From positions 18,814 through 82,813 of the forward strand of contig CANQFA010000005.1 in the NCBI GenBank assembly GCA_947597925.1: a DNA stretch of 64,000 nucleotides. The letters run 5' to 3'. This document shows positions 1 through 64,000 of the stretch, in pieces. A model generated the notes under the pieces. The model did not search any database and was not told the DNA's origin. It saw nothing but the letters and a program-made list of their open reading frames with translations. Numbering within the stretch: the stretch's first letter is position 1; each line of letters starts with the position of its first letter. Source of the stretch: an uncultured Clostridia bacterium. Lineage in GTDB: Bacteria; Bacillota; Clostridia; Christensenellales; Borkfalkiaceae. A program made the position numbers and the translations under genes.

Positions 1-1317
1 CGCCTGACGGACCATGGGCAGGTCGGAGAGGGCGCGCTCGATCTTCACGGCGGAGAGATTTTCCCCTCCGCGGATGATGAGGTCCTTTTTCCTGCCGCTG
101 ACATGGAGGATGCCGTCGGCGTCAAAGTAGCCGAGGTCGCCCGAGTGCAGCCTCCCCTCTCTGTCATAGATGGCGCGCGTCTCCTCTTCATTGTGATAAT
201 ATCCGCTCATCATGGTCATGCCGCAGATGCAGATCTCCCCCTCGCTGCCCACGGGAAGGACTTCGCCGTCCTCGCCGAGGATGTCGACTTCGGTCATGGG
301 ATAGAGCCTGCCCACGCCCGCCGCCCTGAGCGACACGGGGTCGCGGTAGCGCATGGTGGAGACGCCCACGCATTCGCTCATGCCGTAGCCGGGCATGAGG
401 CGGAGTCCGAGCTCGCCCTCGATATAGGACATCTGTTGCTCGGTAAAGGGTCCTCCCGCCATCAGGCCGAGGCGGAGAGAGGAGATGTCGGCGGTCTTAT
501 GCTTGCCGTCCGCGAGGAGCCCCAAAAAGAAGGTGGGGACGGAGTAGAGGACGCTGACGCGGTATTTCTCGATATACGAGAGCACGGTGTCCACGTCGAT
601 CTCGGGCGGAAAGACGAGGGCATGTCCCGAGAAGACGGAGCAGGCGACCACCGCAAACCCGAAGACATGGTTGAGGGGAAGGATGGAGATCGCCACATCC
701 TTTTCATCCTCTTCGAAGAGGGGCATGGCGTCGACGGGATTGGCAATGACCGCCCTGTGACTGAGCGTGACCGCCTTGCTCTTTCCCGTGGAGCCCGAGG
801 TGAAGATGATCATGTAGAGATCCTCGGGGTCATAGCCCGCCGCCGCGGCACGCACGGCCTCCTTGTCGATGGGATAGCTTCCGAAGAGGAGGGCCTTCCC
901 CTCTTCCTCTCCATGGGCAAGCTCCCAGTTCCCCTCTGCGGAGAGACCGCCGCCCGCGCGCTCATTGGTGAGCCACCAGTCGGGGGAGATGTCCACGCCC
1001 GAATCGGCGACATAGTTCTTCACGGGAAAATGCGCGTCGCAGTTCACGACGACGGCGCCCACTGCCGAGAGGGCCAGTGCGAGGAGGGCGGTATCGGGCG
1101 AACGGGTGGCACGGAGGGCGACGAGGTCCCCCCGCTTCATGCCCCGCGCGAGAAACTCCGAGGCAATGCTGTCGCAGAGCGCAAGCGCCTCACGGTAGGT
1201 GAGACTGCGCGTCGCATTGACCGTGAAGAGGTGCCCGCCGTCCTCTTCGGCATGTCTCGAGAGATAGCCGTAGAGGTTCACTCTGCATTGTTCCAGTTTT
1301 TCATGAGGGATCTTCAT
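1..1317 (-). CDS. AMP-forming acyl-CoA synthetase/ligase (partial, C-terminus off window)
   Basis: Adenylate-forming enzyme that activates a carboxylic acid with ATP for transfer to CoA or a carrier protein; substrate not predictable. The first 439 codons are visible. The phosphate-binding loop TSGSTGKSKAV lies near residue 170, the YGMSE motif near 310, and the hinge region SGRKKDLIIRGGEN near 405, so only the small C-terminal lid is missing. Start chosen at 1317 because TAGGAGGA precedes it. It begins 12 bp after the upstream SGNH protein and is the last visible gene of a leftward surface operon. Next to DltD/AlgJ-like SGNH proteins, it may supply activated acyl groups for envelope acylation (inference). 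Confidence 0.85.
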   Translation of the reverse strand, partial: MKIPHEKLEQCRVNLYGYLSRHAEEDGGHLFTVNATRSLTYREALALCDSIASEFLARGMKRGDLVALRATRSPDTALLALALSAVGAVVVNCDAHFPVKNYVADSGVDISPDWWLTNERAGGGLSAEGNWELAHGEEEGKALLFGSYPIDKEAVRAAAAGYDPEDLYMIIFTSGSTGKSKAVTLSHRAVIANPVDAMPLFEEDEKDVAISILPLNHVFGFAVVACSVFSGHALVFPPEIDVDTVLSYIEKYRVSVLYSVPTFFLGLLADGKHKTADISSLRLGLMAGGPFTEQQMSYIEGELGLRLMPGYGMSECVGVSTMRYRDPVSLRAAGVGRLYPMTEVDILGEDGEVLPVGSEGEICICGMTMMSGYYHNEEETRAIYDREGRLHSGDLGYFDADGILHVSGRKKDLIIRGGENLSAVKIERALSDLPMVRQA

Positions 1318-1329
1318 GTGCAAATCCTC

Positions 1330-3480
1330 CTACAGGTTCAAAAAATATTCGATATAGAGGTCGGTATAGCGGAGGGAGGCCTCGGTGTCGAGGCGGTATG
1401 GCTGGTCGTAGAAATCCTCGATCGGCCACACGACGTCGGCGAGGGAGAAGATGAGGGGTGCGGACATGGTCTCGAATTCCTCGTCGAAGCGGTCGCTCAC
1501 CTCGTAGATCTGTGCGAGGACGGCGGGCAGAACGGAGTCGGCGCAGATGGGGCCGAAGCCGTAGTGCACGTCGAGGCCCATGCCGAGGAAGCGGCGGATC
1601 ATCTCCTCCGTCTTGCGGAAGGCCTCGCCCCCCACGATCTCCGAGAGTTCGCGCGGGTGGTACATGACCATGTCATCTACGGGGCCGTCGCGCTGTTTGC
1701 CGAGGTCGCCCCGCTCGGTCATATAGTCGAGATAGTCGGCATAGGAGCCGTGCGAGCCGCTCTGCCTGAGGAGATATTTCGTGACGAGATAGTCATTGAG
1801 CGCGGAGATCACGCCGTCGTAGCGCCGCATGTCGAGGGTGGCGAGGAGGTCGTAGTTGAACTCCGTCATGCGGAAGGCCCGCTGGTCGAGGGAGAGGTCG
1901 TACATCATGAGGTAGGGGGAGCCGAGGTCGCCGTTGTAGACGAGGGTATCCCCTTCGCGCAGATATTGGGCGAGGAGGTCGAGCTGAAAGAGACTGCCCG
2001 TGTCCCCCTCTACCGCGAGGTTATAGCTGTTCCTCCCCGTCTGCTCGGTGAAGTAGGCCGCATTGACCCCGTACCAGGTGGCGCAGCTGCCGAAGAAGAC
2101 AGTGCGCGGTCCCTCGCCCGAGCGGCCGAGAAGTTCGAGCTTATTGGCGAGCTGGGCGGACTCGTTGGTCCCGCTGAGGGGCTCCGTGGCGGCATTGATG
2201 CGGATGGTCGAGACGGGGCAGTTCACCCCGAAGGCATTGTAGTCGATGTAGTGCATGTTGTCCGAGAGGACGATCTCGGCGAGGGCGGTGCACCCCGCAA
2301 AGGAGCGCTCCATGACATATTCCACGGTGTTCGGGAGGACGAGCTTTTCGAGGGCAAGATTTGACGTGAGGGCCCCGGGTGCCGTCGCGATGACGGGATA
2401 TCCCCCTACCATGTCGGGGATGACGAGCTCATTTTCATTTGAGAGGTACACTTTCGTGATGACAACGCCGAGGCCTTCTGCAGGTGCACTCTCCGCGAGG
2501 CGGGCGAGAAGGCCCGATTTATCCTCTCTCTCGGCGTGAAGGGTAGAAATTTCGCCCTTTTCGATGAGAACATAGTCGAAAAGTGCGGGGTCCGACGTCT
2601 TCGTCCACTCCGCATAGAGCAGGATGGTCTCCCCCTTTTCCACAGTCACGCGGCTCCCGAGCCCGACATGGGTGCCCTCTCCGTCGTCTCGGGTGTTCCA
2701 GCCCGTGAGGAGATACCCCTCTCTCGCGATGCCCTGTCCCTGCGACGTATTGGGGTGGATGCCGTGCTCGAGGCGGTTCGTCTCGGTGAAGTAAGTCCCC
2801 CGCCGCCCGTCGGTATACTCCCCGCCGTTCAGGGCGTATCCTATGACGGCGGCGCCCTCCTGCGGGGTCAGGACGATCTCCTCGTCGTCTGCGATCTCAC
2901 GCGCCGTCACGGTGACAGAGGCGGAGTGGGTGACCTTTTCGAGGGTGAGGGTCACGAGGCGGCTTCCGTCCTCGGCGGGCTCCCCATCCACGCCGTCCGC
3001 ATGATAGCTCCCCTCATAGTCGGCGCTCGCAAAGGTGCTCCCCCGCGGAAACAGGAGGACAAAGACGGCATCTTCCCCCTCGCGAAGGGTGCACGAGGGC
3101 GCCTCGCAGGTGAAGTTGTCGGAGGGCGCAAGCGTCACGGTCACGCTCCGTCCCACCTCTTCGCAGAGGATGTCGACATAGGCGGAGTAGCGCACGCGGC
3201 TGAGGGTGAGCGCCACGGTGCTCGTCCCGTCCTCGCCCTCTGCGACGTCGAAAAGGCTCCCGTGGTAAGAGGTCCCGAGGAAGCGGTAGCCGTTTTTGAT
3301 ATGCAGGAGAAAGGAGGCGTCTTCCCCTCTCGGGACGCTCTTCACATGCTCCTCGGCGGTATAGGCCTCGCTCTCGGCGAGCACCACGTTGCAGAGCGCC
3401 GTCTCCTCGACGGGAGGCGGTACACATGCCGCAAGGAGGAAGAGAAGGGCGAGAAGAAGCGCCGCAAGTTTTGCCTTCAT
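1330..3480 (-). CDS. SGNH-hydrolase-like lipoprotein with Flg_new and leucine-rich repeats
   Basis: 716-residue predicted lipoprotein: hydrophobic leader with lipobox LLAAC (Cys19), several beta-repeat segments of the Listeria/Bacteroides (Flg_new) type, a BspA-like leucine-rich stretch (FAGCTALAEIVLSDN), then an SGNH/DltD-like domain opening with FFGSCATWYG (Ser465 candidate nucleophile). The clear downstream DxxH block of a classic SGNH enzyme is not obvious, so activity is uncertain. Start placed at 3480, where the lipoprotein signal begins; the longer frame to 3528 overlaps the upstream gene. It starts 1 nt after that gene stops, so the two are translationally linked. Likely acts on the outer cell surface, possibly in acyl transfer. 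Confidence 0.75.
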   Translation of the reverse strand: MKAKLAALLLALLFLLAACVPPPVEETALCNVVLAESEAYTAEEHVKSVPRGEDASFLLHIKNGYRFLGTSYHGSLFDVAEGEDGTSTVALTLSRVRYSAYVDILCEEVGRSVTVTLAPSDNFTCEAPSCTLREGEDAVFVLLFPRGSTFASADYEGSYHADGVDGEPAEDGSRLVTLTLEKVTHSASVTVTAREIADDEEIVLTPQEGAAVIGYALNGGEYTDGRRGTYFTETNRLEHGIHPNTSQGQGIAREGYLLTGWNTRDDGEGTHVGLGSRVTVEKGETILLYAEWTKTSDPALFDYVLIEKGEISTLHAEREDKSGLLARLAESAPAEGLGVVITKVYLSNENELVIPDMVGGYPVIATAPGALTSNLALEKLVLPNTVEYVMERSFAGCTALAEIVLSDNMHYIDYNAFGVNCPVSTIRINAATEPLSGTNESAQLANKLELLGRSGEGPRTVFFGSCATWYGVNAAYFTEQTGRNSYNLAVEGDTGSLFQLDLLAQYLREGDTLVYNGDLGSPYLMMYDLSLDQRAFRMTEFNYDLLATLDMRRYDGVISALNDYLVTKYLLRQSGSHGSYADYLDYMTERGDLGKQRDGPVDDMVMYHPRELSEIVGGEAFRKTEEMIRRFLGMGLDVHYGFGPICADSVLPAVLAQIYEVSDRFDEEFETMSAPLIFSLADVVWPIEDFYDQPYRLDTEASLRYTDLYIEYFLNL

Positions 3481-3481
3481 C

Positions 3482-4906
3482 TCAATACCCCGTGAGGTAC
3501 GCGCCGTAGCGCGACCAAAAGTAGTCATTCAGATAGTCCGCAAGTCTCCCCGCGGGGACATAGGCCCTGCACAGGGGCGCCCCGTCGAAGAGGGCGAAGT
3601 ACACGCTGCACTCCGAGGGCGCGCGGTCGGGATGGAGGTAGAGCGCGCGGAGAGCGGTGCATCCCGCAAAGGAGCCGTCGGCAATGCCGTAGATATATCG
3701 TCCGATATGGAGCTCCTCGAGGGCGGTGTCGCCCGCAAAGACATCCTTATCGAAGGAGAGGACGCGCTTCCCCTCATAGAAGTCGGGAAGGGTCAGGACC
3801 GTGCGCGTCTTCCCCTCTTCGGTGAGGCCCGTGATGTTCCAGCCCGTGCCGCTCTCCTCGTAGGTAAAGAGCGCCGCATCTTCTCCGTCTTCGCCCCCCA
3901 CGTCGGGTTCGGGCACTTCGGGCTTTTCGGGGAGGACGATGCCGTCGGGCGAGCTGTCCTTGAGGTAGGCCTTCAGGTCGCGCACCAACCTGTCCGTATA
4001 CACCACCGCGCCCGCGGAATTCACATGCACGTTGGCATCGTAAAACCAGTCGCTCTCGAAGAGATATCCCTTGGGGTCGCCCAAAAGTTCACAGTCGAGG
4101 AGGCCCTCCACATGGTCATAAAAGGCGTCGATGTCCTCCTCCGAAGTTTCGGGTTCGATCCCCGCAAGGTTGACGGGTGCAAAGCCGAAGAGCAAGGTAG
4201 CGCCGCGGCTCTCCACAAACCTGTTGTATTCGTTGATATAGTCCGCAAAGTCCTCGGAAAAGAGGGCGGGGTCATAGGAGATGCGCGAGAGGGCATCGTA
4301 CCCGAGCGGAAGTTTATTATAGGGCCTCGCGTAGGTCATCTTGCAGCGCGCGTCGAAGGATGCGGCCGCATAGACGTCGGTGGGCGCGGGCGGGTTTCCG
4401 CCCGCGAAGTAGGCAAATTTCCTGCCCACATATCCCAAAAATCCCCCCACCATCTCCCCGCTGTTGCGGAGGCCCGTGAGAATGGAAAAGTCGCCGTCGG
4501 CGGCATTCCAGAGATATTCACTGTTAAAATAGAGCGACATGGACTGGCTCACCTGTTCGGGGGCGAGGATCACAATGTCGCCTTCGGAGATATTGACGCG
4601 CGAGAGGTCCATCATCGCCTTGGTGCCTATGGCGCCGTACAGTCCGAAGGGGCACACGGTATAGCCGTCCATCTCCCCCTCCATGAGCTCGGGGTCGAGC
4701 CCGAACGCCACGGCGCTGTTCCCCACCACCACGATCTTCTTTCCCGTCGTCTTCTTCAGGTTCTCATACATCTTCGGAAGGACGGCATAATAGGTGGCGC
4801 CGTACTGCGGGGGGAGGCAAAATCCCACCGCAATCAGGCATATGGGGATGGAAATGAGGAGGAAGAGCACAATTGAAATTGCGATGAGATTGCGCTTTGT
4901 TTTCAC
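3482..4906 (-). CDS. SGNH-hydrolase-like membrane-anchored protein with leucine-rich tail
   Basis: 474 residues from a GTG start. An N-terminal transmembrane helix (NLIAISIVLFLLISIPICLI) is followed by an SGNH-type domain: VVVGNSAVAFGLDP with Ser64 as candidate nucleophile, and FYDANVHVN with Asp290/His294 as the likely acid and base. The fold resembles DltD/AlgJ/AlgX-type proteins that work with membrane O-acyltransferases. After an acidic linker, a BspA-like repeat (FAGCTALRALYL) ends the protein. GTG 4906 is preferred over ATG 4972 because AAGGTGA precedes the GTG, while the extra 22 codons would be encoded by a perfect hairpin. Paralogous in layout to the next gene of the cluster. Confidence 0.72.
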   Translation of the reverse strand: MKTKRNLIAISIVLFLLISIPICLIAVGFCLPPQYGATYYAVLPKMYENLKKTTGKKIVVVGNSAVAFGLDPELMEGEMDGYTVCPFGLYGAIGTKAMMDLSRVNISEGDIVILAPEQVSQSMSLYFNSEYLWNAADGDFSILTGLRNSGEMVGGFLGYVGRKFAYFAGGNPPAPTDVYAAASFDARCKMTYARPYNKLPLGYDALSRISYDPALFSEDFADYINEYNRFVESRGATLLFGFAPVNLAGIEPETSEEDIDAFYDHVEGLLDCELLGDPKGYLFESDWFYDANVHVNSAGAVVYTDRLVRDLKAYLKDSSPDGIVLPEKPEVPEPDVGGEDGEDAALFTYEESGTGWNITGLTEEGKTRTVLTLPDFYEGKRVLSFDKDVFAGDTALEELHIGRYIYGIADGSFAGCTALRALYLHPDRAPSECSVYFALFDGAPLCRAYVPAGRLADYLNDYFWSRYGAYLTGY

Positions 4907-4936
4907 GGAACTGTCACCTTTTTCCCCGAACAAGGT

Positions 4937-4964
4937 ATCGACTGCGAATTGCTTCGCAGTCGAT
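4937..4964. repeat. Perfect intergenic hairpin (12-bp arms, 4-nt loop)
   Basis: ATCGACTGCGAA is followed by loop TTGC and the exact reverse complement. It lies between the GH3 gene ending at 4996 and the GTG start at 4906. There is no T-run on either side, so it is not a standard terminator; it may be a processing or stability element within the operon mRNA. Confidence 0.8.
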
Positions 4965-4995
4965 TCCTTCATTCGTAGATTTTCGAGATCTTATC

Positions 4996-7900
4996 TCAGC
5001 TCTTTTTGCGGCGGATGAACTTCATGATGGCGAAGACGCCCCATGCCGCAAGGAGGACGGGGATCACGACATCGAGTGCGATGATGAGGGTGACCCACCA
5101 CTCCGTCTGGTAGCCGATGATGTTGATCTGGATGGAGTTGCTGTTCGCGACCGCATACAGAATGTTCTTCGCCGACTGGCGGAGAATGGTCACGTCTTTT
5201 GCACTGTTTGCGTCGACATCCGTCCACATCAGGTCACCCGTGGAGGTGAGGATGAGGTCGTTGCCCGCATAGAGCATCTGGCGGGAATCCATGTATCTCT
5301 CCGTCTTGTAGTCGCAGATGACGAGCCCGCGGAAGCCCCACTCGTTGCGGAGCACCTGCGTCATGAGGCGATAGTCGCCGCCCGTCCAGCGCGTGCCGAT
5401 CCTGTTGAAGGAGGACATGATGCCGAGGGTGCCGACGAACTTCGTCGCTTCCGTCACGTCTTCGAACTCGTCGATGATCTCTTCACTCACGGTGTCGTGA
5501 CCCTTGACTGCAAGTTCGAAGGGCTTGAGATAGAGCTCTCTGAGCGCCTGCTCGGTGCAGTAGGTGGACACGCCGCCGCGGTTGGTCTCCTGATCGTTGA
5601 GGGCGAAGTGCTTGAGGTCGGCATAGACGCCCTTGGAGTGCGCGCCGTTGATGACGTTGACCGCCATCTTGCCCGAGATGATGGGATCTTCGGAGTAGTA
5701 CTCGAAGTTTCTTCCCGAGAAGGGGCTGCGGTGCAGGTTGACTGCGGGAGCGTACCAACCCGTGAAGGGAAGGCCGTTGTTCTTGTTGGCGGCGTCGCCC
5801 CAGAGACCGTTTTCACCGACGAAGCGGCCCATCTCATAGGCGATCGTCTTATTCCACGTGGAGCCGATGACGATCTCGCTCGTGAAGTTGTTGTCATCCT
5901 CATACATTGCACTCGTCGCGCCGCCGATGAAGTTGACGAAACCGATGGGACCGTCGGAGTCATTGGTCAGGTTCTTGCCGATGGACTCGATGGCGTTGGT
6001 CTTGAATGCGCCGTCGGAGACGAGCATTCTCATCTCTTCCACGGTGAGCTTGTCGAGGAGCTCTTCCCAGCGCGCGTCGTCGTAGTCGACCGTGTTGTCC
6101 TCCTGAAGGAGGTCGTGCAGGATGAGCTCGCTGTCCGTCTTGCCGGTCGCGGGCATCTCGGTCACTTCGTCGATGACGGGGTTGTTGTGGGCATAGCTTG
6201 CGAGGGCATCCTGCTCCTCCATGCCGCCCTTCTCCTCAAAGGAGATCACGCGGTCCTTGAGCGTGGGAGCCGTGGGGAAGGTCCCCTCGAAGTTGGTACG
6301 GGACATGCCCTTTCTCGTCTCGCCGTTGACTCTCACGTCGCTCAGGCGGTACTGGATGTCGAAGTAGTCTTCCGTCGTGAAGAGGTTCTCGACCTTCGTG
6401 CCCGTCGTGGTGTCATTTTCGAAGCGGACATCTTCCGCGAGGGTGACGACTTCGGAATCATAGGCATTCGCCGCGACATGGGAGTTCGCGCTCGCGAAGA
6501 AGGTGTAGTCGCCGTGCTCGAGCTCATAGCCCATGAACTCATTCTTATTGGCGTCGTTGTAGTCGTAGGAAGCGAGGTCATAGGCCTCCACCGTGAAGGT
6601 CACGGTCTGCTTCTCGCCTGCCGCCAGAAGTTTGGTCTTGGCGTAGTCCACGAGCTCGACATAGGACTTCTCGATTCCGCCCGCATAGTAGGGCTTGCTG
6701 ACATAGAGCTCCACGACTTCCTTGCCCGCCACACTGCCGGTATTCTCCACCTCTACCGAGATGGTGACCACGCTCGAGCTGTCCGCGAGGGTGCCCGAAA
6801 CATTCGTGATGGTCTGGTTGAAGGTCGTGTAGGAGAGGCCGTAGCCGAAGGGGAAGACGACGTTCTCTTCGTACCAAGCGGAAGAAGGATCGTCCTGCGC
6901 TTCCTCATAGGCGCGCGTCTCGTAGTAGCGATAGCCGAGGTACACGCCCTCTTCGTAAGTCACCATGTTATAGGCGGAGCTGATGGCGCTGTCTGCGCTC
7001 TCGCTGCCGAGGAAGGCCGTATTGGGCGTGCCGTTTTCGGTGGTCTGCGAGCCGTCGCCGAAGTTCTGCCACGTGGGATCCTTGGTGTAGTCGGCGGCAT
7101 AGATGTCCACCGTCCTGCCCGAAGGATTTGCCTCGCCGTTCAGGAGGGATCCGATCGCCTCGGCACCCGTGGCGCCGGGACCGCCGATCCAGAGCACGGC
7201 GTCGATGCGGGGATCGGAGGGCGTGTTATTGTACTGCGCCACGAAATCGCACTGGAAGGCCGTGAGCGTATTGAGCATGACGATGACCTTGTCGAAGCGC
7301 GCGGTGACCTCGTCGAGGAGCGCCTCTTCGTTCTTGTCGAGCTGGAGATAATGTCTCGTCGCGTCGTCCTGCTGCGTGCGGGGGAGGTCCCAGCTCTCGC
7401 CGCCGAGGCGGGAGATGACCACGATCGCCGCGTCGCTGTATTCGCTGTAGCTATTCTTGACGGCGGCGGTGTAGCTCGACATGGGCGTCTCGCCGATGTC
7501 GAGGGTGGGAGATCCCGAGCTGCCCTCGGTGAGGGCGGGGTTATTGGAACGGCCCTTGCCCGAATCACTGCTCTCGTAGAAGCTCTTGAGGGTGGGATTG
7601 TACTCAATGCCGCCCGCGGTGAGCCCGTCGAAGAGGGTCTTGGTGTTCTTGCTGGTGCCGCTGCCCGAGCCCGAGCCGCCGAGCACGAGGTTCACGCTGT
7701 TCTTGCCGAACACGCTCACCTTGCTGCCTCTGGCGATGGGAAGCGCATTGTCCTCATTCACGAGGAGCACGGCGCCCTCCTGCTCGATCTGGAGGTTAAG
7801 CTTGTTGCCCGCCTCTACGGCTGCTGCCTTGCTTTCATAGTCGGACACGTAGATCTTCTCATAGGTGTCGTCCATGATGGGTTTCTTGAGACCGAGCATG

Positions 7901-8040
7901 GTCCCGACGATGGAGTGATACAGTGATGTCTCGGGGACCACGAGCATGTTGAGCACGATGAGGAACGCCACGAAAAACGCCGTCACGGCCGCCCAACTGA
8001 TGACTCCGCCCAGTCCGCTACCTTTCTTATTTTTACTCAT
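4996..8040 (-). CDS. GH3-family glycoside hydrolase, reversed domain order, two membrane anchors
   Basis: 1014 residues. An N-terminal transmembrane helix (residues ~12-32) is followed by the GH3 C-terminal beta-sandwich, a fibronectin-III-like segment ([19 protein letters not shown]), then the TIM-barrel domain with [11 protein letters not shown] and KHFALNDQETNR. GFRGLVICDY carries the nucleophile Asp910. The C-terminus is a second transmembrane helix and basic tail (KFIRRKKS). The sandwich-FnIII-barrel order is the reverse of classic GH3 enzymes and is known from ruminal and gut clostridia. Beta-glucosidase or xylosidase type activity on plant oligosaccharides is likely; exact sugar unknown. 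GAGGTG precedes the start, 18 bp after the upstream lipoprotein gene. Confidence 0.88.
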   Translation of the reverse strand: MSKNKKGSGLGGVISWAAVTAFFVAFLIVLNMLVVPETSLYHSIVGTMLGLKKPIMDDTYEKIYVSDYESKAAAVEAGNKLNLQIEQEGAVLLVNEDNALPIARGSKVSVFGKNSVNLVLGGSGSGSGTSKNTKTLFDGLTAGGIEYNPTLKSFYESSDSGKGRSNNPALTEGSSGSPTLDIGETPMSSYTAAVKNSYSEYSDAAIVVISRLGGESWDLPRTQQDDATRHYLQLDKNEEALLDEVTARFDKVIVMLNTLTAFQCDFVAQYNNTPSDPRIDAVLWIGGPGATGAEAIGSLLNGEANPSGRTVDIYAADYTKDPTWQNFGDGSQTTENGTPNTAFLGSESADSAISSAYNMVTYEEGVYLGYRYYETRAYEEAQDDPSSAWYEENVVFPFGYGLSYTTFNQTITNVSGTLADSSSVVTISVEVENTGSVAGKEVVELYVSKPYYAGGIEKSYVELVDYAKTKLLAAGEKQTVTFTVEAYDLASYDYNDANKNEFMGYELEHGDYTFFASANSHVAANAYDSEVVTLAEDVRFENDTTTGTKVENLFTTEDYFDIQYRLSDVRVNGETRKGMSRTNFEGTFPTAPTLKDRVISFEEKGGMEEQDALASYAHNNPVIDEVTEMPATGKTDSELILHDLLQEDNTVDYDDARWEELLDKLTVEEMRMLVSDGAFKTNAIESIGKNLTNDSDGPIGFVNFIGGATSAMYEDDNNFTSEIVIGSTWNKTIAYEMGRFVGENGLWGDAANKNNGLPFTGWYAPAVNLHRSPFSGRNFEYYSEDPIISGKMAVNVINGAHSKGVYADLKHFALNDQETNRGGVSTYCTEQALRELYLKPFELAVKGHDTVSEEIIDEFEDVTEATKFVGTLGIMSSFNRIGTRWTGGDYRLMTQVLRNEWGFRGLVICDYKTERYMDSRQMLYAGNDLILTSTGDLMWTDVDANSAKDVTILRQSAKNILYAVANSNSIQINIIGYQTEWWVTLIIALDVVIPVLLAAWGVFAIMKFIRRKKS

Positions 8041-8058
8041 CTCGATTCACCTCACATC

Positions 8059-9723
8059 TTATGCATCCACATACAGGTTGTCGTACTCGGGATGCCACGA
8101 GAGCGTAGCCCCGCTCGCCTCGACACGGATGTAGTCGACGGTGGGAGCCGTCGCCTGCGTCGTACCGCCGCAAGCCGCATCGTTATTGGTTATGAGCTCG
8201 ATCGTATTCCATCCCTCGACGAGGGCAAAGGTCCTGTTGATCTGATACTCATCGAAGGTGCCGCCCTTGTACATGCCGCCGCCCGCATTCGGGCCGCCGT
8301 CGACAGTGAATTCCCTGTAGCTGAGCGCGGTGCCGTTGACCTTGATCTGGTAGCCATAGACTTCGTCTGCCAGGTTGCTCTCGGGTCCGTAGGTCACATA
8401 CTGGTAGAACTCATTGCTGAGGGCGAGGAAGAGTCTCGCACCCGACACGGCCCTGTCACTGTAGATCCTGAAGGTCAGCGTTGCGCCGGGCTTGAAGAGG
8501 TAGGTGACATAGTGCGGTTCGACTGCGGTATGCATGCTGTCGAGGAGCGGATAGGGCTGAGAAGATGCCCCGGTGAGGTCGCCCTGAATGACGCCCGTGC
8601 CGTGCGTGGAGTTCGAATAGCCGAGGAACTCATAGTTGGGGTCGAAGGGCGTGAACTCTGCGTCGAACTTATTGTCCTGAGGCGTCGTAAGGGGTGCGAT
8701 CCAGTGCGCATACAGGTTGACGATCCCCTTCACTTCGTAAGGGAGCGTGACCTTATTGCCGCCGCGAGCCGCGCTGTACCAGCCGTCGAACTCGAAGGTG
8801 TAGGCGCCCTGCACGCGGGTAGGCGTGTAGGAATCGTCGATCATGGCGCCGTAGGGAAGTTTCGTGTCGAGCACGTACTGCTCGCTTGCGCCGGTGTAGT
8901 TGCTGTTGAGACGCACGATATACGTCTCTGCTTCCCAAACCGCATAGAAGGTCACATTGCCCTCGGGCGTGTAAGGGAAGACGGCGTCGGGTGCCTCTGC
9001 ATCGGGATCGGTCGCCCAGCCGAGGAACTTATTTCCGTCGCGGGTGACTTCGGGAAGATCGTCCGCTTCGATCGCGGCATCGCCCTCGACCCATTCGACC
9101 GTGGAGACCACGCCCTCTTGGCCCGAAAGAGACTTGCCGCCGTTCGCGTCGAACTTCACCTGATAGCTTGCCGCGCCCTCTTCGATCCATGCCGCATAGA
9201 AGGTGACATCTCTCTTCACGATATAGGGGAAGGTGACGGTGGCGCCCTTTGCGTCCGTCCAATAGCGGAAGGTGTGCTGCTCATAGATGGGAAGCTCTTC
9301 CTCCGCAAGCGCGGAAACTTCCGCGTTGTATTCGATTTGTTTTACGACCGGCGTGGAGCCCTCGAAATTGAAGTCGAAGGTCACGTCATAGACGGCGGCA
9401 TCCCACTGCGCATACAGCGTGATGTCCCCCGTGGGGGTATAGGGGAAAGTGACTGCCTCCCCTCCGTTTTCGGCCTGCGTCCACTCCGAGATCTCATATC
9501 CCGTGCGGACGGGCTCTGCGGGCTCCTCCATGCTCTCGCCCTTCTTCACATAGACCCTGCGGGGGCGCGAGGTCTCATCTTTGTAGTCGAGCGTGACGGT
9601 GTACTCGTCAGCGCTGCCTACGGGATTGGGGTCGTTGTTCTCGGGCACACAGGCCGCGAGAGAGACAGTGAGCATGATGCCTGCCACGGAGAGGGCGATC
9701 CATTTTTTATTCAAAAATTTCAT
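8059..9723 (-). CDS. Repeat-rich surface lipoprotein with carbohydrate-binding-like C-terminus
   Basis: 554-residue lipoprotein with lipobox SLAAC (Cys25). About four tandem Flg_new beta-repeats follow (each ending in forms of ITLYAQW, VTFYAAW, VTFYAVW, VNLYAHW). The C-terminal ~200 residues form a beta-rich module ending in EGWNTIELI and PTVDYIRVE, a pattern seen in CBM6/CBM35-like domains. A substrate-capture partner for the two flanking GH3 enzymes is a reasonable inference. AGAGG lies 5 nt before the ATG. No catalytic motif seen. Confidence 0.75.
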   Translation of the reverse strand: MKFLNKKWIALSVAGIMLTVSLAACVPENNDPNPVGSADEYTVTLDYKDETSRPRRVYVKKGESMEEPAEPVRTGYEISEWTQAENGGEAVTFPYTPTGDITLYAQWDAAVYDVTFDFNFEGSTPVVKQIEYNAEVSALAEEELPIYEQHTFRYWTDAKGATVTFPYIVKRDVTFYAAWIEEGAASYQVKFDANGGKSLSGQEGVVSTVEWVEGDAAIEADDLPEVTRDGNKFLGWATDPDAEAPDAVFPYTPEGNVTFYAVWEAETYIVRLNSNYTGASEQYVLDTKLPYGAMIDDSYTPTRVQGAYTFEFDGWYSAARGGNKVTLPYEVKGIVNLYAHWIAPLTTPQDNKFDAEFTPFDPNYEFLGYSNSTHGTGVIQGDLTGASSQPYPLLDSMHTAVEPHYVTYLFKPGATLTFRIYSDRAVSGARLFLALSNEFYQYVTYGPESNLADEVYGYQIKVNGTALSYREFTVDGGPNAGGGMYKGGTFDEYQINRTFALVEGWNTIELITNNDAACGGTTQATAPTVDYIRVEASGATLSWHPEYDNLYVDA

Positions 9724-9848
9724 AACAACCTCTTAAAAAATTTTTGCCCTGTTAACCGAAGAACTTCGGTGAACGGAAGCCCGTCCACCGAAGTTGTGTT
9801 CGGTCATTACGTTAACGCAAACTATCGGTGCTTGACGCTATCGCAATA
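9724..9848. other. Intergenic spacer rich in short inverted repeats
   Basis: 125 bp between the two leftward genes. It holds a 7-bp palindrome ACCGAAG-AA-CTTCGGT, a related imperfect copy (CCGAAGTTGTGTTCGG), and two GTTAAC-containing arms. On the minus strand these stems precede an A/T-rich run just before the lipoprotein ribosome site. This may be an internal attenuator or processing site. No ORF seen. Confidence 0.5.
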
Positions 9849-12800
9849 TTATTTGTCTTCCTTCTTTCTGAGCACGAGGAACGCGCCGCCGAGCACGGTG
9901 AGAGCCGCAACAGAAGCTGCGCCGAGGCCGATGATGCCGCCGCAGCCGCCCTTGGCAGCTTCGCCTGCTTCACCCTTCTCGCCCTGAGGGCCTGCGGGAC
10001 CTGCGGGGCCTGCGGGGCCGGCTTCACCGGTGTCGCCCTTGTCGCCTTTCTCGCCCTTGTCGCCTTTCTCGCCCTTGTCGCCTTTCTCGCCCTTGTCGCC
10101 TTTCTCACCCTGAGGGCCGGCGGGGCCTGCGGGGCCTTCCTGCTGCTCAAGGGTATCGATCTGCGTCTGGAGATCGTCGATTTGGGACTGGAGATCATCG
10201 ATGAGATCCTGGAGATCTTCGATCTGGCCCTGGAGACCTTCCACGAGCGGATCGGTGATCGTGAATCTCACGGTAGCCGAAGTCGTGATGAAGTTCTGCC
10301 CGCCCTTGCCGCTCACGGTGATGGTGACATCCACATAGTTCACGACGACAGTCTCACGGCCCTGACGGACGGTGGAGCTCGTCATGGCGAGCGCCGTGCC
10401 GCTGATCATGCCCGTTTCGGGATCGATCGTGAGGCCTGCGGGAAGTCCCGTTGCGCTGTAGGTGTACTGGCCTGCACCGAAGAACTCATCGAGGTACTCG
10501 GTGTTGAAGTATGCGCTTGCATCGGCGGTGACGGTCTGACCCATCCGACCGGTGACAGGCGTGACGGTGCCTGCAGCCTGAGAGGCGATGAAGCCGTTCA
10601 TGGCAGCTGCGCTGTTGACATAGACGTAGAGGATGCGCTTTGCGGTCTCTCTCGTCCAGTACCACTGGGTGTAGTTCTCAGCTCCGTCGACGACGACGGC
10701 GTTCTTCTCCTCATCCCAAGTACCGGCGATGGCGTTGTTGCCCGTTGCATTGCCGAGAGGGAAGGTGAGACCGCGGACCATGCCTGCGCCGGTCCAACCG
10801 GTGTTGAGGCCGCCCTGATAGAAGTCGGTGACGGTTGCGCCGCGATAGCCCCACTCATTGGTGTAGAGCTGGACGTTGAGCGCATAGGATGCGGAGGACT
10901 GGAGGCCGATGTTGTTGAATGCGGACATCATGCCGTTTGCGTGGCCTTCCTTGATAGCAAGCTCGAAAGGCTTCGCATAGATCTCGCGGATCGCCTGCTC
11001 GTTGCAGAAGGTTGCGAGACCATTCATACGTCCAGCTTCCTGATCATTGAGGAATGCGTGCTTGATGTAAACCTTGCCGCCGACTTCGGTGCATCCGCCG
11101 ACGACTGCCGCCGCGATCTTGCCGCCCTGCACGCCGTCCTGCGAGTAGTACTCGAAGTTACGGCCGGAGAGAGGCGTACGGTGAATGTTCATAGCGGGGC
11201 CGTACCAACCGGCGCCTGCGTTCCAGATCTCTTCTTCGCCGACGAGTCTGCCTTCCTTTCTTGCGAGGTCGACATTCCACGTCGCCGCGATGACGGTCTC
11301 ACCGACCCAGAACCAACCGTTGATGTTGTTGGCCTTGAGCTGGCCGGGGCCATCCTGGTCGGTAACTCTCTGCTTACCGATGGTGTCGATCGCCACGTTC
11401 TGGTAGCCGCCTGCGCTGACGAAGGAGACGAGTTCCTGCCAGGTGAGCTGGTCGAGGAGCTTATCCCACTCTGCGCTGTCGTAGTCCTCACCGATCATGT
11501 CCATGATGGTGATTTTGTAGAGCCCGGTCTCTTCATCCGCAACGCCCGTGCCCTGCGTCTTGCCTTCCATGTCCGCCTTGGTCTTGACCCAAACGTTTGC
11601 ATAGTCGGTCTCGGCAGCTTCGGTCACGGCATTGTCGCCGTCCATCGCCACGGTGAAGTTCTTGTGCTGGAAGACGCTTGCCGCTTCCTTCGTGAAGAGA
11701 TTGTCGTTCTTTTCGCCGACGAGCCAGACGAGATCCGTGAGGTCGGAGGGAGCCGACTTGTCTGCATTGAGGAGGCCGTCTCTGTGGAGGTCATGATCGG
11801 TTCCGCTCTTGGTCCAGTGGCTTGCGGAGGTATTGTACATCTCCCAAGGACCGGTGGTCTGCGAGAAGATGTTGTTGGGGGTCTTCGCATCGCCGTCCTC
11901 ATCCCAGGTAAAGAGAGTAGCTGCGTTGAGCGTCTCGCTGTCGAGCACGGTGTGGGAGTTCGATCTCACGGAGAGCACATAGTCGCCGGTCTCGAGCTCG
12001 TAGCCGCTGTTGTCGTTCTTGTTCTTGTCGTTGTAGTCGAAGGAAGCGAGGTCTTTCACCGCGATCTTCACGACCACATCTTCGCTCTCGCCCGCCTCGA
12101 TGACATCGGACTTCGCGAATCCGACGAGGTTGACGGCCGCCTTATCGATGCCGCCTGCCGTGTAAGGAGGGGTGCTGTAGAGCTCCACGACTTCCTTGCC
12201 TGCAGCGGAACCTTCGTTCGTGACGGTGACGGTGACGGTGATCTCGCCGTCCTTATTCGTCAGGTCGCCGGTCACAGACTTGATCTCCTGCGTGAAGGTC
12301 GTGTAGGAGAGGCCATAGCCGAAGGGATAGATGACATTGTCGTCGTACCAGGTGTCGCCCGACTGCGCCTTCGCCGTGTTGAGGTCGGCGGCGACGGTCT
12401 CGTAGTAACGATAGCCCATGAAGATGCCTTCGGAGTAGGAGATGACCGCATTGGAGGGGGTATTCTTCGAGCCCTCTTCCCACGTCATGGAAGGATTGGG
12501 CGTGCCCTTCGAGCCGATGGCCGCAGTTTCGTCGCCGCCGAGCTTGGTGTGATCGTAGGTCTCACCGCCGGTGAGCTCGTAAGTAGCGCCCTCGTAGGTA
12601 CCGAAGTTGTAGTAGGTGGGATCGGTCTTGATGTCCGTCATCCAGATGTCGACGAGACGTCCGGAGGGATTGACTTCACCGGTGAGGAAGTCGCCGAGGA
12701 CTTCGGCGCCGTTCCAGCCGGGGGTACCGATCCAGATGATGGAGTCGAAGGCGTCATCATTCTGGATGTCCGCGATCTCCATGGGAGAAGGCGAGTTGAT

Positions 12801-13595
12801 GGAGACGATGATCTTCTTGAACTTGCCCTGCGCCTTCATGTACTTGGCATAGGCAAGGAGCTGACGCTCGCTGTCGTTCAGGGTCTGATAGTGCTCATTC
12901 TTGTCGGCGTGGTTGTCGACACCGTGCACGGCGTTATCCGAGAACTCGGAGCCCGAACGCATGATGTTGATGATGGCAGCTTCGCCGTATTCCTGATAGG
13001 AAGCCTCGACTTTCGCATAGTCATTTTCCGCAAGGACCTTGTAGTCCTTTCCGCCGAAGGTGACATCGCCGCCCTCTGCAGTCGTCTCGACGTCGCCTGC
13101 AGCAGCCTCGACGAGGGTCATGTACTTGCCGTTCTCGGCGTTTGCACCGGCTGCGGTCGTAGCAGCTTTGGCTTCGGGGTTGATGGTGAGCGCATTGTCG
13201 ACGCCCTGATCAAAGGTGATGACCCTCTGGGAGATCCAGTCGCCGATGTGCTGGCTGGTATTGCCGGGACGGGAAGCCGCACCCGAGCCGCCGCCGCCAT
13301 CCTGCAGCGAGTAAGCGTTTTTGCCGAGCAGGGTGACCTTGGAGTCCTTCGTAAGGGGAAGCGCATTCTTCGCGTTCTTGAGAAGGACGTAGCCCTCGGC
13401 AGCAAGCTGCTTATTGAGCTCTTCTTCCGCGTGAAGGATTTCGTCGAAGCTCGAGTACTCGGACGTGACGTCGCCTTCTCTCGCCTTGTCGTTCGCCGCA
13501 AAGACGGAGAGCGAGGAGAGACCGAGGCAGGAAGCGAGCGTCAGCGTGACCGCAAGCGTACCGATCTTCGCGATCTTTTTGCCTTGTTGTTTCAT
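9849..13595 (-). CDS. Secreted GH3-family glycoside hydrolase with coiled-coil and collagen-like tail
   Basis: 1248 residues. Signal peptide cleaved near SVFA (residue 33); GH3 beta-sandwich, FnIII-like region and TIM barrel in reversed order, with [11 protein letters not shown] and [10 protein letters not shown] (nucleophile Asp924). Next come a putative Ig-like domain ([19 protein letters not shown]), a coiled coil of repeated QIDDLQ heptads (~1114-1149), about 20 Gly-X-Y collagen-like triplets dominated by GEKGDK and GPAGPA, then GGCGG, a hydrophobic helix and RKKEDK, which looks like a C-terminal membrane anchor. The trimerising stalk would display the enzyme away from the cell. Start at 13595 is supported by GGAGGA; first gene after a good promoter. 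Confidence 0.88.
10039..10110 (-). repeat. Four tandem 18-bp units encoding GEKGDK collagen triplets
   Basis: Four 18-bp direct repeats (10039, 10057, 10075, 10093), nearly identical in DNA (last unit one change). Each encodes two Gly-X-Y triplets. Near-identity at the nucleotide level implies recent expansion by slippage, so repeat number may vary between strains. Confidence 0.9.
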
Positions 13596-13756
13596 CGGAT
13601 ATTTTCCTCCAAAAAAATTTCGGCTTTTGCCCTTCTTTTCGCGCCTTGACAAGGGGTCGTCTCCCAAGGGGGCCGCAAGGGGGTGCGGCGGTTGTGCAAA
13701 CCTGACAGCCAACGTGAAAAAACGCCAAAAAGAACGGCACATTCCGTTACGCCGTA

Positions 13757-13785
13757 ATATTAGCATGTGAGTTTTTATAAAGCAA
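13757..13785 (-). promoter_or_regulatory. Sigma-A-type promoter of the surface operon
   Basis: On the minus strand TTGCTT (13785-13780), 17-bp spacer, TAATAT (13762-13757). The predicted leader to the start at 13595 is about 155 nt and holds no recognised riboswitch. Confidence 0.6.
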
Positions 13786-13919
13786 TAGCCTTCGCAAGAA
13801 AAGTCATTTTCATCGCACGAATAGCACATCGCCCCCAAAAAGCCGCCCGAACACCGTAAAAAATTTTGAAATCTGTGCGTTTTCGGCGAAAAATCAACAT
13901 ATTTTCACGCGCCCCAATC

Positions 13920-13944
13920 AAAAAAAGCCCCCCGCTCGGGAGGC
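13920..13944 (-). terminator. Intrinsic terminator after the LytTR regulator gene
   Basis: Minus strand: GCCTCCC, loop GAGC, GGGGGGC, then seven T. It lies about 75 bp beyond the regulator stop codon at 14021. Confidence 0.85.
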
Positions 13945-14020
13945 CGTCATGAAAACCTATGACAGGAGAGATTATAATATGTTCGCGTACTATTATATGA
14001 ACGCAATATCTCGCCGCGGA

Positions 14021-14734
14021 TCAGCCGTTTTGCCCGTCGAAATAGCTGAGAAAGGCCGCGACAAACTCCTTTTTCCTGCCGCGGGAGATGTGCAGGCTCC
14101 ACGGCCCTATGATGACTTCGCCCCCCGCGATGCGCTCGATATGGCGGAGATTGATGAGATAGCAGCTGTTACAGCGAAGAAAGCCGAAGGGCGCGAGCTT
14201 TTCCTCACAGCCCGAGATATTGCCCCAGTCCTCAAAATCCCCCCATGTGGTGTGAAAAGTGAGCTTGTGGCGGCTGCTCTCCACGAAGAGGATATCGCGC
14301 GCGGAGATGCGGAGGATGCGGCGGTTGCTCGCCAGAACGACGCGGTCGCGGGAATTATTGACGGCGTAGAGCACGGCGCGCTTCATGGCGGCGGAAAATG
14401 CGCGGTAGTTCACGGGCTTGAGGAGATAGTCGATCGCGCCGACTTCATAGCCGCGGATGGCCATGTCCGCCGTGTCTGCGACGAAAAAGAGGCACCCCGT
14501 CCCCCCATTTGCGCGGTACGCCTGCGCCAATTCCATGCCGCCTCCCGCGGGCAAGTCTACCGAGGCGATGATGATGTCATAGGCATCGGCGACAGAGAGA
14601 AACTTCTCCCCGTCCGAAAAGACATCTACCGTGTACTCCGTCTTTTCGGGCAGTTCGGAAAAGTACCGCGCGGTAAACTCCTTTGCGAGCGCGATACATT
14701 TTTCATCTCCCTCTAAAAGCGCAAGATTCAACAT
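14021..14734 (-). CDS. LytTR-family response regulator with atypical receiver
   Basis: 237 residues: CheY-like receiver (1-120) and LytTR DNA-binding domain (~130-235; ILFVESSRHKLTFHT, FLRCNSCYLINLRHI). LytTR regulators control peptide signalling, bacteriocin and envelope genes. In the usual YDxxxxDxxMP block the phosphoacceptor position is Ser58 (YDIIIASVDLP), and the acidic cluster reads EGDE; Lys of YLLKP is kept. The regulator probably does not use ordinary Asp phosphorylation. No sensor kinase is adjacent. The 5' leader contains two perfect inverted repeats. Confidence 0.85.
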   Translation of the reverse strand: MLNLALLEGDEKCIALAKEFTARYFSELPEKTEYTVDVFSDGEKFLSVADAYDIIIASVDLPAGGGMELAQAYRANGGTGCLFFVADTADMAIRGYEVGAIDYLLKPVNYRAFSAAMKRAVLYAVNNSRDRVVLASNRRILRISARDILFVESSRHKLTFHTTWGDFEDWGNISGCEEKLAPFGFLRCNSCYLINLRHIERIAGGEVIIGPWSLHISRGRKKEFVAAFLSYFDGQNG

Positions 14735-14770
14735 TCGCTTTCCCCTGCCGTCTTTCCCATGAGATGTTTT

Positions 14771-14808
14771 TATTTGCTTGCGTCAGCAAGCAAATACGCC
14801 CATGGGCG
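14771..14808. repeat. Two adjacent perfect hairpins in the LytTR gene leader
   Basis: TATTTGCTTGC-GTCA-GCAAGCAAATA (14771-14796) is followed immediately by the self-complementary CGCCCATGGGCG (14797-14808). They sit 37-74 bp upstream of the minus-strand start at 14734. There is no T-run in the direction of the gene, so a regulator binding site or an mRNA-stability hairpin is as likely as a terminator. Confidence 0.7.
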
Positions 14809-15030
14809 TAAAAAAATTTTCCCGTTTTCCTCTATTGTATCATAATCTTAATATCTTGTAAAGCGGTTTTCTGTGATAATTCTTTCACAAAAGTCTTTTT
14901 CGGCTTAAATCATCTTGAGCATTTTATAGTTCAACGGGGGCATGGGACACAGAACGGGCATACCATGTCCGAGAAGGAGGAATTCATTTTCGAAAAATAT
15001 CCATTCTTTCGAAAAATGAGAGGAAAAGGG

Positions 15031-15059
15031 TTGACGCCCCCGACAAAATTTGGTATGAT
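15031..15059 (+). promoter_or_regulatory. Promoter of the NYN-domain gene
   Basis: TTGACG (15031-15036), 17-bp spacer, TATGAT (15054-15059); GAGGAGG follows a few bases later, so the leader is very short. Confidence 0.7.
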
Positions 15060-15075
15060 AGAGAGGAGGTAGATC

Positions 15076-15840
15076 ATGGAGATAAAAGACAAGACCATAG
15101 CGCTTCTCATCGACTCGGACAATGTATCCGAAAAGTACTTTTCCATCATTTTGGACGAGCTCAGCCAGTACGGCAAGGTGACCTATCGCCGCCTGTACGG
15201 CGACTTTACCAATTCCAAGGCAAACGGCTGGAAACAGGCCCTGCTCGAGTACTCCATCGAGCAGATCCAGCAGGTGGCATTTACGACGGGCAAAAACGCG
15301 ACGGACTCCAAGATGATCATCGACGCCATGGACATCCTCTATAAGGGAAAGGTGGACTGCTTCTGTCTCGCCACGAGCGACAGCGACTTTACCAACCTCG
15401 CCATGCGCTTCAGAAACGACAACCTCGTCGTCATCGGCGCGGGCGAAAAGAAGACCCCCTCCTCCTTCCGCAAGGCGTGCGATATCTTTATCCCCGTGGA
15501 CGAGCTCATGAATACGGAGGGCGAGGGCGCACAGAAAAAGGCGAAGGGCACGGCCCGCACGGGACAGCGCAGGACCAAGTCCCCCGCCGACATCAAGCGG
15601 GAGGCGCTCATAGAGACGGCAAAGCAGCTCATCCTCGAGGGTGCCGAGGCGGACGGCAGGATGCACTTCTCCGCCTTCATGAATGACCTTCGGCGCAAGG
15701 AAAACGACTTCAATCCCAAGCTCTACGGCTTCCCGAACAGCCGCCCCATCCTCTTCTTCAAGAGCCTCAAAAAGGGCGACAAACCCATCTTCCTCCTCGA
15801 GAGGAAAAACAATGTCGACCTCATCGGCATCAATCAGTAG
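15076..15840 (+). CDS. NYN (LabA-like PIN-fold) domain protein with C-terminal LOTUS/OST-HTH region
   Basis: 254 residues. The N-terminal NYN domain shows its acidic positions: ALLIDSDNVS near residue 11, TDSKMIIDAMDIL near 77, and LATSDSDFTNLAMR near 98; these build a PIN-like nuclease fold. A basic Ala/Lys/Arg linker (~158-180) leads to a C-terminal helical domain (AKQLILEGAEADGRMHFSAF) of OST-HTH/LOTUS type, which binds RNA in other proteins. Likely role in RNA processing or decay (inference). Monocistronic: own promoter and terminator. Confidence 0.85.
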   Translation: MEIKDKTIALLIDSDNVSEKYFSIILDELSQYGKVTYRRLYGDFTNSKANGWKQALLEYSIEQIQQVAFTTGKNATDSKMIIDAMDILYKGKVDCFCLATSDSDFTNLAMRFRNDNLVVIGAGEKKTPSSFRKACDIFIPVDELMNTEGEGAQKKAKGTARTGQRRTKSPADIKREALIETAKQLILEGAEADGRMHFSAFMNDLRRKENDFNPKLYGFPNSRPILFFKSLKKGDKPIFLLERKNNVDLIGINQ

Positions 15841-15846
15841 CATTCG

Positions 15847-15871
15847 GGCGGACCTTCGGGTCCGCCTTTTT
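15847..15871 (+). terminator. Intrinsic terminator of the NYN gene
   Basis: GGCGGACC, loop TTCG, GGTCCGCC, then five T, starting 7 bp after the stop codon. Confidence 0.95.
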
Positions 15872-15950
15872 CATAAAAATCCGACCCCATGTCATCAAAA
15901 CGGGCAAAACGTCGGGTCAAAAAAGGCTCGGAAAAATCGGCGGAGAGGGA

Positions 15951-15979
15951 TTGCATTTTTCCGAAAAGCATGATAAAAT
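15951..15979 (+). promoter_or_regulatory. Promoter of the TIR-NTPase operon
   Basis: TTGCAT (15951-15956), 17-bp spacer, TAAAAT (15974-15979), about 45 bp before the ATG at 16024. Confidence 0.6.
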
Positions 15980-16023
15980 AGTGTCATGCGGGAAAATGCG
16001 GCCTTCCCGCGGGAGATCGAAGG

Positions 16024-18867
16024 ATGAACGAGAAAAATGTCTTTATCAGCTACGGACACGGCACCCATGACGACGCGGTGAAGCGCCTCGCGGAGGACCT
16101 GCGCGCCTTCGGCTTTCAGGTCTTCCTCGACGTGGACTACTTAAAGCTCGGCGACTGGGAGAGGATCATCGACGAGCACATCCTCTCGTGCAAATATTTC
16201 CTCTTCATGGCATCGGCACGCGCCGTCTCGGAGGCGGGCTACTGTCTCAATGAGCTCTGCCGCGCGGGGGAAAATAACTCCGTCATCGTGCCCGTGATGC
16301 TCGAAAACGTCCTCCTGCCCCTCAGTATCAATAAATTTCAGCGCTTCATCCTCGTCGACTGCTTCGCGCCCGACGGGGAGCTTCTCGAGGCGAAGTACAA
16401 AAAGCTCCTCCTCGACCTTATGAGCGTTCTGAGCGGCAACTACAAGCTCGGCTTTTCCGACCGCGAACTCCGCCTGAAGTCCGCCCTCCGCCCCGTCTCG
16501 TCGCGGAACATGACCTTTAAGTACTACAGCACCTTCTGCGGGCGGCGCGCCGCCTTCCGTGCCTTCGAAAAGTTCCTCACGGGCAATAAAAATTTCTTCT
16601 GGGTGACCTCCCGCCCGGGCATCGGCAAGACGGCCTTCATGAGCATGCTCGCGTGGCGGTACCCCGAGAGCGTGAGCGCGGTGCACTTCTGCAAGTTCAA
16701 TAACTCCGACCGCGTCAATCCCAAAAATATCATCGCCTCCGTCGCCTATCAGCTCGCGGACACCCTGCCCGAGTACAAGGAAAAGCTCCTCAGCCTCATG
16801 GACCTCGACTCCCTCTTCGAGAAGAGTGCCGCGCGCATCTTTGAGTATCTCCTCATCGAGCCCATGCAGGAGCTGCCCGTGACCCGCCCCGTGGTGGTGG
16901 TCATAGACGCCCTCGACGAGTGCTCCTTCCGCGGCGAAAACGAGCTGTGCTCCATCTTTGCGCGGACATTCGAAAATCTGCCCCCATGGCTCAAGTTTGC
17001 CCTGTCCAGCCGCAATGAAGCGGAGATCCGCCGCAGCCTCTTCCCCATCTCTGTCGAGTACACCCTCTCGGAGGATGAGACGGAGGACGACCTCAGGGAA
17101 TACTACCGCGCGCAGTTCCCCGAGGCGCCCGAGATGAAGATCGAGCAGCTCCTCGCGAAGTCGGAGGGGTCCTTCCTCTACGCGAGCGAGATCGCCAAGC
17201 AGATCAAGGACGACAACCTGAGCCTCGACGACATCGACTTCTTCCCCGTGGGCATCTACGGATTTTACAATGACTGCTTCTCGCGCATCTTCGGCACGGC
17301 GAGCGGAGTGGACTATGAGAGCGTGAAGCCCCTGCTCGAGTTCCTCTGCGTCGCGCAGGAGCCCACCGACGTCGACTTCCTCGAGAGCTATCTCGGGTGG
17401 TCGGAATACGATCTCAAGAAGACCCTCGCGCGTATCAGCGGCCTCTTCCCCATCCGCAACGGCTTCATAGAGCCCCTCCATAAGTCGCTCATCGACTGGC
17501 TCACAAACAGCGGAGATGTGGCACAGATCTTCTATATCAGCACCAAAAACGGCTACAGGCGCCTGCTCGAGTACATCGAGCAATACTACGGCGCGGGGGA
17601 CTATACAAATAAGTACGTCATAAAATATTTCGGGTCCACCCTCATCCGCCTCGACAAGTACGACCGCCTCGCGGAAGTGCTCGACAACTACGAATTCCAG
17701 CGGTGTGTCATCGAAAAACTCGACTTCGACTTCGGGCTCGGGCGGTATCTTGCCGAGCTTCTGGAGGTCGCGAACCATCTCCCGCAGCGCTGCGTGGAGC
17801 TCCTGCAGCACCCCACCTTCATCCGCATCTTCTCCGAATACAGGCGCCTCCTCTACAATTCGGGCATGTTCTTCACCCTGAAAAAGTGCGGGCTCTCGGT
17901 GGCCCTCCGTTCGGATACTGCCGACTGGGGCATCGAGGGCGAGATCGGAAAGGTCTTCTACTACTACATCGTGGAGGACTTCGCGCGCGCCATCCGCAAG
18001 GCAAAGACTCTGCTCTCCACCCGCGAGGAGCTCAAGGCAGATGACTACCTGAAGTCCGAGCTCTACAACGTGAAGGGGCTCTCCGAGCGCAAACTCGTCC
18101 TCTTCGACGACGCCATGGAGTCCTTTGACAAGAGCATCGAGTGCATCACCGCGGTCATTGAGGACGACTATGTGCCCGAAAACGGCGACCCCGAGTTCGA
18201 AAAGGGCATGGCGTACCTCATCAAGGGCAAGATCTACCTCCACATGCTCGACTTCCGCGGTGCCAACCGCAGCATCAAGACGGCCATCAAGACGCTGCAG
18301 AGGAAGATAGACGAGATGCCCGAAAACGACAAGCGCATCTCCAACCTTCTCTTCCTCGCCGAGGACTACCGCGTGCTGGCGGACGGATACATCTGGCAGC
18401 GGGAGTTCGAACTCGCCGAGGAATGCCTGCGGGAGTGTGAGACCATCTATGCGGGCAACAAGACATGCAGCGACCGCTACTATATCCGCTATAAGTACAC
18501 GGGGCTCTTCCTCCGCATCATGCGGCGGGAAGCGACGGGCGTGCGGGAAGCGCTCGAGCACATCCTCGACGGGGAGGCGGTGAGCTCTTATGACAAGGGA
18601 CAGGTGCAGTTCTATCTCGCCCTCAATGCCTATCTCAACGAGCGGGAGGACCCCGAGGCAGTCAAGCTCGGCATCAAGCGGGCGAGGGCGGGCGCCGACC
18701 GCTATGACTCCATCGACGCCCATCTCGAGACGGCGGAGTGCGAGCTCGCCGAAAAACTCCTCTCGGAAGTCGCGGGGATATCCTTCCGCTCCGACCGCGA
18801 GGAAAACGAATATATCGACAAGTGGATCGCCTACATCGAGGACGTATTCCGCACGGAGGAAGCATGA
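16024..18867 (+). CDS. TIR domain - STAND/NACHT-like NTPase - TPR protein (putative immune sensor)
   Basis: 947 residues in NLR-like order. TIR domain (1-~140) opens with VFISYGHG and keeps YCLNEL, whose Glu77 aligns with the catalytic Glu of NAD-cleaving TIRs. The NTPase module has Walker A SRPGIGKT (196-203) and Walker B VVVVIDALDEC (290-300), then a winged-helix-like segment; the C-terminal third (~640-930) is helical and TPR-like. TIR-STAND proteins in bacteria are known or suspected antiphage effectors: ligand binding by repeats triggers oligomerisation and NAD+ depletion or signal production. GGGAG precedes the ATG. The stop overlaps the next gene (ATGA), so the pair is co-translated. 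Confidence 0.88.
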   Translation: MNEKNVFISYGHGTHDDAVKRLAEDLRAFGFQVFLDVDYLKLGDWERIIDEHILSCKYFLFMASARAVSEAGYCLNELCRAGENNSVIVPVMLENVLLPLSINKFQRFILVDCFAPDGELLEAKYKKLLLDLMSVLSGNYKLGFSDRELRLKSALRPVSSRNMTFKYYSTFCGRRAAFRAFEKFLTGNKNFFWVTSRPGIGKTAFMSMLAWRYPESVSAVHFCKFNNSDRVNPKNIIASVAYQLADTLPEYKEKLLSLMDLDSLFEKSAARIFEYLLIEPMQELPVTRPVVVVIDALDECSFRGENELCSIFARTFENLPPWLKFALSSRNEAEIRRSLFPISVEYTLSEDETEDDLREYYRAQFPEAPEMKIEQLLAKSEGSFLYASEIAKQIKDDNLSLDDIDFFPVGIYGFYNDCFSRIFGTASGVDYESVKPLLEFLCVAQEPTDVDFLESYLGWSEYDLKKTLARISGLFPIRNGFIEPLHKSLIDWLTNSGDVAQIFYISTKNGYRRLLEYIEQYYGAGDYTNKYVIKYFGSTLIRLDKYDRLAEVLDNYEFQRCVIEKLDFDFGLGRYLAELLEVANHLPQRCVELLQHPTFIRIFSEYRRLLYNSGMFFTLKKCGLSVALRSDTADWGIEGEIGKVFYYYIVEDFARAIRKAKTLLSTREELKADDYLKSELYNVKGLSERKLVLFDDAMESFDKSIECITAVIEDDYVPENGDPEFEKGMAYLIKGKIYLHMLDFRGANRSIKTAIKTLQRKIDEMPENDKRISNLLFLAEDYRVLADGYIWQREFELAEECLRECETIYAGNKTCSDRYYIRYKYTGLFLRIMRREATGVREALEHILDGEAVSSYDKGQVQFYLALNAYLNEREDPEAVKLGIKRARAGADRYDSIDAHLETAECELAEKLLSEVAGISFRSDREENEYIDKWIAYIEDVFRTEEA

Positions 18868-19649
18868 GCGAATGGGAAGAGCGGGCCGCCTTTCTGGAGA
18901 CGGCCGTAAGGGAGGCGGGCGTGCGCCTTCTCGGGCAGACGCCCGAGATCACCCGCCACAAGACGGCAAATGACCTCTTGACCGAAAACGATGTCAGGAC
19001 GGAGGAGTTTCTCGTGGAGAGGATCCTCCGCGAAGACCCCGCGGCACACATCATCTCGGAGGAGAGCTACGCGGGCGGCGAACTCGAGGGGCGGTGCTAT
19101 GTCATCGACCCCATCGACGGTACCTGCAACTACGCGGTGCGGCTCCCCCTCTTCGGCATTCAGGTGGCATGTTTCGAGGGCGGCACGGCGAAGGCCTCTG
19201 TCCTGCACTATCCCTCGTCGGGGGATACCATGTCTGCGATCGAGGGCCGCGGAACGCGCTGGAACGGCGCTCCCATCTCCGTGGACAGGACCAAAAAGGC
19301 GGGCGACGGCATGCTCATCATCAGCGACTACTATGGAGACCTCCCCATTCCCATGCGGCGGCAATTTGCCCTCGTCGAAGCCCTCCAACCCCGCTTCCTG
19401 AAGACGCGGCACTTCGGAGCGGCCTGCGTGGACTTTGCCCTGCTCGCGCGCGGCAATGCCCTCGCCTACATTACCTACTATTCCCACATCTGGGACATCG
19501 CCCCGGGACTGCTCGCCGCGAAGGAGGCGGGCTGCGTCTTTGCCGCCGTGGACGGCTCCCCCTACCGCTATGGGGAGGCGGGGCTCGTCGTCGCCAACTC
19601 CGAAGAGACGCTCGAGACCGTACTCGGCGCCTGCCGCAAGCTCGGCTGA
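18864..19649 (+). CDS. Inositol monophosphatase-family phosphatase
   Basis: 261 residues with the full metal-site set of the family: IISEES (~57-62), DPIDGTCNY (~80) and WDIAPG (~210). The family hydrolyses inositol phosphates, 3'-phosphoadenosine nucleotides (CysQ) or sugar phosphates; the sequence alone does not choose. Start at 18864 overlaps the stop of the TIR-NTPase gene by 4 nt, so expression is tied to it. The pairing suggests a phosphatase role linked to a TIR-made nucleotide or its by-products, but chance co-operon placement is possible. Confidence 0.88.
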   Translation: MSEWEERAAFLETAVREAGVRLLGQTPEITRHKTANDLLTENDVRTEEFLVERILREDPAAHIISEESYAGGELEGRCYVIDPIDGTCNYAVRLPLFGIQVACFEGGTAKASVLHYPSSGDTMSAIEGRGTRWNGAPISVDRTKKAGDGMLIISDYYGDLPIPMRRQFALVEALQPRFLKTRHFGAACVDFALLARGNALAYITYYSHIWDIAPGLLAAKEAGCVFAAVDGSPYRYGEAGLVVANSEETLETVLGACRKLG

Positions 19650-19661
19650 AGGGAGAAAATT

Positions 19662-20426
19662 ATGGACATCGTCACGATTTCCGAGGCCGCCATCGTTCCG
19701 ACGCGCAACCTCAATCTGCTCTACATCATCCTCGACTGCATCTTCCTCGTCATCTTCGCCGCCCTCCTCATCTGGAAAAAGCGGTACTCCACCCTCCTCT
19801 TTGCCCTCTTCGGCGGCGTGCTCTATACGGTGGTCGACTTCGGCGGGTTTTACCTCCTGAGCCACACCCGCACGGTGTATATCGACGGGGTGCTTCAGGG
19901 CATGGGTGGCACCTTTTGGGTCTTGCTCTGGATGTCGATGAGCTACGGCATGACCAATTTTGCCTTCATCTGGACCCTCATAGGCCGCGACAAGCTCGCG
20001 AAATACTGGGTCTTTCTCATCGTGATGTGGTGGATGATCTGCCCCTCCATCTCCGAACTCGGAGGCGAGGCGACGATCACGACCTCGCGCACCACGGGCG
20101 CCTATCACGGATGGATGGGCGTCGCCCTCGTCCTCTCCTACCTCCTCCTCATCATCCTTCTGCTCGCCAAGGAGCCCAAAAAGGCCTTCGTCAATGTCCT
20201 CTATCTCTGTCTCATCGGCTTCTGCGTGCAGTTCGGCTGGGAATTTTCCCTGCTCGTCAACGGCATCCGCCCCATGAACGAGGCGAGTATCCGCACCCTG
20301 CTCGTCAATTCCTGCCTGGAGACCAACCTCGGCATGCCCGCCATCTACGCCATCCGGTACTTCTGGTCGAAATATTTCCGCGAGGACCTCACGCGCGTGA
20401 AAAGGGAGACCGCTCCCGAGGCGTGA
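19662..20426 (+). CDS. Multi-pass membrane protein of unknown function
   Basis: 254 residues, about six predicted transmembrane helices, for example LLYIILDCIFLVIFAALLIW, FWVLLWMSMSYGM and WMGVALVLSYLLLIILLLA, and a basic cytoplasmic C-terminus (YFREDLTRVKRE). I do not recognise the family. AAGGGAG sits 6 nt upstream of the ATG and only 12 bp separate it from the phosphatase gene; a strong terminator follows. It is therefore the third gene of the TIR operon and could be a membrane effector or an unrelated housekeeping protein. Confidence 0.8.
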   Translation: MDIVTISEAAIVPTRNLNLLYIILDCIFLVIFAALLIWKKRYSTLLFALFGGVLYTVVDFGGFYLLSHTRTVYIDGVLQGMGGTFWVLLWMSMSYGMTNFAFIWTLIGRDKLAKYWVFLIVMWWMICPSISELGGEATITTSRTTGAYHGWMGVALVLSYLLLIILLLAKEPKKAFVNVLYLCLIGFCVQFGWEFSLLVNGIRPMNEASIRTLLVNSCLETNLGMPAIYAIRYFWSKYFREDLTRVKRETAPEA

Positions 20427-20526
20427 TTTTCCGACCCCATTCCCGCATTTTGAAAATTTCGGAAACTTTTTCGAGGGACTTCTGCGGAGACTTTGGAACT
20501 TTTCCGAGGAACTTCATACAAAAATA

Positions 20527-20550
20527 GGGAGACGCGCGTCTCCCATTTTT
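20527..20550. terminator. Bidirectional intrinsic terminator between the TIR operon and spo0A
   Basis: Perfect GGGAGACGC/GCGTCTCCC inverted repeat flanked by A-rich sequence on the left and T-rich on the right; serves the rightward operon and the leftward spo0A gene. Confidence 0.92.
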
Positions 20551-20589
20551 TATGGGGCATCTCTGCCCTTCCCCCTGACATACGGCCCC

Positions 20590-21339
20590 TTATACCATAT
20601 CTTCCAAAATCAATTTGTCCGCCACGAGGGCGATGAACTCGCTGTTGGTCGGCTTTTCGCTGCCGAGATAGACCCGCGCGCCGAAGATGGCATTGATGGC
20701 GTCCACCCGCCCGCGGTTCCAGGCGACCTCGATGGCATGGCGGATGGCGCGCTCCACCTTGCTCGCGCTCGTCTCATACTTTTCCCCGATCACAGGATAG
20801 AGCTTTTTGGTCACACTGCCGAGCACCTTGGGGTCCTCGATCGCCATCTTGATGCCCTCTCTCAGATAGCCGTACCCCTTGATATGCGGCGGGATGCCGA
20901 TGGAGATGAAGATATTCGTGATGCGCTCCTCCACGCTCCCCGCGCGCCTGCGCTCCACTCTCTCCCCGCGCGGCGAGGCCTCCCCGTCGAGTTCGGCCGC
21001 CCGCATCGCCACGAGTTCGGCCGAGACGGGCTTCATGAGATAGTACCGCGCGCCCAGCTCGATCGTCTTTGCGACGATGGAGTCTTCCGCATAGTTGCCG
21101 AGCACGATCACGCTCACCTTGCGCCCCGCCCGTCTGAGTTCCTCGAGCACGGTAAAGCCATCGGCCGTCCTGAGGTGCAGGCTGACGATCGCCACGTTCG
21201 GAAGGAGCGCCTCTAAGAGTTTCAGCCCCTCTTTCCCGTCGCCCGTGACGCCGCACACCTCAAATCCCGCCTCCGCACACCGCGCTTCGAGCTCTTTCGC
21301 AAAATTTTCATTGCTCTCGAGAATCATAATGCGTTTCAT
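20590..21339 (-). CDS. spo0A: Spo0A sporulation regulator homologue with degenerate receiver
   Basis: 249 residues. The C-terminal Spo0A domain is unmistakable: IPPHIKGYGYLREGIKMA, LYPVIGEKYETSASKVERAI and NSEFIALVADKL, including the recognition helix. The N-terminal receiver aligns with Bacillus Spo0A, but the phosphoacceptor Asp is Ser53 (VAIVSLHLR for VLVLDIIMP), the acidic pair is Glu8-Ser9, and the switch Thr is Gly; the Lys of LMKP remains. Phosphorelay control therefore looks lost. No spoIVB gene is next to it, unlike in Bacillus. GAGGTTGATTT precedes the ATG. Whether the organism sporulates cannot be told from the window. Confidence 0.93.
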   Translation of the reverse strand: MKRIMILESNENFAKELEARCAEAGFEVCGVTGDGKEGLKLLEALLPNVAIVSLHLRTADGFTVLEELRRAGRKVSVIVLGNYAEDSIVAKTIELGARYYLMKPVSAELVAMRAAELDGEASPRGERVERRRAGSVEERITNIFISIGIPPHIKGYGYLREGIKMAIEDPKVLGSVTKKLYPVIGEKYETSASKVERAIRHAIEVAWNRGRVDAINAIFGARVYLGSEKPTNSEFIALVADKLILEDMV

Positions 21340-21594
21340 AAATCAACCTCCAAAGGAAGAATGTAGCAGTATTATAGCGAATCTCGGAGGATTTGTAAAG
21401 TCATTTTTAGTGATTTTGAATAAAATTTTTATTATTTTTTAGTATTTTTTGACGATTATTGGCCTTTCTTCCGATTTCGACAAGATTTTTCCTCCCGAAA
21501 GTGTCGAAATGACCGATTTCGCGATCCGAGGAGGCGCGCACGGGCGACCCGAAAAAATTTTCGCCGAAATTTTTCTTCATGGCGGGGAAATCAC
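21340..21594. other. Non-coding spacer upstream of spo0A
   Basis: About 255 bp, AT-rich near spo0A. No conserved ORF or RNA recognised; it should contain the leftward spo0A promoter, but I see no convincing consensus match. Confidence 0.4.
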
Positions 21595-21622
21595 TTGACA
21601 CTTTCGGAATAATCCTTATAAT
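21595..21622 (+). promoter_or_regulatory. Promoter of the tRNA-Pro gene
   Basis: TTGACA (21595-21600), 16-bp spacer, TATAAT (21617-21622). The ~70-nt leader before the tRNA folds into hairpins (for example GCTCTC-GTAGC-GAGAGAGC at 21674-21693) and is presumably removed by RNase P. Confidence 0.8.
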
Positions 21623-21699
21623 AGGATATGCTCTCACCGAGGCGGCACGGGCGGCTGCCGCGTAAGAGCGCAAAGCTCTCGTAGCGAGAGAGCATTTAT

Positions 21700-21776
21700 T
21701 GAGGTGTAGCGCAGTTTGGTAGCGCGCTTGGTTAGGGACCAAGAGGTCGCGTGTTCAAGTCACGTCACCTCAACCA
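21700..21776 (+). tRNA. tRNA-Pro, anticodon AGG
   Basis: 77 nt with encoded CCA. Perfect 7-bp acceptor stem (TGAGGTG/CACCTCA), D-arm GCGC/GCGC, anticodon stem CTTGG/CCAAG with loop TTAGGGA (anticodon AGG), and T-arm with loop TTCAAGT. Body sequence is clearly tRNA-Pro. Bacteria normally use UGG, GGG or CGG for proline; A34 is unusual. Confidence 0.93.
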
Positions 21777-21893
21777 TCTTTCATTCACCAAATGACTGTC
21801 GGTGAATAAAAAGAGCGAGATTATTCAAATCTCGCTTCTTTTTATGCAATTTAGCGCATAAAACATACAATTTATGCAGATTTTATACGGTCA
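21775..21893 (+). repeat. 119-bp direct repeat, copy 1 (abuts tRNA-Pro)
   Basis: Starts in the CCA end of the tRNA and is repeated at 22146-22264 with about ten mismatches. Each copy contains TCACCAAATGACTG, a GCGAGAT/ATCTCGC hairpin followed by CTTCTTTTT that should act as the tRNA terminator, and a TTTATGCA-rich tail. Confidence 0.9.
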
Positions 21894-22145
21894 AAAAGTT
21901 GGACAAAAGTGTTTCATTTTATGACTGTCTTTTTGCCATTTTTGCTTTCCTGCCAGACTTGAACTGACGACATCTAATTTTTTTCAAAAAAATATACAAA
22001 AATATGATAGACTAATCGGACGAGCGTTGTATTACACGGCGGCTCGTTTTTTGTAAGAACGGGTAGTCGGCATAGAGTCGAGCAATTAGAATTTATCTTG
22101 TAACGCGAGAGAGGGGAGTAGGGCAGTCATTTGGTGAGTCAAAGA
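21894..22145. other. AT-rich segment between the two 119-bp repeats
   Basis: No gene seen. It holds a tRNA T-arm-like fragment on the minus strand at 21952-21968 (GTCAG, loop TTCAAGT, CTGGC; same loop as the neighbouring tRNA-Pro), a short hairpin near 22020-22050 followed by a T-run, and the motif CAGTCATTTGGTGA, the inverse of a motif inside the repeats. This looks like a scar of integration or duplication at the tRNA. Confidence 0.45.
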
Positions 22146-22264
22146 CATCTTTCATTCACCAAATGACTGTTGGTGAATAAAAAGAGCGAGATTATTCAAA
22201 TCTCGCTTCTTTTTATGCAATTTAACACATAAAACATACTGTTTATGCAAGTTTTATACGGTCA
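22146..22264 (+). repeat. 119-bp direct repeat, copy 2
   Basis: Second copy of the tRNA-adjacent repeat, same length, including the terminator hairpin. Copies 371 bp apart could be att-site remnants or a tandem duplication. Confidence 0.9.
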
Positions 22265-22297
22265 GACCTTAGGGCAGTCATTTGGTGAGTCAAAGAC

Positions 22298-22329
22298 AAA
22301 AATGCCGTAGAAGTATCTGCGGCATTTTT
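22298..22329. terminator. Bidirectional intrinsic terminator
   Basis: AAAAATGCCG, 12-nt loop, CGGCATTTTT; works on either strand. It separates the repeat region from the following broken gene. Confidence 0.85.
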
Positions 22330-22421
22330 ATAATGTTTAGTTGATTTTCGGAAGAACTTTGTGATACAATAGAGAAAACACACATGGGTTTTGGACAAGG
22401 CATAAACAAAAAAGGGAAAGT

Positions 22422-22979
22422 ATGACGAATTTTGAAAAACAGGCGTTCAAGCTCATCGAGCCGAGAGAGCTCCTATGCGAAGGATCCGTCTGCGATTGGG
22501 GGGACGGCCGGTAGCTCGTTCGCTTCGATCTCGGGGTCTGTCCCATCAACATCGACCTTTGGCACGCGGAGGGGGAGATCTTCGCGGAGGGGAAGAGGTT
22601 CTCTCTGAAACTTCTCCTCATGCCCGGGGCGGAACTTCTCAATGGACCGAGCGAGATCTTTCACGACGAAGAAGAGTACTACCGCGAGCGCACGATGAAG
22701 TCGATGGCGGCGGAGTCCATCATCCCGAGCGGGACCTTTTCCCCGACCGCCGACCCGAACTTTCGCGAGAATGCTTCCGTCATCTTACAGGCGAAGATCA
22801 AGAGGGTAGAAAAAGTAAAATTCGGGAAGGCGAGCGTTCTGCACATCGTATTGAAGATGGCGGGACTCGAATTCGACACCTTTTTCGACGATGGCGTGCT
22901 GCCCTTCGCGGAAGAGGGAAATGTGATTTCGGCCGCGTTTACGGCGGTGGGAATGATGATCAAAGAGGAGGAGAAATAA
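22422..22979 (+). pseudogene. Unknown gene interrupted by one in-frame TAG
   Basis: The frame from ATG 22422 runs through MTNFEKQAFKLIEP to DGR, hits TAG at 22512, then continues without another stop to TAA at 22979, about 185 codons in all. Composition and codon use are the same on both sides. A CAG-to-TAG change is the simplest cause. TAG is a normal stop elsewhere in this window (for example 15838, 35405, 61541), so read-through is unlikely. Product unknown; DUF-like with a beta-rich C-terminus. It ends 1 nt before the ADP-ribosylglycohydrolase start, so the two once formed an operon. Confidence 0.7.
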
Positions 22980-22980
22980 T

Positions 22981-23772
22981 ATGTGGGGAGCTATCATCGG
23001 CGATATCGTTGGCAGCCGCTTTGAATTTGCCAACACGTACAGGACAGATTTCAGCCTGTTCAGCAACAACTGTTTCTTTACGGACGACACCGTGTGCACC
23101 GTGGCGGTGGCAGAGGCGCTCTTGCGTTTCGGGGACGCGGGCGAGGAGACCTTCAAAAGGGAACTCGTACGCCTCTTGCGGGAATATGTAAACCGCTATC
23201 CGAACGGCGGCTATGGCGGGAGATTCCTCCGTTGGGCAATCGATGGAAACATGGGCCCCTACAACAGCTTTGGGAACGGCTCCGCAATGCGCGTTTCGCC
23301 CGTCTCCTGGTACGCAAAGAGCCTCGAAGAGGCGGAATATTTCGCAAAGCTGACGGCGGAGGTCACCCATAACCATCCCGAGGGGATCAAGGGCGCCGTC
23401 GCCGTGGCGGGCGCGGGGTTCCTCGCGCGAACGGGAAAGACGAAGGAGGAGATCGGGGCCTATCTCGAACATTATTATTCCTTCGGGATCTCTTGTGACG
23501 AATGGCGGGCAAAGCGGATGCCCTTCGACGAGACCTGTCAAGGCACAGTCCCCATTGCGATGGAGTGCTTTCTTGAAGCGGAGAACTTCGAGGCCACCGT
23601 GCGTCTTGCCGTCTCGATGGGCGGGGATTCGGATACGATCGCGGCGATGGCAGGCGGCGTCGCGGGGGCATTTTACGGTGTGGATGGATCGCATCAACAA
23701 CTCGCGCGGCGCTATCTCGATGAGGAGCTGCTCGCCGTCATCGATGATTTCATCGGGAAATATTGCAAATAA
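22981..23772 (+). CDS. ADP-ribosylglycohydrolase (DraG family)
   Basis: 263 residues. The DraG-family dinuclear metal motifs are complete: GDIVGSRFE at the N-terminus, FTDDT (~36), and SMGGDSDTIAAMAG near the C-terminus. Such enzymes remove ADP-ribose from Arg, Ser or nucleic-acid targets or cleave ADP-ribosyl metabolites. GAGGAG lies 9 nt before the ATG. Its operon partner is the interrupted gene just upstream. Length is typical for the family. No ADP-ribosyltransferase is visible nearby, so the target is unknown; it may counter a toxin or NAD-linked stress signal. Confidence 0.88.
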   Translation: MWGAIIGDIVGSRFEFANTYRTDFSLFSNNCFFTDDTVCTVAVAEALLRFGDAGEETFKRELVRLLREYVNRYPNGGYGGRFLRWAIDGNMGPYNSFGNGSAMRVSPVSWYAKSLEEAEYFAKLTAEVTHNHPEGIKGAVAVAGAGFLARTGKTKEEIGAYLEHYYSFGISCDEWRAKRMPFDETCQGTVPIAMECFLEAENFEATVRLAVSMGGDSDTIAAMAGGVAGAFYGVDGSHQQLARRYLDEELLAVIDDFIGKYCK

Positions 23773-23790
23773 AATATGATCGAATAAGGA

Positions 23791-23820
23791 AGAAGTCGGG
23801 AGCGCTCTCCCGACTTCTTT
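23791..23820. terminator. Bidirectional intrinsic terminator
   Basis: AGAAGTCGGGAG, loop CGCT, CTCCCGACTTCT, then T-run. Serves the ADP-ribosylglycohydrolase (rightward) and the Doc-like gene (leftward). Confidence 0.88.
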
Positions 23821-23839
23821 TGCTGTATTCCAAAAACCG

Positions 23840-24145
23840 TTAAACTTCGTGCGTTTTGATCCAAATGAGAAGATCCTCATACTTCATTTCACTTTTGGCG
23901 AGAGAAAGCCCGATTTCAATGAGCTCCTCATCCGTCGCTTCCAAAGAGATGCCGTTGACTTCGAGGAAGGTCAAAAGCACATAAACGCCGATGCGCTTGT
24001 TTCCGTCCACAAAGGCATGGTTGGAGACGAGCCCCGCACAGAGCCTTGCCGCCTTTTCCTCTTTCGTGGGGAAGAGGTCTTTTCCGTCGAAGGTCATATA
24101 GGGGGCTTCGAGTGCAGATTCCAATAAGCCGACATCGCGGTGCAT
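23840..24145 (-). CDS. Doc/Fic-family toxin, N-terminally truncated
   Basis: 101 residues matching the C-terminal part of death-on-curing proteins: GLLESALEAP, then HAFVDGNKRIG (Fic motif HxFxDGNKR, intact), then the helical tail. Doc enzymes phosphorylate or AMPylate targets such as EF-Tu. Family members carry about 25-30 extra N-terminal residues before RDxGLLESAL; here the frame is closed by a stop just upstream, so the start is lost or remodelled. No recognisable Phd antitoxin precedes it, only a 39-codon ORF. Probably a decaying toxin gene. Confidence 0.65.
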   Translation of the reverse strand: MHRDVGLLESALEAPYMTFDGKDLFPTKEEKAARLCAGLVSNHAFVDGNKRIGVYVLLTFLEVNGISLEATDEELIEIGLSLAKSEMKYEDLLIWIKTHEV

Positions 24146-24159
24146 CTTTGCAAAATCAG

Positions 24160-24279
24160 TTACATGTGCTCTTCCGAGGAGGTGTTTACGTCATCCACGA
24201 GAGTAAAAATCGCACACTTGCCGAAAAACGTGAACGTATGATGCGCTCCTCTCTCGGCATCCCGATCTTTGAATTTCAT
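24160..24279 (-). CDS. Small ORF of 39 codons upstream of the Doc-like gene
   Basis: ATG at 24279, TAA ending at 24160, 15 bp before the Doc start and same strand. Product begins MKFKDRDAERGAHHTFTF. It does not resemble Phd or AbrB antitoxins, and there is no good ribosome site, so it may be the remnant of another gene. Confidence 0.25.
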   Translation of the reverse strand: MKFKDRDAERGAHHTFTFFGKCAIFTLVDDVNTSSEEHM

Positions 24280-24313
24280 GTTGTCATTATATGAATATCA
24301 GTTCCTGAAACAC

Positions 24314-24342
24314 TTGACAAGCCTGATGAGACTTGCTATAAT
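24314..24342 (+). promoter_or_regulatory. Near-consensus promoter of the TerB-RiPP operon
   Basis: TTGACA (24314-24319), 17-bp spacer, TATAAT (24337-24342): a full consensus match. It likely drives the TerB-like gene, the precursor peptide and the radical SAM gene together. Confidence 0.85.
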
Positions 24343-24402
24343 GTAACCACAAGCAAGATGCTTGTGATCTTAATTAAAATGTCTTATTGAGGAGCCAAAA
24401 AG

Positions 24403-24822
24403 ATGAATTGGACGGAAAAGTACGAGGAATTTCTTCACTATTCCAAAGAAGACCTTCTGAAGTTCGGCTGCGAGACCGGATCGAAATTGATTTCTTTAAT
24501 GGATAAAAAGTATGGAGATCAAGATAAATCCTTCGCGGTATTCATGAAAATCTATGGGACATTTGTGGCCATAGACCTGGATGTAAAGCAGGAAGAATAT
24601 GAGATGTTTGAAAGGATAAGCGGAGTGTCGGCATCGTATAATGAGTTCAAGGATGCGGTAAAGCAGGCCTATAACTTTGATGTGGTCACTGAGGTTGACA
24701 ACCTTGTGGATGCCGACGATGAGATGAAGGAATTAGTGATCCGTTTGGGGCTTATAATTTGCGCGTATGACGGCGAGATAAGTGCCGAGGAGAAAGCATT
24801 GATCGAAAGATATTGGAATTGA
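24403..24822 (+). CDS. TerB-like protein
   Basis: 139 residues, helical and acidic. The C-terminal LGLIICAYDGEISAEEKALIERY carries the TerB-type signature (A.xDGxIxxxE). TerB-like domains occur with tellurite-resistance, stress and phage-defence loci; the biochemical role is unclear. GAGGAG is 9 nt before the ATG. The gene lies 64 bp upstream of the precursor peptide with no terminator between, so it is probably co-transcribed. Base composition is AT-richer than the chromosome on either side, like the rest of this operon. Confidence 0.65.
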   Translation: MNWTEKYEEFLHYSKEDLLKFGCETGSKLISLMDKKYGDQDKSFAVFMKIYGTFVAIDLDVKQEEYEMFERISGVSASYNEFKDAVKQAYNFDVVTEVDNLVDADDEMKELVIRLGLIICAYDGEISAEEKALIERYWN

Positions 24823-24886
24823 CGATATCGACAAAAAGGGCCGTTTTTGCGAAAAACAGTGCTACAAAATTTCAGTGAGGTAAGAA

Positions 24887-25057
24887 ATGAAAAAATTGAT
24901 CTGCAATGTATTTGATGATAATGATTTTGAGGACAGACCGCGCGAAACAGTATCAATGTCCAGTTGTCGTGGTTGGTCCAGAATTCGGTTTAACGTTGTA
25001 AAAATGTCCAGTTGTCGTGGTTGGTGCAAAATTGCATTATATGCAGCCAAATTTTGA
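24887..25057 (+). CDS. RiPP-type precursor peptide with duplicated MSSCRGW core
   Basis: 56 residues. A charged leader of ~23 residues (MKKLICNVFDDNDFED...) precedes two core-like units, MSSCRGWSRIRF (24-35) and MSSCRGWCKIAL (40-51), with Cys27, Cys43 and Cys47 and Trp30/Trp46 as candidate modification sites. The duplication is also exact in DNA (24956-24977 and 25004-25025). GTGAGG is 6 nt before the ATG. The radical SAM gene starts 12 bp after the stop. Leader plus repeated Cys/Trp core plus adjacent radical SAM/SPASM enzyme is the standard layout of radical SAM-modified RiPPs. I do not recognise the core family. Confidence 0.75.
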   Translation: MKKLICNVFDDNDFEDRPRETVSMSSCRGWSRIRFNVVKMSSCRGWCKIALYAAKF

Positions 25058-25069
25058 CGGTGACTGTAT

Positions 25070-26344
25070 ATGAGAGTGCTGCTGTATCCTCCTTATTTGC
25101 AGTGGGAAGTAATTTCCGATTGTAATCACAAGTGCATACATTGTTATAACTATTGGCGCGCTCATAATATACCTGTAGAAAACTGTACGGAATTTGAAGC
25201 CATAACAGATGCGATCATCGAACGAAAGCCTCTTTATGTCGCCATCACCGGCGGAGAACCGCTTCTGGTCTTTCCGAAAGTCAAAGAGTCCATCATAAAG
25301 ATGACAGATGCGGGGATCGTTTGTTCCATATCAACGAATGGGACGCTGATAACCGAAGAAATCGCTCGATTCTTAGAAGAGCGGAAAGTGGATCTGGTGA
25401 TTTCGCTGCCGTCAATCGATGAAAAGATATGCGATGCGGTGTGCACGGCAAAAAATGTCGTAAAAAAGTTATCTGACGTGTGGCCTTTGTTAAAGAGTCA
25501 CAATATACAGACCAACATCAATGTTGTCGTAAACAAGTTGAATATATCAACATTATACCAAACGTTGCAAGCGATCAAGGAACTTGGTTTTATTGCTCGC
25601 GTGGGTGTAGCACAGCGTCCGATCAATGCCTCTGCAGAATATTCTGAATATGAGTTGGACAAGAGTGATTTCCGGTTTATTGTAAGCGAATGTATCAGGG
25701 CGAAAAAGGAACTGGGGCTCTCGTTGGATTTTTCGGTTTGTCTCCCTGACTGCGCATTCAGAGATTTGCGGGAATTAGATGAACTGGAAAAGGGTGATTG
25801 TTTCGCGGGGACTATCGCATATGCGATTTGCACAAATGGCGATGTAAAGGCTTGTCAGTGCGATACACGCGTCTACGGCAATATTCTAACAGATGATTTC
25901 GGCGAAATCTACCGAAGAATGGCCGAATGGCGCGATGGGAGCTATTTGCCGAAAGAGTGTAAGGGCTGTAGCAGATTGTCAACATGCCGAGGCGGTTGCA
26001 GAGTCGAATCATATGCAAACGAAAATAGCTATCGTGCTTTACCGTCGTTTGCAGATCCGAACAATGTTCCCGAGATTGTAGAAAACGACGTGGTTGATTA
26101 TTCTGACGTCAAAGAAATTGCTGTGGCGCCGCAAGCGATTTTTTTGAAAGATAAAGAATGTTATCGTGTTTCAGTTGGAATTGTTGCTATGTATCTACAT
26201 GACGAATTCGCCGAATGGTTGCAGGAGAATTCCAAATTTAGTTTCGAACAACTGCGTCAAGCGACCGAATTGGAGAGCGATGAACTAAATGTGGTGATAG
26301 ACACGCTTTGCAAGAACGGCATTCTTGTTGCGCGTCAGGTATAG
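25070..26344 (+). CDS. Radical SAM/SPASM peptide maturase
   Basis: 424 residues. The SAM-binding [4Fe-4S] motif is CNHKCIHC (Cys18, Cys22, Cys25), followed by ITGGEPLL and ISTNGTLI. The SPASM half has a Cys-rich set (CQCD, ECKGCSRLSTCRGGC) for auxiliary clusters. The last ~90 residues form a helix-turn-helix-like domain (FSFEQLRQATELESDELNVVIDTLCKNGIL) that could bind the leader peptide. SPASM enzymes next to short peptides install thioether, C-C or C-O cross-links. The likely substrate is the MSSCRGW peptide 12 bp upstream. No transporter or protease gene is in the operon. Confidence 0.88.
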   Translation: MRVLLYPPYLQWEVISDCNHKCIHCYNYWRAHNIPVENCTEFEAITDAIIERKPLYVAITGGEPLLVFPKVKESIIKMTDAGIVCSISTNGTLITEEIARFLEERKVDLVISLPSIDEKICDAVCTAKNVVKKLSDVWPLLKSHNIQTNINVVVNKLNISTLYQTLQAIKELGFIARVGVAQRPINASAEYSEYELDKSDFRFIVSECIRAKKELGLSLDFSVCLPDCAFRDLRELDELEKGDCFAGTIAYAICTNGDVKACQCDTRVYGNILTDDFGEIYRRMAEWRDGSYLPKECKGCSRLSTCRGGCRVESYANENSYRALPSFADPNNVPEIVENDVVDYSDVKEIAVAPQAIFLKDKECYRVSVGIVAMYLHDEFAEWLQENSKFSFEQLRQATELESDELNVVIDTLCKNGILVARQV

Positions 26345-26701
26345 CAATGAAGCTCTGCCATGGTAGCATATTTTCTTTTGTGGCCTCCCTGCGGGGGGGA
26401 CGGAGAATCCGGAATTACGATTGTTGGCGAAACAACGGAATCGCTTGATTGTTTACATTGTTTGTTGAGTGCGTTATTGAGGATACTGTAGAACTTAACT
26501 TTCAAACGATGAGGACGCTGGGATGAATTCATTCAAGCGTCTTTTTATTTCACTGCGCACCATCCGGTTTCAAAAGTTGACCATTTTGTTAAGAAATGAC
26601 AATGAGCACAGGGGATGTCTTCTGGCATGAAATCGTGTTTGCTACGGCGAGGGGCCCTTGGTTGGCGGGTATATCATGCTCAGCGCGGGTGCGGGAGGAG
26701 C
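26345..26701. other. Spacer after the radical SAM gene, possible decayed sequence
   Basis: No convincing gene. A 33-codon ORF (26347-26448, starting MKLCHGSIFSFV) has no good ribosome site and is probably chance or remnant. The rest is non-coding up to the promoter of the next gene; a terminator lies at 26514-26546. Confidence 0.35.
26514..26546 (+). terminator. Intrinsic terminator of the RiPP operon
   Basis: GACGCT at 26514-26519 pairs with AGCGTC at 26536-26541, followed by five T. Confidence 0.75.
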
Positions 26702-26730
26702 TTGACATCTGCGTGCGAGCGTGGTATAAT
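26702..26730 (+). promoter_or_regulatory. Consensus promoter upstream of the gene at 26792
   Basis: TTGACA (26702-26707), 17-bp spacer, TATAAT (26725-26730). Confidence 0.85.
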
Positions 26731-26791
26731 GGGCTTTACTATAGCTATACCATAGACGCGCGGGAGGGCGCGGACGTTCTCGGAGGGTACC

Positions 26792-27241
26792 ATGTCCACG
26801 ATTGAAGCGACAAATCTCATCTATTCCTATTTCCTTCTCATGGGGCATCAGCCGCAGCTGAGCCTCGGGATCGAGCACGACGAAGAGGGCAAGCCCCATG
26901 TGCAGGTCCAGATCGACGTCGACCTTCTCGCCTCTCCCGCCTCAAGGATCGCGCCCCTCTCCTTTTTCTACGCGCTCGACGACGAAAAACTCAATCTCTC
27001 TGTCATCTTCTTCATGAAAAGGGGCCTGACCGAGGGCGAGATCTCGCGCCTTCGCGCCCTTCATGCAGCGGAGAAATGCCCGTTTTCCTCGCTCATCGAG
27101 GTCGGTGAGGGGGCCGAAGTCCATCTCTTCCGCGACATGCCCGTGGAGGACTTCCACGAAGGATCTCTCGAGCGGGTGCACGACTATTTCTGCGAACGGG
27201 GCGCCCTGCTCGAGACCCTCATCGAGCTCTCGAAGAGATGA
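26792..27241 (+). CDS. Hypothetical protein (149 aa)
   Basis: Not recognised. Soluble, acidic, alternating strands and helices (LSLGIEHDEEGKPHVQVQID, LNLSVIFFMKRGLTEGEIS), loosely reminiscent of the YbjN/type-III-chaperone-like fold, but without a decisive motif. GGAGGG lies 4 nt before the ATG and a consensus promoter is close. It is followed by the phosphoesterase gene after 76 bp without a terminator, so the two may be co-transcribed. Confidence 0.65.
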   Translation: MSTIEATNLIYSYFLLMGHQPQLSLGIEHDEEGKPHVQVQIDVDLLASPASRIAPLSFFYALDDEKLNLSVIFFMKRGLTEGEISRLRALHAAEKCPFSSLIEVGEGAEVHLFRDMPVEDFHEGSLERVHDYFCERGALLETLIELSKR

Positions 27242-27317
27242 TCCGCGCCTGCATGGCATCCCATTTTCGCACCCCATGTAGTAAATTCGCACCCCATATG
27301 GCAAAAAGGAGGGCCCC

Positions 27318-28004
27318 GTGATCTTTGTGACAGGCGACACGCACGGCATCGCCGACATCGAAAAACTTCGCCGTTTCTCCGAGGAGACGTCGAATCTTAC
27401 GAAGGCGGACTATATGATAGTTTTGGGGGACTTCGGCGGCGTGTGGTCGGAGGCGACGCTGGACTCCTACAGAGCGCTCTATGAGGCCTTTCCCTTCACC
27501 ACTCTCTTCATCGACGGGAACCATGAAAATTTCGACCTGCTCGAGTCCTTCCCCGTGGAGATGTGGCGGGGAGGGAAGGTGCATGTCATCTCGTCCGACC
27601 TCATCCATCTCATGCGCGGACAGATCTATGAGCTCGGCGGGAAGACCTTTTTCACCTTCGGTGGGGCGACGTCCCTCGACCGCTATCGGAGGGTCGAGGG
27701 GGTGAGTTGGTGGCGGAGAGAATTGCCCACCTACGAGGAACTCGACGAGGGGATCGCGGCGCTCAGGGAGAGGGGCGGGAAGGTGGACTTCATCCTCACC
27801 CATTCCTGCGATGAGAGGGCGCTCTGGTATCCGCCTCTGCGGAGCGGCGGGCAGCTCTTCTCGACCTATCCCGAGAACCGCATGCTCTCCTGGCTCGAGG
27901 ACAATGCGGAGTACGGGCACTGGTACTTCGGGCACTACCACCTCGACGGCGACCTCACCGAGAGAAAGACGGTGCTCTACCGTGAGATCCGCCGCATCCT
28001 ATAG
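27318..28004 (+). CDS. Calcineurin-like metallophosphoesterase
   Basis: 228 residues from a GTG start with AGGAGG ideally placed. All metal-ligand blocks are present in order: GDTHG (6-10), LGDFGG (~36), DGNHENFD (~66), a later His in ILTHSCDE, and FGHYH near the C-terminus. Members hydrolyse phosphodiesters or phosphomonoesters, and the specific substrate cannot be inferred; the compact size suggests a protein or nucleotide phosphatase. A terminator follows at 28073. Confidence 0.88.
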   Translation: MIFVTGDTHGIADIEKLRRFSEETSNLTKADYMIVLGDFGGVWSEATLDSYRALYEAFPFTTLFIDGNHENFDLLESFPVEMWRGGKVHVISSDLIHLMRGQIYELGGKTFFTFGGATSLDRYRRVEGVSWWRRELPTYEELDEGIAALRERGGKVDFILTHSCDERALWYPPLRSGGQLFSTYPENRMLSWLEDNAEYGHWYFGHYHLDGDLTERKTVLYREIRRIL

Positions 28005-28072
28005 AGAAGACAAACGGCACGGAAAGCGGCCCTTAAGCCCGCCCTGAGAGCGTTTTGAAATTGCATCCCTGT

Positions 28073-28100
28073 CCCCCGCAACCACTCGCGGGGGATTTTC
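28073..28100 (+). terminator. Intrinsic terminator after the phosphoesterase gene
   Basis: CCCCCGC, 8-nt loop, GCGGGGG, then ATTTTC. Confidence 0.8.
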
Positions 28101-28132
28101 GGCGCTTTTCGGAAAAATTTTCATTCAAAGTC

Positions 28133-28161
28133 TTGACTTTGCGCGGAGGATGCGCTATAAT
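28133..28161 (+). promoter_or_regulatory. Promoter of the helicase-MoxR-VWA operon
   Basis: TTGACT (28133-28138), 17-bp spacer, TATAAT (28156-28161). About 90 nt of leader follow before the ATG. Confidence 0.82.
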
Positions 28162-28197
28162 ATGTCTCCTATCATGCAAAATTTTTTCAAAAGAGCG

Positions 28198-28230
28198 GTC
28201 CGCTATCCCAAAGCGGGGACGTCTTTTTTT
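28198..28230 (+). terminator. Terminator-like hairpin in the leader of the helicase operon
   Basis: GTCCGCT pairs with AGC-GG-GGAC (two-base bulge), followed by GTC and seven T, all between the promoter and the start codon at 28258. It may attenuate the operon. Confidence 0.5.
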
Positions 28231-28257
28231 GTACTATAAGCCTCGGGAGCACATTGG

Positions 28258-31200
28258 ATGAAGCCGACAGACGACCTGTCAAAACTTACGATCGAAGAAC
28301 TCAAGCGCATCTACAAGGAGGAGAATGTCTCCGAAGCACTGAAGGCCCTCTTAAGTGAGATTGGCCGTGCGGAGCACGACAGGGCCGAAGCCGACGAGGA
28401 GGCGCACATCCGCGAAGTCACCTCGATGGACCTTCCCATGGATTGGGAAAATTCCTTCGAGGCGGATGCGCGGGCGAGGGGAGTGCATGCGGACAGCCCC
28501 GCAGATGCGCTCGTCCTCTCTCTCCTCACGCTCGGGAAGGTGGATATCGAGTTCATCGCCGCCATCACGGGAGAGGACTGCAAGGCGGTCATCGGCGCGC
28601 TCAGGGGTTCCATCTACCAAAATCCCGAGACCTGGGAGGAGTGTTTCTATAAGGGCTGGGAGACGGCAGATGAGTATCTCTCGGGCAATCTCCGCCGCAA
28701 GCGCCGCGTGGCTGAGCAGGCAAACGAGGCCTATCGCGGCTATTTTGCCGACAATCTCGCCGCGATCGACGGCGTCCTGCCCGCCGCCGTTCCCTCGGGG
28801 GATATCTTCGTGACGCTCGGCTCCTCGTGGGTGCCGCCCGATATCATCGACAGCTTCATTTCCTATCTCATGTCCGCGCCCTACGAGGGGACCATCCACG
28901 ACGAGGTGACGGGCACGTGGGAGATCCCGAATCGGTCCGCCCTCCGCTACCGTGTCGCCTCTGTGAGCAAGTACGGCACCCTGCGCATGCCCGCACTCAC
29001 CATCATCGAGCGCACCCTCAATATGAAGGACGTGTACGTGACCGATGAGGCGGCGGCGCCTTCTTCCAAGTTGGGCAAGAAGCGCGTCGTCAACAAGGGC
29101 GATACCGTCGCGGCGGTGGAGAAGCAGGAGCTCATCGTGCGCGAATTCAAGAGCTGGGTCTGGCGGGACAAAGGGCGGAAGGAGCGCCTCGTCTCCATCT
29201 TCGAGGACAAGTTCGGCTGTGTCAGACAGCGCCGTTTCGACGGCTCCTTCCTGCACTTCCCGGGCATGGCGGAGGACGTGCACCTCTATCCCTATCAAAA
29301 GGACGCGGTCGCGCGCATCATCTTCACGCCAAATACCCTTCTGGCGCACGATGTGGGCGCGGGCAAGACCTATGTCATGGTCGCCGCGGGCATGGAGCTC
29401 AGGCGCATGGGGCTCTCCGCAAAGAATCTCTATGTCGTGCCCAATAATCTCGTGGGGCAGTGGAAGGATATCTTCCTCGACATGTATCCCCGCGCCCGTC
29501 TCCTCTGCATCGAGCCGAGAGTCTTCGGCCCGGGGCGGCGGAACGGCGTCCTGCGGGAGGTGCAGAGCGGGGACTACGACGGCATCATAATCGCATACAG
29601 CTGTTTCGAACAGATCCCGCTCTCGCTCGAGTTTCACAGACAGCAATTGCGCGAGCTCTCCGCCGAGGCAGACCGCGCGGCAAAGGAGGGGGGCGCGACC
29701 TCCCGCCTCATCAAGCGTCAGAAAGATCTCAAGAAGAAGCTCGATGAGCTCGATACGCTTGAAGCGCTCGGCGGCACCATGGCGCGGAAAGAAGTCTGCT
29801 TCGACGAGCTGGGCATCACGCGCCTCTTCGTGGACGAAGCGCACAACTTCAAGAATGTCCCCGTGGAGACCAAGGTGGATTCCGTGCTCGGCATCGGCGC
29901 CTCGGGGTCCAAGAAGTGCAAGGACATGATGGACAAGGTGCACTTCGTCCAGCGGCAGAACAGCGGGAGAGGGGTCGTCTTCGCGACGGGGACGCCCATC
30001 ACCAACTCCCTCACCGATGCCTTTGTCATGCAGCAATATCTCCAGAGCGGCGAACTCGCCATGCTCGGCCTGCAGAATTTCGACAGCTGGATCGGGACCT
30101 TCGCCGAGCGCGTGACCGATTTTGAGGTGGATGTCGACACGAGCAGCTATCGCCTCGCCACCCGCTTTGCACGCTTCCATAACCTCCCCGAACTCACCGC
30201 TCTCCTCTCCTCCATCGCCGATTTCCACGGCGCGGAAGGGGAAGACGACATCCCCCGAACGGACGGCTATCAGGACGAAGTCATTCCCCAGACGGAGGAG
30301 TTTGCGGAGTATCTCCGCGAGATCTCCCGCCGTGCCGACGAGGTGCGCGCGGGCAATGTGAGCCGCAAGGACGACAACCTCCTGAAGATCACGACGGACG
30401 GCAGAAAGGCGGCCCTCGATTTCCGCCTCGTGTGTCCCTCTGCGGGCTTTACCTATCGTTCCAAAGTCGCGCGGTGCGTGGAAAAGGTGACGGAGATCTA
30501 CTTCGGGACGGAGCGATTTCTCCGCACACAGGTCATCTTTTGCGACATCTCCACCCCCAAGGAGAGCTTCAATCTCTACAGCGAGATCCGCGAGATGCTC
30601 GTCGCGCGCGGGGTGAGGCGGGAGGAGATCGCCTTCGTGCATGAGGCCGACACCGAACAAAAGCGCGAGGCCCTCTTTGCCAAGGTCCGCGCGGGGGAGG
30701 TGCGCGTGCTGCTCGGGTCTACCTTTAAGCTCGGGCTGGGCGTCAATATCCAGGACCGCCTCATCGCGGTGCACCACCTCGACGTGCCGTGGCGGCCCGC
30801 CGACATGATCCAGCGCGAGGGGCGCATTCTGCGGCCCGGCAATCTCAACTCGCGCGTCTTCATCTTCCGCTATATCACGGAGGGGAGCTTCGACGCCTAC
30901 TCGTGGCAGCTCCTCGAGACCAAGGCGCGCTTTATCGCGGAGCTCCTCTCGGGGTCGCTCACGGAGCGGAGCGGCTCGGATATCGATGAGATAGTCTTAA
31001 GCTATGCCGAGGTCAAGGCACTCGCCATCGGCAATCCGCTCGTCAAGGAGCGCGTGGAGACGGCCAATGAGCTCGCGCGCTATATCACCCTCCAGCGCAA
31101 GACGACGGAGGCGCGCATGCGGCTCGAACAGGAGCGCGCAGCCATCCCCGCCCAGATAGCGAGGGATGAAAAGCTCGCCGTCGAGTGCGAGGCAGATGCC

Positions 31201-31647
31201 GAAGTCTGCCTCAGATCTGCGGGGGAGAAGACCGACCTCACCTCGAAGGAGGCGGCCGAGAAGAGAAGGCTCCTTCGCGAGGCACTCGACATCGCCCGCG
31301 GTGACAGCTCCTTCGGCGAGGAGCTCGTGCTCTTCGAATACCGCGGCTTTGAGATCGTCTGTCCCGCCGAGCAGATCCCGGGCAAGCCCCGCGTCTTTGT
31401 GCGCGGGACGGGCCTGTACCCCGTGGACCTCGGCGAGACGGAGATCGGCAATTTCGTCCGCGTGGACAACTTCATCGACTCCATCCCCGACCGTGCCGTC
31501 TGCCTGAGGGAGGCGGTCGAGGAGCTCAAGCGGCGGGCCGTGGAGATCGACGCCGAGCTCGCAAAGCGGGAAGATTACGCGGAGAAGATCGAGACCTACC
31601 GCCGCCGTCTCGAAATTCTGGATAAAAAATTGGGAGTGAAGAAATGA
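28258..31647 (+). CDS. SNF2-like superfamily 2 helicase
   Basis: 1129 residues. N-terminal ~340 residues are a non-catalytic extension of unknown fold; then the helicase core: Walker A DVGAGKT (365-371), DEAH box VDEAHNF (D526), FATGTPITNS, and helicase-C block LDVPWRPADMIQREGRILRPGN (~840-862). A C-terminal coiled coil ends in LDKKLGVKK. The core matches the helicase found in phage, plasmid and integrative-element methylase-helicase proteins, but I see no NPPF methylase motif, so this is the helicase part alone. ATGA overlap joins it to the MoxR gene. Likely translocates on DNA and remodels bound proteins. Confidence 0.85.
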   Translation: MKPTDDLSKLTIEELKRIYKEENVSEALKALLSEIGRAEHDRAEADEEAHIREVTSMDLPMDWENSFEADARARGVHADSPADALVLSLLTLGKVDIEFIAAITGEDCKAVIGALRGSIYQNPETWEECFYKGWETADEYLSGNLRRKRRVAEQANEAYRGYFADNLAAIDGVLPAAVPSGDIFVTLGSSWVPPDIIDSFISYLMSAPYEGTIHDEVTGTWEIPNRSALRYRVASVSKYGTLRMPALTIIERTLNMKDVYVTDEAAAPSSKLGKKRVVNKGDTVAAVEKQELIVREFKSWVWRDKGRKERLVSIFEDKFGCVRQRRFDGSFLHFPGMAEDVHLYPYQKDAVARIIFTPNTLLAHDVGAGKTYVMVAAGMELRRMGLSAKNLYVVPNNLVGQWKDIFLDMYPRARLLCIEPRVFGPGRRNGVLREVQSGDYDGIIIAYSCFEQIPLSLEFHRQQLRELSAEADRAAKEGGATSRLIKRQKDLKKKLDELDTLEALGGTMARKEVCFDELGITRLFVDEAHNFKNVPVETKVDSVLGIGASGSKKCKDMMDKVHFVQRQNSGRGVVFATGTPITNSLTDAFVMQQYLQSGELAMLGLQNFDSWIGTFAERVTDFEVDVDTSSYRLATRFARFHNLPELTALLSSIADFHGAEGEDDIPRTDGYQDEVIPQTEEFAEYLREISRRADEVRAGNVSRKDDNLLKITTDGRKAALDFRLVCPSAGFTYRSKVARCVEKVTEIYFGTERFLRTQVIFCDISTPKESFNLYSEIREMLVARGVRREEIAFVHEADTEQKREALFAKVRAGEVRVLLGSTFKLGLGVNIQDRLIAVHHLDVPWRPADMIQREGRILRPGNLNSRVFIFRYITEGSFDAYSWQLLETKARFIAELLSGSLTERSGSDIDEIVLSYAEVKALAIGNPLVKERVETANELARYITLQRKTTEARMRLEQERAAIPAQIARDEKLAVECEADAEVCLRSAGEKTDLTSKEAAEKRRLLREALDIARGDSSFGEELVLFEYRGFEIVCPAEQIPGKPRVFVRGTGLYPVDLGETEIGNFVRVDNFIDSIPDRAVCLREAVEELKRRAVEIDAELAKREDYAEKIETYRRRLEILDKKLGVKK

Positions 31648-32759
31648 GCGAACTGAAGATGACCAATATCCCCTCCATGCCCGTGGGCAAACTCATCGAC
31701 ATCCTTACGGACATGTATGCCGCCGTCATCGGAAAGGGGCCCATGAGCGCCCTGCCCTCCGTCATGCTGTGGGGCCCGCCCGGCGTGGGTAAATCGCAGG
31801 CCGTCCGTGAGGTCGCCGAGCGTCTCGCCGAGCGCACGAAAAAGAGGGTCTCCGTGACCGACGTGCGCCTACTTCTCTTCAATCCCATCGACCTCCGCGG
31901 CATTCCCACCGCCAATGCGGAGAAGACGCTCGCGGTCTGGCTCAAGCCCAAGATCTTCGACATGGATGGGGGAGACGACGTCATCAACTTCCTCTTCCTC
32001 GACGAGATCACCGCGGCACCCCAGTCGGTACAGGCGGCGGCATATCAGATCACCCTCGACAGGGTGGTGGGGGAGCACCGCCTTCCCGACAACTGCATCG
32101 TCATCGCCGCGGGCAACCGCATGACGGACAAGTCGGTCACCTACCGCATGCCGAAGGCCCTCGCGAACCGCCTCATGCACTTCGAGGCGGAGGGCAGCTT
32201 CGACTCGTGGCGGGAATGGGCGGTCGGGAAGGGGATCCACCCCAAGGTCCTCGGCTTTCTCGCCTTCCGCAGAGATCTCCTCATGGCCTTCGACCCCGCG
32301 ACGGAGGACGTCGCCTTCCCCACGCCGCGTGCATGGGAGCGGGTGAGCGACATCTTGAACAGGGTGGGCGACGATCTCGAGGAGGTCTATCCCTATATTG
32401 CGGGCCTCGTGGGGACGGGTGCCGCCATCGAGCTGCGCACCTGGGAAAAGGTCTACCGCACCCTTCCCTCGGTTGAGGACATCTTCCGCGGAAAGATGCC
32501 GCCCGTGCCCAAGGGGACGGATGCGCTCTATGCCCTCGTCGCCTCCATGACCGCCTATGCGCGGGAGCACAGGGGAGAGCTCGACCTCATCGCGAACTCC
32601 ATCGTCTACGCCGAGAAGCTCCCGCCCGACTTCTCCGTGGTGCTCCTCAAGGACTACATGGCGCTCGAGAAGGGCTATCTCGAGAAGCTTATGAAGATCC
32701 CCGCCTTTCTTCGCTGGCTCTCCGCCAAAGGAAGTCTTCTGAATGGCACTTTCCGCTGA
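31644..32759 (+). CDS. MoxR-type AAA+ ATPase
   Basis: 371 residues. Walker A GPPGVGKS (44-51), Walker B FLFLDEI (~115), sensor region IVIAAGNRMTDKS, arginine-rich KALANRLMHFE. MoxR ATPases act as chaperones that load or activate a VWA-domain partner with metal-dependent binding. The partner is encoded immediately downstream, overlapping by 17 nt, and the helicase immediately upstream, overlapping by 4 nt. All three should be made in fixed ratio. Confidence 0.88.
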   Translation: MSELKMTNIPSMPVGKLIDILTDMYAAVIGKGPMSALPSVMLWGPPGVGKSQAVREVAERLAERTKKRVSVTDVRLLLFNPIDLRGIPTANAEKTLAVWLKPKIFDMDGGDDVINFLFLDEITAAPQSVQAAAYQITLDRVVGEHRLPDNCIVIAAGNRMTDKSVTYRMPKALANRLMHFEAEGSFDSWREWAVGKGIHPKVLGFLAFRRDLLMAFDPATEDVAFPTPRAWERVSDILNRVGDDLEEVYPYIAGLVGTGAAIELRTWEKVYRTLPSVEDIFRGKMPPVPKGTDALYALVASMTAYAREHRGELDLIANSIVYAEKLPPDFSVVLLKDYMALEKGYLEKLMKIPAFLRWLSAKGSLLNGTFR

Positions 32760-34044
32760 GACCGTGCGGGCGGCACAGGGGCGGCTGCTCCGCTCAAGGC
32801 TTCGCATCCTCACCGAGCACGGCTTCTATGGGCTCCTCCTGATGCACGTGCGCTTCGCTCTCGACGAGGAACTTTCGACGGCGGCGACGGACGGGACGCG
32901 CATCTATTTTTCGCCCGCCTTCATGGACAGGATCACCGACAGCGAGCTCGACTTCGTCCTCATGCATGAGATCCTGCACATCGTCCTCATGCACTGCAGC
33001 CGCGGAAAGGAGCTCAATTCACAGCTCTACAATATCGCCGCGGACATCGTGGTGAACTCCAATATCCTTGCGTCCAACAATGGGGCGCACGAGACCATCA
33101 CGCTGGCCGAATTCGGCGAGAGCATGCACCTTGCGCCCAATGGACACGAGGGGGCGAACTATACGGCGGAGGAGGTCTATAAGATGCTCCTCGAAAAGTC
33201 GGAGAGAGAAAGGGACGATCCTATGCCGAAGGACGGGCAGAGCAAGTCCGCAGGCGATGGGCAGGGAGAGGGCAAGAGAGAAAACGGGCAGGGCATGTCC
33301 AAGGGAAGACCTCACAAAAAGAGGGAGAGCGGCACATACAGCGGCTGGGACGACCACAGCCAATGGAAGGACATGGACCCCATAGAGCGCGACGAATGGG
33401 CGAAGCGCCTCCGCGACGCCGCCGAGGCGATCTCCGTCCGCGAAGCCATGACGGGGTGCGGCTCTCTCCCCCTGTGCGCGCGGCGTATCCTCAAGGAGCT
33501 GACCCGTCCCGAGACCGACTGGCGCGCCGTGCTCGATGCCTTCGTGGAGGAGGAGATCGTGGACTATTCCTTTTCCCCGCCCGACAGGCGCTTCTCGGAG
33601 AGCGAATTTTTCCTCCCCGACTTCAACGAGACCGAGGAAAAGGTGGAAAACATCCTCTTCATGATAGACACCTCGGGCTCCATGTCAGATGCCCTCGTGA
33701 CCAAGGTCTACTCCGAGGTCAAGGGCGCGATCGACCGCTTCCACGGGAGGCTGCAGGGCTTTTTGGGCTTTTTCGATGCCGCCGTCGTGCCGCCCGAGCC
33801 CTTTTCGGACGAGGAAGAATTTCTCGTCATCCGTCCGCGGGGAGGCGGCGGGACCTCCTTTCATGCCATCTTCCGCTATGTCGCCGAGGAGATGGAGGAG
33901 CCGCCCGCGAGCATCGTCATCCTCACCGACGGGCAGGCGCCCTTCCCCGAGGAGAAGGTGGCGCGCGGGATCCCCGTGCTCTGGGTGATCGTGGGCGACA
34001 AGATCACGCCCCCGTGGGGAAAGGTGACCCGCATCCATCCGTGA
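32743..34044 (+). CDS. Metallopeptidase-like (DUF2201) and VWA-domain protein
   Basis: 433 residues. N-terminal domain has LMHEILHIVLMH (zinc motif H75ExxH79) as in the DUF2201 putative metallopeptidases. A Lys/Gly/Gln-rich linker (~165-205) leads to a VWA domain with MIDAS DTSGSMSD (from Asp309) and the later acidic site ILTDGQAP. Paired with MoxR, the VWA part is the probable client; the HExxH part may cut or only bind. Starts inside the MoxR gene; AAGGAAG provides the ribosome site. Confidence 0.86.
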   Translation: MALSAETVRAAQGRLLRSRLRILTEHGFYGLLLMHVRFALDEELSTAATDGTRIYFSPAFMDRITDSELDFVLMHEILHIVLMHCSRGKELNSQLYNIAADIVVNSNILASNNGAHETITLAEFGESMHLAPNGHEGANYTAEEVYKMLLEKSERERDDPMPKDGQSKSAGDGQGEGKRENGQGMSKGRPHKKRESGTYSGWDDHSQWKDMDPIERDEWAKRLRDAAEAISVREAMTGCGSLPLCARRILKELTRPETDWRAVLDAFVEEEIVDYSFSPPDRRFSESEFFLPDFNETEEKVENILFMIDTSGSMSDALVTKVYSEVKGAIDRFHGRLQGFLGFFDAAVVPPEPFSDEEEFLVIRPRGGGGTSFHAIFRYVAEEMEEPPASIVILTDGQAPFPEEKVARGIPVLWVIVGDKITPPWGKVTRIHP

Positions 34045-34081
34045 ATCCCAAAAATTTCCTCGCAAAACTTTTTCCCGGTTC

Positions 34082-34110
34082 TTGCAATTTTTGCTGCGCT
34101 CTGCTATAAT
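34082..34110 (+). promoter_or_regulatory. Promoter of the probable 6S RNA
   Basis: TTGCAA (34082-34087), 17-bp spacer, TATAAT (34105-34110). Predicted start near 34117, no ORF behind it. Confidence 0.8.
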
Positions 34111-34116
34111 AATAAT

Positions 34117-34303
34117 TGACACCTGCAGTGTTCGGAGTTCGGTAAAAGACGGGATCCACAGAGTTTTTTCGGGAGTTTCGGTTGACGGGGATAGGCAAGG
34201 TCTGTTATTGCAACGGAAAGTCTGAGACCACGCCACCGGGCACCCACCTGCCAAGCGCGGGTTCACCATTTTTCGAAGTGCGGCACAGGCGGATGTCTTT
34301 TAT
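34117..34303 (+). ncRNA. ssrS: Probable 6S RNA
   Basis: About 185 nt between a good promoter and a T-run. The ends pair: GACACCTGC at 34118-34126 with GCGGATGTC at 34289-34297. The 5' segment CCTGCAGTGTTCGGAGTT resembles the Gram-positive 6S start (CCUGCGGUGUUCGU), and the 3' half includes CCCACCTGCC and GGGTTCA-type elements. 6S RNA mimics an open promoter and sequesters sigma-A RNA polymerase in slow growth. The large central bulge was not modelled, so identification rests on ends, length and context. Confidence 0.68.
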
Positions 34304-34339
34304 TTTTCGGAAAAATTTGCAAATGCGGTGTAAAATCGG

Positions 34340-34368
34340 TTGCAAGAATATCCGCGATATGGTATAAT
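34340..34368 (+). promoter_or_regulatory. Promoter of tRNA-Glu
   Basis: TTGCAA (34340-34345), 17-bp spacer, TATAAT (34363-34368), 20 bp before the tRNA. Confidence 0.8.
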
Positions 34369-34388
34369 CAAGAGGAATTTTGCGAAAC

Positions 34389-34463
34389 GGCCTTGTGGTC
34401 AAGCGGTTAAGACGGCGCCCTCTCACGGCGCAATCCCGGGTTCGATTCCCGGCAAGGTCACCA
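34389..34463 (+). tRNA. tRNA-Glu, anticodon CTC
   Basis: 75 nt with encoded CCA. Acceptor GGCCTTG/CAAGGTC, anticodon stem GCGCC/GGCGC with loop CTCTCAC (anticodon CTC, reads GAG), T-arm CCGGG-TTCGATT-CCCGG. The GAG-rich codon use of this genome fits a dedicated CTC isoacceptor. Confidence 0.93.
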
Positions 34464-34471
34464 TTTCGAAT

Positions 34472-34500
34472 AATACTCACTCCTCGGGGTGAGTATTTTT
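34472..34500 (+). terminator. Intrinsic terminator of tRNA-Glu
   Basis: AATACTCAC, 8-nt loop, GTGAGTATT, then T-run. Confidence 0.9.
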
Positions 34501-34522
34501 GCTAAAGTGCAGAGGAGGGGGA

Positions 34523-35407
34523 ATGAGGAGAGGACTCATCATCATCAACGCATATTCTTCCCTGGCGAGCAGTCTCAATCAGTCCGAGCGGCTGAAGGCG
34601 GAGTTTGCGCGCCTCGGGGTAGAGACCGACGTGCGGAGAAATAATTTTTTCCCCGTCTCCATTGCGGAGGGGGGCGAGATCTCGTCGGAGGCAGACGGCT
34701 ATGACTTCTGCGTCTACCTCGACAAGGACAAATATGTCTCCATGATGCTCGAGAAGCGGGGCATGCGGCTCTTTAACCGTCACGATGCAATTGAGGCCTG
34801 CGACGACAAGATGGTGACGGCGGTCCGCCTCGCGGGGCGGGGTATCCCCATGCCGAGGACGCTTCCGGGGCTCCTGTGCTACGATGAAGGCGTGCATGTG
34901 CCCGAAGAGCTCCTCGACAGCGTGGAGAGGCGGCTCGGCTATCCCGTCGTCATGAAGACGGCGTGCGGCTCGCTCGGGAAGGGCGTCTTTTTGCTCGGCA
35001 GCCGCGAGGAGCTACGTGCCAAGGCGGAAGAGCTCATGCGGACGCCCCACCTCTACCAGCAGTTCATAAGCGAAAGCCGCGGGAGAGACCTCAGGGTCAT
35101 CGTGATAGGTCACCGCTGTGTCGCCGCCATGCTTCGCGAGTCGGCGGGAGATTTCCGCTCCAACCTCGAGCTCGGCGGCCGCGGGACGCCCTATGCGCTC
35201 CCCGCGAAGACCGCCGCTCTCTGCGAGGAGGTCTCCGAGGTTTTGGGGCTCGACTACTGCGGCGTGGACCTCCTCTTCGGGGAAGAGGGAATGCTCGTCT
35301 GCGAGGTCAACTCCAATGCCTTTTTCGGCGGCATCGAGCGCGTCACGGGGGTGAACGTGGGGAGGCTCTACGCGGAGCACATCTGCCGTGAGGTCTACCA
35401 CAGTTAG
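34523..35407 (+). CDS. RimK-like ATP-grasp ligase
   Basis: 294 residues from the ATG preceded by AGAGGAGGGG. ATP-grasp features: NRHDAIEACDDKMVTAVRLA (lid start), YPVVMKTACGSLGKGVFLL (nucleotide-binding strand and glycine loop), YQQFISES, DLRVIVIG, and the metal-binding end LVCEVNSNAFFGGIE. Such enzymes join a carboxylate to an amine, for example glutamate tails on proteins or cofactors; the acceptor is unknown here. Monocistronic, with a terminator ~35 bp past the stop. Confidence 0.85.
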   Translation: MRRGLIIINAYSSLASSLNQSERLKAEFARLGVETDVRRNNFFPVSIAEGGEISSEADGYDFCVYLDKDKYVSMMLEKRGMRLFNRHDAIEACDDKMVTAVRLAGRGIPMPRTLPGLLCYDEGVHVPEELLDSVERRLGYPVVMKTACGSLGKGVFLLGSREELRAKAEELMRTPHLYQQFISESRGRDLRVIVIGHRCVAAMLRESAGDFRSNLELGGRGTPYALPAKTAALCEEVSEVLGLDYCGVDLLFGEEGMLVCEVNSNAFFGGIERVTGVNVGRLYAEHICREVYHS

Positions 35408-35430
35408 GGACTGTTCTTATTTTTATCTAA

Positions 35431-35508
35431 ATCGAAATATGGGAAAAACATGGGTGTTTTTCCCATTTTTTCTGCGAAAATCAGTTATTTCGATGAAAAT
35501 CGAAATAA
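35431..35508 (+). promoter_or_regulatory. Terminator plus alternative hairpin between ATP-grasp and P-type ATPase genes
   Basis: GGGAAAAAC (35441-35449) pairs with GTTTTTCCC (35456-35464) before ATTTTTT, a good terminator. Next, TTATTTCGAT-GAAA-ATCGAAATAA (35485-35508) forms a perfect hairpin. An upstream copy of ATCGAAATA (35431-35439) can compete for the same TATTTCGAT arm, so two exclusive folds are possible. This could be a simple gene end or an attenuator leader for the ATPase. Confidence 0.55.
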
Positions 35509-35561
35509 TGGGAGGCGGGCTGTCAGCATAAGAAGCGGGGGTGCGGCATAAGGTACTCTAT

Positions 35562-38159
35562 ATGGAACCGTATCGTCTTTCCGCCGAAGATGTGCTCTCC
35601 TCGCTCGGCTGTACGCGGCAGGGGCTCTCGACGAAGGAGGCGGAGGAGCGCCTCTCTACCTACGGCAAAAATGTGCTCTCGGGCGAGAAGCGGCGGGGAA
35701 AACTCCGCCTCTTTTTTGCCCAGTTCAAGGACCTCATGACGCTCATCCTCATCGCCGCGGCGGCCCTCTCGGGGGTGCTCGCCTTCCTGACGCGGGACAG
35801 GGCGGAACTCGTGGATACGGGCATCTTGCTCGTCATCATCTTTCTGAATGCCTTCGTGGGCTTCCTGCAGGAATATCGCGCCGACTCCGCGCTCGAGAAG
35901 TTGAAAAACCTCTCGCGGTGCGAGGCAAATGCCGTGCGGGACGGCAGGGTCGTGAGGCTCGATGCCGAGCTGCTCGTCCCCGGGGATATCGTGGAGCTTG
36001 CGGAGGGGGACCGCGTGCCCGCCGATGTCAGGGTGCTCTTCTCCGAGGACTTCCGCACCGACGAATCGAACCTTACGGGCGAGTCCCTCCCCGTGAAGAA
36101 ACAGGACTGCATCGTCACGAAGTCCGCCCTCTCCGCCCGCACCAATACCGCCTTTGCCGCCACCTACTGCGTCAAGGGAAATGCGCGCTGCGTGGTGACG
36201 GCGACGGGCATGCACACCGAGACGGGAAAGATAGCCTCTCTCCTGAAGGAGGGGAAGGAGCCGCCCTCGCCCCTCGACAGGACCATAGCAAGGCTCGGCA
36301 AGACGGTCACCGTGACCGTCCTCCTCGTCGCCGCCGTGCTCTTTTTCGGAGGTCTCCTCGCGGGAAGGGTGAGTTTTCTCGAAAATGTCATGTCCGCCGT
36401 CGCCGTCGCTGTCGCGGCCATTCCCGAGGGCATGGGTGCCGTCGTCACCGTCATCCTCGCCATGGGCGTCCAACGCATGGCGAAGAAAAGGGCCGTCATG
36501 CGCAGGCTCTCCGCCGTAGGGGCCCTCGGCAGCTGCACCGTCATCTGTTCGGACAAGACGGGCACCCTCACGAAGAACAGGATGACCGTGGAGGGGGTGA
36601 GCGCGGCGAAGGATGCCGAAGAGGAGCTCCTCCGCTGCATGCGCGCCTGTCATACCGTAAAGGGGAGCGCGGGGGACTATCACGGCGACCCCACCGAGAT
36701 CGCCCTCCTCGAATATGCCGACAGACGGGCATTTTTCTTCGACCCCGTGCGGGCGGGCGGCACCCCCTTTTCCTCCGAGCGGAAGATGATGAGCACGCTC
36801 ATCGTCTTCGAGGGCAGGCGGCGGCTCTATGCCAAGGGCGGGACGGAGGTCCTCCTCGGAAAGTGCACCCGCATCCTCGATGGGGGCGTGCGGCCCATGA
36901 CGGAGGAAGACCGCCGAAAAATTTTGAGGCAGTGCGCGGAGTATTCGGCCGACGCCATGCGCGTACTGGCCTTTGCCTACGGCGAGGAGCGGGAAGAGGA
37001 GCTCGTATTTTTGGGCATGGCTGCCATGCTCGACCCGCCCAAGGAGGGGGCCAAGGAGGCCGTCGCGGCATGCAGGGCGGCGGGCGTGAGGACGGTCATG
37101 ATCACGGGAGACGGCGCCGATACCGCCTATGCCATTGCCGAGCGGCTGGGGATAGCTTTTTCCCGTGCAGAAGTCGTGACGGGGGAGGAGATCGACGGCA
37201 TGGGCGCCGAGACTTTCGCCGCCCGTGCAGGGGGATACTCCGTCTATGCGCGCGTGTCGCCCAAGCACAAGTCGGAGATCGTGCGCGCCCTGCAGGCGAG
37301 AGGAGAGGTCGTGGCCATGACGGGGGACGGCGTAAACGACGCCCCTGCCCTCCGCGCAGCAGACATCGGAGTTGCCATGGGTTCGGGGACGGACGTCACC
37401 AAGAGCGCCGCCGACGTCGTCCTCACCGACGACAACTTCGCTGCCATGGTGGGCGCCATAGAGGAGGGGAGGAGCGTCTTCTGCAACGTGCGGCGGACCA
37501 TCTCCTTCTTCCTCGCGACCAACCTCGCCGAAGTGCTCTGCGTGCTCGCCGCCTCCCTCTTTCTGTGGCAATATGACTTCCTCACCTCCACGCAGCTCCT
37601 GTGGATCAACCTCATCACCGATTCCCTGCCCGTGCTCGCGCTCGGCGTGGAGCGCACGGAGGGGGTCATGCTCCGCCCGCCCATAAAGGAGGAGGAGATC
37701 TTTTCACGTGCCGCCATCTTCCGTATCGTGCTCTTCGGCGTCGTGCAGACCGCCATCCTCATGGGCATCTATGTCTCCGCGCTCCTTCTCTGCGGCAATG
37801 CCGTGGCGAGCACCATGGCCTTTGTCTCGCTCTCCTTTTTAGAGCTCTTTTATGCCTTTCTCGTGCGAAACGAGGATACCATGTCCAAGGCAAGGGATTT
37901 CATTTCCAATCCTACCCTGCTCGTTACGGTGGGGGTGGGCGTCCTCCTCACCGTGCTCCTCTCGGCGACGCCCCTTCGCGTCCTCTTCGATCTCGCTCCG
38001 CTCGGGGGCAGGGAATGGCTCATCGTCTTCGGGCTCACGCTCCTCATCATCCCCCTCGGAGAGCTCTATAAGGGGCTCGCACTGCACAAAAAAAGGGCGC
38101 ACCCCGTCCGCACATCGCGAACGAAACGCGCCCCACGCAATGGGGTCAAAACGCCCTGA
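35562..38159 (+). CDS. P-type cation-transporting ATPase (calcium-type, P2)
   Basis: 865 residues. Actuator motif LTGESLP, transmembrane IPEGM block typical of P2 ATPases, phosphorylation motif DKTGTLT (Asp331), GDGVND hinge motif (~590), and C-terminal transmembrane bundle with LWINLITDSLPVLALG. Predicted to export Ca2+ or another cation across the cytoplasmic membrane. ATG 35562 is chosen over GTG 35541 because it starts at the conserved amphipathic N-terminus and has AAGGT upstream; the difference is seven residues. It converges on the deacetylase gene with a 14-bp overlap. Confidence 0.92.
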   Translation: MEPYRLSAEDVLSSLGCTRQGLSTKEAEERLSTYGKNVLSGEKRRGKLRLFFAQFKDLMTLILIAAAALSGVLAFLTRDRAELVDTGILLVIIFLNAFVGFLQEYRADSALEKLKNLSRCEANAVRDGRVVRLDAELLVPGDIVELAEGDRVPADVRVLFSEDFRTDESNLTGESLPVKKQDCIVTKSALSARTNTAFAATYCVKGNARCVVTATGMHTETGKIASLLKEGKEPPSPLDRTIARLGKTVTVTVLLVAAVLFFGGLLAGRVSFLENVMSAVAVAVAAIPEGMGAVVTVILAMGVQRMAKKRAVMRRLSAVGALGSCTVICSDKTGTLTKNRMTVEGVSAAKDAEEELLRCMRACHTVKGSAGDYHGDPTEIALLEYADRRAFFFDPVRAGGTPFSSERKMMSTLIVFEGRRRLYAKGGTEVLLGKCTRILDGGVRPMTEEDRRKILRQCAEYSADAMRVLAFAYGEEREEELVFLGMAAMLDPPKEGAKEAVAACRAAGVRTVMITGDGADTAYAIAERLGIAFSRAEVVTGEEIDGMGAETFAARAGGYSVYARVSPKHKSEIVRALQARGEVVAMTGDGVNDAPALRAADIGVAMGSGTDVTKSAADVVLTDDNFAAMVGAIEEGRSVFCNVRRTISFFLATNLAEVLCVLAASLFLWQYDFLTSTQLLWINLITDSLPVLALGVERTEGVMLRPPIKEEEIFSRAAIFRIVLFGVVQTAILMGIYVSALLLCGNAVASTMAFVSLSFLELFYAFLVRNEDTMSKARDFISNPTLLVTVGVGVLLTVLLSATPLRVLFDLAPLGGREWLIVFGLTLLIIPLGELYKGLALHKKRAHPVRTSRTKRAPRNGVKTP

Positions 38160-38823
38160 AAACGTACCCCATGTCACGAAAACGGGCAATGATCTCGGGA
38201 AGCGCCGCCGCCGTCTCCCTATGCGGCGCGGAGTCGTGGAGGAGGAGCACGACGCGGGGGAGACCCTTTGCGGTGCGAAAGGTCGTCTCCACGAGGACGG
38301 AGCGGCTCGCGTGGGGGATCTCCTCGTCGCCGCAGACGGCATTCCATCCGACGACGGTGTACCCCATTTCCTCCAGAAGTTTCTCCTTGGAGGGGTGCTT
38401 CCCGCCGCCCGGGAAGCGGTAGACCGCGGACATGGTGCCCGTGACGCGTGTCACGAGCTCTGCGCACTTCTTCACATCGGCGAGAAAGGCCTCGTCGGAG
38501 GCATAGATCTCGTCGTAGCGGTGGGAAAAGGAGTGGATGCCTGCCGTGTGCCCCTCGCGCACGATGCGCCTTAAGACCTCCTCGCGCCCCTCCACCCGCT
38601 CTCCGACGATGAAAAAGGTCGCCTTTACCTGTTCTCTTTTCAGCGTGTCGAGGATGGAATTCGTCACCACGGTCGAGGGACCGTCGTCAAAGGTGAGATA
38701 GACCTCCTTCTCCTCCGCAAAGGAGAGGGTGGGGGTCGCCATTGCCCGCCCGCCGAGATGCGCCACGGCGACGAGGAAGAGGGTGAGACAGAAGACCAGA
38801 ATGGGGATCCAACGTTTTTGCAT
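38146..38823 (-). CDS. Polysaccharide deacetylase (NodB/PdaA-like)
   Basis: 225 residues. N-terminal signal anchor (WIPILVFCLTLFLVAVAH), then the NodB fold: TFDDGPS (Asp46/Asp47) and HSFSH (His97, His101) bind the metal, RFPGGGKHP and LLLHDS complete the active site. Probably removes acetyl groups from peptidoglycan or another surface glycan, in the wall. ATG 38823 gives a clean signal anchor; a TTG nine codons upstream is possible. No clear ribosome site for either. Confidence 0.87.
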   Translation of the reverse strand: MQKRWIPILVFCLTLFLVAVAHLGGRAMATPTLSFAEEKEVYLTFDDGPSTVVTNSILDTLKREQVKATFFIVGERVEGREEVLRRIVREGHTAGIHSFSHRYDEIYASDEAFLADVKKCAELVTRVTGTMSAVYRFPGGGKHPSKEKLLEEMGYTVVGWNAVCGDEEIPHASRSVLVETTFRTAKGLPRVVLLLHDSAPHRETAAALPEIIARFRDMGYVFRAF

Positions 38824-38855
38824 ACGAGGAGTTTGCGTAAATTGCCGCAAAAATA

Positions 38856-38884
38856 TTTACATTTGGCGGAAGATGTGGTATAAT
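38856..38884 (+). promoter_or_regulatory. Promoter of galM
   Basis: TTTACA (38856-38861), 17-bp spacer, TATAAT (38879-38884), 21 bp before the ATG, which is preceded by GAGGAGG. Confidence 0.8.
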
Positions 38885-38905
38885 GGGGAAAACGAGGAGG
38901 CCACT

Positions 38906-39931
38906 ATGATCAGAACGAGATTTTTCGGCAGGACGAAGGAAGGGAAAGAGGTCCTTGCCTTTACCATTTCGGACGGGCGCAGCAGCGTCACGGTGCTCAA
39001 CTACGGGGCACTCATCCACAGGCTCGTCGTGCCCGCGAAGGACGGGCGCCTCACCGACATCGTGCTGGGCTACCGCACGGTCAAGGAATATGAGGAGCAC
39101 TCGGGCCGCATGGGCGCCGTGCTCGGCAGATGCGCCAATCGCATTGGCGGGGGAAAGTTCACGCTCGACGGCGTGACCTATGAGCTTTCCAAAAACGACG
39201 GCAAGAATCATCGCCACGGCGGATTTTTCGGCTTCGACAAGAAGGTCTGGTCGTATGGCATCAAGGGAAATACGCTGGCGCTCTCCATCGTCTCGCCCGA
39301 CGGCGAAGAGGGGTACCCCGGCAACCTGAAGGCGACGGTCGTGTATACCTTCCGCGAGGGCGTCCTCCGCATCCATTACCGCGCCGAGTCGGATAAAAAG
39401 ACGGCGGTGAGCCTCACCAACCACGTCTACTTCAACCTCAACGGCGAGTCGAGCGGCTCCGCCCTCGGAAACGAGCTCATGCTCTCGGCCGACGAAGTGG
39501 TGGAGCTCGGCAAGGACCGCGTCCCCACGGGAAGATTTGTAAAGGTCGCGGGGACGGCATATGACTTCAACGAGACCAAGACGGTCGGAAGGGACCTCGG
39601 AAAGGCGGGTGCGCCCGCGGGATATGACGACTGCTATGTCCTCCGCGTGCGTGAAGCCGATACGCCCTATGCGGTGGCATACGGCAAGGCAACTGGCATC
39701 GAGATGCGCTGCTATACCGACATGCCCGCGGTCCAGCTCTATTCGGCGGGCGGCCTCGACTGGCAGGGCAAGTGGTGCCGCTATGCGGCGGGTGCGGGCT
39801 TCTGCCTCGAGACGGAGGCCATTCCCAATAACGTCAATCAGCCCGCCTATGCGGAGAAGGGAAGCTCCGTCCTCGACGCGGGAGAGAAATACGACTTCTT
39901 CGCGGAGTATCACTTCGGCTTAAGGAAGTAA
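38906..39931 (+). CDS. galM: Aldose 1-epimerase (mutarotase)
   Basis: 341 residues. Family motifs: GALIHRLVVP, GRCANRIGGGKF, HRHGGFFGFDKKVW, LTNHVYFNLNG (catalytic His) and CLETEAIPNNVNQP (catalytic Glu). Converts alpha and beta anomers of glucose or galactose in the cytoplasm. Stands alone between promoter and terminator; a longer frame from 38729 overlaps the deacetylase and has no ribosome site. Confidence 0.92.
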   Translation: MIRTRFFGRTKEGKEVLAFTISDGRSSVTVLNYGALIHRLVVPAKDGRLTDIVLGYRTVKEYEEHSGRMGAVLGRCANRIGGGKFTLDGVTYELSKNDGKNHRHGGFFGFDKKVWSYGIKGNTLALSIVSPDGEEGYPGNLKATVVYTFREGVLRIHYRAESDKKTAVSLTNHVYFNLNGESSGSALGNELMLSADEVVELGKDRVPTGRFVKVAGTAYDFNETKTVGRDLGKAGAPAGYDDCYVLRVREADTPYAVAYGKATGIEMRCYTDMPAVQLYSAGGLDWQGKWCRYAAGAGFCLETEAIPNNVNQPAYAEKGSSVLDAGEKYDFFAEYHFGLRK

Positions 39932-39948
39932 GAAATTTATATAAAAAA

Positions 39949-39975
39949 GGCTGTCCGCTTCGGACAGCCTTTTTT
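39949..39975 (+). terminator. Intrinsic terminator of galM
   Basis: GGCTGTCCG, loop CTT, CGGACAGCC, then six T; the A-run on the left lets it also end the leftward XRE gene. Confidence 0.93.
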
Positions 39976-40005
39976 GTATGGAAAGGATGGGTTTCGTGAT
40001 CGACG

Positions 40006-40194
40006 CTACGAGAGGAGCCCGTCAAAGGTCTCCTCGAAAATTTCACACAGTTTCGCGAGGATGGCATAGCTCGGTTCGCTGACGCCCGTCTCCCATCCGC
40101 TGACCGTGCGCTGGTCGACCCCGACGAGCTTCGCAAGCTCCGTCTGTGTCATACTTCTGCTCTTTCTGAGCTCTTTCAGATTTTTGGAAAACAT
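40006..40194 (-). CDS. XRE-family helix-turn-helix repressor (62 aa)
   Basis: Single Cro/CI-type HTH: LKELRKSRSMTQTELAKLVG then VDQRTVSGWETGVSEPS. Nothing else is fused, so it is a minimal DNA-binding protein. Start at 40194 because AAGGAG lies just upstream; the ATG at 40206 would place that site inside the gene. Divergent from a secreted DUF6273-like protein, with two palindromes in the shared region, so it probably represses both itself and the neighbour. Confidence 0.88.
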   Translation of the reverse strand: MFSKNLKELRKSRSMTQTELAKLVGVDQRTVSGWETGVSEPSYAILAKLCEIFEETFDGLLS

Positions 40195-40214
40195 GATCTC
40201 CTTCATATCTATAT

Positions 40215-40269
40215 TTTTACCAGAAAAGTCGGTAAAATACTTGACTTACCGAGAATCTCGGTATATAAT
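40215..40269. promoter_or_regulatory. Divergent control region: two palindromic operators and a rightward promoter
   Basis: Rightward promoter TTGACT (40241-40246), 17-bp spacer, TATAAT (40264-40269). The entire spacer is a palindrome, TACCGAGA-A-TCTCGGTA (40247-40263). A second, related palindrome TTTTACC...GGTAAAA (40215-40237) lies toward the XRE gene. Both contain TACC/GGTA half-sites, as expected for a dimeric XRE repressor. Confidence 0.75.
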
Positions 40270-40290
40270 ATGAAAAAAAAGGAGATCGCT

Positions 40291-41592
40291 ATGAAAAAGA
40301 ACAGACTTTTTGCCGCAGCGGCCTTTCTGACCTGCGCGGCACTCGGGGCCGCCGCCTGTGCGGGGCCGCACACGCACGAATGGGGCGAATGGACGCAAGA
40401 AAAGGCGCCGACCTGTGAAGAGGCGGGGACCGAGCGGCGGGAATGCAAGCTTGACCCCACCCATGTCGAGACCCGCCCCGTCGGCGCGCTCGGGCACAAA
40501 TGGAGCGCGGAATGGTCGCAAGACGAAAGAGAGCACTACCATGTCTGTGAGAATGGGTGCGGAGAGCACCGCGACGAGGCCGCGCATACCTATCAAAACG
40601 GCGCCTGCACGGACTGCGGATATCTTCACCGCGAGCACAGCTTTTCGTCGGGCATCTGCACTGTCTGCGGAAGGGCGCTCTACACGGAGGAGGGTGGAAA
40701 GATCCTCTTCGGAGAATATCCGCAGAGCGAGGTAAAGGAGGCCGCCCTTATTTCGGAACTTACGGCAGCGGCGGGGGAACTTCCGACGGAAGATAATGCG
40801 AGAGCCTGGACGAGTTACGGTTACTATGATGACAGCGGCGAAGTCGCCGATTACATGTGGTATATCGACGTGGAGTCGGGCGGCGAACGCTACCGCGGGG
40901 TCTACTTTACGGAAGAGCGCGGCTACAGGACGACGAATAGCCTCCTGAGCGCGCAGGAGGACAACGGCTATCTCACGGAGACCGTCTATTGGTTCCGCTT
41001 CGAGCCCATCGTGTGGCGCGTCCTCGAGAGTGCGGACGGCACGGCCTTTCTCATGTCCGATGTCATCCTCGACACAGGGCATTATTACCACGACACGACG
41101 AGCCGCGGAGAGGGGGAGGAGACGGTGTATCCCAATAACTACAAGGAGAGCGATATCCGCGCATGGCTCCTCGGCAACTTCTATGATACGGCATTCGGCG
41201 CCGACGAGAAGGAGATCATCGAGACGGCCACGGTGGACAATCAGACGGGAGGTGACAATACCTACGCCTGTGAGGACACGAAGGACAAGGTATTTCTCCC
41301 GAGCTATGCGGAGGTATTAAACGCAGATCTCGGATTTGGGTCGGACTGGGGCGCCGATGCATCGCGTCAGCTCACGGCGACGGACTATGCAAAGGCGCAG
41401 GGCATTCAGGTAAAAGATGACGGCGCCAGCGGCTGGTGGCTGCGTACGCCCGAAAACCACTATAACGGGAAATATGTATACAAGATCGCGCATGACGGGA
41501 CGATCATGGGAGGCATGTTTGCCTTCGGCGGTGGCGAAGCCGTAAATTATACCTGGAACGGCATTGTTCCCGCCCTTCGCCTCCATCTCTGA
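40291..41592 (+). CDS. Secreted protein with DUF6273-like C-terminal domain
   Basis: 433 residues. Signal peptide with lipobox-like AAAC; an N-terminal run of H-x-W/Cys motifs (HTHEWGEWTQ, HKWSAEW, CTDCGYLHREH) like small bacterial surface repeats; then FGEYPQSEV and FEPIVWRVL, SDIRAWLLGNFYDTAFGADEKEII, WWLRTP, and VPALRLHL, which fit the DUF6273 pattern of clostridial secreted proteins. Function unknown. Start at 40291 because the ribosome site AAGGAG lies within the longer frame. Expression is probably controlled by the divergent XRE protein. Confidence 0.75.
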   Translation: MKKNRLFAAAAFLTCAALGAAACAGPHTHEWGEWTQEKAPTCEEAGTERRECKLDPTHVETRPVGALGHKWSAEWSQDEREHYHVCENGCGEHRDEAAHTYQNGACTDCGYLHREHSFSSGICTVCGRALYTEEGGKILFGEYPQSEVKEAALISELTAAAGELPTEDNARAWTSYGYYDDSGEVADYMWYIDVESGGERYRGVYFTEERGYRTTNSLLSAQEDNGYLTETVYWFRFEPIVWRVLESADGTAFLMSDVILDTGHYYHDTTSRGEGEETVYPNNYKESDIRAWLLGNFYDTAFGADEKEIIETATVDNQTGGDNTYACEDTKDKVFLPSYAEVLNADLGFGSDWGADASRQLTATDYAKAQGIQVKDDGASGWWLRTPENHYNGKYVYKIAHDGTIMGGMFAFGGGEAVNYTWNGIVPALRLHL

Positions 41593-41606
41593 GACAAAAG
41601 GGAAAA

Positions 41607-41638
41607 GGCACTGCGGAAGTTTTCGCAGTGCCATTTTT
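41607..41638 (+). terminator. Intrinsic terminator
   Basis: GGCACTGCG, 8-nt loop, CGCAGTGCC, then ATTTTTAT. Confidence 0.9.
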
Positions 41639-41685
41639 ATATGGAAAAGAAAATCAAAAGTCGGGGAGGGTGCATAGGATGAAGT

Positions 41686-41700
41686 GACCGCAGTGCGGTC
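41686..41700 (+). promoter_or_regulatory. Palindrome just upstream of the ZIP transporter ribosome site
   Basis: GACCGCA-G-TGCGGTC ends 2 bp before GGAG and 14 bp before the ATG. Could be a repressor site or a translation-blocking hairpin. No clear promoter is visible between here and the upstream terminator. Confidence 0.4.
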
Positions 41701-41714
41701 GCGGAGTCTTACAA

Positions 41715-42476
41715 ATGCAGTGGTTTCTCTCCCTCGCGGCATGGCAGCAGGCCCTCCTCGCCTCGGCTTTCATGTACGCCTGCACCGCGCTCGGTGCGTC
41801 ACTCGTCTTCTTCTCCCGCAAAGAGAGCGGGGCCGCCATGAATGCCCTCACGGGGGCCGCGGCGGGCATCATGATCGCGGCGAGTTTTTTCTCCCTCCTC
41901 CTTCCCGCGCTCGACTATGAGAGCGCTCTTCCCGCGGGTCTCTCGGTGACCCTCGGCTTCCTCCTCGGCGGGTCTCTCCTCGTCCTCTCCGACCTCCTCT
42001 TTTCCCGCCTTCGCTTCCGTTTTGGGGATATGGGGCGTGAAAACGGCCTCACCTATCTCGCCGTGACCCTCCATAATCTACCCGAGGGGATGGCCGTGGG
42101 TGTGGCGTTTGCGGCGGGCCCGGCGGGGGCGATCGCAGCCCTTCTTCTCGCCGTCGGCATCGGGATCCAGAATTTTCCCGAGGGCGCGTGCGTCGCCTTT
42201 CCCCTGCGCGCGGGGGGCATGTCCAAGGGGAAGGCCTTTTTCCTCTCCCAGCTCTCGGGCGCCGCGGAGATCCCCGCATGCGTTTTGGGCGCCCTCGCGG
42301 CCTCCTTTATCACGGGGCTCATGCCGTGGGCGCTCTCCTTCTCGGCGGGCGCCATGATCGCCGTGGTGTGCGCGGAGCTCATTCCCGAGTGCTTTTCGGG
42401 GCAAAAGACGGCGGCTTCGGCGGGCGTAGTGGCAGGATTTTCCCTCATGATGCTCCTCGACCTCCTGCTCGGATGA
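41715..42476 (+). CDS. ZIP-family divalent metal transporter (GufA/ZupT-like)
   Basis: 253 residues, about eight transmembrane helices. The two metal-site motifs in adjacent helices are intact: TLHNLPEGMAVG (~124) and GIQNFPEGACV (~153), giving a binuclear centre typical of the GufA branch. Imports or exchanges Zn2+ or other divalent cations. Lacks the long His-rich loop of eukaryotic ZIPs. Confidence 0.9.
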   Translation: MQWFLSLAAWQQALLASAFMYACTALGASLVFFSRKESGAAMNALTGAAAGIMIAASFFSLLLPALDYESALPAGLSVTLGFLLGGSLLVLSDLLFSRLRFRFGDMGRENGLTYLAVTLHNLPEGMAVGVAFAAGPAGAIAALLLAVGIGIQNFPEGACVAFPLRAGGMSKGKAFFLSQLSGAAEIPACVLGALAASFITGLMPWALSFSAGAMIAVVCAELIPECFSGQKTAASAGVVAGFSLMMLLDLLLG

Positions 42477-42525
42477 AGTTGGAAAATTTTGCATATTCCG
42501 CCGCGGGCGTGGCATACTTCCTTTC

Positions 42526-43413
42526 ATGAAGCAAGAATCCACAGAGCAGACAAAGGAAGAAGGGGCGGAAAGACGCGAGGTCTCCGCACCCGTGAGAGAA
42601 TACGAGCATACCATGCCCGCAAGACAGACCGCAGTTGTGGTGGGAGGCTCGTCGGGCATCGGCCGCGAGACCGCCCTACGCCTCATCGCAAAGGGCTACC
42701 GCGTGTACAATATCTCCCGCACGCCCTTTAAGGGGGAGCGCGTGAAGACCATCTCCGCAGACGCCGCGGTGGAGGGAGAGATCGGGCGCGCCGTCACGAA
42801 GGCGGGGGAGGAGGCGGGCGCCATTGACCTGCTCGTCTATTCGGCGGGATTTTCCATGGCGGCGCCCATCGAGTATGCGAAGAGCGGGGACTACCGCTAT
42901 CTCTTCGAAGTCAACTACTTCGGCGCGGTCGAGGCCCTGCGCGCGGCGGCGCCCTTTCTGAAGAGAAGGGGCGGGAGGGCCGTCTTCGTAGGATCGCTCG
43001 GCGGGGCGCTTCCCATCCCGTACGATTCCTTCTATTCCTCCTCAAAGGCGGCGCTCGAGCTCTTTGCGCGGGGAGCCGACCTCGAGTTCCGTCCGCACGG
43101 GGTGCGCGTCTCGGCCCTCCTTCCGGGCGGCACGGCGACCGACTTTACCTATTCGCGGCGGGTGTATGGGGAAGAGGAGAGCCTCGGCTATGCCCCGTCG
43201 GTGAAAAAGGCCTCGGCGGCGCTTGCCAATATGGAGCAGGGCGGCATGAATCCTTCTCTCGTCGCAAATGCCGTCATCCGTCTCGCGGAGAGGAAAAATC
43301 CTCCTACCGTGTCCGCGGTCGGAGGCAAAAATTCCATTCTCATGGCGGCGGGGAGGGTGCTCCCCATGCGCGTGACGGACTGGTTTATCAAGAAGCGTTT
43401 CAATCAAAGATAG
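42526..43413 (+). CDS. Short-chain dehydrogenase/reductase
   Basis: 295 residues from the first ATG, or 266 from the ATG at 42613. Rossmann motif VVVGGSSGIGRETA, active-site SLGG and YSSSK (Tyr and Lys catalytic), and LPGGTATDF. NAD(P)H-dependent reduction or oxidation of an unknown carbonyl; the C-terminal tail (ITDWF-like, VTDWFIKKRF) resembles membrane-associated lipid SDRs. Neither start has a good ribosome site; the 29-residue extension is charged and may not be translated. Confidence 0.85.
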   Translation: MKQESTEQTKEEGAERREVSAPVREYEHTMPARQTAVVVGGSSGIGRETALRLIAKGYRVYNISRTPFKGERVKTISADAAVEGEIGRAVTKAGEEAGAIDLLVYSAGFSMAAPIEYAKSGDYRYLFEVNYFGAVEALRAAAPFLKRRGGRAVFVGSLGGALPIPYDSFYSSSKAALELFARGADLEFRPHGVRVSALLPGGTATDFTYSRRVYGEEESLGYAPSVKKASAALANMEQGGMNPSLVANAVIRLAERKNPPTVSAVGGKNSILMAAGRVLPMRVTDWFIKKRFNQR

Positions 43414-43420
43414 ACGAAAA

Positions 43421-43448
43421 CATGCCCGCGGCATTCGCCGCGGGCATG
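43421..43448. terminator. Bidirectional intrinsic terminator
   Basis: Perfect 12-bp stem CATGCCCGCGGC with loop ATTC. On the minus strand TTTTCG follows it, so it also closes the tandem small-peptide transcript. Confidence 0.85.
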
Positions 43449-43476
43449 AGATTTTCTTCGGGAAAATTCCCGCCGT

Positions 43477-43527
43477 TTACGCGTGCATCAGACTTCTGAT
43501 GTAGCGCAGCCAATGAATGAATCTCAT
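43477..43527 (-). CDS. 16-residue peptide MRFIHWLRYIRSLMHA (copy B)
   Basis: ATG at 43527, TAA ending at 43477, with CGGAGGTG 5 nt upstream. It differs from copy A by Leu to Ile at residue 4 and Arg to His at 15. The peptide is short, cationic and amphipathic with one Trp. The leader ahead of it repeats the copy A leader (CCGCA/TGCGG hairpin, then AGAATT and the ribosome site), so the whole ~125-bp unit is duplicated. Too short for homology; function unknown. A toxic, signalling or leader peptide are all possible. Confidence 0.65.
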   Translation of the reverse strand: MRFIHWLRYIRSLMHA

Positions 43528-43600
43528 CTTACACCTCCGATAATTCTACTTCTTTTGCAGCCGCACTTCTTTGCGGGCCTGCGTGTGCCATGGGTTTCCC

Positions 43601-43651
43601 TTACGCGCGCATCAGGCTTCTGATGTAGCGCAACCAATGAAGAAATCTCAT
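43601..43651 (-). CDS. 16-residue peptide MRFLHWLRYIRSLMRA (copy A)
   Basis: ATG at 43651, TAA ending at 43601. CGAGGAGGTG sits 5 nt upstream, a near-perfect ribosome site, and a consensus-like promoter lies 65 bp further up. Codon-level differences from copy B are mostly silent or conservative (13 of 16 codons encode the same residue with several synonymous changes), which argues for selection on the peptide. No gene on either strand explains the sequence. Confidence 0.7.
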   Translation of the reverse strand: MRFLHWLRYIRSLMRA

Positions 43652-43715
43652 CTTGCACCTCCTCGGAAAAATTCTGCGTCTTTTGTCGCTCGCATTTCCC
43701 TGCGAACGCACCCGA

Positions 43716-43744
43716 AGTATAGCAAAAATGAAGCCGCGCGTCAA
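43716..43744 (-). promoter_or_regulatory. Promoter of the tandem 16-residue peptide transcript
   Basis: Minus strand TTGACG (43744-43739), 17-bp spacer, TATACT (43721-43716). Confidence 0.75.
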
Positions 43745-43998
43745 GAAATTTTTGTAATTTTTCCAAAATGGATTTTTTGTAACTTTATAACACTTCCGCC
43801 TGTTATGTCGGCTATACAATGTGAAAATCAGTATAATTCATGTGATAATAACATTCGTTTCCAAAATTCACACTTCAAAATCACATTTTTTCATTTCCTC
43901 GGCGGGGAGGGAGGAGAGGCGGGAAGAGGGGCGCCTTCTGTGCTTTTGTCACGCGCCGTTGAGAGGATTTTTCAATCGCGGAATTGCCTGCGGAATGC
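43745..43998. other. Non-coding spacer between peptide genes and purine operon
   Basis: About 250 bp, AT-rich on the left and purine-rich (GGGAGGGAGGAGAGG tract) on the right. No gene, tRNA or known riboswitch recognised. Confidence 0.4.
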
Positions 43999-44028
43999 TT
44001 GACGGGAAGGGTGCGATTGTATTATAAT
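43999..44028 (+). promoter_or_regulatory. Promoter of the purine operon
   Basis: TTGACG (43999-44004), 18-bp spacer, TATAAT (44023-44028); ~115-nt leader to purE. Confidence 0.75.
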
Positions 44029-44034
44029 AGTGTC

Positions 44035-44140
44035 ATGATTTCGGTGATGATGGGCGGCACGGGATGCCGACTCGGCAACAATGGATCAGGATCGTTTCGG
44101 GCAGGTTTTTTCGCGTAGAGAAAACTGCCCTTTTACTTTT
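44035..44140 (+). promoter_or_regulatory. Structured purE leader ending in a terminator-like hairpin
   Basis: The leader holds CGGCA-CGGGA-TGCCG (44055-44069) and a longer hairpin GGGCAGGTTTT...AAAACTGCCC (44099-44130) followed by TTTTACTTTT, just ahead of the ribosome site GGAGG. This looks like transcription attenuation of the purine operon. The upstream part does not match the purine, ZTP or ykkC/PRPP consensus that I know, so the sensor is unidentified. Confidence 0.55.
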
Positions 44141-44151
44141 CGGAGGTAAAC

Positions 44152-44649
44152 ATGAAAAAGGTAGGCATCATCATGGGGAGCGATTCCGATCTCCCCGTCG
44201 TGGAAAAGGCATTCGGCGTGCTCGACGAACTGTGCGTGCCCTATGAAGTACACGTCTTCTCGGCGCACCGCACTCCCGTGGAGGTGAGAGAATTTTCCCT
44301 CCGCGCGCAGGAGCGGGACTTCGGCGTCCTCATCGCCGCAGCGGGCATGGCGGCCCATCTCGCGGGTGCCGTGGCGGCAAATACCATCCTGCCCGTCATC
44401 GGCATCCCCGTCAAGGGCGGGACCTTCGATGGGCTCGACGCCCTCCTCTCCACCGTGCAGATGCCCTCGGGCATCCCCGTGGCGACCGTCGCCGTCGATG
44501 GGGCGAAGAATGCGGCCTTCCTCGCCGCCGAGATCATCGCCCTCTCGGACAAGGGACTCGGCGAGCGCCTTCTGGCTTACCGCAAGCGGGAGGCGGACGG
44601 CGTGCTCAGAAAGAATGCCGCCGTCGAGGCAAAGTACAACCGCGCGTAA
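44152..44649 (+). CDS. purE: N5-carboxyaminoimidazole ribonucleotide mutase
   Basis: 165 residues. GSDSDLP (9-15), FSAHRTP (~41-47) and AAGMAAHLAG match PurE, which moves or adds the carboxyl group of AIR to give CAIR. First gene of the purine operon; GGAGGT lies 5 nt before the ATG. Class I form by length and motifs, so it would need PurK, which is not in the window. Confidence 0.95.
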   Translation: MKKVGIIMGSDSDLPVVEKAFGVLDELCVPYEVHVFSAHRTPVEVREFSLRAQERDFGVLIAAAGMAAHLAGAVAANTILPVIGIPVKGGTFDGLDALLSTVQMPSGIPVATVAVDGAKNAAFLAAEIIALSDKGLGERLLAYRKREADGVLRKNAAVEAKYNRA

Positions 44650-44690
44650 GAGCGCACAAACAGAAAACATTTTTAAGGAGATACATTTCC

Positions 44691-45428
44691 ATGGAAAAGA
44701 GAGAACAGCTCTATGAGGGCAAGGCAAAGAAGGTCTTTGCGACCGACGACGAAAATCTGGTCATCGTCTCCTATAAGGACGATGCGACCGCCTTTGACGG
44801 GCTCAAGAAGGGCACCATCGTCGGAAAGGGCGTCGTCAACAACCGCATGAGCAATCTTCTGATGCGGCTGATCGAGCAGAAGGGCATCCCCACGCACTAT
44901 GTCAAGGAACTCTCCGAGCGGGAGACCCTCGTGAAGAAGGTGAAGATCGTGCCCCTCGAGGTCATCATCCGCAATGTCTCCGCGGGGTCCTTTGCCAAGC
45001 GCTACGGCGTGGAGGAGGGCATCCCCTTCGACGAACCCACCTGCGAGTTCTCCTATAAGAACGACGACCTGCACGACCCCCTGCTCAATACCTACCACGC
45101 CATCGCCCTCAAGCTGGCGACGAAGGGGGAGATCGCGCTCATCGAGAAGTATGCCTTCCGCATCAACGAGATACTGAAGGAATTTTTCCTCTCCGTCGGG
45201 GTCAAGCTCATCGACTTCAAGCTCGAGTTCGGCAAGACGAAGGAGGGGACCATTGTCCTCGCCGACGAGATCTCGCCCGACACCTGCAGATTCTGGGATG
45301 CGGAGACCAATGAAAAGCTCGACAAGGACCGCTTCCGCCGCGATCTCGGCGGCGTGGAAGATGCCTACCGCGAGATCTTCCGCCGCGTGGGAGGGAGCGC
45401 CCTCGCCTCCGAAGAGGACGAAGACTGA
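44691..45428 (+). CDS. purC: SAICAR synthetase
   Basis: 245 residues. Joins CAIR and aspartate with ATP. YEGKAKKVFATDDENLVI at the N-terminus, VVNNRMSNLLM, VPLEVIIRNVSAGSF, and LADEISPDTCRFWD are family hallmarks. Preceded by AAGGAG, 41 bp after purE, within the same operon. Confidence 0.96.
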   Translation: MEKREQLYEGKAKKVFATDDENLVIVSYKDDATAFDGLKKGTIVGKGVVNNRMSNLLMRLIEQKGIPTHYVKELSERETLVKKVKIVPLEVIIRNVSAGSFAKRYGVEEGIPFDEPTCEFSYKNDDLHDPLLNTYHAIALKLATKGEIALIEKYAFRINEILKEFFLSVGVKLIDFKLEFGKTKEGTIVLADEISPDTCRFWDAETNEKLDKDRFRRDLGGVEDAYREIFRRVGGSALASEEDED

Positions 45429-45445
45429 GGACCACGGGAGATACC

Positions 45446-46900
45446 ATGTCTGAAATTCATGAAGAATGCGGGGTATTCGGCATCTTCGCACCCGTCGTGC
45501 AGGATGTCGCCTCCACGGCATATTATGCCCTCTTTGCACTCCAGCACCGCGGACAGGAATCGGCGGGCATCGTCGTCAACAACGACGGCGTCTTCCGCAC
45601 CCACCGCGACACGGGGCTCGTCAACGACGTCTTCACCGAGGAGAACCTGAAGGGGCTCGGCATGGGCAACATGGCGATCGGGCACGTCCGCTACTCCACC
45701 ACGGGGTCGGGCGGCAGGGAAAATGCCCAGCCCATCGTCGTCAACCACCTGAAGGGCAACATGGCGCTCGCGCACAACGGGAACCTCGTCAATGCCTTTG
45801 AACTGCGCGACGAGCTCGAGAACGACGGGAGCATCTTCCACACCACCTCGGACAGCGAAGTTATCGCCTACATCATCACCAAGGAACGCGTGCGTGCCCG
45901 CTCCATCGAGGCGGCCGTGCTCGGCGCCATGGACAAGCTGAAGGGGGCCTACTCCTTCCTCGTGATGTCGCCCTCCAAGCTCATTGCCGTGCGCGACCCG
46001 CTCGGCTTCCACCCGCTCTGCTACGGCGTGCGCGAGGACGGCGCCTATGTCGTCGCCTCCGAGAGCTGCGCGCTCGACTCCGTCGGCGCAACACTCGTGC
46101 GCGAACTCGAGCCCGGGGAGATGCTCGTCTTCACCAAGGACGGGCCCGTCTCGGACAGAAGCCACACGGGGCGCGGCAAGCACCTCTGCGTCTTCGAATA
46201 TCTCTACATCGCCCGTCCCGACTCCGTGATAGAGGGGAAGTCCGTCCACGAGGCGAGAAAGCAGGCGGGGAGATTCCTCGCGGAGAAATATAAGATAGAC
46301 GCCGATATCGTCGTCGGCGTGCCCGATTCGGGACTCGATGCCGCCTATGGCTACGCCGAGGCCTCGGGCATTCCCTATGGGATAGGCTTCATCAAGAATA
46401 AATACATCGGACGCACCTTCATCGCCCCGGGGCAGGCGGCGCGGGAGGACCGCGTGCGCATCAAACTCAATGTGCTCCGCTCCGCCATCGAGGGCAAGCG
46501 CGTCATCCTCGTCGATGACTCCATCGTCCGCGGGACGACGTGCGAGCGCATCGTGCGCATGCTCCGCAATGCGGGCGCCACCGAGGTCCACATGCTCTCC
46601 TCCGCGCCCGCCTTCCTCAATCCCTGCTACTACGGCACCGATATCGACTCGCGGGACAACCTCATTGCCTGCCACCATACCGTGCCCGAGATCGCGAAGA
46701 TCATCGGCGCCGACTCGGTGGGCTACCTCGACCTCGACAAAGTGGCCTACCTCACGGGGGGAGACGGCACGGGCTTCTGCACGGCATGCTTCGACGGGAA
46801 ATATCCCACCGAACCGCCCGCGGATGCAAATAAGAACCGCTTCGAGCGCTTCGAGCGGCCCATCAGCGAAAACCCGAAATTCAAGAAGAAAGGGGTCTGA
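45446..46900 (+). CDS. purF: Amidophosphoribosyltransferase
   Basis: 484 residues. First committed step: PRPP plus glutamine to phosphoribosylamine. Cys8 of ECGVFGIF becomes the N-terminal nucleophile after removal of an unusually short 7-residue propeptide. Glutaminase part includes GHVRYSTTG and LAHNGNLVN; the PRPP loop is VILVDDSIVRGTT. C-terminal Cys residues (YCTA-type FCTACF) could hold the Fe-S cluster of Bacillus-type PurF. 17 bp after purC. Confidence 0.95.
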   Translation: MSEIHEECGVFGIFAPVVQDVASTAYYALFALQHRGQESAGIVVNNDGVFRTHRDTGLVNDVFTEENLKGLGMGNMAIGHVRYSTTGSGGRENAQPIVVNHLKGNMALAHNGNLVNAFELRDELENDGSIFHTTSDSEVIAYIITKERVRARSIEAAVLGAMDKLKGAYSFLVMSPSKLIAVRDPLGFHPLCYGVREDGAYVVASESCALDSVGATLVRELEPGEMLVFTKDGPVSDRSHTGRGKHLCVFEYLYIARPDSVIEGKSVHEARKQAGRFLAEKYKIDADIVVGVPDSGLDAAYGYAEASGIPYGIGFIKNKYIGRTFIAPGQAAREDRVRIKLNVLRSAIEGKRVILVDDSIVRGTTCERIVRMLRNAGATEVHMLSSAPAFLNPCYYGTDIDSRDNLIACHHTVPEIAKIIGADSVGYLDLDKVAYLTGGDGTGFCTACFDGKYPTEPPADANKNRFERFERPISENPKFKKKGV

Positions 46901-46901
46901 C

Positions 46902-47933
46902 ATGAAGAAGAGCTATTCGGACAGCTATAAGGCTGCGGGCGTGGACATCACCGCGGGATATCGGTCGGTGGAGCTCATGAAAAAGCACATTGCCCGTACC
47001 ATGCCCGAGGGAATGGGCGACGTGATAGGGGGCTTCGGCGGGCTCTTTCCCCTCACGGAGGGAGGGAGCGATCCCGTCCTCGTGGCGGGCACCGACGGCG
47101 TGGGCACCAAGCTCCGCATCGCCCGGCTTCTCGATGTGCACGATACCATCGGCATCGACTGCGTCGCCATGTGTGTCAACGACGTCCTCTGCTGCGGCGC
47201 AAAGCCCCTCTTTTTCCTCGACTATATCGCCTGCGGGAAGAATATCCCCGAGAAGATAGCGGAGATCGTCGGCGGCGTGGCGGAGGGCTGCGTGCAGGCG
47301 GGATGTGCGCTCATCGGCGGCGAGACGGCCGAACATCCCGGTACCATGTCCGAGGATGACTACGACATCGCGGGGTTCACCGTGGGCGTGGTGGCACGGG
47401 ATAAGATCATCGACAATACGAAGATGAAGGCGGGGGACGTCATGCTCGCCCTGCCCTCCACGGGGGTGCACTCCAATGGCTTCTCCCTCGTGAGAAAGGT
47501 CTTTGACGTGGAGCACGCCGACCTGAGAGAGCCCCTTGCGGAGCTCGGCGGCAAGTCGCTCGGCGAGGTCCTCCTCACCCCCACGAAGATCTATGTAAAG
47601 CCCGTGCTCGCCCTCTTCGAAGAGGTGGAGGTGCTGGGCATTTCGCATATCACGGGGGGCGGATTTTACGAGAATATCCCGCGCTCTCTCCCCGAGGGAC
47701 TGGGCGTGAAGATCGAGAAGAGGGCCGTGCGCGTCCTGCCCATCTTCGACCTCATCCAAAGAAGGGGCGGCATCTCCGAACACGACATGTATAATACCTT
47801 TAACATGGGTGTGGGCATGACCGTCGTCGTGCGGAAAGAGGACGAGGAGAAGGCAATTTCCGTCCTCGAAAGAGAGGGGATACAGGCATACCGCCTCGGA
47901 GAGATCGTTGCGGGCGAGGGCGTGGAGTTATGA
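46902..47933 (+). CDS. purM: Phosphoribosylformylglycinamidine cyclo-ligase (AIR synthetase)
   Basis: 343 residues from ATG 46902, one base after the purF stop; the longer frame to 46470 lies inside purF. SYKAAGVDITAG, GFGGLFPL, VAGTDGVGTKL, GGETAEHPG and FNMGVGM are PurM motifs. ATP-dependent closure of FGAM to AIR. It overlaps purN by 4 nt (ATGA). Confidence 0.95.
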   Translation: MKKSYSDSYKAAGVDITAGYRSVELMKKHIARTMPEGMGDVIGGFGGLFPLTEGGSDPVLVAGTDGVGTKLRIARLLDVHDTIGIDCVAMCVNDVLCCGAKPLFFLDYIACGKNIPEKIAEIVGGVAEGCVQAGCALIGGETAEHPGTMSEDDYDIAGFTVGVVARDKIIDNTKMKAGDVMLALPSTGVHSNGFSLVRKVFDVEHADLREPLAELGGKSLGEVLLTPTKIYVKPVLALFEEVEVLGISHITGGGFYENIPRSLPEGLGVKIEKRAVRVLPIFDLIQRRGGISEHDMYNTFNMGVGMTVVVRKEDEEKAISVLEREGIQAYRLGEIVAGEGVEL

Positions 47934-48532
47934 GCGCCGTGCGCATTGCCGTCCTCTGTTCGGGCGGCGGGACCAATTTTCAGGCGATCGTCAATGCCAA
48001 GGAGGCGGGACTCATCCCCGATGGGGAGATCGTGCTCGTCGTCTGCGACCATGCGGGGGCTTATGTCCTCGAGCGTGCGAAAAAATACGGCATCGAGACG
48101 GCGGTCTTTGACAGGAAGAGCATCCCCGACCGCGCGCTGCGAGAGAGGGCCATCCTCGAAACTCTCGAGGCGCATGAAGTGGGTCTCGTCGTCTTTGCGG
48201 GATTTATGACCATCCTCTCCGAGACCTTCACGAAGAAGTATGCGGGGCGGGCGATCAACATCCATCCCGCACTGCTGCCGAGCTTCGGCGGGCAGGGCAT
48301 GTACGGACTTCACGTGCACGAAGCCGTCCTGAAGGCGGGTGTCAAGGTGACGGGTGCCACCGTGCACTATGTCACCGAGGTGTGCGACGGAGGGCCCATC
48401 ATCGCCCAGAAGGCGGTGGAGGTGAAGGAGGGGGATACCCCCGAGATCCTCCAGAAGCGGGTCATGCGCGAGGCGGAGTGGGTCATCTTCCCCGAGGCTG
48501 TGGAAAAGGTGTGCAAAGAACTGAGCCGCTGA
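47930..48532 (+). CDS. purN: Phosphoribosylglycinamide formyltransferase
   Basis: 200 residues. Transfers the formyl group of 10-formyl-THF to GAR. VLCSGGGTNFQAI (N-terminal), NIHPALLPSFGG (catalytic Asn and His), and VTGATVHYVTEVCDGGPII (catalytic Asp) are all present. Translationally coupled to purM. Confidence 0.95.
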   Translation: MSAVRIAVLCSGGGTNFQAIVNAKEAGLIPDGEIVLVVCDHAGAYVLERAKKYGIETAVFDRKSIPDRALRERAILETLEAHEVGLVVFAGFMTILSETFTKKYAGRAINIHPALLPSFGGQGMYGLHVHEAVLKAGVKVTGATVHYVTEVCDGGPIIAQKAVEVKEGDTPEILQKRVMREAEWVIFPEAVEKVCKELSR

Positions 48533-48570
48533 GGCGGTGCGACATAAAATAAAACGAAAGGAGAAGTGTT

Positions 48571-49293
48571 ATGGTAAGAAAGGACTTGGCACGTCTGCTT
48601 GCGGCGAATGCGTATCCCGGGCGGGGCATCATCGTCGGCAAGAGCAAGGACGGAAAGAAGGCAATGTTTGCCTATTTCATCATGGGCAGGAGCGAAAACA
48701 GCCGCAACCGCGTCTTCGCGGAGTACGGCGACGAGGTGAGGACGGAGGCCTTCGACGCCTCGAAGGTCGTGGATCCCTCCCTCATCATCTACTCTGCCGT
48801 CAAGACGGTGGGAAAAGACATCATCGTGACCAACGGCGACCAGACGGATACCATAGAGGAGTCGCTGAAGGCGGGGCACTGCTTCCGCCATGCCCTCATG
48901 AAGAGGACGTTTGAGCCCGACGCGCCCAACTATACCCCCCGCATCAGCGCCATCCTGCACCTCGGCAACAAGGTCTCGGACTATACCTATGAGCTCTCCG
49001 TGCTCAAGTGCGCCGACGGGAAGGGGAAGGGGTGCAACCGCTTCTTCTTCTCCTATGCGCCCGTGAGCGGCACGGGACACTTCGTCCATACCTACAGAAA
49101 GAATGGCAGCCCCCTTCCCTCCTTCGAGGGAGAGCCCGTCCCCGTCAAGCTCGGGAGCGACCTGAAGGAATTTGCGGACATGCTCTGGGAAAATCTCAAC
49201 GAGGAGAACAAGATCTCCCTCGTGTGCCGCGCCATCGACCTCAGGACGGGGGCGGCGGAGAGCATCGTCTACAACAAGAATCAGAATCAGTGA
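48571..49293 (+). CDS. purO: IMP cyclohydrolase, PurO-type
   Basis: 240 residues, unlike the N-terminal half of PurH. It resembles archaeal-type PurO: opening LLAANAYPGRGIIVGKSKDGK, FAYFIMGRSENSRNRVF, and later NTPRI-like YTPRISAIL. PurO closes FAICAR to IMP with a different fold (Ntn-hydrolase-like). Placed directly before a stand-alone AICAR transformylase, so the pair replaces bifunctional PurH. AAGGAG precedes the ATG. Assignment rests on motif recall and context. Confidence 0.82.
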   Translation: MVRKDLARLLAANAYPGRGIIVGKSKDGKKAMFAYFIMGRSENSRNRVFAEYGDEVRTEAFDASKVVDPSLIIYSAVKTVGKDIIVTNGDQTDTIEESLKAGHCFRHALMKRTFEPDAPNYTPRISAILHLGNKVSDYTYELSVLKCADGKGKGCNRFFFSYAPVSGTGHFVHTYRKNGSPLPSFEGEPVPVKLGSDLKEFADMLWENLNEENKISLVCRAIDLRTGAAESIVYNKNQNQ

Positions 49294-49303
49294 GGAGGGC
49301 AAG

Positions 49304-50488
49304 ATGAACGAATTTTCCCTGAAATACGGATGCAATCCCAACCAGAAGCCCGCGCGCATCTTCATGGCGGACGGCGGGGAACTGCCCATTGAAGTTCTGA
49401 ACGGGCGCCCGGGATATATCAACTTCCTCGACGCCTTCAACTCCTGGCAGCTCGTGAAGGAGGTGAAGGAGAGCACGGGCTATGTCGCCGCGACGAGCTT
49501 CAAGCACGTGTCGCCCACCTCTGCCGCCATCGGCAAAAAACTTCCTCCCGACCTCAAGAAGTCCTGCTTCGTCGAGGATATCGAGGGGCTGGACGACTCC
49601 CCGCTCGCCTGTGCCTATGCCCGCGCGCGCGGCACGGACAGAATGTCCTCTTTCGGCGACTGGATCGCCCTCTCCGACGAGTGCGACGAGGTGACCGCGA
49701 AGATCATCTCCCGCGAGGTATCCGATGGGGTCATCGCGCCCGCCTATTCGCCCAAGGCGCTCGAAATCCTGAAGGCAAAGCGCAAGGGCGGGTATAACGT
49801 CGTGAAGATCGATCCCTCCTATGTGCCCGCCGAGGTGGAGAGAAAGCAGGTCTTCGGCATCACCTTTGAACAGGGGAGAAATAATTTCAAGGTGACGAGG
49901 GGCCTCCTCGAGAACATCGTGACGAAGAACAGGGAGCTTCCCGAGGACAAGGCGATCGACCTCATCATCTCCCTCATCACGCTCAAATACACCCAGTCCA
50001 ACTCCGTCTGCTTCGCTGCGGACGGACAGGCGATCGGCGTGGGCGCGGGCCAGCAGTCGCGCATCCACTGCACCCGCCTTGCGGCACAGAAGGCTGACCT
50101 GTGGCATCTGCGCCGCCATGAGAAGGTGCTCTCCCTCAAGTTTGCGGAAGGGGTGGGCCGTCCCGAAAAGAACAATATCATCGACCTCTACCTCTCCGAT
50201 CATCCCGAAGAGGTGCTCGGCGACGGCGTGTGGAGAAAGAACTTCGCCGTGCGGCCCGAACCCTTTACCCGCGAGGAGCAGCAGGCGTATCTCGCGAAGA
50301 TCTCGGGGGTCAGCCTCGGGAGCGACGCCTTCTTCCCCTTCTCGGACAACATTGAGCGGGCATTTGCGAGCGGCGTCTCCTATGTCGCGGAGCCCGGCGG
50401 CTCGGTGCGCGACGACCTCGTGATCGAGGCGGCGGACAGCCACGGCATGGTGATGGCATTTACGGGGCTTCGCCTCTTCCACCATTGA
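49304..50488 (+). CDS. Stand-alone AICAR transformylase
   Basis: 394 residues corresponding to the C-terminal domain of PurH without the cyclohydrolase part. [12 protein letters not shown], the [10 protein letters not shown] block (catalytic Lys-His), [27 protein letters not shown] and FFPFSDNIE fit the family. Transfers formyl from 10-formyl-THF to AICAR. 10 bp after the PurO-type gene; GAGGAGG upstream. Confidence 0.93.
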
Positions 50489-50500
50489 AGTGAGGACAGT

Positions 50501-51769
50501 ATGAATATCTTAGTGATCGGCGGCGGCGGCCGCGAACACGCCGTCATCAAGACCCTGAAAAAGAGCCCGCTCTGCGGCAAGGTGTGGTGCCTGCCCGGGA
50601 ACGGGGGCATCGCCGCGGATGCGGAGTGCGTGCCCGTGAAGGCCACCGACCTTTCGGCTATCGCGGAGTTTGCAAAGAGCCACCCCGTGGACTTTGCCGT
50701 CGTCACGCCCGACGATCCGCTCGTGCTCGGCTGCGTCGACCTCCTCGAGGGGCTCGGCATTCCCTGCTTCGGGCCCGAAAAGAAGGCGGCCATCATCGAG
50801 GGGAGCAAGGTCTTCTCCAAGAACCTCATGAAAAAGTACGGCATCCCCACGGCGGATTCCATGGAGTTTTCCGACCCCATGTCTGCAATTTCCTACCTGA
50901 AGGGGTGCCAATATCCCACCGTCATCAAGGCCGACGGGCTCGCCCTCGGAAAGGGCGCCGTGATCGTGAATTCCTTTGCGGAGGCCGAGGAGACCGTCCG
51001 CCGCATGATGGTGGAAAAGGTCTTCGGTGAGAGCGGGAGCCGCATCCTCGTGGAGGAATTTTTGACGGGACCCGAGGTCTCCGTGCTCTCCTTTACGGAC
51101 GGCAAGACGGTGGTGCCCATGGTGTCGTCCATGGACCACAAGCGCGCCCTCGACGGCGACGAGGGGCTCAATACGGGCGGGATGGGCACGGTGGCGCCCA
51201 ATCCCTACTTCACCCCCGAGGTCGCCGCGGAGTGCATGGAAAAGATCTTTTTGCCCACCGTGCACGCCATGAATGCGGAGGGGAGGACCTTTAAGGGGTG
51301 CCTCTACTTCGGCCTCATGCTCACGCCCGCGGGTCCCAAGGTGATTGAGTACAACTGCCGCTTCGGCGATCCCGAGACGCAGGTCGTCTTGCCCCTCCTC
51401 GAGAGCGACCTCCTCGAGATCATGCTCGCTGTGAGAAATGGGACCCTGACCGCGGACATGGTACGTTTCTCCGCTGCCTATGCCTGCTGCGTGGTCCTCG
51501 CTTCGCGGGGATATCCTCAGAAATACGAGACGGGATTTCCCATCACCCTTCCCGCATGCGGAGAGGGGGAGGAGATCTTCGTCGCGGGTGCCCGCAAGGA
51601 GGGCGAGACCCTCCTCTCGGCGGGTGGCAGGGTGCTCGGCGCCGTCGCGACGGGCAAGACCCTGCAGGAGGCCGTAGATGCCGCCTATGCGCTTGCGGAC
51701 GGCGTGCACTTCGAAAATGCCTACTGTCGGCGCGACATCGGGGCGAGAGCCCTCCGCGCCGCGAAATAA
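50501..51769 (+). CDS. purD: Phosphoribosylamine-glycine ligase (GAR synthetase)
   Basis: 422 residues, ATP-grasp fold. [10 protein letters not shown] at the N-terminus, [18 protein letters not shown] (ATP-binding), [18 protein letters not shown] and [11 protein letters not shown] (metal site). Joins phosphoribosylamine and glycine. 12 bp after the AICAR transformylase gene. Confidence 0.96.
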
Positions 51770-51784
51770 CGAAAAGGAGAGGGT

Positions 51785-54700
51785 ATGGTTTATCGCGTCT
51801 ACGTAGAGAAAAAAGAGGGCTTCGATCATGAGGCAAAGTCCCTCCTTCGGGATTTTCGCGAACTGCTCGAGCTCGGCAATGTGACGGGGCTCCGCGTCCT
51901 CAACCGCTATGACGTGGAGGACATCGGGGAGGAGCTCTTCGAAAAGTGCGTGCGGGAAGTCTTTTCCGAGCCGCAGATGGACACCGCCTCCGAGTGCGTG
52001 GACCTCACGGGCGCGCGCACCTTTGCGGTGGAGTACCTGCCGGGGCAATTTGACCAGCGCGCAGATTCCGCGGCGCAGTGCGTCCAGCTCGTCTCCATGG
52101 GTAGCCGTCCCCTCATCCGCACCGCCAAGGTCTATGCCGTCTACGGCAACGTGACGGAGGAGGACCTCTCCGCCATCAAGAAATATGTCATCAACCCCGT
52201 CGAAAGCAGGGAGGCGAGCCTCGCCATCCCCGAGACGCTGAAGATCGCCCATCCCGTCCCCGCGGAGGTGGAGACCCTCACGGGATTTCTGCGGCTGGAC
52301 GAAGAGGGCCTCAGAGAATTTGTAAAGAAATACGCCCTCGCCATGGACGAGGATGACATCGCCTTTTGTCAGGAATATTTCCGCTCCGAGATGCGCGATC
52401 CCACCATCACCGAGATCCGCATGATCGATACCTATTGGTCGGACCACTGCCGCCATACGACCTTCTTGACGACGCTCGACGGCGTCTCCTTCGAAGACGA
52501 ACTTCCGGAGCGCGCCTACCGCGACTACCTCGCCGCGCGGGAGGAACTCGGGCGCACCAAGCCCGTGAACCTCATGGACATCGGCACCATTGCCTGCAAG
52601 CTCCTCAAAAAGCGGGGCATGCTCGAAAAGCTCGACGAGAGCGAAGAGATCAATGCCTGCACGGTCAAGATCAAGGTCGATGTGGACGGCGAGGCGCAGG
52701 ACTACCTCCTCCTCTTCAAGAATGAGACGCACAACCATCCCACCGAGATAGAGCCCTTCGGCGGTGCGGCTACTTGCATCGGCGGCGCCATCCGCGATCC
52801 GCTCTCGGGCAGGAGCTATGTCTATGCCGCCATGCGCGTGACGGGCGCGGGCGATCCCCTCGTTCCCGTCAAGGACACCATGCAGGGCAAATTGCCGCAG
52901 AGGAAGATCGTCACCACGGCGGCGGCGGGCTATTCCTCCTACGGCAACCAGATAGGCCTTGCCACGGGGCAGGTGGACGAGCTCTACCACCCGGGATATC
53001 TCGCCAAGCGCCTCGAGATAGGCGCGGTCATCGCGGCGACGCCCGCCGAAAATGTGAGGAGAGAAGTCCCCGCGCCGGGCGACAAGGTCATCCTCCTCGG
53101 CGGAAGGACGGGACGGGACGGCTGCGGCGGCGCCACGGGTTCCTCGAAGTCGCATACCCTCGAGTCCCTCTCCGTCTGCGGCGCGGAGGTGCAGAAGGGC
53201 AATGCCCCCGAGGAGAGAAAGCTCCAGCGTCTCTTCCGCAACAAAGAGGCCATGCTCCTCATCAAGCGGTGCAATGACTTCGGCGCGGGCGGGGTCTCCG
53301 TCGCCATCGGCGAACTTGCCGACGGGCTGGAGATCGACCTCGACCTCGTGCCCAAAAAATATGACGGACTGGACGGGACCGAGCTCGCCATCTCCGAATC
53401 GCAGGAGCGCATGGCGGTGGTGGTGGAGGCAAAGGATGCGGAAGAGTTTATCCGCCTCGCCGAAGAGGAGAACCTCGAGGCGACGGTCGTGGCGACCGTG
53501 TCCGCGATCCCCCGTCTCAAAATGCGCCTGCACGGCAAGACCATCGTCGATGTCTCGCGCGAATTTCTGAATTCCAACGGCGCCGAAAAGCACACCACTG
53601 CGGCGCCGAAGAGGGCGGAGAGCTACGAAAAGGCCCTGCCCGTCTCCTTTGCCCACGGCATGCGGGAGACGGCCTCCGACCTCAATACCTGCTCCAAGCG
53701 CGGACTCTCGGAGCGTTTCGACTCCACCATCGGCGCGGGCACCGTGCTCATGCCCTTCGGCGGGAGATATCAGATGACGCCTCCGCAGGCGATGGTCCAT
53801 CTCGTCTCCGTAGAAAAGGGGCACACCGACACCGTCTCCTATATGGCGTGGGGCGGCAACCCCTATATCGCCGAGAAGAGTCCCTATCACGGGGCGTATC
53901 TCGCCGTCGTCGAGAGCGTGGCGAAGCTCATCGCGACGGGCGCCTCCTTCGAAGATGTCTACCTCTCCTTCCAGGAATATTTCTTAAAGCCCGGCAAGGA
54001 CCCTGCACGCTGGGGACAGCCCCTCGCCGCCCTTCTCGGCGCCTTTAAGGCACAGACGGAGCTGGGCATCGCCGCCGTCGGAGGGAAGGACTCCATGAGC
54101 GGCACCTTTGAGCATATCGACGTCCCGCCCACCCTCGTCTCCTTTGCGGTGACTACGGGAAGGTCAGGGGAGGTCGTCTCTCCCGAGTTCAAGAGCGCGG
54201 GACATAAGGTGGTCCTGCTCTCGCCCGCCTATGACGGCGACGGCCTCCCTGTGACGGGGTCCCTCCTCGCGAACTTCCGCGCGGTGACCGCCTTCATGCG
54301 CTCGGGGAAGATCGTCTCGGCGTGGTCGTGCGGCTTCGGCGGCGTGGCGGAGGGCATCCTGAAGATGTGCTTCGGCAACCGTATCGGCTTCCGCTTTGCG
54401 GACATGGTACCCCTCGAAAAGGTCTTCGGCTATCGCTACGGCTCCCTTATCCTCGAACTCAATGAGGACATCGGCCTCGGCGAAGAGCTCGGCGAGACGA
54501 CGGGCGACGGCATCCTCTCGCGCGGTGCGGAGCGGCTCTCGGTGACCGAGCTCGCCTCCCTCTACGAGGGCAAGCTGGAGCCCGTGTACCCCGTGAATGC
54601 AAAGGCGCCCGCGCGCCCCGTGCACGACATCACATCCGAACCCGTCAAGATCTACGCGAGTGCCTATAAGACGGCCTCGCCCCGCGTCCTCCTGCCCGTC

Positions 54701-55474
54701 TTCCCGGGCACCAACTGCGAATATGACACCGCGAAGGCCTTTGCCGATGCGGGCGCGGAGCCCGAGATCTTCGTGATCCGCAACGGCAGCGCGGAGGAGG
54801 TCGCCCGCTCGGCGGAGGAATTTGCCCGCCGCATGCGGGAGGCGCAGATCGTCTTTATCCCGGGCGGATTCTCGGGCGGCGACGAGCCCGACGGGTCGGG
54901 AAAATTTATCACGGCATTCTTCCGCAGTGAACTCCTGAAGGCGGAGGTAGAGGCGCTCCTCGGCGCCCGCGACGGGCTGATGGGGGGCATCTGCAATGGC
55001 TTCCAGGCCCTCATCAAGCTCGGCCTCGTGCCCTACGGGAAGATCGTCGATACCGACGCAAACTGCCCCACCCTCACCTACAATGACATCGGCAGGCACC
55101 AGAGCCGCATCGTGCGCGTGAGGATCGCCTCCAACCGCTCGCCGTGGCTCACGGGCGTCAACGTAGGGGATATCTACTCCGTGCCCATCTCGCACGGGGA
55201 GGGACGCTTCGTCTGCTCCGATGCCCTCATCGCGGAACTCGCCGAAAAGGGTCAGATCATGACACAGTACGTCGACCTCGAGGGGCACGCGACCATGGAC
55301 ATCCGCTTCAACCCCAATGGGAGCGCCTGTGCCGTGGAGGGCATCCTCTCGCCCGACGGCAGGGTCTTCGGTAAGATGGGCCACTCCGAGCGCAAGGGGA
55401 AGGGCCTCTACAAGAACGTCATCGGCAACTACGACATGCGCCTCTTTGAGAGCGCGGTGAGATATTTCAAATAA
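51785..55474 (+). CDS. purL: Phosphoribosylformylglycinamidine synthase, single-chain
   Basis: 1229 residues, the large form with synthetase and glutaminase in one chain, rather than the PurS-PurQ-PurL complex of Bacillus. TYWSDHCRHTTF, ETHNHPTEIEPFGGAATCIGG, and the C-terminal class I amidotransferase with GGFSGGDEPDG, GICNGFQALI (nucleophile Cys) and HGEGRF. This size and layout match the clostridial-type large PurL. Converts FGAR to FGAM with glutamine and ATP. Confidence 0.95.
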   Translation: MVYRVYVEKKEGFDHEAKSLLRDFRELLELGNVTGLRVLNRYDVEDIGEELFEKCVREVFSEPQMDTASECVDLTGARTFAVEYLPGQFDQRADSAAQCVQLVSMGSRPLIRTAKVYAVYGNVTEEDLSAIKKYVINPVESREASLAIPETLKIAHPVPAEVETLTGFLRLDEEGLREFVKKYALAMDEDDIAFCQEYFRSEMRDPTITEIRMIDTYWSDHCRHTTFLTTLDGVSFEDELPERAYRDYLAAREELGRTKPVNLMDIGTIACKLLKKRGMLEKLDESEEINACTVKIKVDVDGEAQDYLLLFKNETHNHPTEIEPFGGAATCIGGAIRDPLSGRSYVYAAMRVTGAGDPLVPVKDTMQGKLPQRKIVTTAAAGYSSYGNQIGLATGQVDELYHPGYLAKRLEIGAVIAATPAENVRREVPAPGDKVILLGGRTGRDGCGGATGSSKSHTLESLSVCGAEVQKGNAPEERKLQRLFRNKEAMLLIKRCNDFGAGGVSVAIGELADGLEIDLDLVPKKYDGLDGTELAISESQERMAVVVEAKDAEEFIRLAEEENLEATVVATVSAIPRLKMRLHGKTIVDVSREFLNSNGAEKHTTAAPKRAESYEKALPVSFAHGMRETASDLNTCSKRGLSERFDSTIGAGTVLMPFGGRYQMTPPQAMVHLVSVEKGHTDTVSYMAWGGNPYIAEKSPYHGAYLAVVESVAKLIATGASFEDVYLSFQEYFLKPGKDPARWGQPLAALLGAFKAQTELGIAAVGGKDSMSGTFEHIDVPPTLVSFAVTTGRSGEVVSPEFKSAGHKVVLLSPAYDGDGLPVTGSLLANFRAVTAFMRSGKIVSAWSCGFGGVAEGILKMCFGNRIGFRFADMVPLEKVFGYRYGSLILELNEDIGLGEELGETTGDGILSRGAERLSVTELASLYEGKLEPVYPVNAKAPARPVHDITSEPVKIYASAYKTASPRVLLPVFPGTNCEYDTAKAFADAGAEPEIFVIRNGSAEEVARSAEEFARRMREAQIVFIPGGFSGGDEPDGSGKFITAFFRSELLKAEVEALLGARDGLMGGICNGFQALIKLGLVPYGKIVDTDANCPTLTYNDIGRHQSRIVRVRIASNRSPWLTGVNVGDIYSVPISHGEGRFVCSDALIAELAEKGQIMTQYVDLEGHATMDIRFNPNGSACAVEGILSPDGRVFGKMGHSERKGKGLYKNVIGNYDMRLFESAVRYFK

Positions 55475-55483
55475 GGAGACATC

Positions 55484-57148
55484 ATGAAATCGGACATCGA
55501 GATCGCACAGGCAGCGGAAAAGCAGCACATCAGGGAGATCGCCGCAAAGCTCGGGCTCTCCGAAGACGACATTGAGTACTACGGCAAGTATAAGGCAAAG
55601 GTGGATCCCGCGGCCATTCCGAAGGACCGCAAGGACGGCAAGCTCATCCTCGTGACCGCCATCACCCCCACGCCCGCGGGCGAGGGAAAGACGACGACCA
55701 CCATCGGCCTTGCCGACGGGCTCTCCCGCATCGGGAAGAAGGTCGTGGTGGCCCTCCGCGAGCCCTCCCTGGGACCCGTCTTCGGCATCAAGGGCGGCGC
55801 CGCGGGCGGCGGCTATGCGCAGGTCGTGCCCATGGAGGACATCAACCTCCACTTCACGGGCGATTTCCATGCCATCGGCGCGGCAAATAACCTCCTCGCC
55901 GCCATGCTCGACAACCACATCTTCCAGGGGAATGAGCTGAAGATCGATATAAACCGCATCACGTGGAAGCGTTGCGTGGACATGAACGACCGCCAGCTCC
56001 GCTATGTGGAAGACGGGCTCGGCGGACCCAAGTCGGGCGTGCCGAGAAAGGACGGCTACGACATCACCGTGGCCAGCGAGGTGATGGCGACCCTCTGCCT
56101 CGCCTCCGACCTCATGGACCTCAAGGCGCGCCTTGCCCGCCTCGTGGTGGCCTATAATACCGACGGACAGCCCGTGACGGCGGGGGACCTCAAGGCGGAG
56201 GGCGCCATGACGGCCCTTCTCAAGGACGCCATGAAGCCCAATCTCGTGCAGACCCTCGAGGGGACGCCCGCGTTCGTACACGGCGGACCCTTCGCCAATA
56301 TCGCCCACGGATGCAACTCGGTGGTCGCGACAAAGGCGGCTCTCAAGCTCGGCGACTATGTGGTCACCGAGGCAGGATTCGGTGCCGACCTCGGCGCGGA
56401 GAAATTCCTCGACATCAAGTGCCGCTTTGCCCGCCTCAGGCCCGCGGCAGTCGTCATCGTCGCTACGGTGCGCGCCCTCAAGATGCACGGCGGGCTTGCC
56501 AAGACGGAGCTCGGAAAAGAGGACCTCGGCGCCCTCGAGAGGGGACTTCCCAATCTCCTTCGCCATGTCTCCAACATCCTCAATGTCTATGGTCTTCCCG
56601 CGGTCGTGGCGGTCAACCGTTTCCCCACCGATACCGACGCGGAAATAGAGCTCGTCATAGAGAGATGTCGCGCGCTCGGCGTCAACGTGTGCCTCTCCAC
56701 CGTGTGGGCAGACGGCGGCAAGGGCGGAGTGGAGCTTGCGGAAGAGGTCGTGCGCCTCGCAGACAGGCTCTCCGGGTTCCGCTTCTGCTATGACGAAAAG
56801 CTGCCCATCAAGGAAAAGATCCACGCCATCGTCACCAAGATCTATGGTGGGCGCGGGGTCGTATATACGCCCGAGGCGGAGGCGGAGATCGCCCGTCTCG
56901 AGGAGCTCGGCTTCGGTAAGACGCCCATCTGCATGGCAAAGACGCAATATTCCTTCTCGGACAATGCCGTACTCCTCGGCGCGCCCACGGGATTCGATGT
57001 CACCGTGCGCAGTGTGAAGATCTCCGCGGGTGCGGGCTTTGTGGTGGCGCTCACGGGCAATATCATGACCATGCCCGGCCTTCCCAAGGTCCCCGCTGCC
57101 GAAAAGATCGACGTGGACGCAGAGGGGAACATCACGGGACTCTTCTGA
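55484..57148 (+). CDS. fhs: Formate-tetrahydrofolate ligase
   Basis: 554 residues. P-loop [17 protein letters not shown] (~66-82), [22 protein letters not shown], and LSTVWADGG match Fhs. Makes 10-formyl-THF from formate and ATP, the donor for PurN and the AICAR transformylase encoded in the same operon. 9 bp after purL. It overlaps the next ATG by 1 nt. Confidence 0.96.
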
Positions 57149-58137
57149 TGAAGCGAGAGAGACTTCTCCTTGCGGTACCGCCCCTTCTCGGGTGGTACCG
57201 CATTTCAAAGAGGGACCTTCCGTGGAGGAAGGACCGCACGCCGTACTCCGTCCTCGTCTCCGAACTCATGCTCCAGCAGACGCGGGTCGAGGCGGTGAAG
57301 GAGCGCTATGTCCGCTTCCTCACTCGCTTCCCGACGGCAGAGGCCCTCGCCGCGGCGACGGAGGAAGAGGTGCTGAAGGAGTGGGAGGGGCTCGGCTACT
57401 ACTCGCGCGCCCGCAACCTGCATCGTGCGGCAAAGATCATCGTCCGTGAGGGCTTCCCTCAGACATGGGTGGGGGTAAGAGCGCTTCCCGGCGTCGGCGA
57501 CTACACCGCGGGTGCCATCTCGAGCCTCGCGCTCGGGGTCTATGCCCCCGCCGTGGACGGAAATGTGCTGCGCATCTTGACCCGTCTTCTCGCCGATCCC
57601 GCGAAGATCGACGAAAATCGCACGAAAAGGGACTTTTCCGCCCTCCTTACCGAGGTCTGTCCGCCCGAAGCGGGAGAATTCACCGAGGCGCTCATGGAGC
57701 TCGGCGCCCTGGTCTGCGTGCCCAACGGACCTCCTGCGTGCGGGGCATGTCCGTGGTCTGCGCTCTGTCTCGCCCATCTCGAGGGGAGAGAGGAGGACTT
57801 TCCCGTGCGCGGAGAAAAGCGTCCGCGGCGGGTGGAGGAGCACGACGTCTATATCATGACCTGCGGCGGAAAATATGCCCTCGTGCGGAGGGAGGAGGGC
57901 CTTCTGAAGGGGCTCTACGGCTTTCCCTTCCTCACCGCGCCGCCCGCGGGAAGGGAGCTCGCTGCAAGGCGGGCAAAGCACATCTTTACCCATGTGGAGT
58001 GGCACATGACGGGGCACCTCGTCGAGGTCGAAGGGGAGGACCCCGCCTATCTCTGGGCGACCGCCGAGGAGATTGAAGGGAAGTACCCCCTGCCCTCCGC
58101 CTTTTCCGCCTTCCGCATCTGGATAAAAGGGGCATGA
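57148..58137 (+). CDS. mutY: Adenine DNA glycosylase
   Basis: 329 residues. Removes A mispaired with 8-oxoguanine. RDLPWRKDRTPYSVLVSELMLQQTRV, helix-hairpin-helix LPGVGDYTAGAI, catalytic Asp in AVDGNVLR, and an Fe-S set C-x6-C-x2-C-x5-C (CVPNGPPACGACPWSALC). The C-terminal MutT-like domain is present but short. Coupled to fhs (TGATG); a DNA-repair gene at the end of the purine operon. Confidence 0.93.
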   Translation: MKRERLLLAVPPLLGWYRISKRDLPWRKDRTPYSVLVSELMLQQTRVEAVKERYVRFLTRFPTAEALAAATEEEVLKEWEGLGYYSRARNLHRAAKIIVREGFPQTWVGVRALPGVGDYTAGAISSLALGVYAPAVDGNVLRILTRLLADPAKIDENRTKRDFSALLTEVCPPEAGEFTEALMELGALVCVPNGPPACGACPWSALCLAHLEGREEDFPVRGEKRPRRVEEHDVYIMTCGGKYALVRREEGLLKGLYGFPFLTAPPAGRELAARRAKHIFTHVEWHMTGHLVEVEGEDPAYLWATAEEIEGKYPLPSAFSAFRIWIKGA

Positions 58138-58149
58138 AAAATGCCCGAG

Positions 58150-58183
58150 CCGCGTTGACAACGACGCGGTTTTTTGCTATAAT
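58150..58183 (+). promoter_or_regulatory. Terminator of the purine operon overlapping the tmk promoter
   Basis: CCGCGT (58150-58155), loop, ACGCGG (58164-58169) and six T form an intrinsic terminator. TTGACA (58155-58160) sits in its loop and TATAAT (58178-58183) follows after 17 bp, so the same 34 bp end one operon and start the next. Confidence 0.85.
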
Positions 58184-58224
58184 GGGAGGGAAATATGCCA
58201 CAAGACGGCAGAGGAAGTGAAGTG

Positions 58225-58842
58225 ATGAGAGGAAAGTTTATCGTCTTCGAGGGGACGGACGGCAGCGGAAAATCAACGCAGATGAAGCTGCTCGGAAAAT
58301 ATCTCGCGGGGAAGGGCATCCCCGTCTATGCCACCCATGAGCCCACGGAGTCTCCCTTCGGGGCCATTCTCCGCGCCTGCATGACGGGGAGGATCGAGAC
58401 GGATGAGTATACCATCGCCGCCATGTTTGCCGCCGACAGGTCCGACCATCTCATGAATGGGGTAAACGGCATCCTGAAAAAGCTCGAAGAGGGGACTACG
58501 GTGCTCTGCGACCGCTACTGCCTCTCCTCCTTTGCCTACAACGGCGGGATCGTCCCCCTCGAGTGGGTCATCTCCCTCAATGAGCCCGCGCTGAACAACC
58601 CGCCCGACCTCACCGTCTTCCTCGACCTTCCCGCAGAGGAGGGGATGAAGCGGGTCTTGAGGCGCGGCGAGTCGGAGCGCTACGAGACTCTCGAGCGGCA
58701 GAGGAAGATCCGCGACCAGTACTTCATGCTCTTCGAACGCTTTGCATCGCACAATGTAAAGGTCGTGCCGAGCTCGGAAGACAAGGACGAGACACAGCAG
58801 CGCATCCGCGAGATCGCCGATGTGCTCTTCGGAGGGATGTGA
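58225..58842 (+). CDS. tmk: Thymidylate kinase
   Basis: 205 residues from ATG 58225. FIVFEGTDGSGKSTQMKLL is the P-loop; THEPTESPFG and LCDRYCLSSFAYNG (DRY motif) confirm Tmk, dTMP to dTDP. The ATG at 58195 would lie within ~6 nt of the predicted transcript start, so the later start with AGGAAG is preferred. First gene of the tmk-yraN operon. Confidence 0.93.
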   Translation: MRGKFIVFEGTDGSGKSTQMKLLGKYLAGKGIPVYATHEPTESPFGAILRACMTGRIETDEYTIAAMFAADRSDHLMNGVNGILKKLEEGTTVLCDRYCLSSFAYNGGIVPLEWVISLNEPALNNPPDLTVFLDLPAEEGMKRVLRRGESERYETLERQRKIRDQYFMLFERFASHNVKVVPSSEDKDETQQRIREIADVLFGGM

Positions 58843-58843
58843 C

Positions 58844-59335
58844 ATGGACCTCGTCGTCGGGATCGTCTTGAAGCCGCAGGGCATCCGCGGGGAAGTGAAG
58901 GTGAAGCCCTACACCGACTCGGCGGAGACCTACCGCGAGTTTTCTCACGTCTATATCGGGGGGGAGGAATATAAGATCCTCTCCATCCGCACGGGCGACG
59001 GGTTCGTCTATCTCGGCCTCCGCGGCGTCCCCGACCGCAATGCCGCCGAACTTCTGCGCGGAAAGGAGCTCACCCTTCCCCGCGAAGAGGCGCCCGCGCC
59101 GCCCGCGGGAAGCTACTATATCGCCGACCTGCTCGGAAGCCGCGTGGAGACGGAGGAGGGGGAGCTCCTCGGCACCCTCGTCAATGTGACGCAGGCCTCT
59201 ACCGACGTCTATACCTTGGACATGGGTGGTACATCGGTGCTCTTCGCCGCGGCAAGGGGGGTCATCACCTCGGTGGACCCCGCGAAAAAGGTCATCGTAG
59301 TCAACGGGAAGCGCTTTTCGGAAGTCTCCGTGTAG
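58844..59335 (+). CDS. rimM: 16S rRNA processing protein RimM
   Basis: 163 residues from ATG 58844, with GGAGGG 7 nt upstream and 1 nt after tmk. VVGIVLKPQGIRGEVKVKPYTDS (RimM barrel), GSYYIADLLGSRVETEEGELLG (PRC barrel) and the C-terminal KKVIVVNG. Binds S19 and helps mature the 30S head. Confidence 0.94.
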   Translation: MDLVVGIVLKPQGIRGEVKVKPYTDSAETYREFSHVYIGGEEYKILSIRTGDGFVYLGLRGVPDRNAAELLRGKELTLPREEAPAPPAGSYYIADLLGSRVETEEGELLGTLVNVTQASTDVYTLDMGGTSVLFAAARGVITSVDPAKKVIVVNGKRFSEVSV

Positions 59336-59386
59336 TGCAGACCCTCATTTTCTCACCCCATCTATGCTTTTCGGAGTTCCAATGCC

Positions 59387-60061
59387 ATGAAGATCACAGT
59401 TCTCACCCTCTTTCCCGAAATGTTCTCGGCGCTCTCGTCGAGCATCTTGGGGCGCGCCCGTCGGGACAAGAAGTTCGAACTCGAGGTGGTCGATATCCGC
59501 GACTACACCGAGGACAAGCATCGCAAGTGCGACGACTATCCCTTCGGCGGCGGCGCGGGCATGGTCATGATGGCCCAGCCCATAGGGAGCGCCATCGAGG
59601 CCGTCGACCCCGGACATGGTGCCCGCCGCATCTATCTCTCGCCCAAGGGAAAGACGCTCACCCAGAGCCGTGCCGTCTCCCTCTCGGAGGAGGAGCACCT
59701 CGTCCTCCTCTGCGGACACTACGAGGGGGTGGACCAGCGCGCCATAGACCTCTTTATCGACGAGGAGATCTCCATCGGCGACTATGTGCTCACGGGGGGA
59801 GAACTGCCTGCCATGGTGCTCATCGACTGCGTCGCGCGGTATATCGACGGCGTGCTCTCGCCCTCCTCCCTCGTGGATGAGAGCTTTTCGGAAAATCTTC
59901 TCGAATATCCCCAATACACCCGCCCCGTGGAGTACCGCGGCCTCACCGTGCCCGAAGTGCTCCGCAGCGGCGATCACGCCGAGATAGACAGATGGCGGAG
60001 GGAGCAGGCGCGGGCGCTCACAAAAAAGCTCCGTCCCGACCTTTTGGGGGAGGATGTATGA
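59387..60061 (+). CDS. trmD: tRNA (guanine-N1-)-methyltransferase
   Basis: 224 residues. Methylates G37. LTLFPEMFSAL start, DDYPFGGGAGMVMMAQP, LLCGHYEGVDQRAID (knot), SIGDYVLTGGELP and EYPQYTRPVEYRG are diagnostic. The relevant substrates include tRNA-Pro with G36-G37, such as the tRNA at 21700. ATGA overlap with ylqF. Confidence 0.96.
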   Translation: MKITVLTLFPEMFSALSSSILGRARRDKKFELEVVDIRDYTEDKHRKCDDYPFGGGAGMVMMAQPIGSAIEAVDPGHGARRIYLSPKGKTLTQSRAVSLSEEEHLVLLCGHYEGVDQRAIDLFIDEEISIGDYVLTGGELPAMVLIDCVARYIDGVLSPSSLVDESFSENLLEYPQYTRPVEYRGLTVPEVLRSGDHAEIDRWRREQARALTKKLRPDLLGEDV

Positions 60062-60915
60062 AGACCATCCAGTGGTATCCCGGGCACATGGCAAAGGCCA
60101 TGCGCATGATGGAGGAGACCCTGTCGCTCAGCGATGCCGTCGTCTTCGTGCTCGACGCCCGCTGCCCCGCGTCCTCCTTCAATCCCCGTCTTCTGACCCT
60201 TGCGGGGACGAAACCCGTCCTCTTCGTGCTCAATAAGGCCGACCTCGCCGCTCCCGCGCCCGACACGGCGGCGCTTCTCAAAAAGAGCGGAAGGTCCGCC
60301 GTCAGGCTCTCCGCAAATTCTCCCGCCGCGGTGAGACCCCTGCGGGACGCCATGACCGAGGTCGCCGCCGAGCGCATCGCGCGGAACGAGGCGCGGGGCA
60401 TCAAAAAGCCCGTCCGCTTCATGGTGGCGGGCATTCCCAATACGGGAAAGTCCACCCTCATCAACCTCCTCGCGGGGGCGAAGAAGGCGCAGACGGGGGA
60501 TAAGGCGGGCGTGACGCGCGCCAAGCAGTGGGTGCGGTGCGGAAATTTCGACCTCCTCGACACGCCGGGGACCATGCCGCCCGCCTGCGAAAATCAGGTC
60601 TTTGCGCGGCGGCTCGCCTACGTCGGGAGCATTCACGACGAGATCCTCGCCATCGACGAGATAGCCCTCGCCCTCCTCGAGGAACTGCAAAATTCCAACC
60701 CCATGTCGTTATTTGAGCGGTATGGGACGAAGGAAGGGACGCCGCTCGAGCTTTTAGAGGCGGTGTGTACGCGGCGGGGCTTTGTCCTCCGCGGCGGAGA
60801 ATACGACTATGAGCGGGGGGAGCGCGCCGTGCTCGATGACCTCCGCAAGGGCCGCCTCGGGCGGGTGCTCTTTGACAGCGAAGAGGACCTGCGTGCCGCA
60901 GGTCTTATCGTGTGA
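60058..60915 (+). CDS. rbgA: Ribosome biogenesis GTPase YlqF/RbgA
   Basis: 285 residues. Circularly permuted GTPase: WYPGHMAKAMR at the N-terminus, NKADL (G4), SAN (G5), GIPNTGKSTLIN (G1), then LLDTPGTM (G3). Assists 50S assembly. Start at 60058 overlaps trmD; a longer frame begins inside trmD and is rejected. Confidence 0.94.
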   Translation: MKTIQWYPGHMAKAMRMMEETLSLSDAVVFVLDARCPASSFNPRLLTLAGTKPVLFVLNKADLAAPAPDTAALLKKSGRSAVRLSANSPAAVRPLRDAMTEVAAERIARNEARGIKKPVRFMVAGIPNTGKSTLINLLAGAKKAQTGDKAGVTRAKQWVRCGNFDLLDTPGTMPPACENQVFARRLAYVGSIHDEILAIDEIALALLEELQNSNPMSLFERYGTKEGTPLELLEAVCTRRGFVLRGGEYDYERGERAVLDDLRKGRLGRVLFDSEEDLRAAGLIV

Positions 60916-60922
60916 GGAGAGA

Positions 60923-61543
60923 ATGGACAGTCCGACTTACGAGAGAGAATATGCCGCCAAGGGCTATGCCGCCGTCGCGGGCGTCGATGAGGTGGGCCGA
61001 GGCCCTCTCGCGGGTCCCGTGGTGTGCGCCGCCGTCATCCTCCCCATCGAGGAGGAGAGGCGCATCTTGGGCGTAAATGACTCCAAAAAGCTCACCGCGC
61101 GCCGCCGCGAACTGCTGGCCGAAAGGATAAGGGAGACCGCCCACGCCTATGCCATCTCCGAGGTGGATGCGGAGACCATAGACCGCATCAATATCCTGCA
61201 GGCGACCCGCCTCGGCATGAAGCGCGCCGTCGAATCGCTCAGTCCTCCCGCGGACATGGTACTCGTCGACGGGGTCATGACCCTCGATCTCGCCCTTCCC
61301 GTGCGGAGCATTGTAAAGGGGGACGCCCTCGTCTACTCCATCGGCGCGGCGAGCATCCTCGCAAAGGTCTATCGCGACGCCCTCATGAAAAAATTTGCCG
61401 AAGAGTTTCCCGAATACGGCTTTGACCGCAACGCGGGCTACGGCACGAAAGAGCACATCGACGCCATTCGGGAGGTGGGCATATGCAGAATTCACAGAAG
61501 GACCTTCGTAAAAAACTTCTGGGACGGAAAGGTGAGGACTTAG
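60923..61543 (+). CDS. rnhB: Ribonuclease HII
   Basis: 206 residues from ATG 60923 with GAGGAGAG upstream. AGVDEVGRGPLAGPVV (catalytic Asp-Glu), VNDSKKLTARRRE, DGV, and IGAASILAKVYRD (third Asp) are intact. Removes ribonucleotides from DNA. Overlaps yraN by 61 bp. Confidence 0.95.
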   Translation: MDSPTYEREYAAKGYAAVAGVDEVGRGPLAGPVVCAAVILPIEEERRILGVNDSKKLTARRRELLAERIRETAHAYAISEVDAETIDRINILQATRLGMKRAVESLSPPADMVLVDGVMTLDLALPVRSIVKGDALVYSIGAASILAKVYRDALMKKFAEEFPEYGFDRNAGYGTKEHIDAIREVGICRIHRRTFVKNFWDGKVRT

Positions 61544-61845
61544 TGTGCAAATATCTCAAAAAGCGCAGGTATAAGATCCTCCGCCGCAACTTCACGACGC
61601 CCTTCGGCGAGGCCGATATCGTCGCCATGAGCCCCGACGGCTATACCTGCTTTGTGGAGGTCAAGGCGCGCGAGACCGATGCCTTCGGCCTTCCCGCCGA
61701 GGCAGTCACCCGCGAAAAACAGCGCAGATACCGCCTGATGGCGGGATTGTGGTGCGAGATGCAGGGCATCGAGGTGCCCATCCGCTTCGACGTCGCCGCC
61801 GTCTACGAGGGCAACCTCGAATATTTCGAAAACGCCTTTATCTGA
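61483..61845 (+). CDS. yraN: YraN/UPF0102 family endonuclease-like protein
   Basis: 120 residues. LGRKGEDLVCKYLKKRRYKIL, NFTTPFGEADIVA and CFVEVKARE give the PD-(D/E)xK-like core of UPF0102. Function unsettled; possibly nuclease. Begins 61 bp inside rnhB, with GGAGGTGGG as ribosome site, a long overlap for this genome. Confidence 0.92.
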   Translation: MQNSQKDLRKKLLGRKGEDLVCKYLKKRRYKILRRNFTTPFGEADIVAMSPDGYTCFVEVKARETDAFGLPAEAVTREKQRRYRLMAGLWCEMQGIEVPIRFDVAAVYEGNLEYFENAFI

Positions 61846-61857
61846 GTCCCAAAAAAC

Positions 61858-61886
61858 GAGACGCCCGCATAAGATGAGGGCGTCTC
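61858..61886 (-). terminator. Intrinsic terminator of the zinc-peptidase gene
   Basis: GAGACGCCC/GGGCGTCTC stem with 11-nt loop; T-run on the minus strand (A at 61851-61856). Confidence 0.85.
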
Positions 61887-61906
61887 GATAGAGCAACAAG
61901 ATGAAA

Positions 61907-61927
61907 GACGGAGGATACCCGTCTTTT
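61907..61927 (+). terminator. Intrinsic terminator of the tmk-yraN operon
   Basis: GACGG (61908-61912) pairs with CCGTC near 61919-61923, then six T. The T-run touches the end of the convergent gene. Confidence 0.65.
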
Positions 61928-61928
61928 T

Positions 61929-62657
61929 TCAGCGGCGGTTGCGGCTGCCGAGGAAGGAGAGGACAATGAGCAGATAGCGGAGGAAATAGACGAGGGAAAT
62001 GAGCAGCGACGCGACATAGGTCATGGCTGCCGCCGAGAGCACCTTTTTGGCGCCCACGATCTCGCTCTCATTCAAAATGCCTTCTTCGAGGAGCATCTTC
62101 TTGGCACGCGCCGAGGCATTGAACTCGACGGGCAGCGTGACGAGCATAAAGACGGTGGAGAGGGAGTAGAGGATGATCCCCGTGATCATGATCCATTCAC
62201 CCGCCATAGAGCCCGCAGGGGTGAGGAAGAGGACATCTACCAAGATGCCTATTATGATGAGGGGAAGGGCGAGCCGCGAGCCGAGGTTGACCGCGGGAAC
62301 GAGGGCCGTGCGGATGCGGTAGGGGAGATATCCCTCCTTTTTCTGCATGACGTGCCCTATCTCATGCGCCGCCACGGCGACCGCCGCGACCGATGCCGAG
62401 CCATAGGTACTTCCCGAGAGATTGACCTGCCGCTTCGTGGGGTGATAGTGGTCCGAGAGCCGCCCGCCCACGCGGTTTACCGAGATATCGGTCACCCCGT
62501 GGAGGGAGAGGAGGCGCACGGCGACGTCATACCCCGTCATGCGGGAGGAATTGGGCACCTTGTCATAGGCGGCATAGGTGGAGTTTACCTTTGCGCTTGC
62601 CCATCCCGACAGCGCCAGGAAGGGGAGCAGGATGAGAAGGAAGAGCAAATAGTTCAT
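61929..62657 (-). CDS. YugP-type membrane zinc metallopeptidase
   Basis: 242 residues. N-terminal helix, HYHPTKRQVNLSGSTYG, zinc motif AHEIGHVMQ (HExxH), two central helices, PVEFNASARAKKMLLEEGI, and a C-terminal pair of helices. Matches the neutral zinc metallopeptidase family (Zn_peptidase_2, YugP). Substrate unknown. Likely membrane quality control. Confidence 0.9.
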   Translation of the reverse strand: MNYLLFLLILLPFLALSGWASAKVNSTYAAYDKVPNSSRMTGYDVAVRLLSLHGVTDISVNRVGGRLSDHYHPTKRQVNLSGSTYGSASVAAVAVAAHEIGHVMQKKEGYLPYRIRTALVPAVNLGSRLALPLIIIGILVDVLFLTPAGSMAGEWIMITGIILYSLSTVFMLVTLPVEFNASARAKKMLLEEGILNESEIVGAKKVLSAAAMTYVASLLISLVYFLRYLLIVLSFLGSRNRR

Positions 62658-62741
62658 GATAATACCTCACCTTATTATACCACCTCTCCCGCCTTCTCAA
62701 TCTCCTTTTCGAAAGATTTTATAATGCGGCGCGCGCGAACC

Positions 62742-63917
62742 TTATTCCAAATGCAAACGGACGGAAGGATGTTTCCTTCCGTCCGTTTGTGGTTGAGCGT
62801 TTGCTTCCAAATCCGAACTCAATTCTTCTTCCAATTCCCGCAGAGATACCTCTTTTGTCCCGTCCTTGAAGTTAAATACAAAGACGATTTTGTCATCGAA
62901 GAGGTAAATGCTGTTTACAAACCCGTCGATCAGACGCTTTCGGCTCTCCAAATCGTTGGGATCAATGTCGCGGAAACGGGTGATCCAAAATGTGATATGC
63001 TCTTTTGTAATTTCGGGGCGTTGCAGTTCTTCGCTCATTATGGCGACCTGCAATTCCTTCTTTGTCGCTTCCAATTCGTCGAGCCGCTGTTTCGTCGATT
63101 CGTTGAAGATGCCCTGCTGAATGGCGTTGAGCATATTTTGGATGAAGGTCTCCGTTTCCGCAAGCCGCGCTTTGAGTTGCGGGAGGAGGGTGTTCTCCTG
63201 CGCCAACAGGTCGAGGATCACGTCGGCAATATCTTCGATGAGCGCGTCGTCCATGATGATCTTCATCGTGTATCGGATGACAAGATCCTCGATCCAATCC
63301 TTTTTGACGGCTTTTTTATCACATCCCTTGTGCCGCTTTGCGTTGGAGCATTTATAATAGTGGTAGACCGATTTCCCCTTGCTCGTTCCCGCTTCGCCCG
63401 CCATGAACGCGCCGCATTTTCCGCACCGTAATTTTGTCGTTAAAATGTAGTCGTCCTCTGCCTTATGGCGCGCGGGCGCTTTTTGGTTTTTCGCCATCTT
63501 TTTTTGAACGCGCTCGAAGAGTTCTTCCGAAATGATCGCGGGAAAGGCGTTCGGCTTGACGATCTCTCGGAAACGATATTCTCCGAGATAGCGGCGGTTT
63601 TTCAACATATGATGAATGATATTGAGGGAGAAGGGGTTTCCCTTGACGGATTCGATCCCGCGGCGGTTAAAATCTTTGACGATTTCCGCCATCATCTCGC
63701 CCTCGGCGTAGCGCGTAAACGCTTCCACGACAAAGGGCGCGGTCTCTTCGTCAATTTCAAAAGTGCGCTCTTTGGTGAGCCTGTACCCCATGGGGACGGT
63801 GCCGCCGTTGATCTTTCCTTTCAGCGCATTTTCGGTCAATCCGCGATTGATTTTTTCTGCGAGTTCTACCGAATAGTACTCTGCATAGCCTTCCGATAAG
63901 CCAAATGGACATAATGC
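62742..63917 (-). pseudogene. Large serine recombinase lacking its catalytic domain
   Basis: The frame starts after a TGA at 63920-63918 and reads about 390 codons. EGYAEYYSVELAEKINRG and KINGGTVPMGYR open the recombinase domain; a zinc ribbon (LRCGKCGAFMAG, CSNAKRHKGC) and coiled coil follow. The N-terminal ~130-residue resolvase domain with the nucleophilic Ser is missing, cut off where residues around ALCPFGLS should continue upstream. Remnant of a phage or integrative element. A perfect 16-bp hairpin (62754-62789) lies in its last codons. Confidence 0.85.
62754..62789. repeat. Perfect 16-bp stem hairpin at the recombinase 3' end
   Basis: Arms 62754-62769 and 62774-62789, loop TGTT. It encodes part of the C-terminal tail (TDGRKHPSVR), so it reads as both protein and structure; there is no T-run. 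Confidence 0.9.
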
Positions 63918-63941
63918 TCATTCGGGGGTGTGCGGCGGGAG

Positions 63942-64000
63942 TTACGGGGTGAGTACCGAGTCGATGTCTATCTTGTAGTAGATATGGACTTCCTGCGGTT
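63942..64000 (-). CDS. C-terminal end of another gene, probably recombinase-like (partial)
   Basis: Open frame entering from the right edge, ending PQEVHIYYKIDIDSVLTP and TAA at 63944. IHIYYxF-type ends are common in serine recombinases, so a second recombinase gene may lie just outside the window. Only 18 codons are visible. Confidence 0.4.
   Translation of the reverse strand, partial: PQEVHIYYKIDIDSVLTP

Follow-up and report, generated by a model that had tools for sequence, protein, structure and literature searches.

A peptide with repeated SCRGW units beside a radical SAM/SPASM enzyme: a probable new type of modified peptide, found in two bacterial phyla

A 64,000-nucleotide stretch of DNA from an uncultured Clostridia bacterium (the window) carries a short peptide gene directly ahead of a gene for a radical SAM/SPASM enzyme, and this gene pair occurs in two bacterial phyla. 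The peptide contains two copies of a unit whose conserved form is S-C-R-G-W-[S/C/A]-[K/R]-I. Comparison of codons indicates that the unit is maintained at the protein level, and the peptide is probably the precursor of a new kind of modified peptide. By analogy with characterised systems, our preferred but tentative reading, which we put somewhat short of an even chance, is that a carbon-carbon bond would connect the Trp of each unit with the Lys or Arg at +2 (two positions after it), closing a three-residue ring.

The precursor (sequence MKKLICNVFDDNDFEDRPRETVSMSSCRGWSRIRFNVVKMSSCRGWCKIALYAAKF; positions of all features in Table 1) and the enzyme ORF lie on one strand with 12 bp between them, and GAGG stands upstream of the precursor's start codon. 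The leader box at the start of the peptide is likely to be bound by the enzyme. An earlier note on this DNA had described a 56-residue ORF 12 bp ahead of a radical SAM/SPASM gene, and both ORFs are as it said. Its exact DNA duplication of the unit is also present, although at 23 nt (24955-24977 and 25003-25025) it is one base longer than noted. The repeated MSSCRGW unit of the note stands as far as SCRGW goes, the conserved unit really being SCRGW-x-[KR]-I; the additional Cys that the window shows in its second unit is just one of three residues found at that position. Exact 20-nt repeats spaced within 200 nt occur at three places in the 64-kb window, and none appeared in 50 first-order Markov simulations of it. 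The other close exact repeats are at 10033-10088 (18-nt period) and 22119-22147 (151-nt spacing).

Table 1. Positions of features in the window and of Cys-rich peptides at related loci
Feature	Positions	Strand	Remarks
Promoter-like TTGACA-17-TATAAT	24314..24342	+	12/12 matches, TG before second hexamer; consensus scan, predicted
8-bp inverted repeat directly after promoter	24348..24366	+	RNA fold z -1.96
139-aa ORF, weakly TerB-like, 64 bp before precursor, low-GC stretch	24403..24822	+	TerB E 0.032, under cut-off
Precursor peptide ORF, 56 aa, two core units	24887..25057	+	ATG start
Leader box MKKLICNVF (family consensus MKxLVFNVF)	24887..24913	+	alignment
Core unit 1, SCRGWSRI	24962..24985	+	
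Core unit 2, SCRGWCKI	25010..25033	+	
Radical SAM/SPASM peptide maturase, 424 aa	25070..26344	+	
CxxxCxxC of SAM-binding cluster (C18, C22, C25)	25121..25144	+	present in 37/38 clade rows
SPASM region C244-C310, including clade-specific C264	25799..25999	+	
C-terminal RRE-like domain, residues 342-424	26093..26341	+	predicted fold
Cys-rich peptide	L004:7311-7475		
Cys-rich peptide	L006:1765-1884		
Cys-rich peptide	L007:7280-7435		
Cys-rich peptide	L008:7324-7452		
Cys-rich peptide	L010:7272-7469		
Cys-rich peptide	L011:7324-7455		
Cys-rich peptide	L012:4440-4568		

Conservation of the unit and its pairing with the enzyme

A protein search with the window peptide returned the peptide itself, one clear relative and one weak relative, and a search with a five-row profile returned 23 precursor proteins. 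Together with the peptides of two loci reached via the enzyme, L002 (Fretibacterium sp.) and L003 (Synergistales), the alignment holds 25 precursors. In these, S26, C27, R28, G29, W30 and I33 are invariant, and S-C-R-G-W-x-x-I is kept in the first unit of every one (25/25). Two units are present in 18 precursors, 16 of them at 17-residue spacing, and a single unit is present in the other seven. Across the 43 SCRGW units, which were picked by these five letters so that only the flanking positions are informative, the residue after Trp is S in 28, C in 13 and A in 2, and the next is K in 37 and R in 6, followed by I in all 43. Because the protein search needs common five-residue words, the invariance of the precursors is partly built in; L002 and L003, reached via the enzyme alone, are free of this bias.

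Between the phyla the unit has diverged mostly by synonymous change. Of nine codons compared, the first window unit has 7 synonymous differences from one L003 unit and 6 from the other, with no replacement; between the L003 units themselves there are 7 synonymous differences and again no replacement. The second window unit shows 5 synonymous and 2 replacement codons against the L003 units, and in pairs involving L002 synonymous changes number 3 and replacements 2 to 3; the replacements between units (up to 3) affect the first residue and the x-[KR] positions. Given this pattern and the existence of relatives, a chance or purely DNA-level repeat was rejected. That the peptide is not modified at all, being a chance or regulatory ORF ahead of the enzyme, would suit its shortness and its lack of a curated family, but the synonymous divergence, the 24 relatives and the RRE-like domain of the enzyme make this scarcely credible.

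The earlier note did not recognise an MSSCRGW family, and its view is borne out: the precursor belongs to no family in NCBIfam or Pfam (best E 0.08 and 0.017, respectively, among the precursors scanned), and 0/25 precursors match a curated SCIFF model (NCBIfam, E 0.1). A literature text search for 'SCRGW', with preprint-only and most subscription papers outside its scope, gave an MHC-binding paper as its sole match, and 'CRGW' gave, among the matches listed, none on a radical SAM peptide by title.

An SCRGW peptide lies upstream of the enzyme in 3/3 intact close homologue loci with readable DNA, namely the window, L002 and L003, the last two both from Synergistales. With SCRGW peptides adjoining close homologues, and NCBIfam and Pfam holding no family that fits, the layout of a radical SAM-modified peptide that the note had suggested gains support, since the precursor gene adjoins a peptide-modifying enzyme and recurs with it. 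Left out of the three is L013, a 31-residue match with an enzyme remnant and no SCRGW; a related radical SAM gene survives there just in its first part (L013:5274-5447), broken by an early stop. A further 22 precursor clusters were compared with 37 homologous enzyme clusters by the length of their longest contigs, and for 10 of them this length is exactly that of an enzyme cluster; five of the remaining contigs are too short for both genes. Six-frame translation of 441,528 bases (the window plus loci) gave SCRGW nowhere outside the three precursors and those copies of their loci that overlap. When the window from 15 to 40 kb, L002 and L003 were compared by blastp at 1e-4, the enzyme was the gene in common, with the precursor also matching between L002 and L003; the remaining matches were antisense to the enzyme or precursor. 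No other gene being in common, the shared cassette consists of two genes.

This cassette is rare. An enzyme search at E 1e-40 in the window's order found its own genome alone of 396, and at E 1e-60 in its phylum its own genome alone of 398; around L003, a search at E 1e-60 found 2/180 genomes in the order and 2/185 in the phylum, which are L002 and L003. These results rule out a wide spread of the cassette, although at E 0.001 a looser radical SAM match is widespread, occurring in 47/61 relatives. Carriage as phage or plasmid cargo was likewise discarded: tblastn in viral_contigs found no relative (48 pattern stretches), enzyme matches in plasmid records are 26-29% identical among the 10 listed of 47, and those in phage records (n=4) are 24-25% identical.

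At L002 (5937-5971) and L003 (5932-5962), a stable terminator-like hairpin with a short T run lies between precursor and enzyme (-22.6 kcal/mol, z -4.7, and -16.4 kcal/mol, z -3.5, respectively), as if suited to yielding more peptide than enzyme. The 12-bp gap of the window holds no such hairpin.

The enzyme and the predicted cross-link

The C-terminal domain of the enzyme has a predicted fold that resembles a RiPP recognition element (RRE), although other winged-helix-like domains score equally high, and a PDB sequence search with this domain gave no match at E 10. Among the best 25 of 78 families, the enzyme scores below every characterised family cut-off and belongs to no curated cyclophane-forming family; the top model is NirJ2 (85.6 of 500 bits), with DynA at 41.7 of 450 and PapB at 56.2 of 340, which places it outside the PapB family. 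This enzyme and its closest relatives, 38 in all, form one clade with support 1.0 in a midpoint-rooted tree of 124 tips, from which P rows no longer than 380 aa are omitted. The clade set, made up of the enzymes of the window, L002 and L003 together with the remaining members of P0005-P0040, was drawn by identity rank and not by precursor, and a precursor was seen for 13 of the 38.

The gene pair and its recurrence are observed directly, as are the conserved unit and the family of the enzyme, and the folds are predicted models. We infer leader binding, the formation of a cross-link, its site (W-x-[KR]) and its kind. In the proposed scheme, the predicted C-terminal RRE-like domain would hold the peptide leader, and the enzyme would form a carbon-carbon bond between Trp and the Lys or Arg at +2, with an expected change of -2 Da per unit. 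The conserved Cys would remain free or make a second link, and the leader would be removed by a protease encoded elsewhere. All 43 SCRGW units read W-[SCA]-[KR], the aromatic-x-acceptor pattern of triceptide and daropeptide cores, as a pattern of residues only. In the portions of the literature compared (which also include PMC9062424 and PMC7470986), DarE connects W3 of darobactin with K5, and a cluster among its precursors has WNWx(K/R)xF (PMC9055067); XncB couples Trp with an Arg or Asn at i+2 (PMC11002830), and in WGK Trp and Lys are joined. The Trp-Lys/Arg bond is favoured on the strength of these darobactin and XncB precedents, the recurrence of the peptide by close homologues, the K/R at +2 after a small residue at +1, the RRE-like C-terminus and the lack of a conserved acid, Asn or Thr that might accept a thioether. 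In those same sources, triceptides and darobactin (XncB, OscB, DarE) likewise combine a radical SAM/SPASM enzyme with a short precursor whose Trp has Lys/Arg at +2 (PMC11002830, PMC9055067). The window differs from them by the SCRG ahead of Trp, the absence of an adjoining transporter gene and the C-terminal RRE-like domain; the DynA score is low, and the cross-link here is a predicted one.

Several observations count against this bond. Cys is kept in 25/25 first units, no less than Trp, and the Ser, Arg and Gly are just as constant, none of which such a link explains; the enzyme falls below the cut-off of every characterised family among the best 25 of 78; and related enzymes adjoin Cys-rich peptides. 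The last of these were met at seven of nine related loci, where a short Cys-rich peptide lies directly downstream of the enzyme, SCRGW being found in none (L005 and L009 have no believable Cys-rich peptide). The enzymes concerned are 34% identical to the window enzyme at L004, L006 and L007, and 27-31% at L008, L010, L011 and L012; L004, L006 and L007 have FFVN-type leaders, and at all seven loci the downstream place of the peptide contrasts with the upstream SCRGW peptide of the window. Five of the seven peptides were scanned and matched no NCBIfam family; the seven likely represent further radical SAM peptide families. The loci include Saccharibacteria (L007), Shapirobacteria (L010) and Yonathbacteria (L011).

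A ranthipeptide-like thioether, in which the sulphur of the conserved Cys would bond to carbon in a neighbouring residue (e.g. the Trp three residues on or the Lys/Arg five residues on), is a close rival that we rate only a little less probable. Four related enzymes were scanned against NCBIfam, and two of them, L004 (85 bits) and L006 (77 bits; cut-off 340), score best against PapB, a thioether former, with AhbD best for L008 and L010. Against a thioether stands the low PapB score of the window enzyme itself, and across the 25 aligned precursors no Asp, Glu, Asn or Thr is conserved near the Cys, these being the acceptors reported in the sections cited of PMC11002830 and PMC8326336. Ranthipeptides and SCIFF (CteB, PapB) differ from the window, which has one conserved Cys per unit and no such acceptor; moreover, the RRE of CteB is N-terminal, as given in the cited part of PMC8326336, and that of the window enzyme is C-terminal and only RRE-like.

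The cysteines of the enzyme bear on both readings. C228, C244, C262, C297, C300, C306 and C310 are Cys in 38/38 clade rows and 86/86 others; C264 is Cys in 38/38 clade rows versus 2/86 others. The C224 column holds Cys in 5/86 non-clade rows, but 52/86 carry one at a distance of 2-6 residues ahead of C228 (offset by one in 43 of these). The idea that C224 and C264 are two clade-specific cysteines closing auxiliary clusters was reduced to a minor point, as the recount by distance leaves C264 alone. This recount lowered our confidence in the Trp-Lys/Arg bond and raised that in the thioether. Thioether formers (CteB, SkfB) leave a site of an auxiliary cluster open, and SuiB, PqqE and AnSME leave none open, according to the part of PMC8326336 cited. 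A Cys within 30 residues after C310 occurs in 45/86 others versus 5/38 clade rows (33/38 lack it), and clade rows carry 9-11 Cys across the SPASM span, compared with 7-11 elsewhere; with such counts, sequence does not decide between an open and a closed cluster.

A streptide-like or other link, joining Trp to the Ser four residues before it or the Arg two before it, appears unlikely. In streptide, Lys lies four residues before Trp. The SCRGW unit has Ser at this position in 25/25 first units, the leader also differs from those of streptide (SuiB) and WGK, and no Ser-Trp link figures among the literature examples compared. More doubtful still is a single enzyme that makes both a Cys thioether and a Trp-Lys/Arg bond (-4 Da per unit). 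Such a pair of links would fit the separate conservation of Cys and of W-x-[KR], and DarE forms two kinds of link in the cited portion of PMC9055067; against it, there is a single enzyme with no partner gene common to the three loci. The likeness to ranthipeptides and streptide drawn in the earlier note is established for neither, W-x-[KR] favouring the triceptide/darobactin kind and a thioether keeping the weight given above.

Genomic surroundings and a possible role

The consensus scan that gave the promoter-like site found seven such sites versus 4.5 expected. A second full-consensus TTGACA-17-TATAAT with TG lies at 26702-26730, so that one such promoter stands on each side of the cassette. 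The inverted repeat after the first is a possible operator, and the 139-aa ORF may be the first gene of a presumed transcript with the precursor; weak matches to this ORF occur in 7/60 relatives, all of the same genus, and no relative of it lies beside L002 or L003. GC content is 41-46% at 24.0-26.5 kb versus 53-65% at 27-34 kb and 57-64% at 18-21 kb, which hints at acquired DNA, a sign weakened by the equally low 40-43% at 21.5-22.5 kb. A Fic/DOC gene (23840-24145) and an ADP-ribosylglycohydrolase gene (22981-23772) border the low-GC stretch, and a 947-aa ORF at 16024-18867 has a start that looks TIR-like by eye (VFISYGH...). The host has Spo0A (Spo0A_C E 1.3e-39), which makes it likely to be a Firmicute.

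No C39 exporter-protease match was found in the window's genome (94.9% complete), with 8/14 control genomes positive, nor a C39 peptidase match in the L002 and L003 genomes (completeness not given). Peptidase_MA_2-like genes lie on the opposite strand beside the related enzyme at L006 (1928-2389) and beside the enzyme remnant at L013 (4473-5141), with 31.2 and 33.3 bits (cut-off 32.4), and are perhaps leader proteases; Peptidase_MA_2 has no match in the window's genome, a negative without weight because every control genome was negative too. The constant core, the lack of an exporter found and the rare occurrence across two phyla make an intracellular role possible. As a speculation to which we give little credence, a double-bridged SCRGW unit from one enzyme would serve as an intracellular redox cofactor or metal ligand like PQQ or mycofactocin, its two-gene cassette carried between phyla.

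If borne out, the proposal contributes a family of precursor and maturase absent from NCBIfam and Pfam, with a core so constant that one co-expression could settle its chemistry. The related enzymes beside Cys-rich peptides would offer a way to ask how a radical SAM family shifts its substrates, and perhaps also how it passes from thioether to carbon-carbon chemistry or back.
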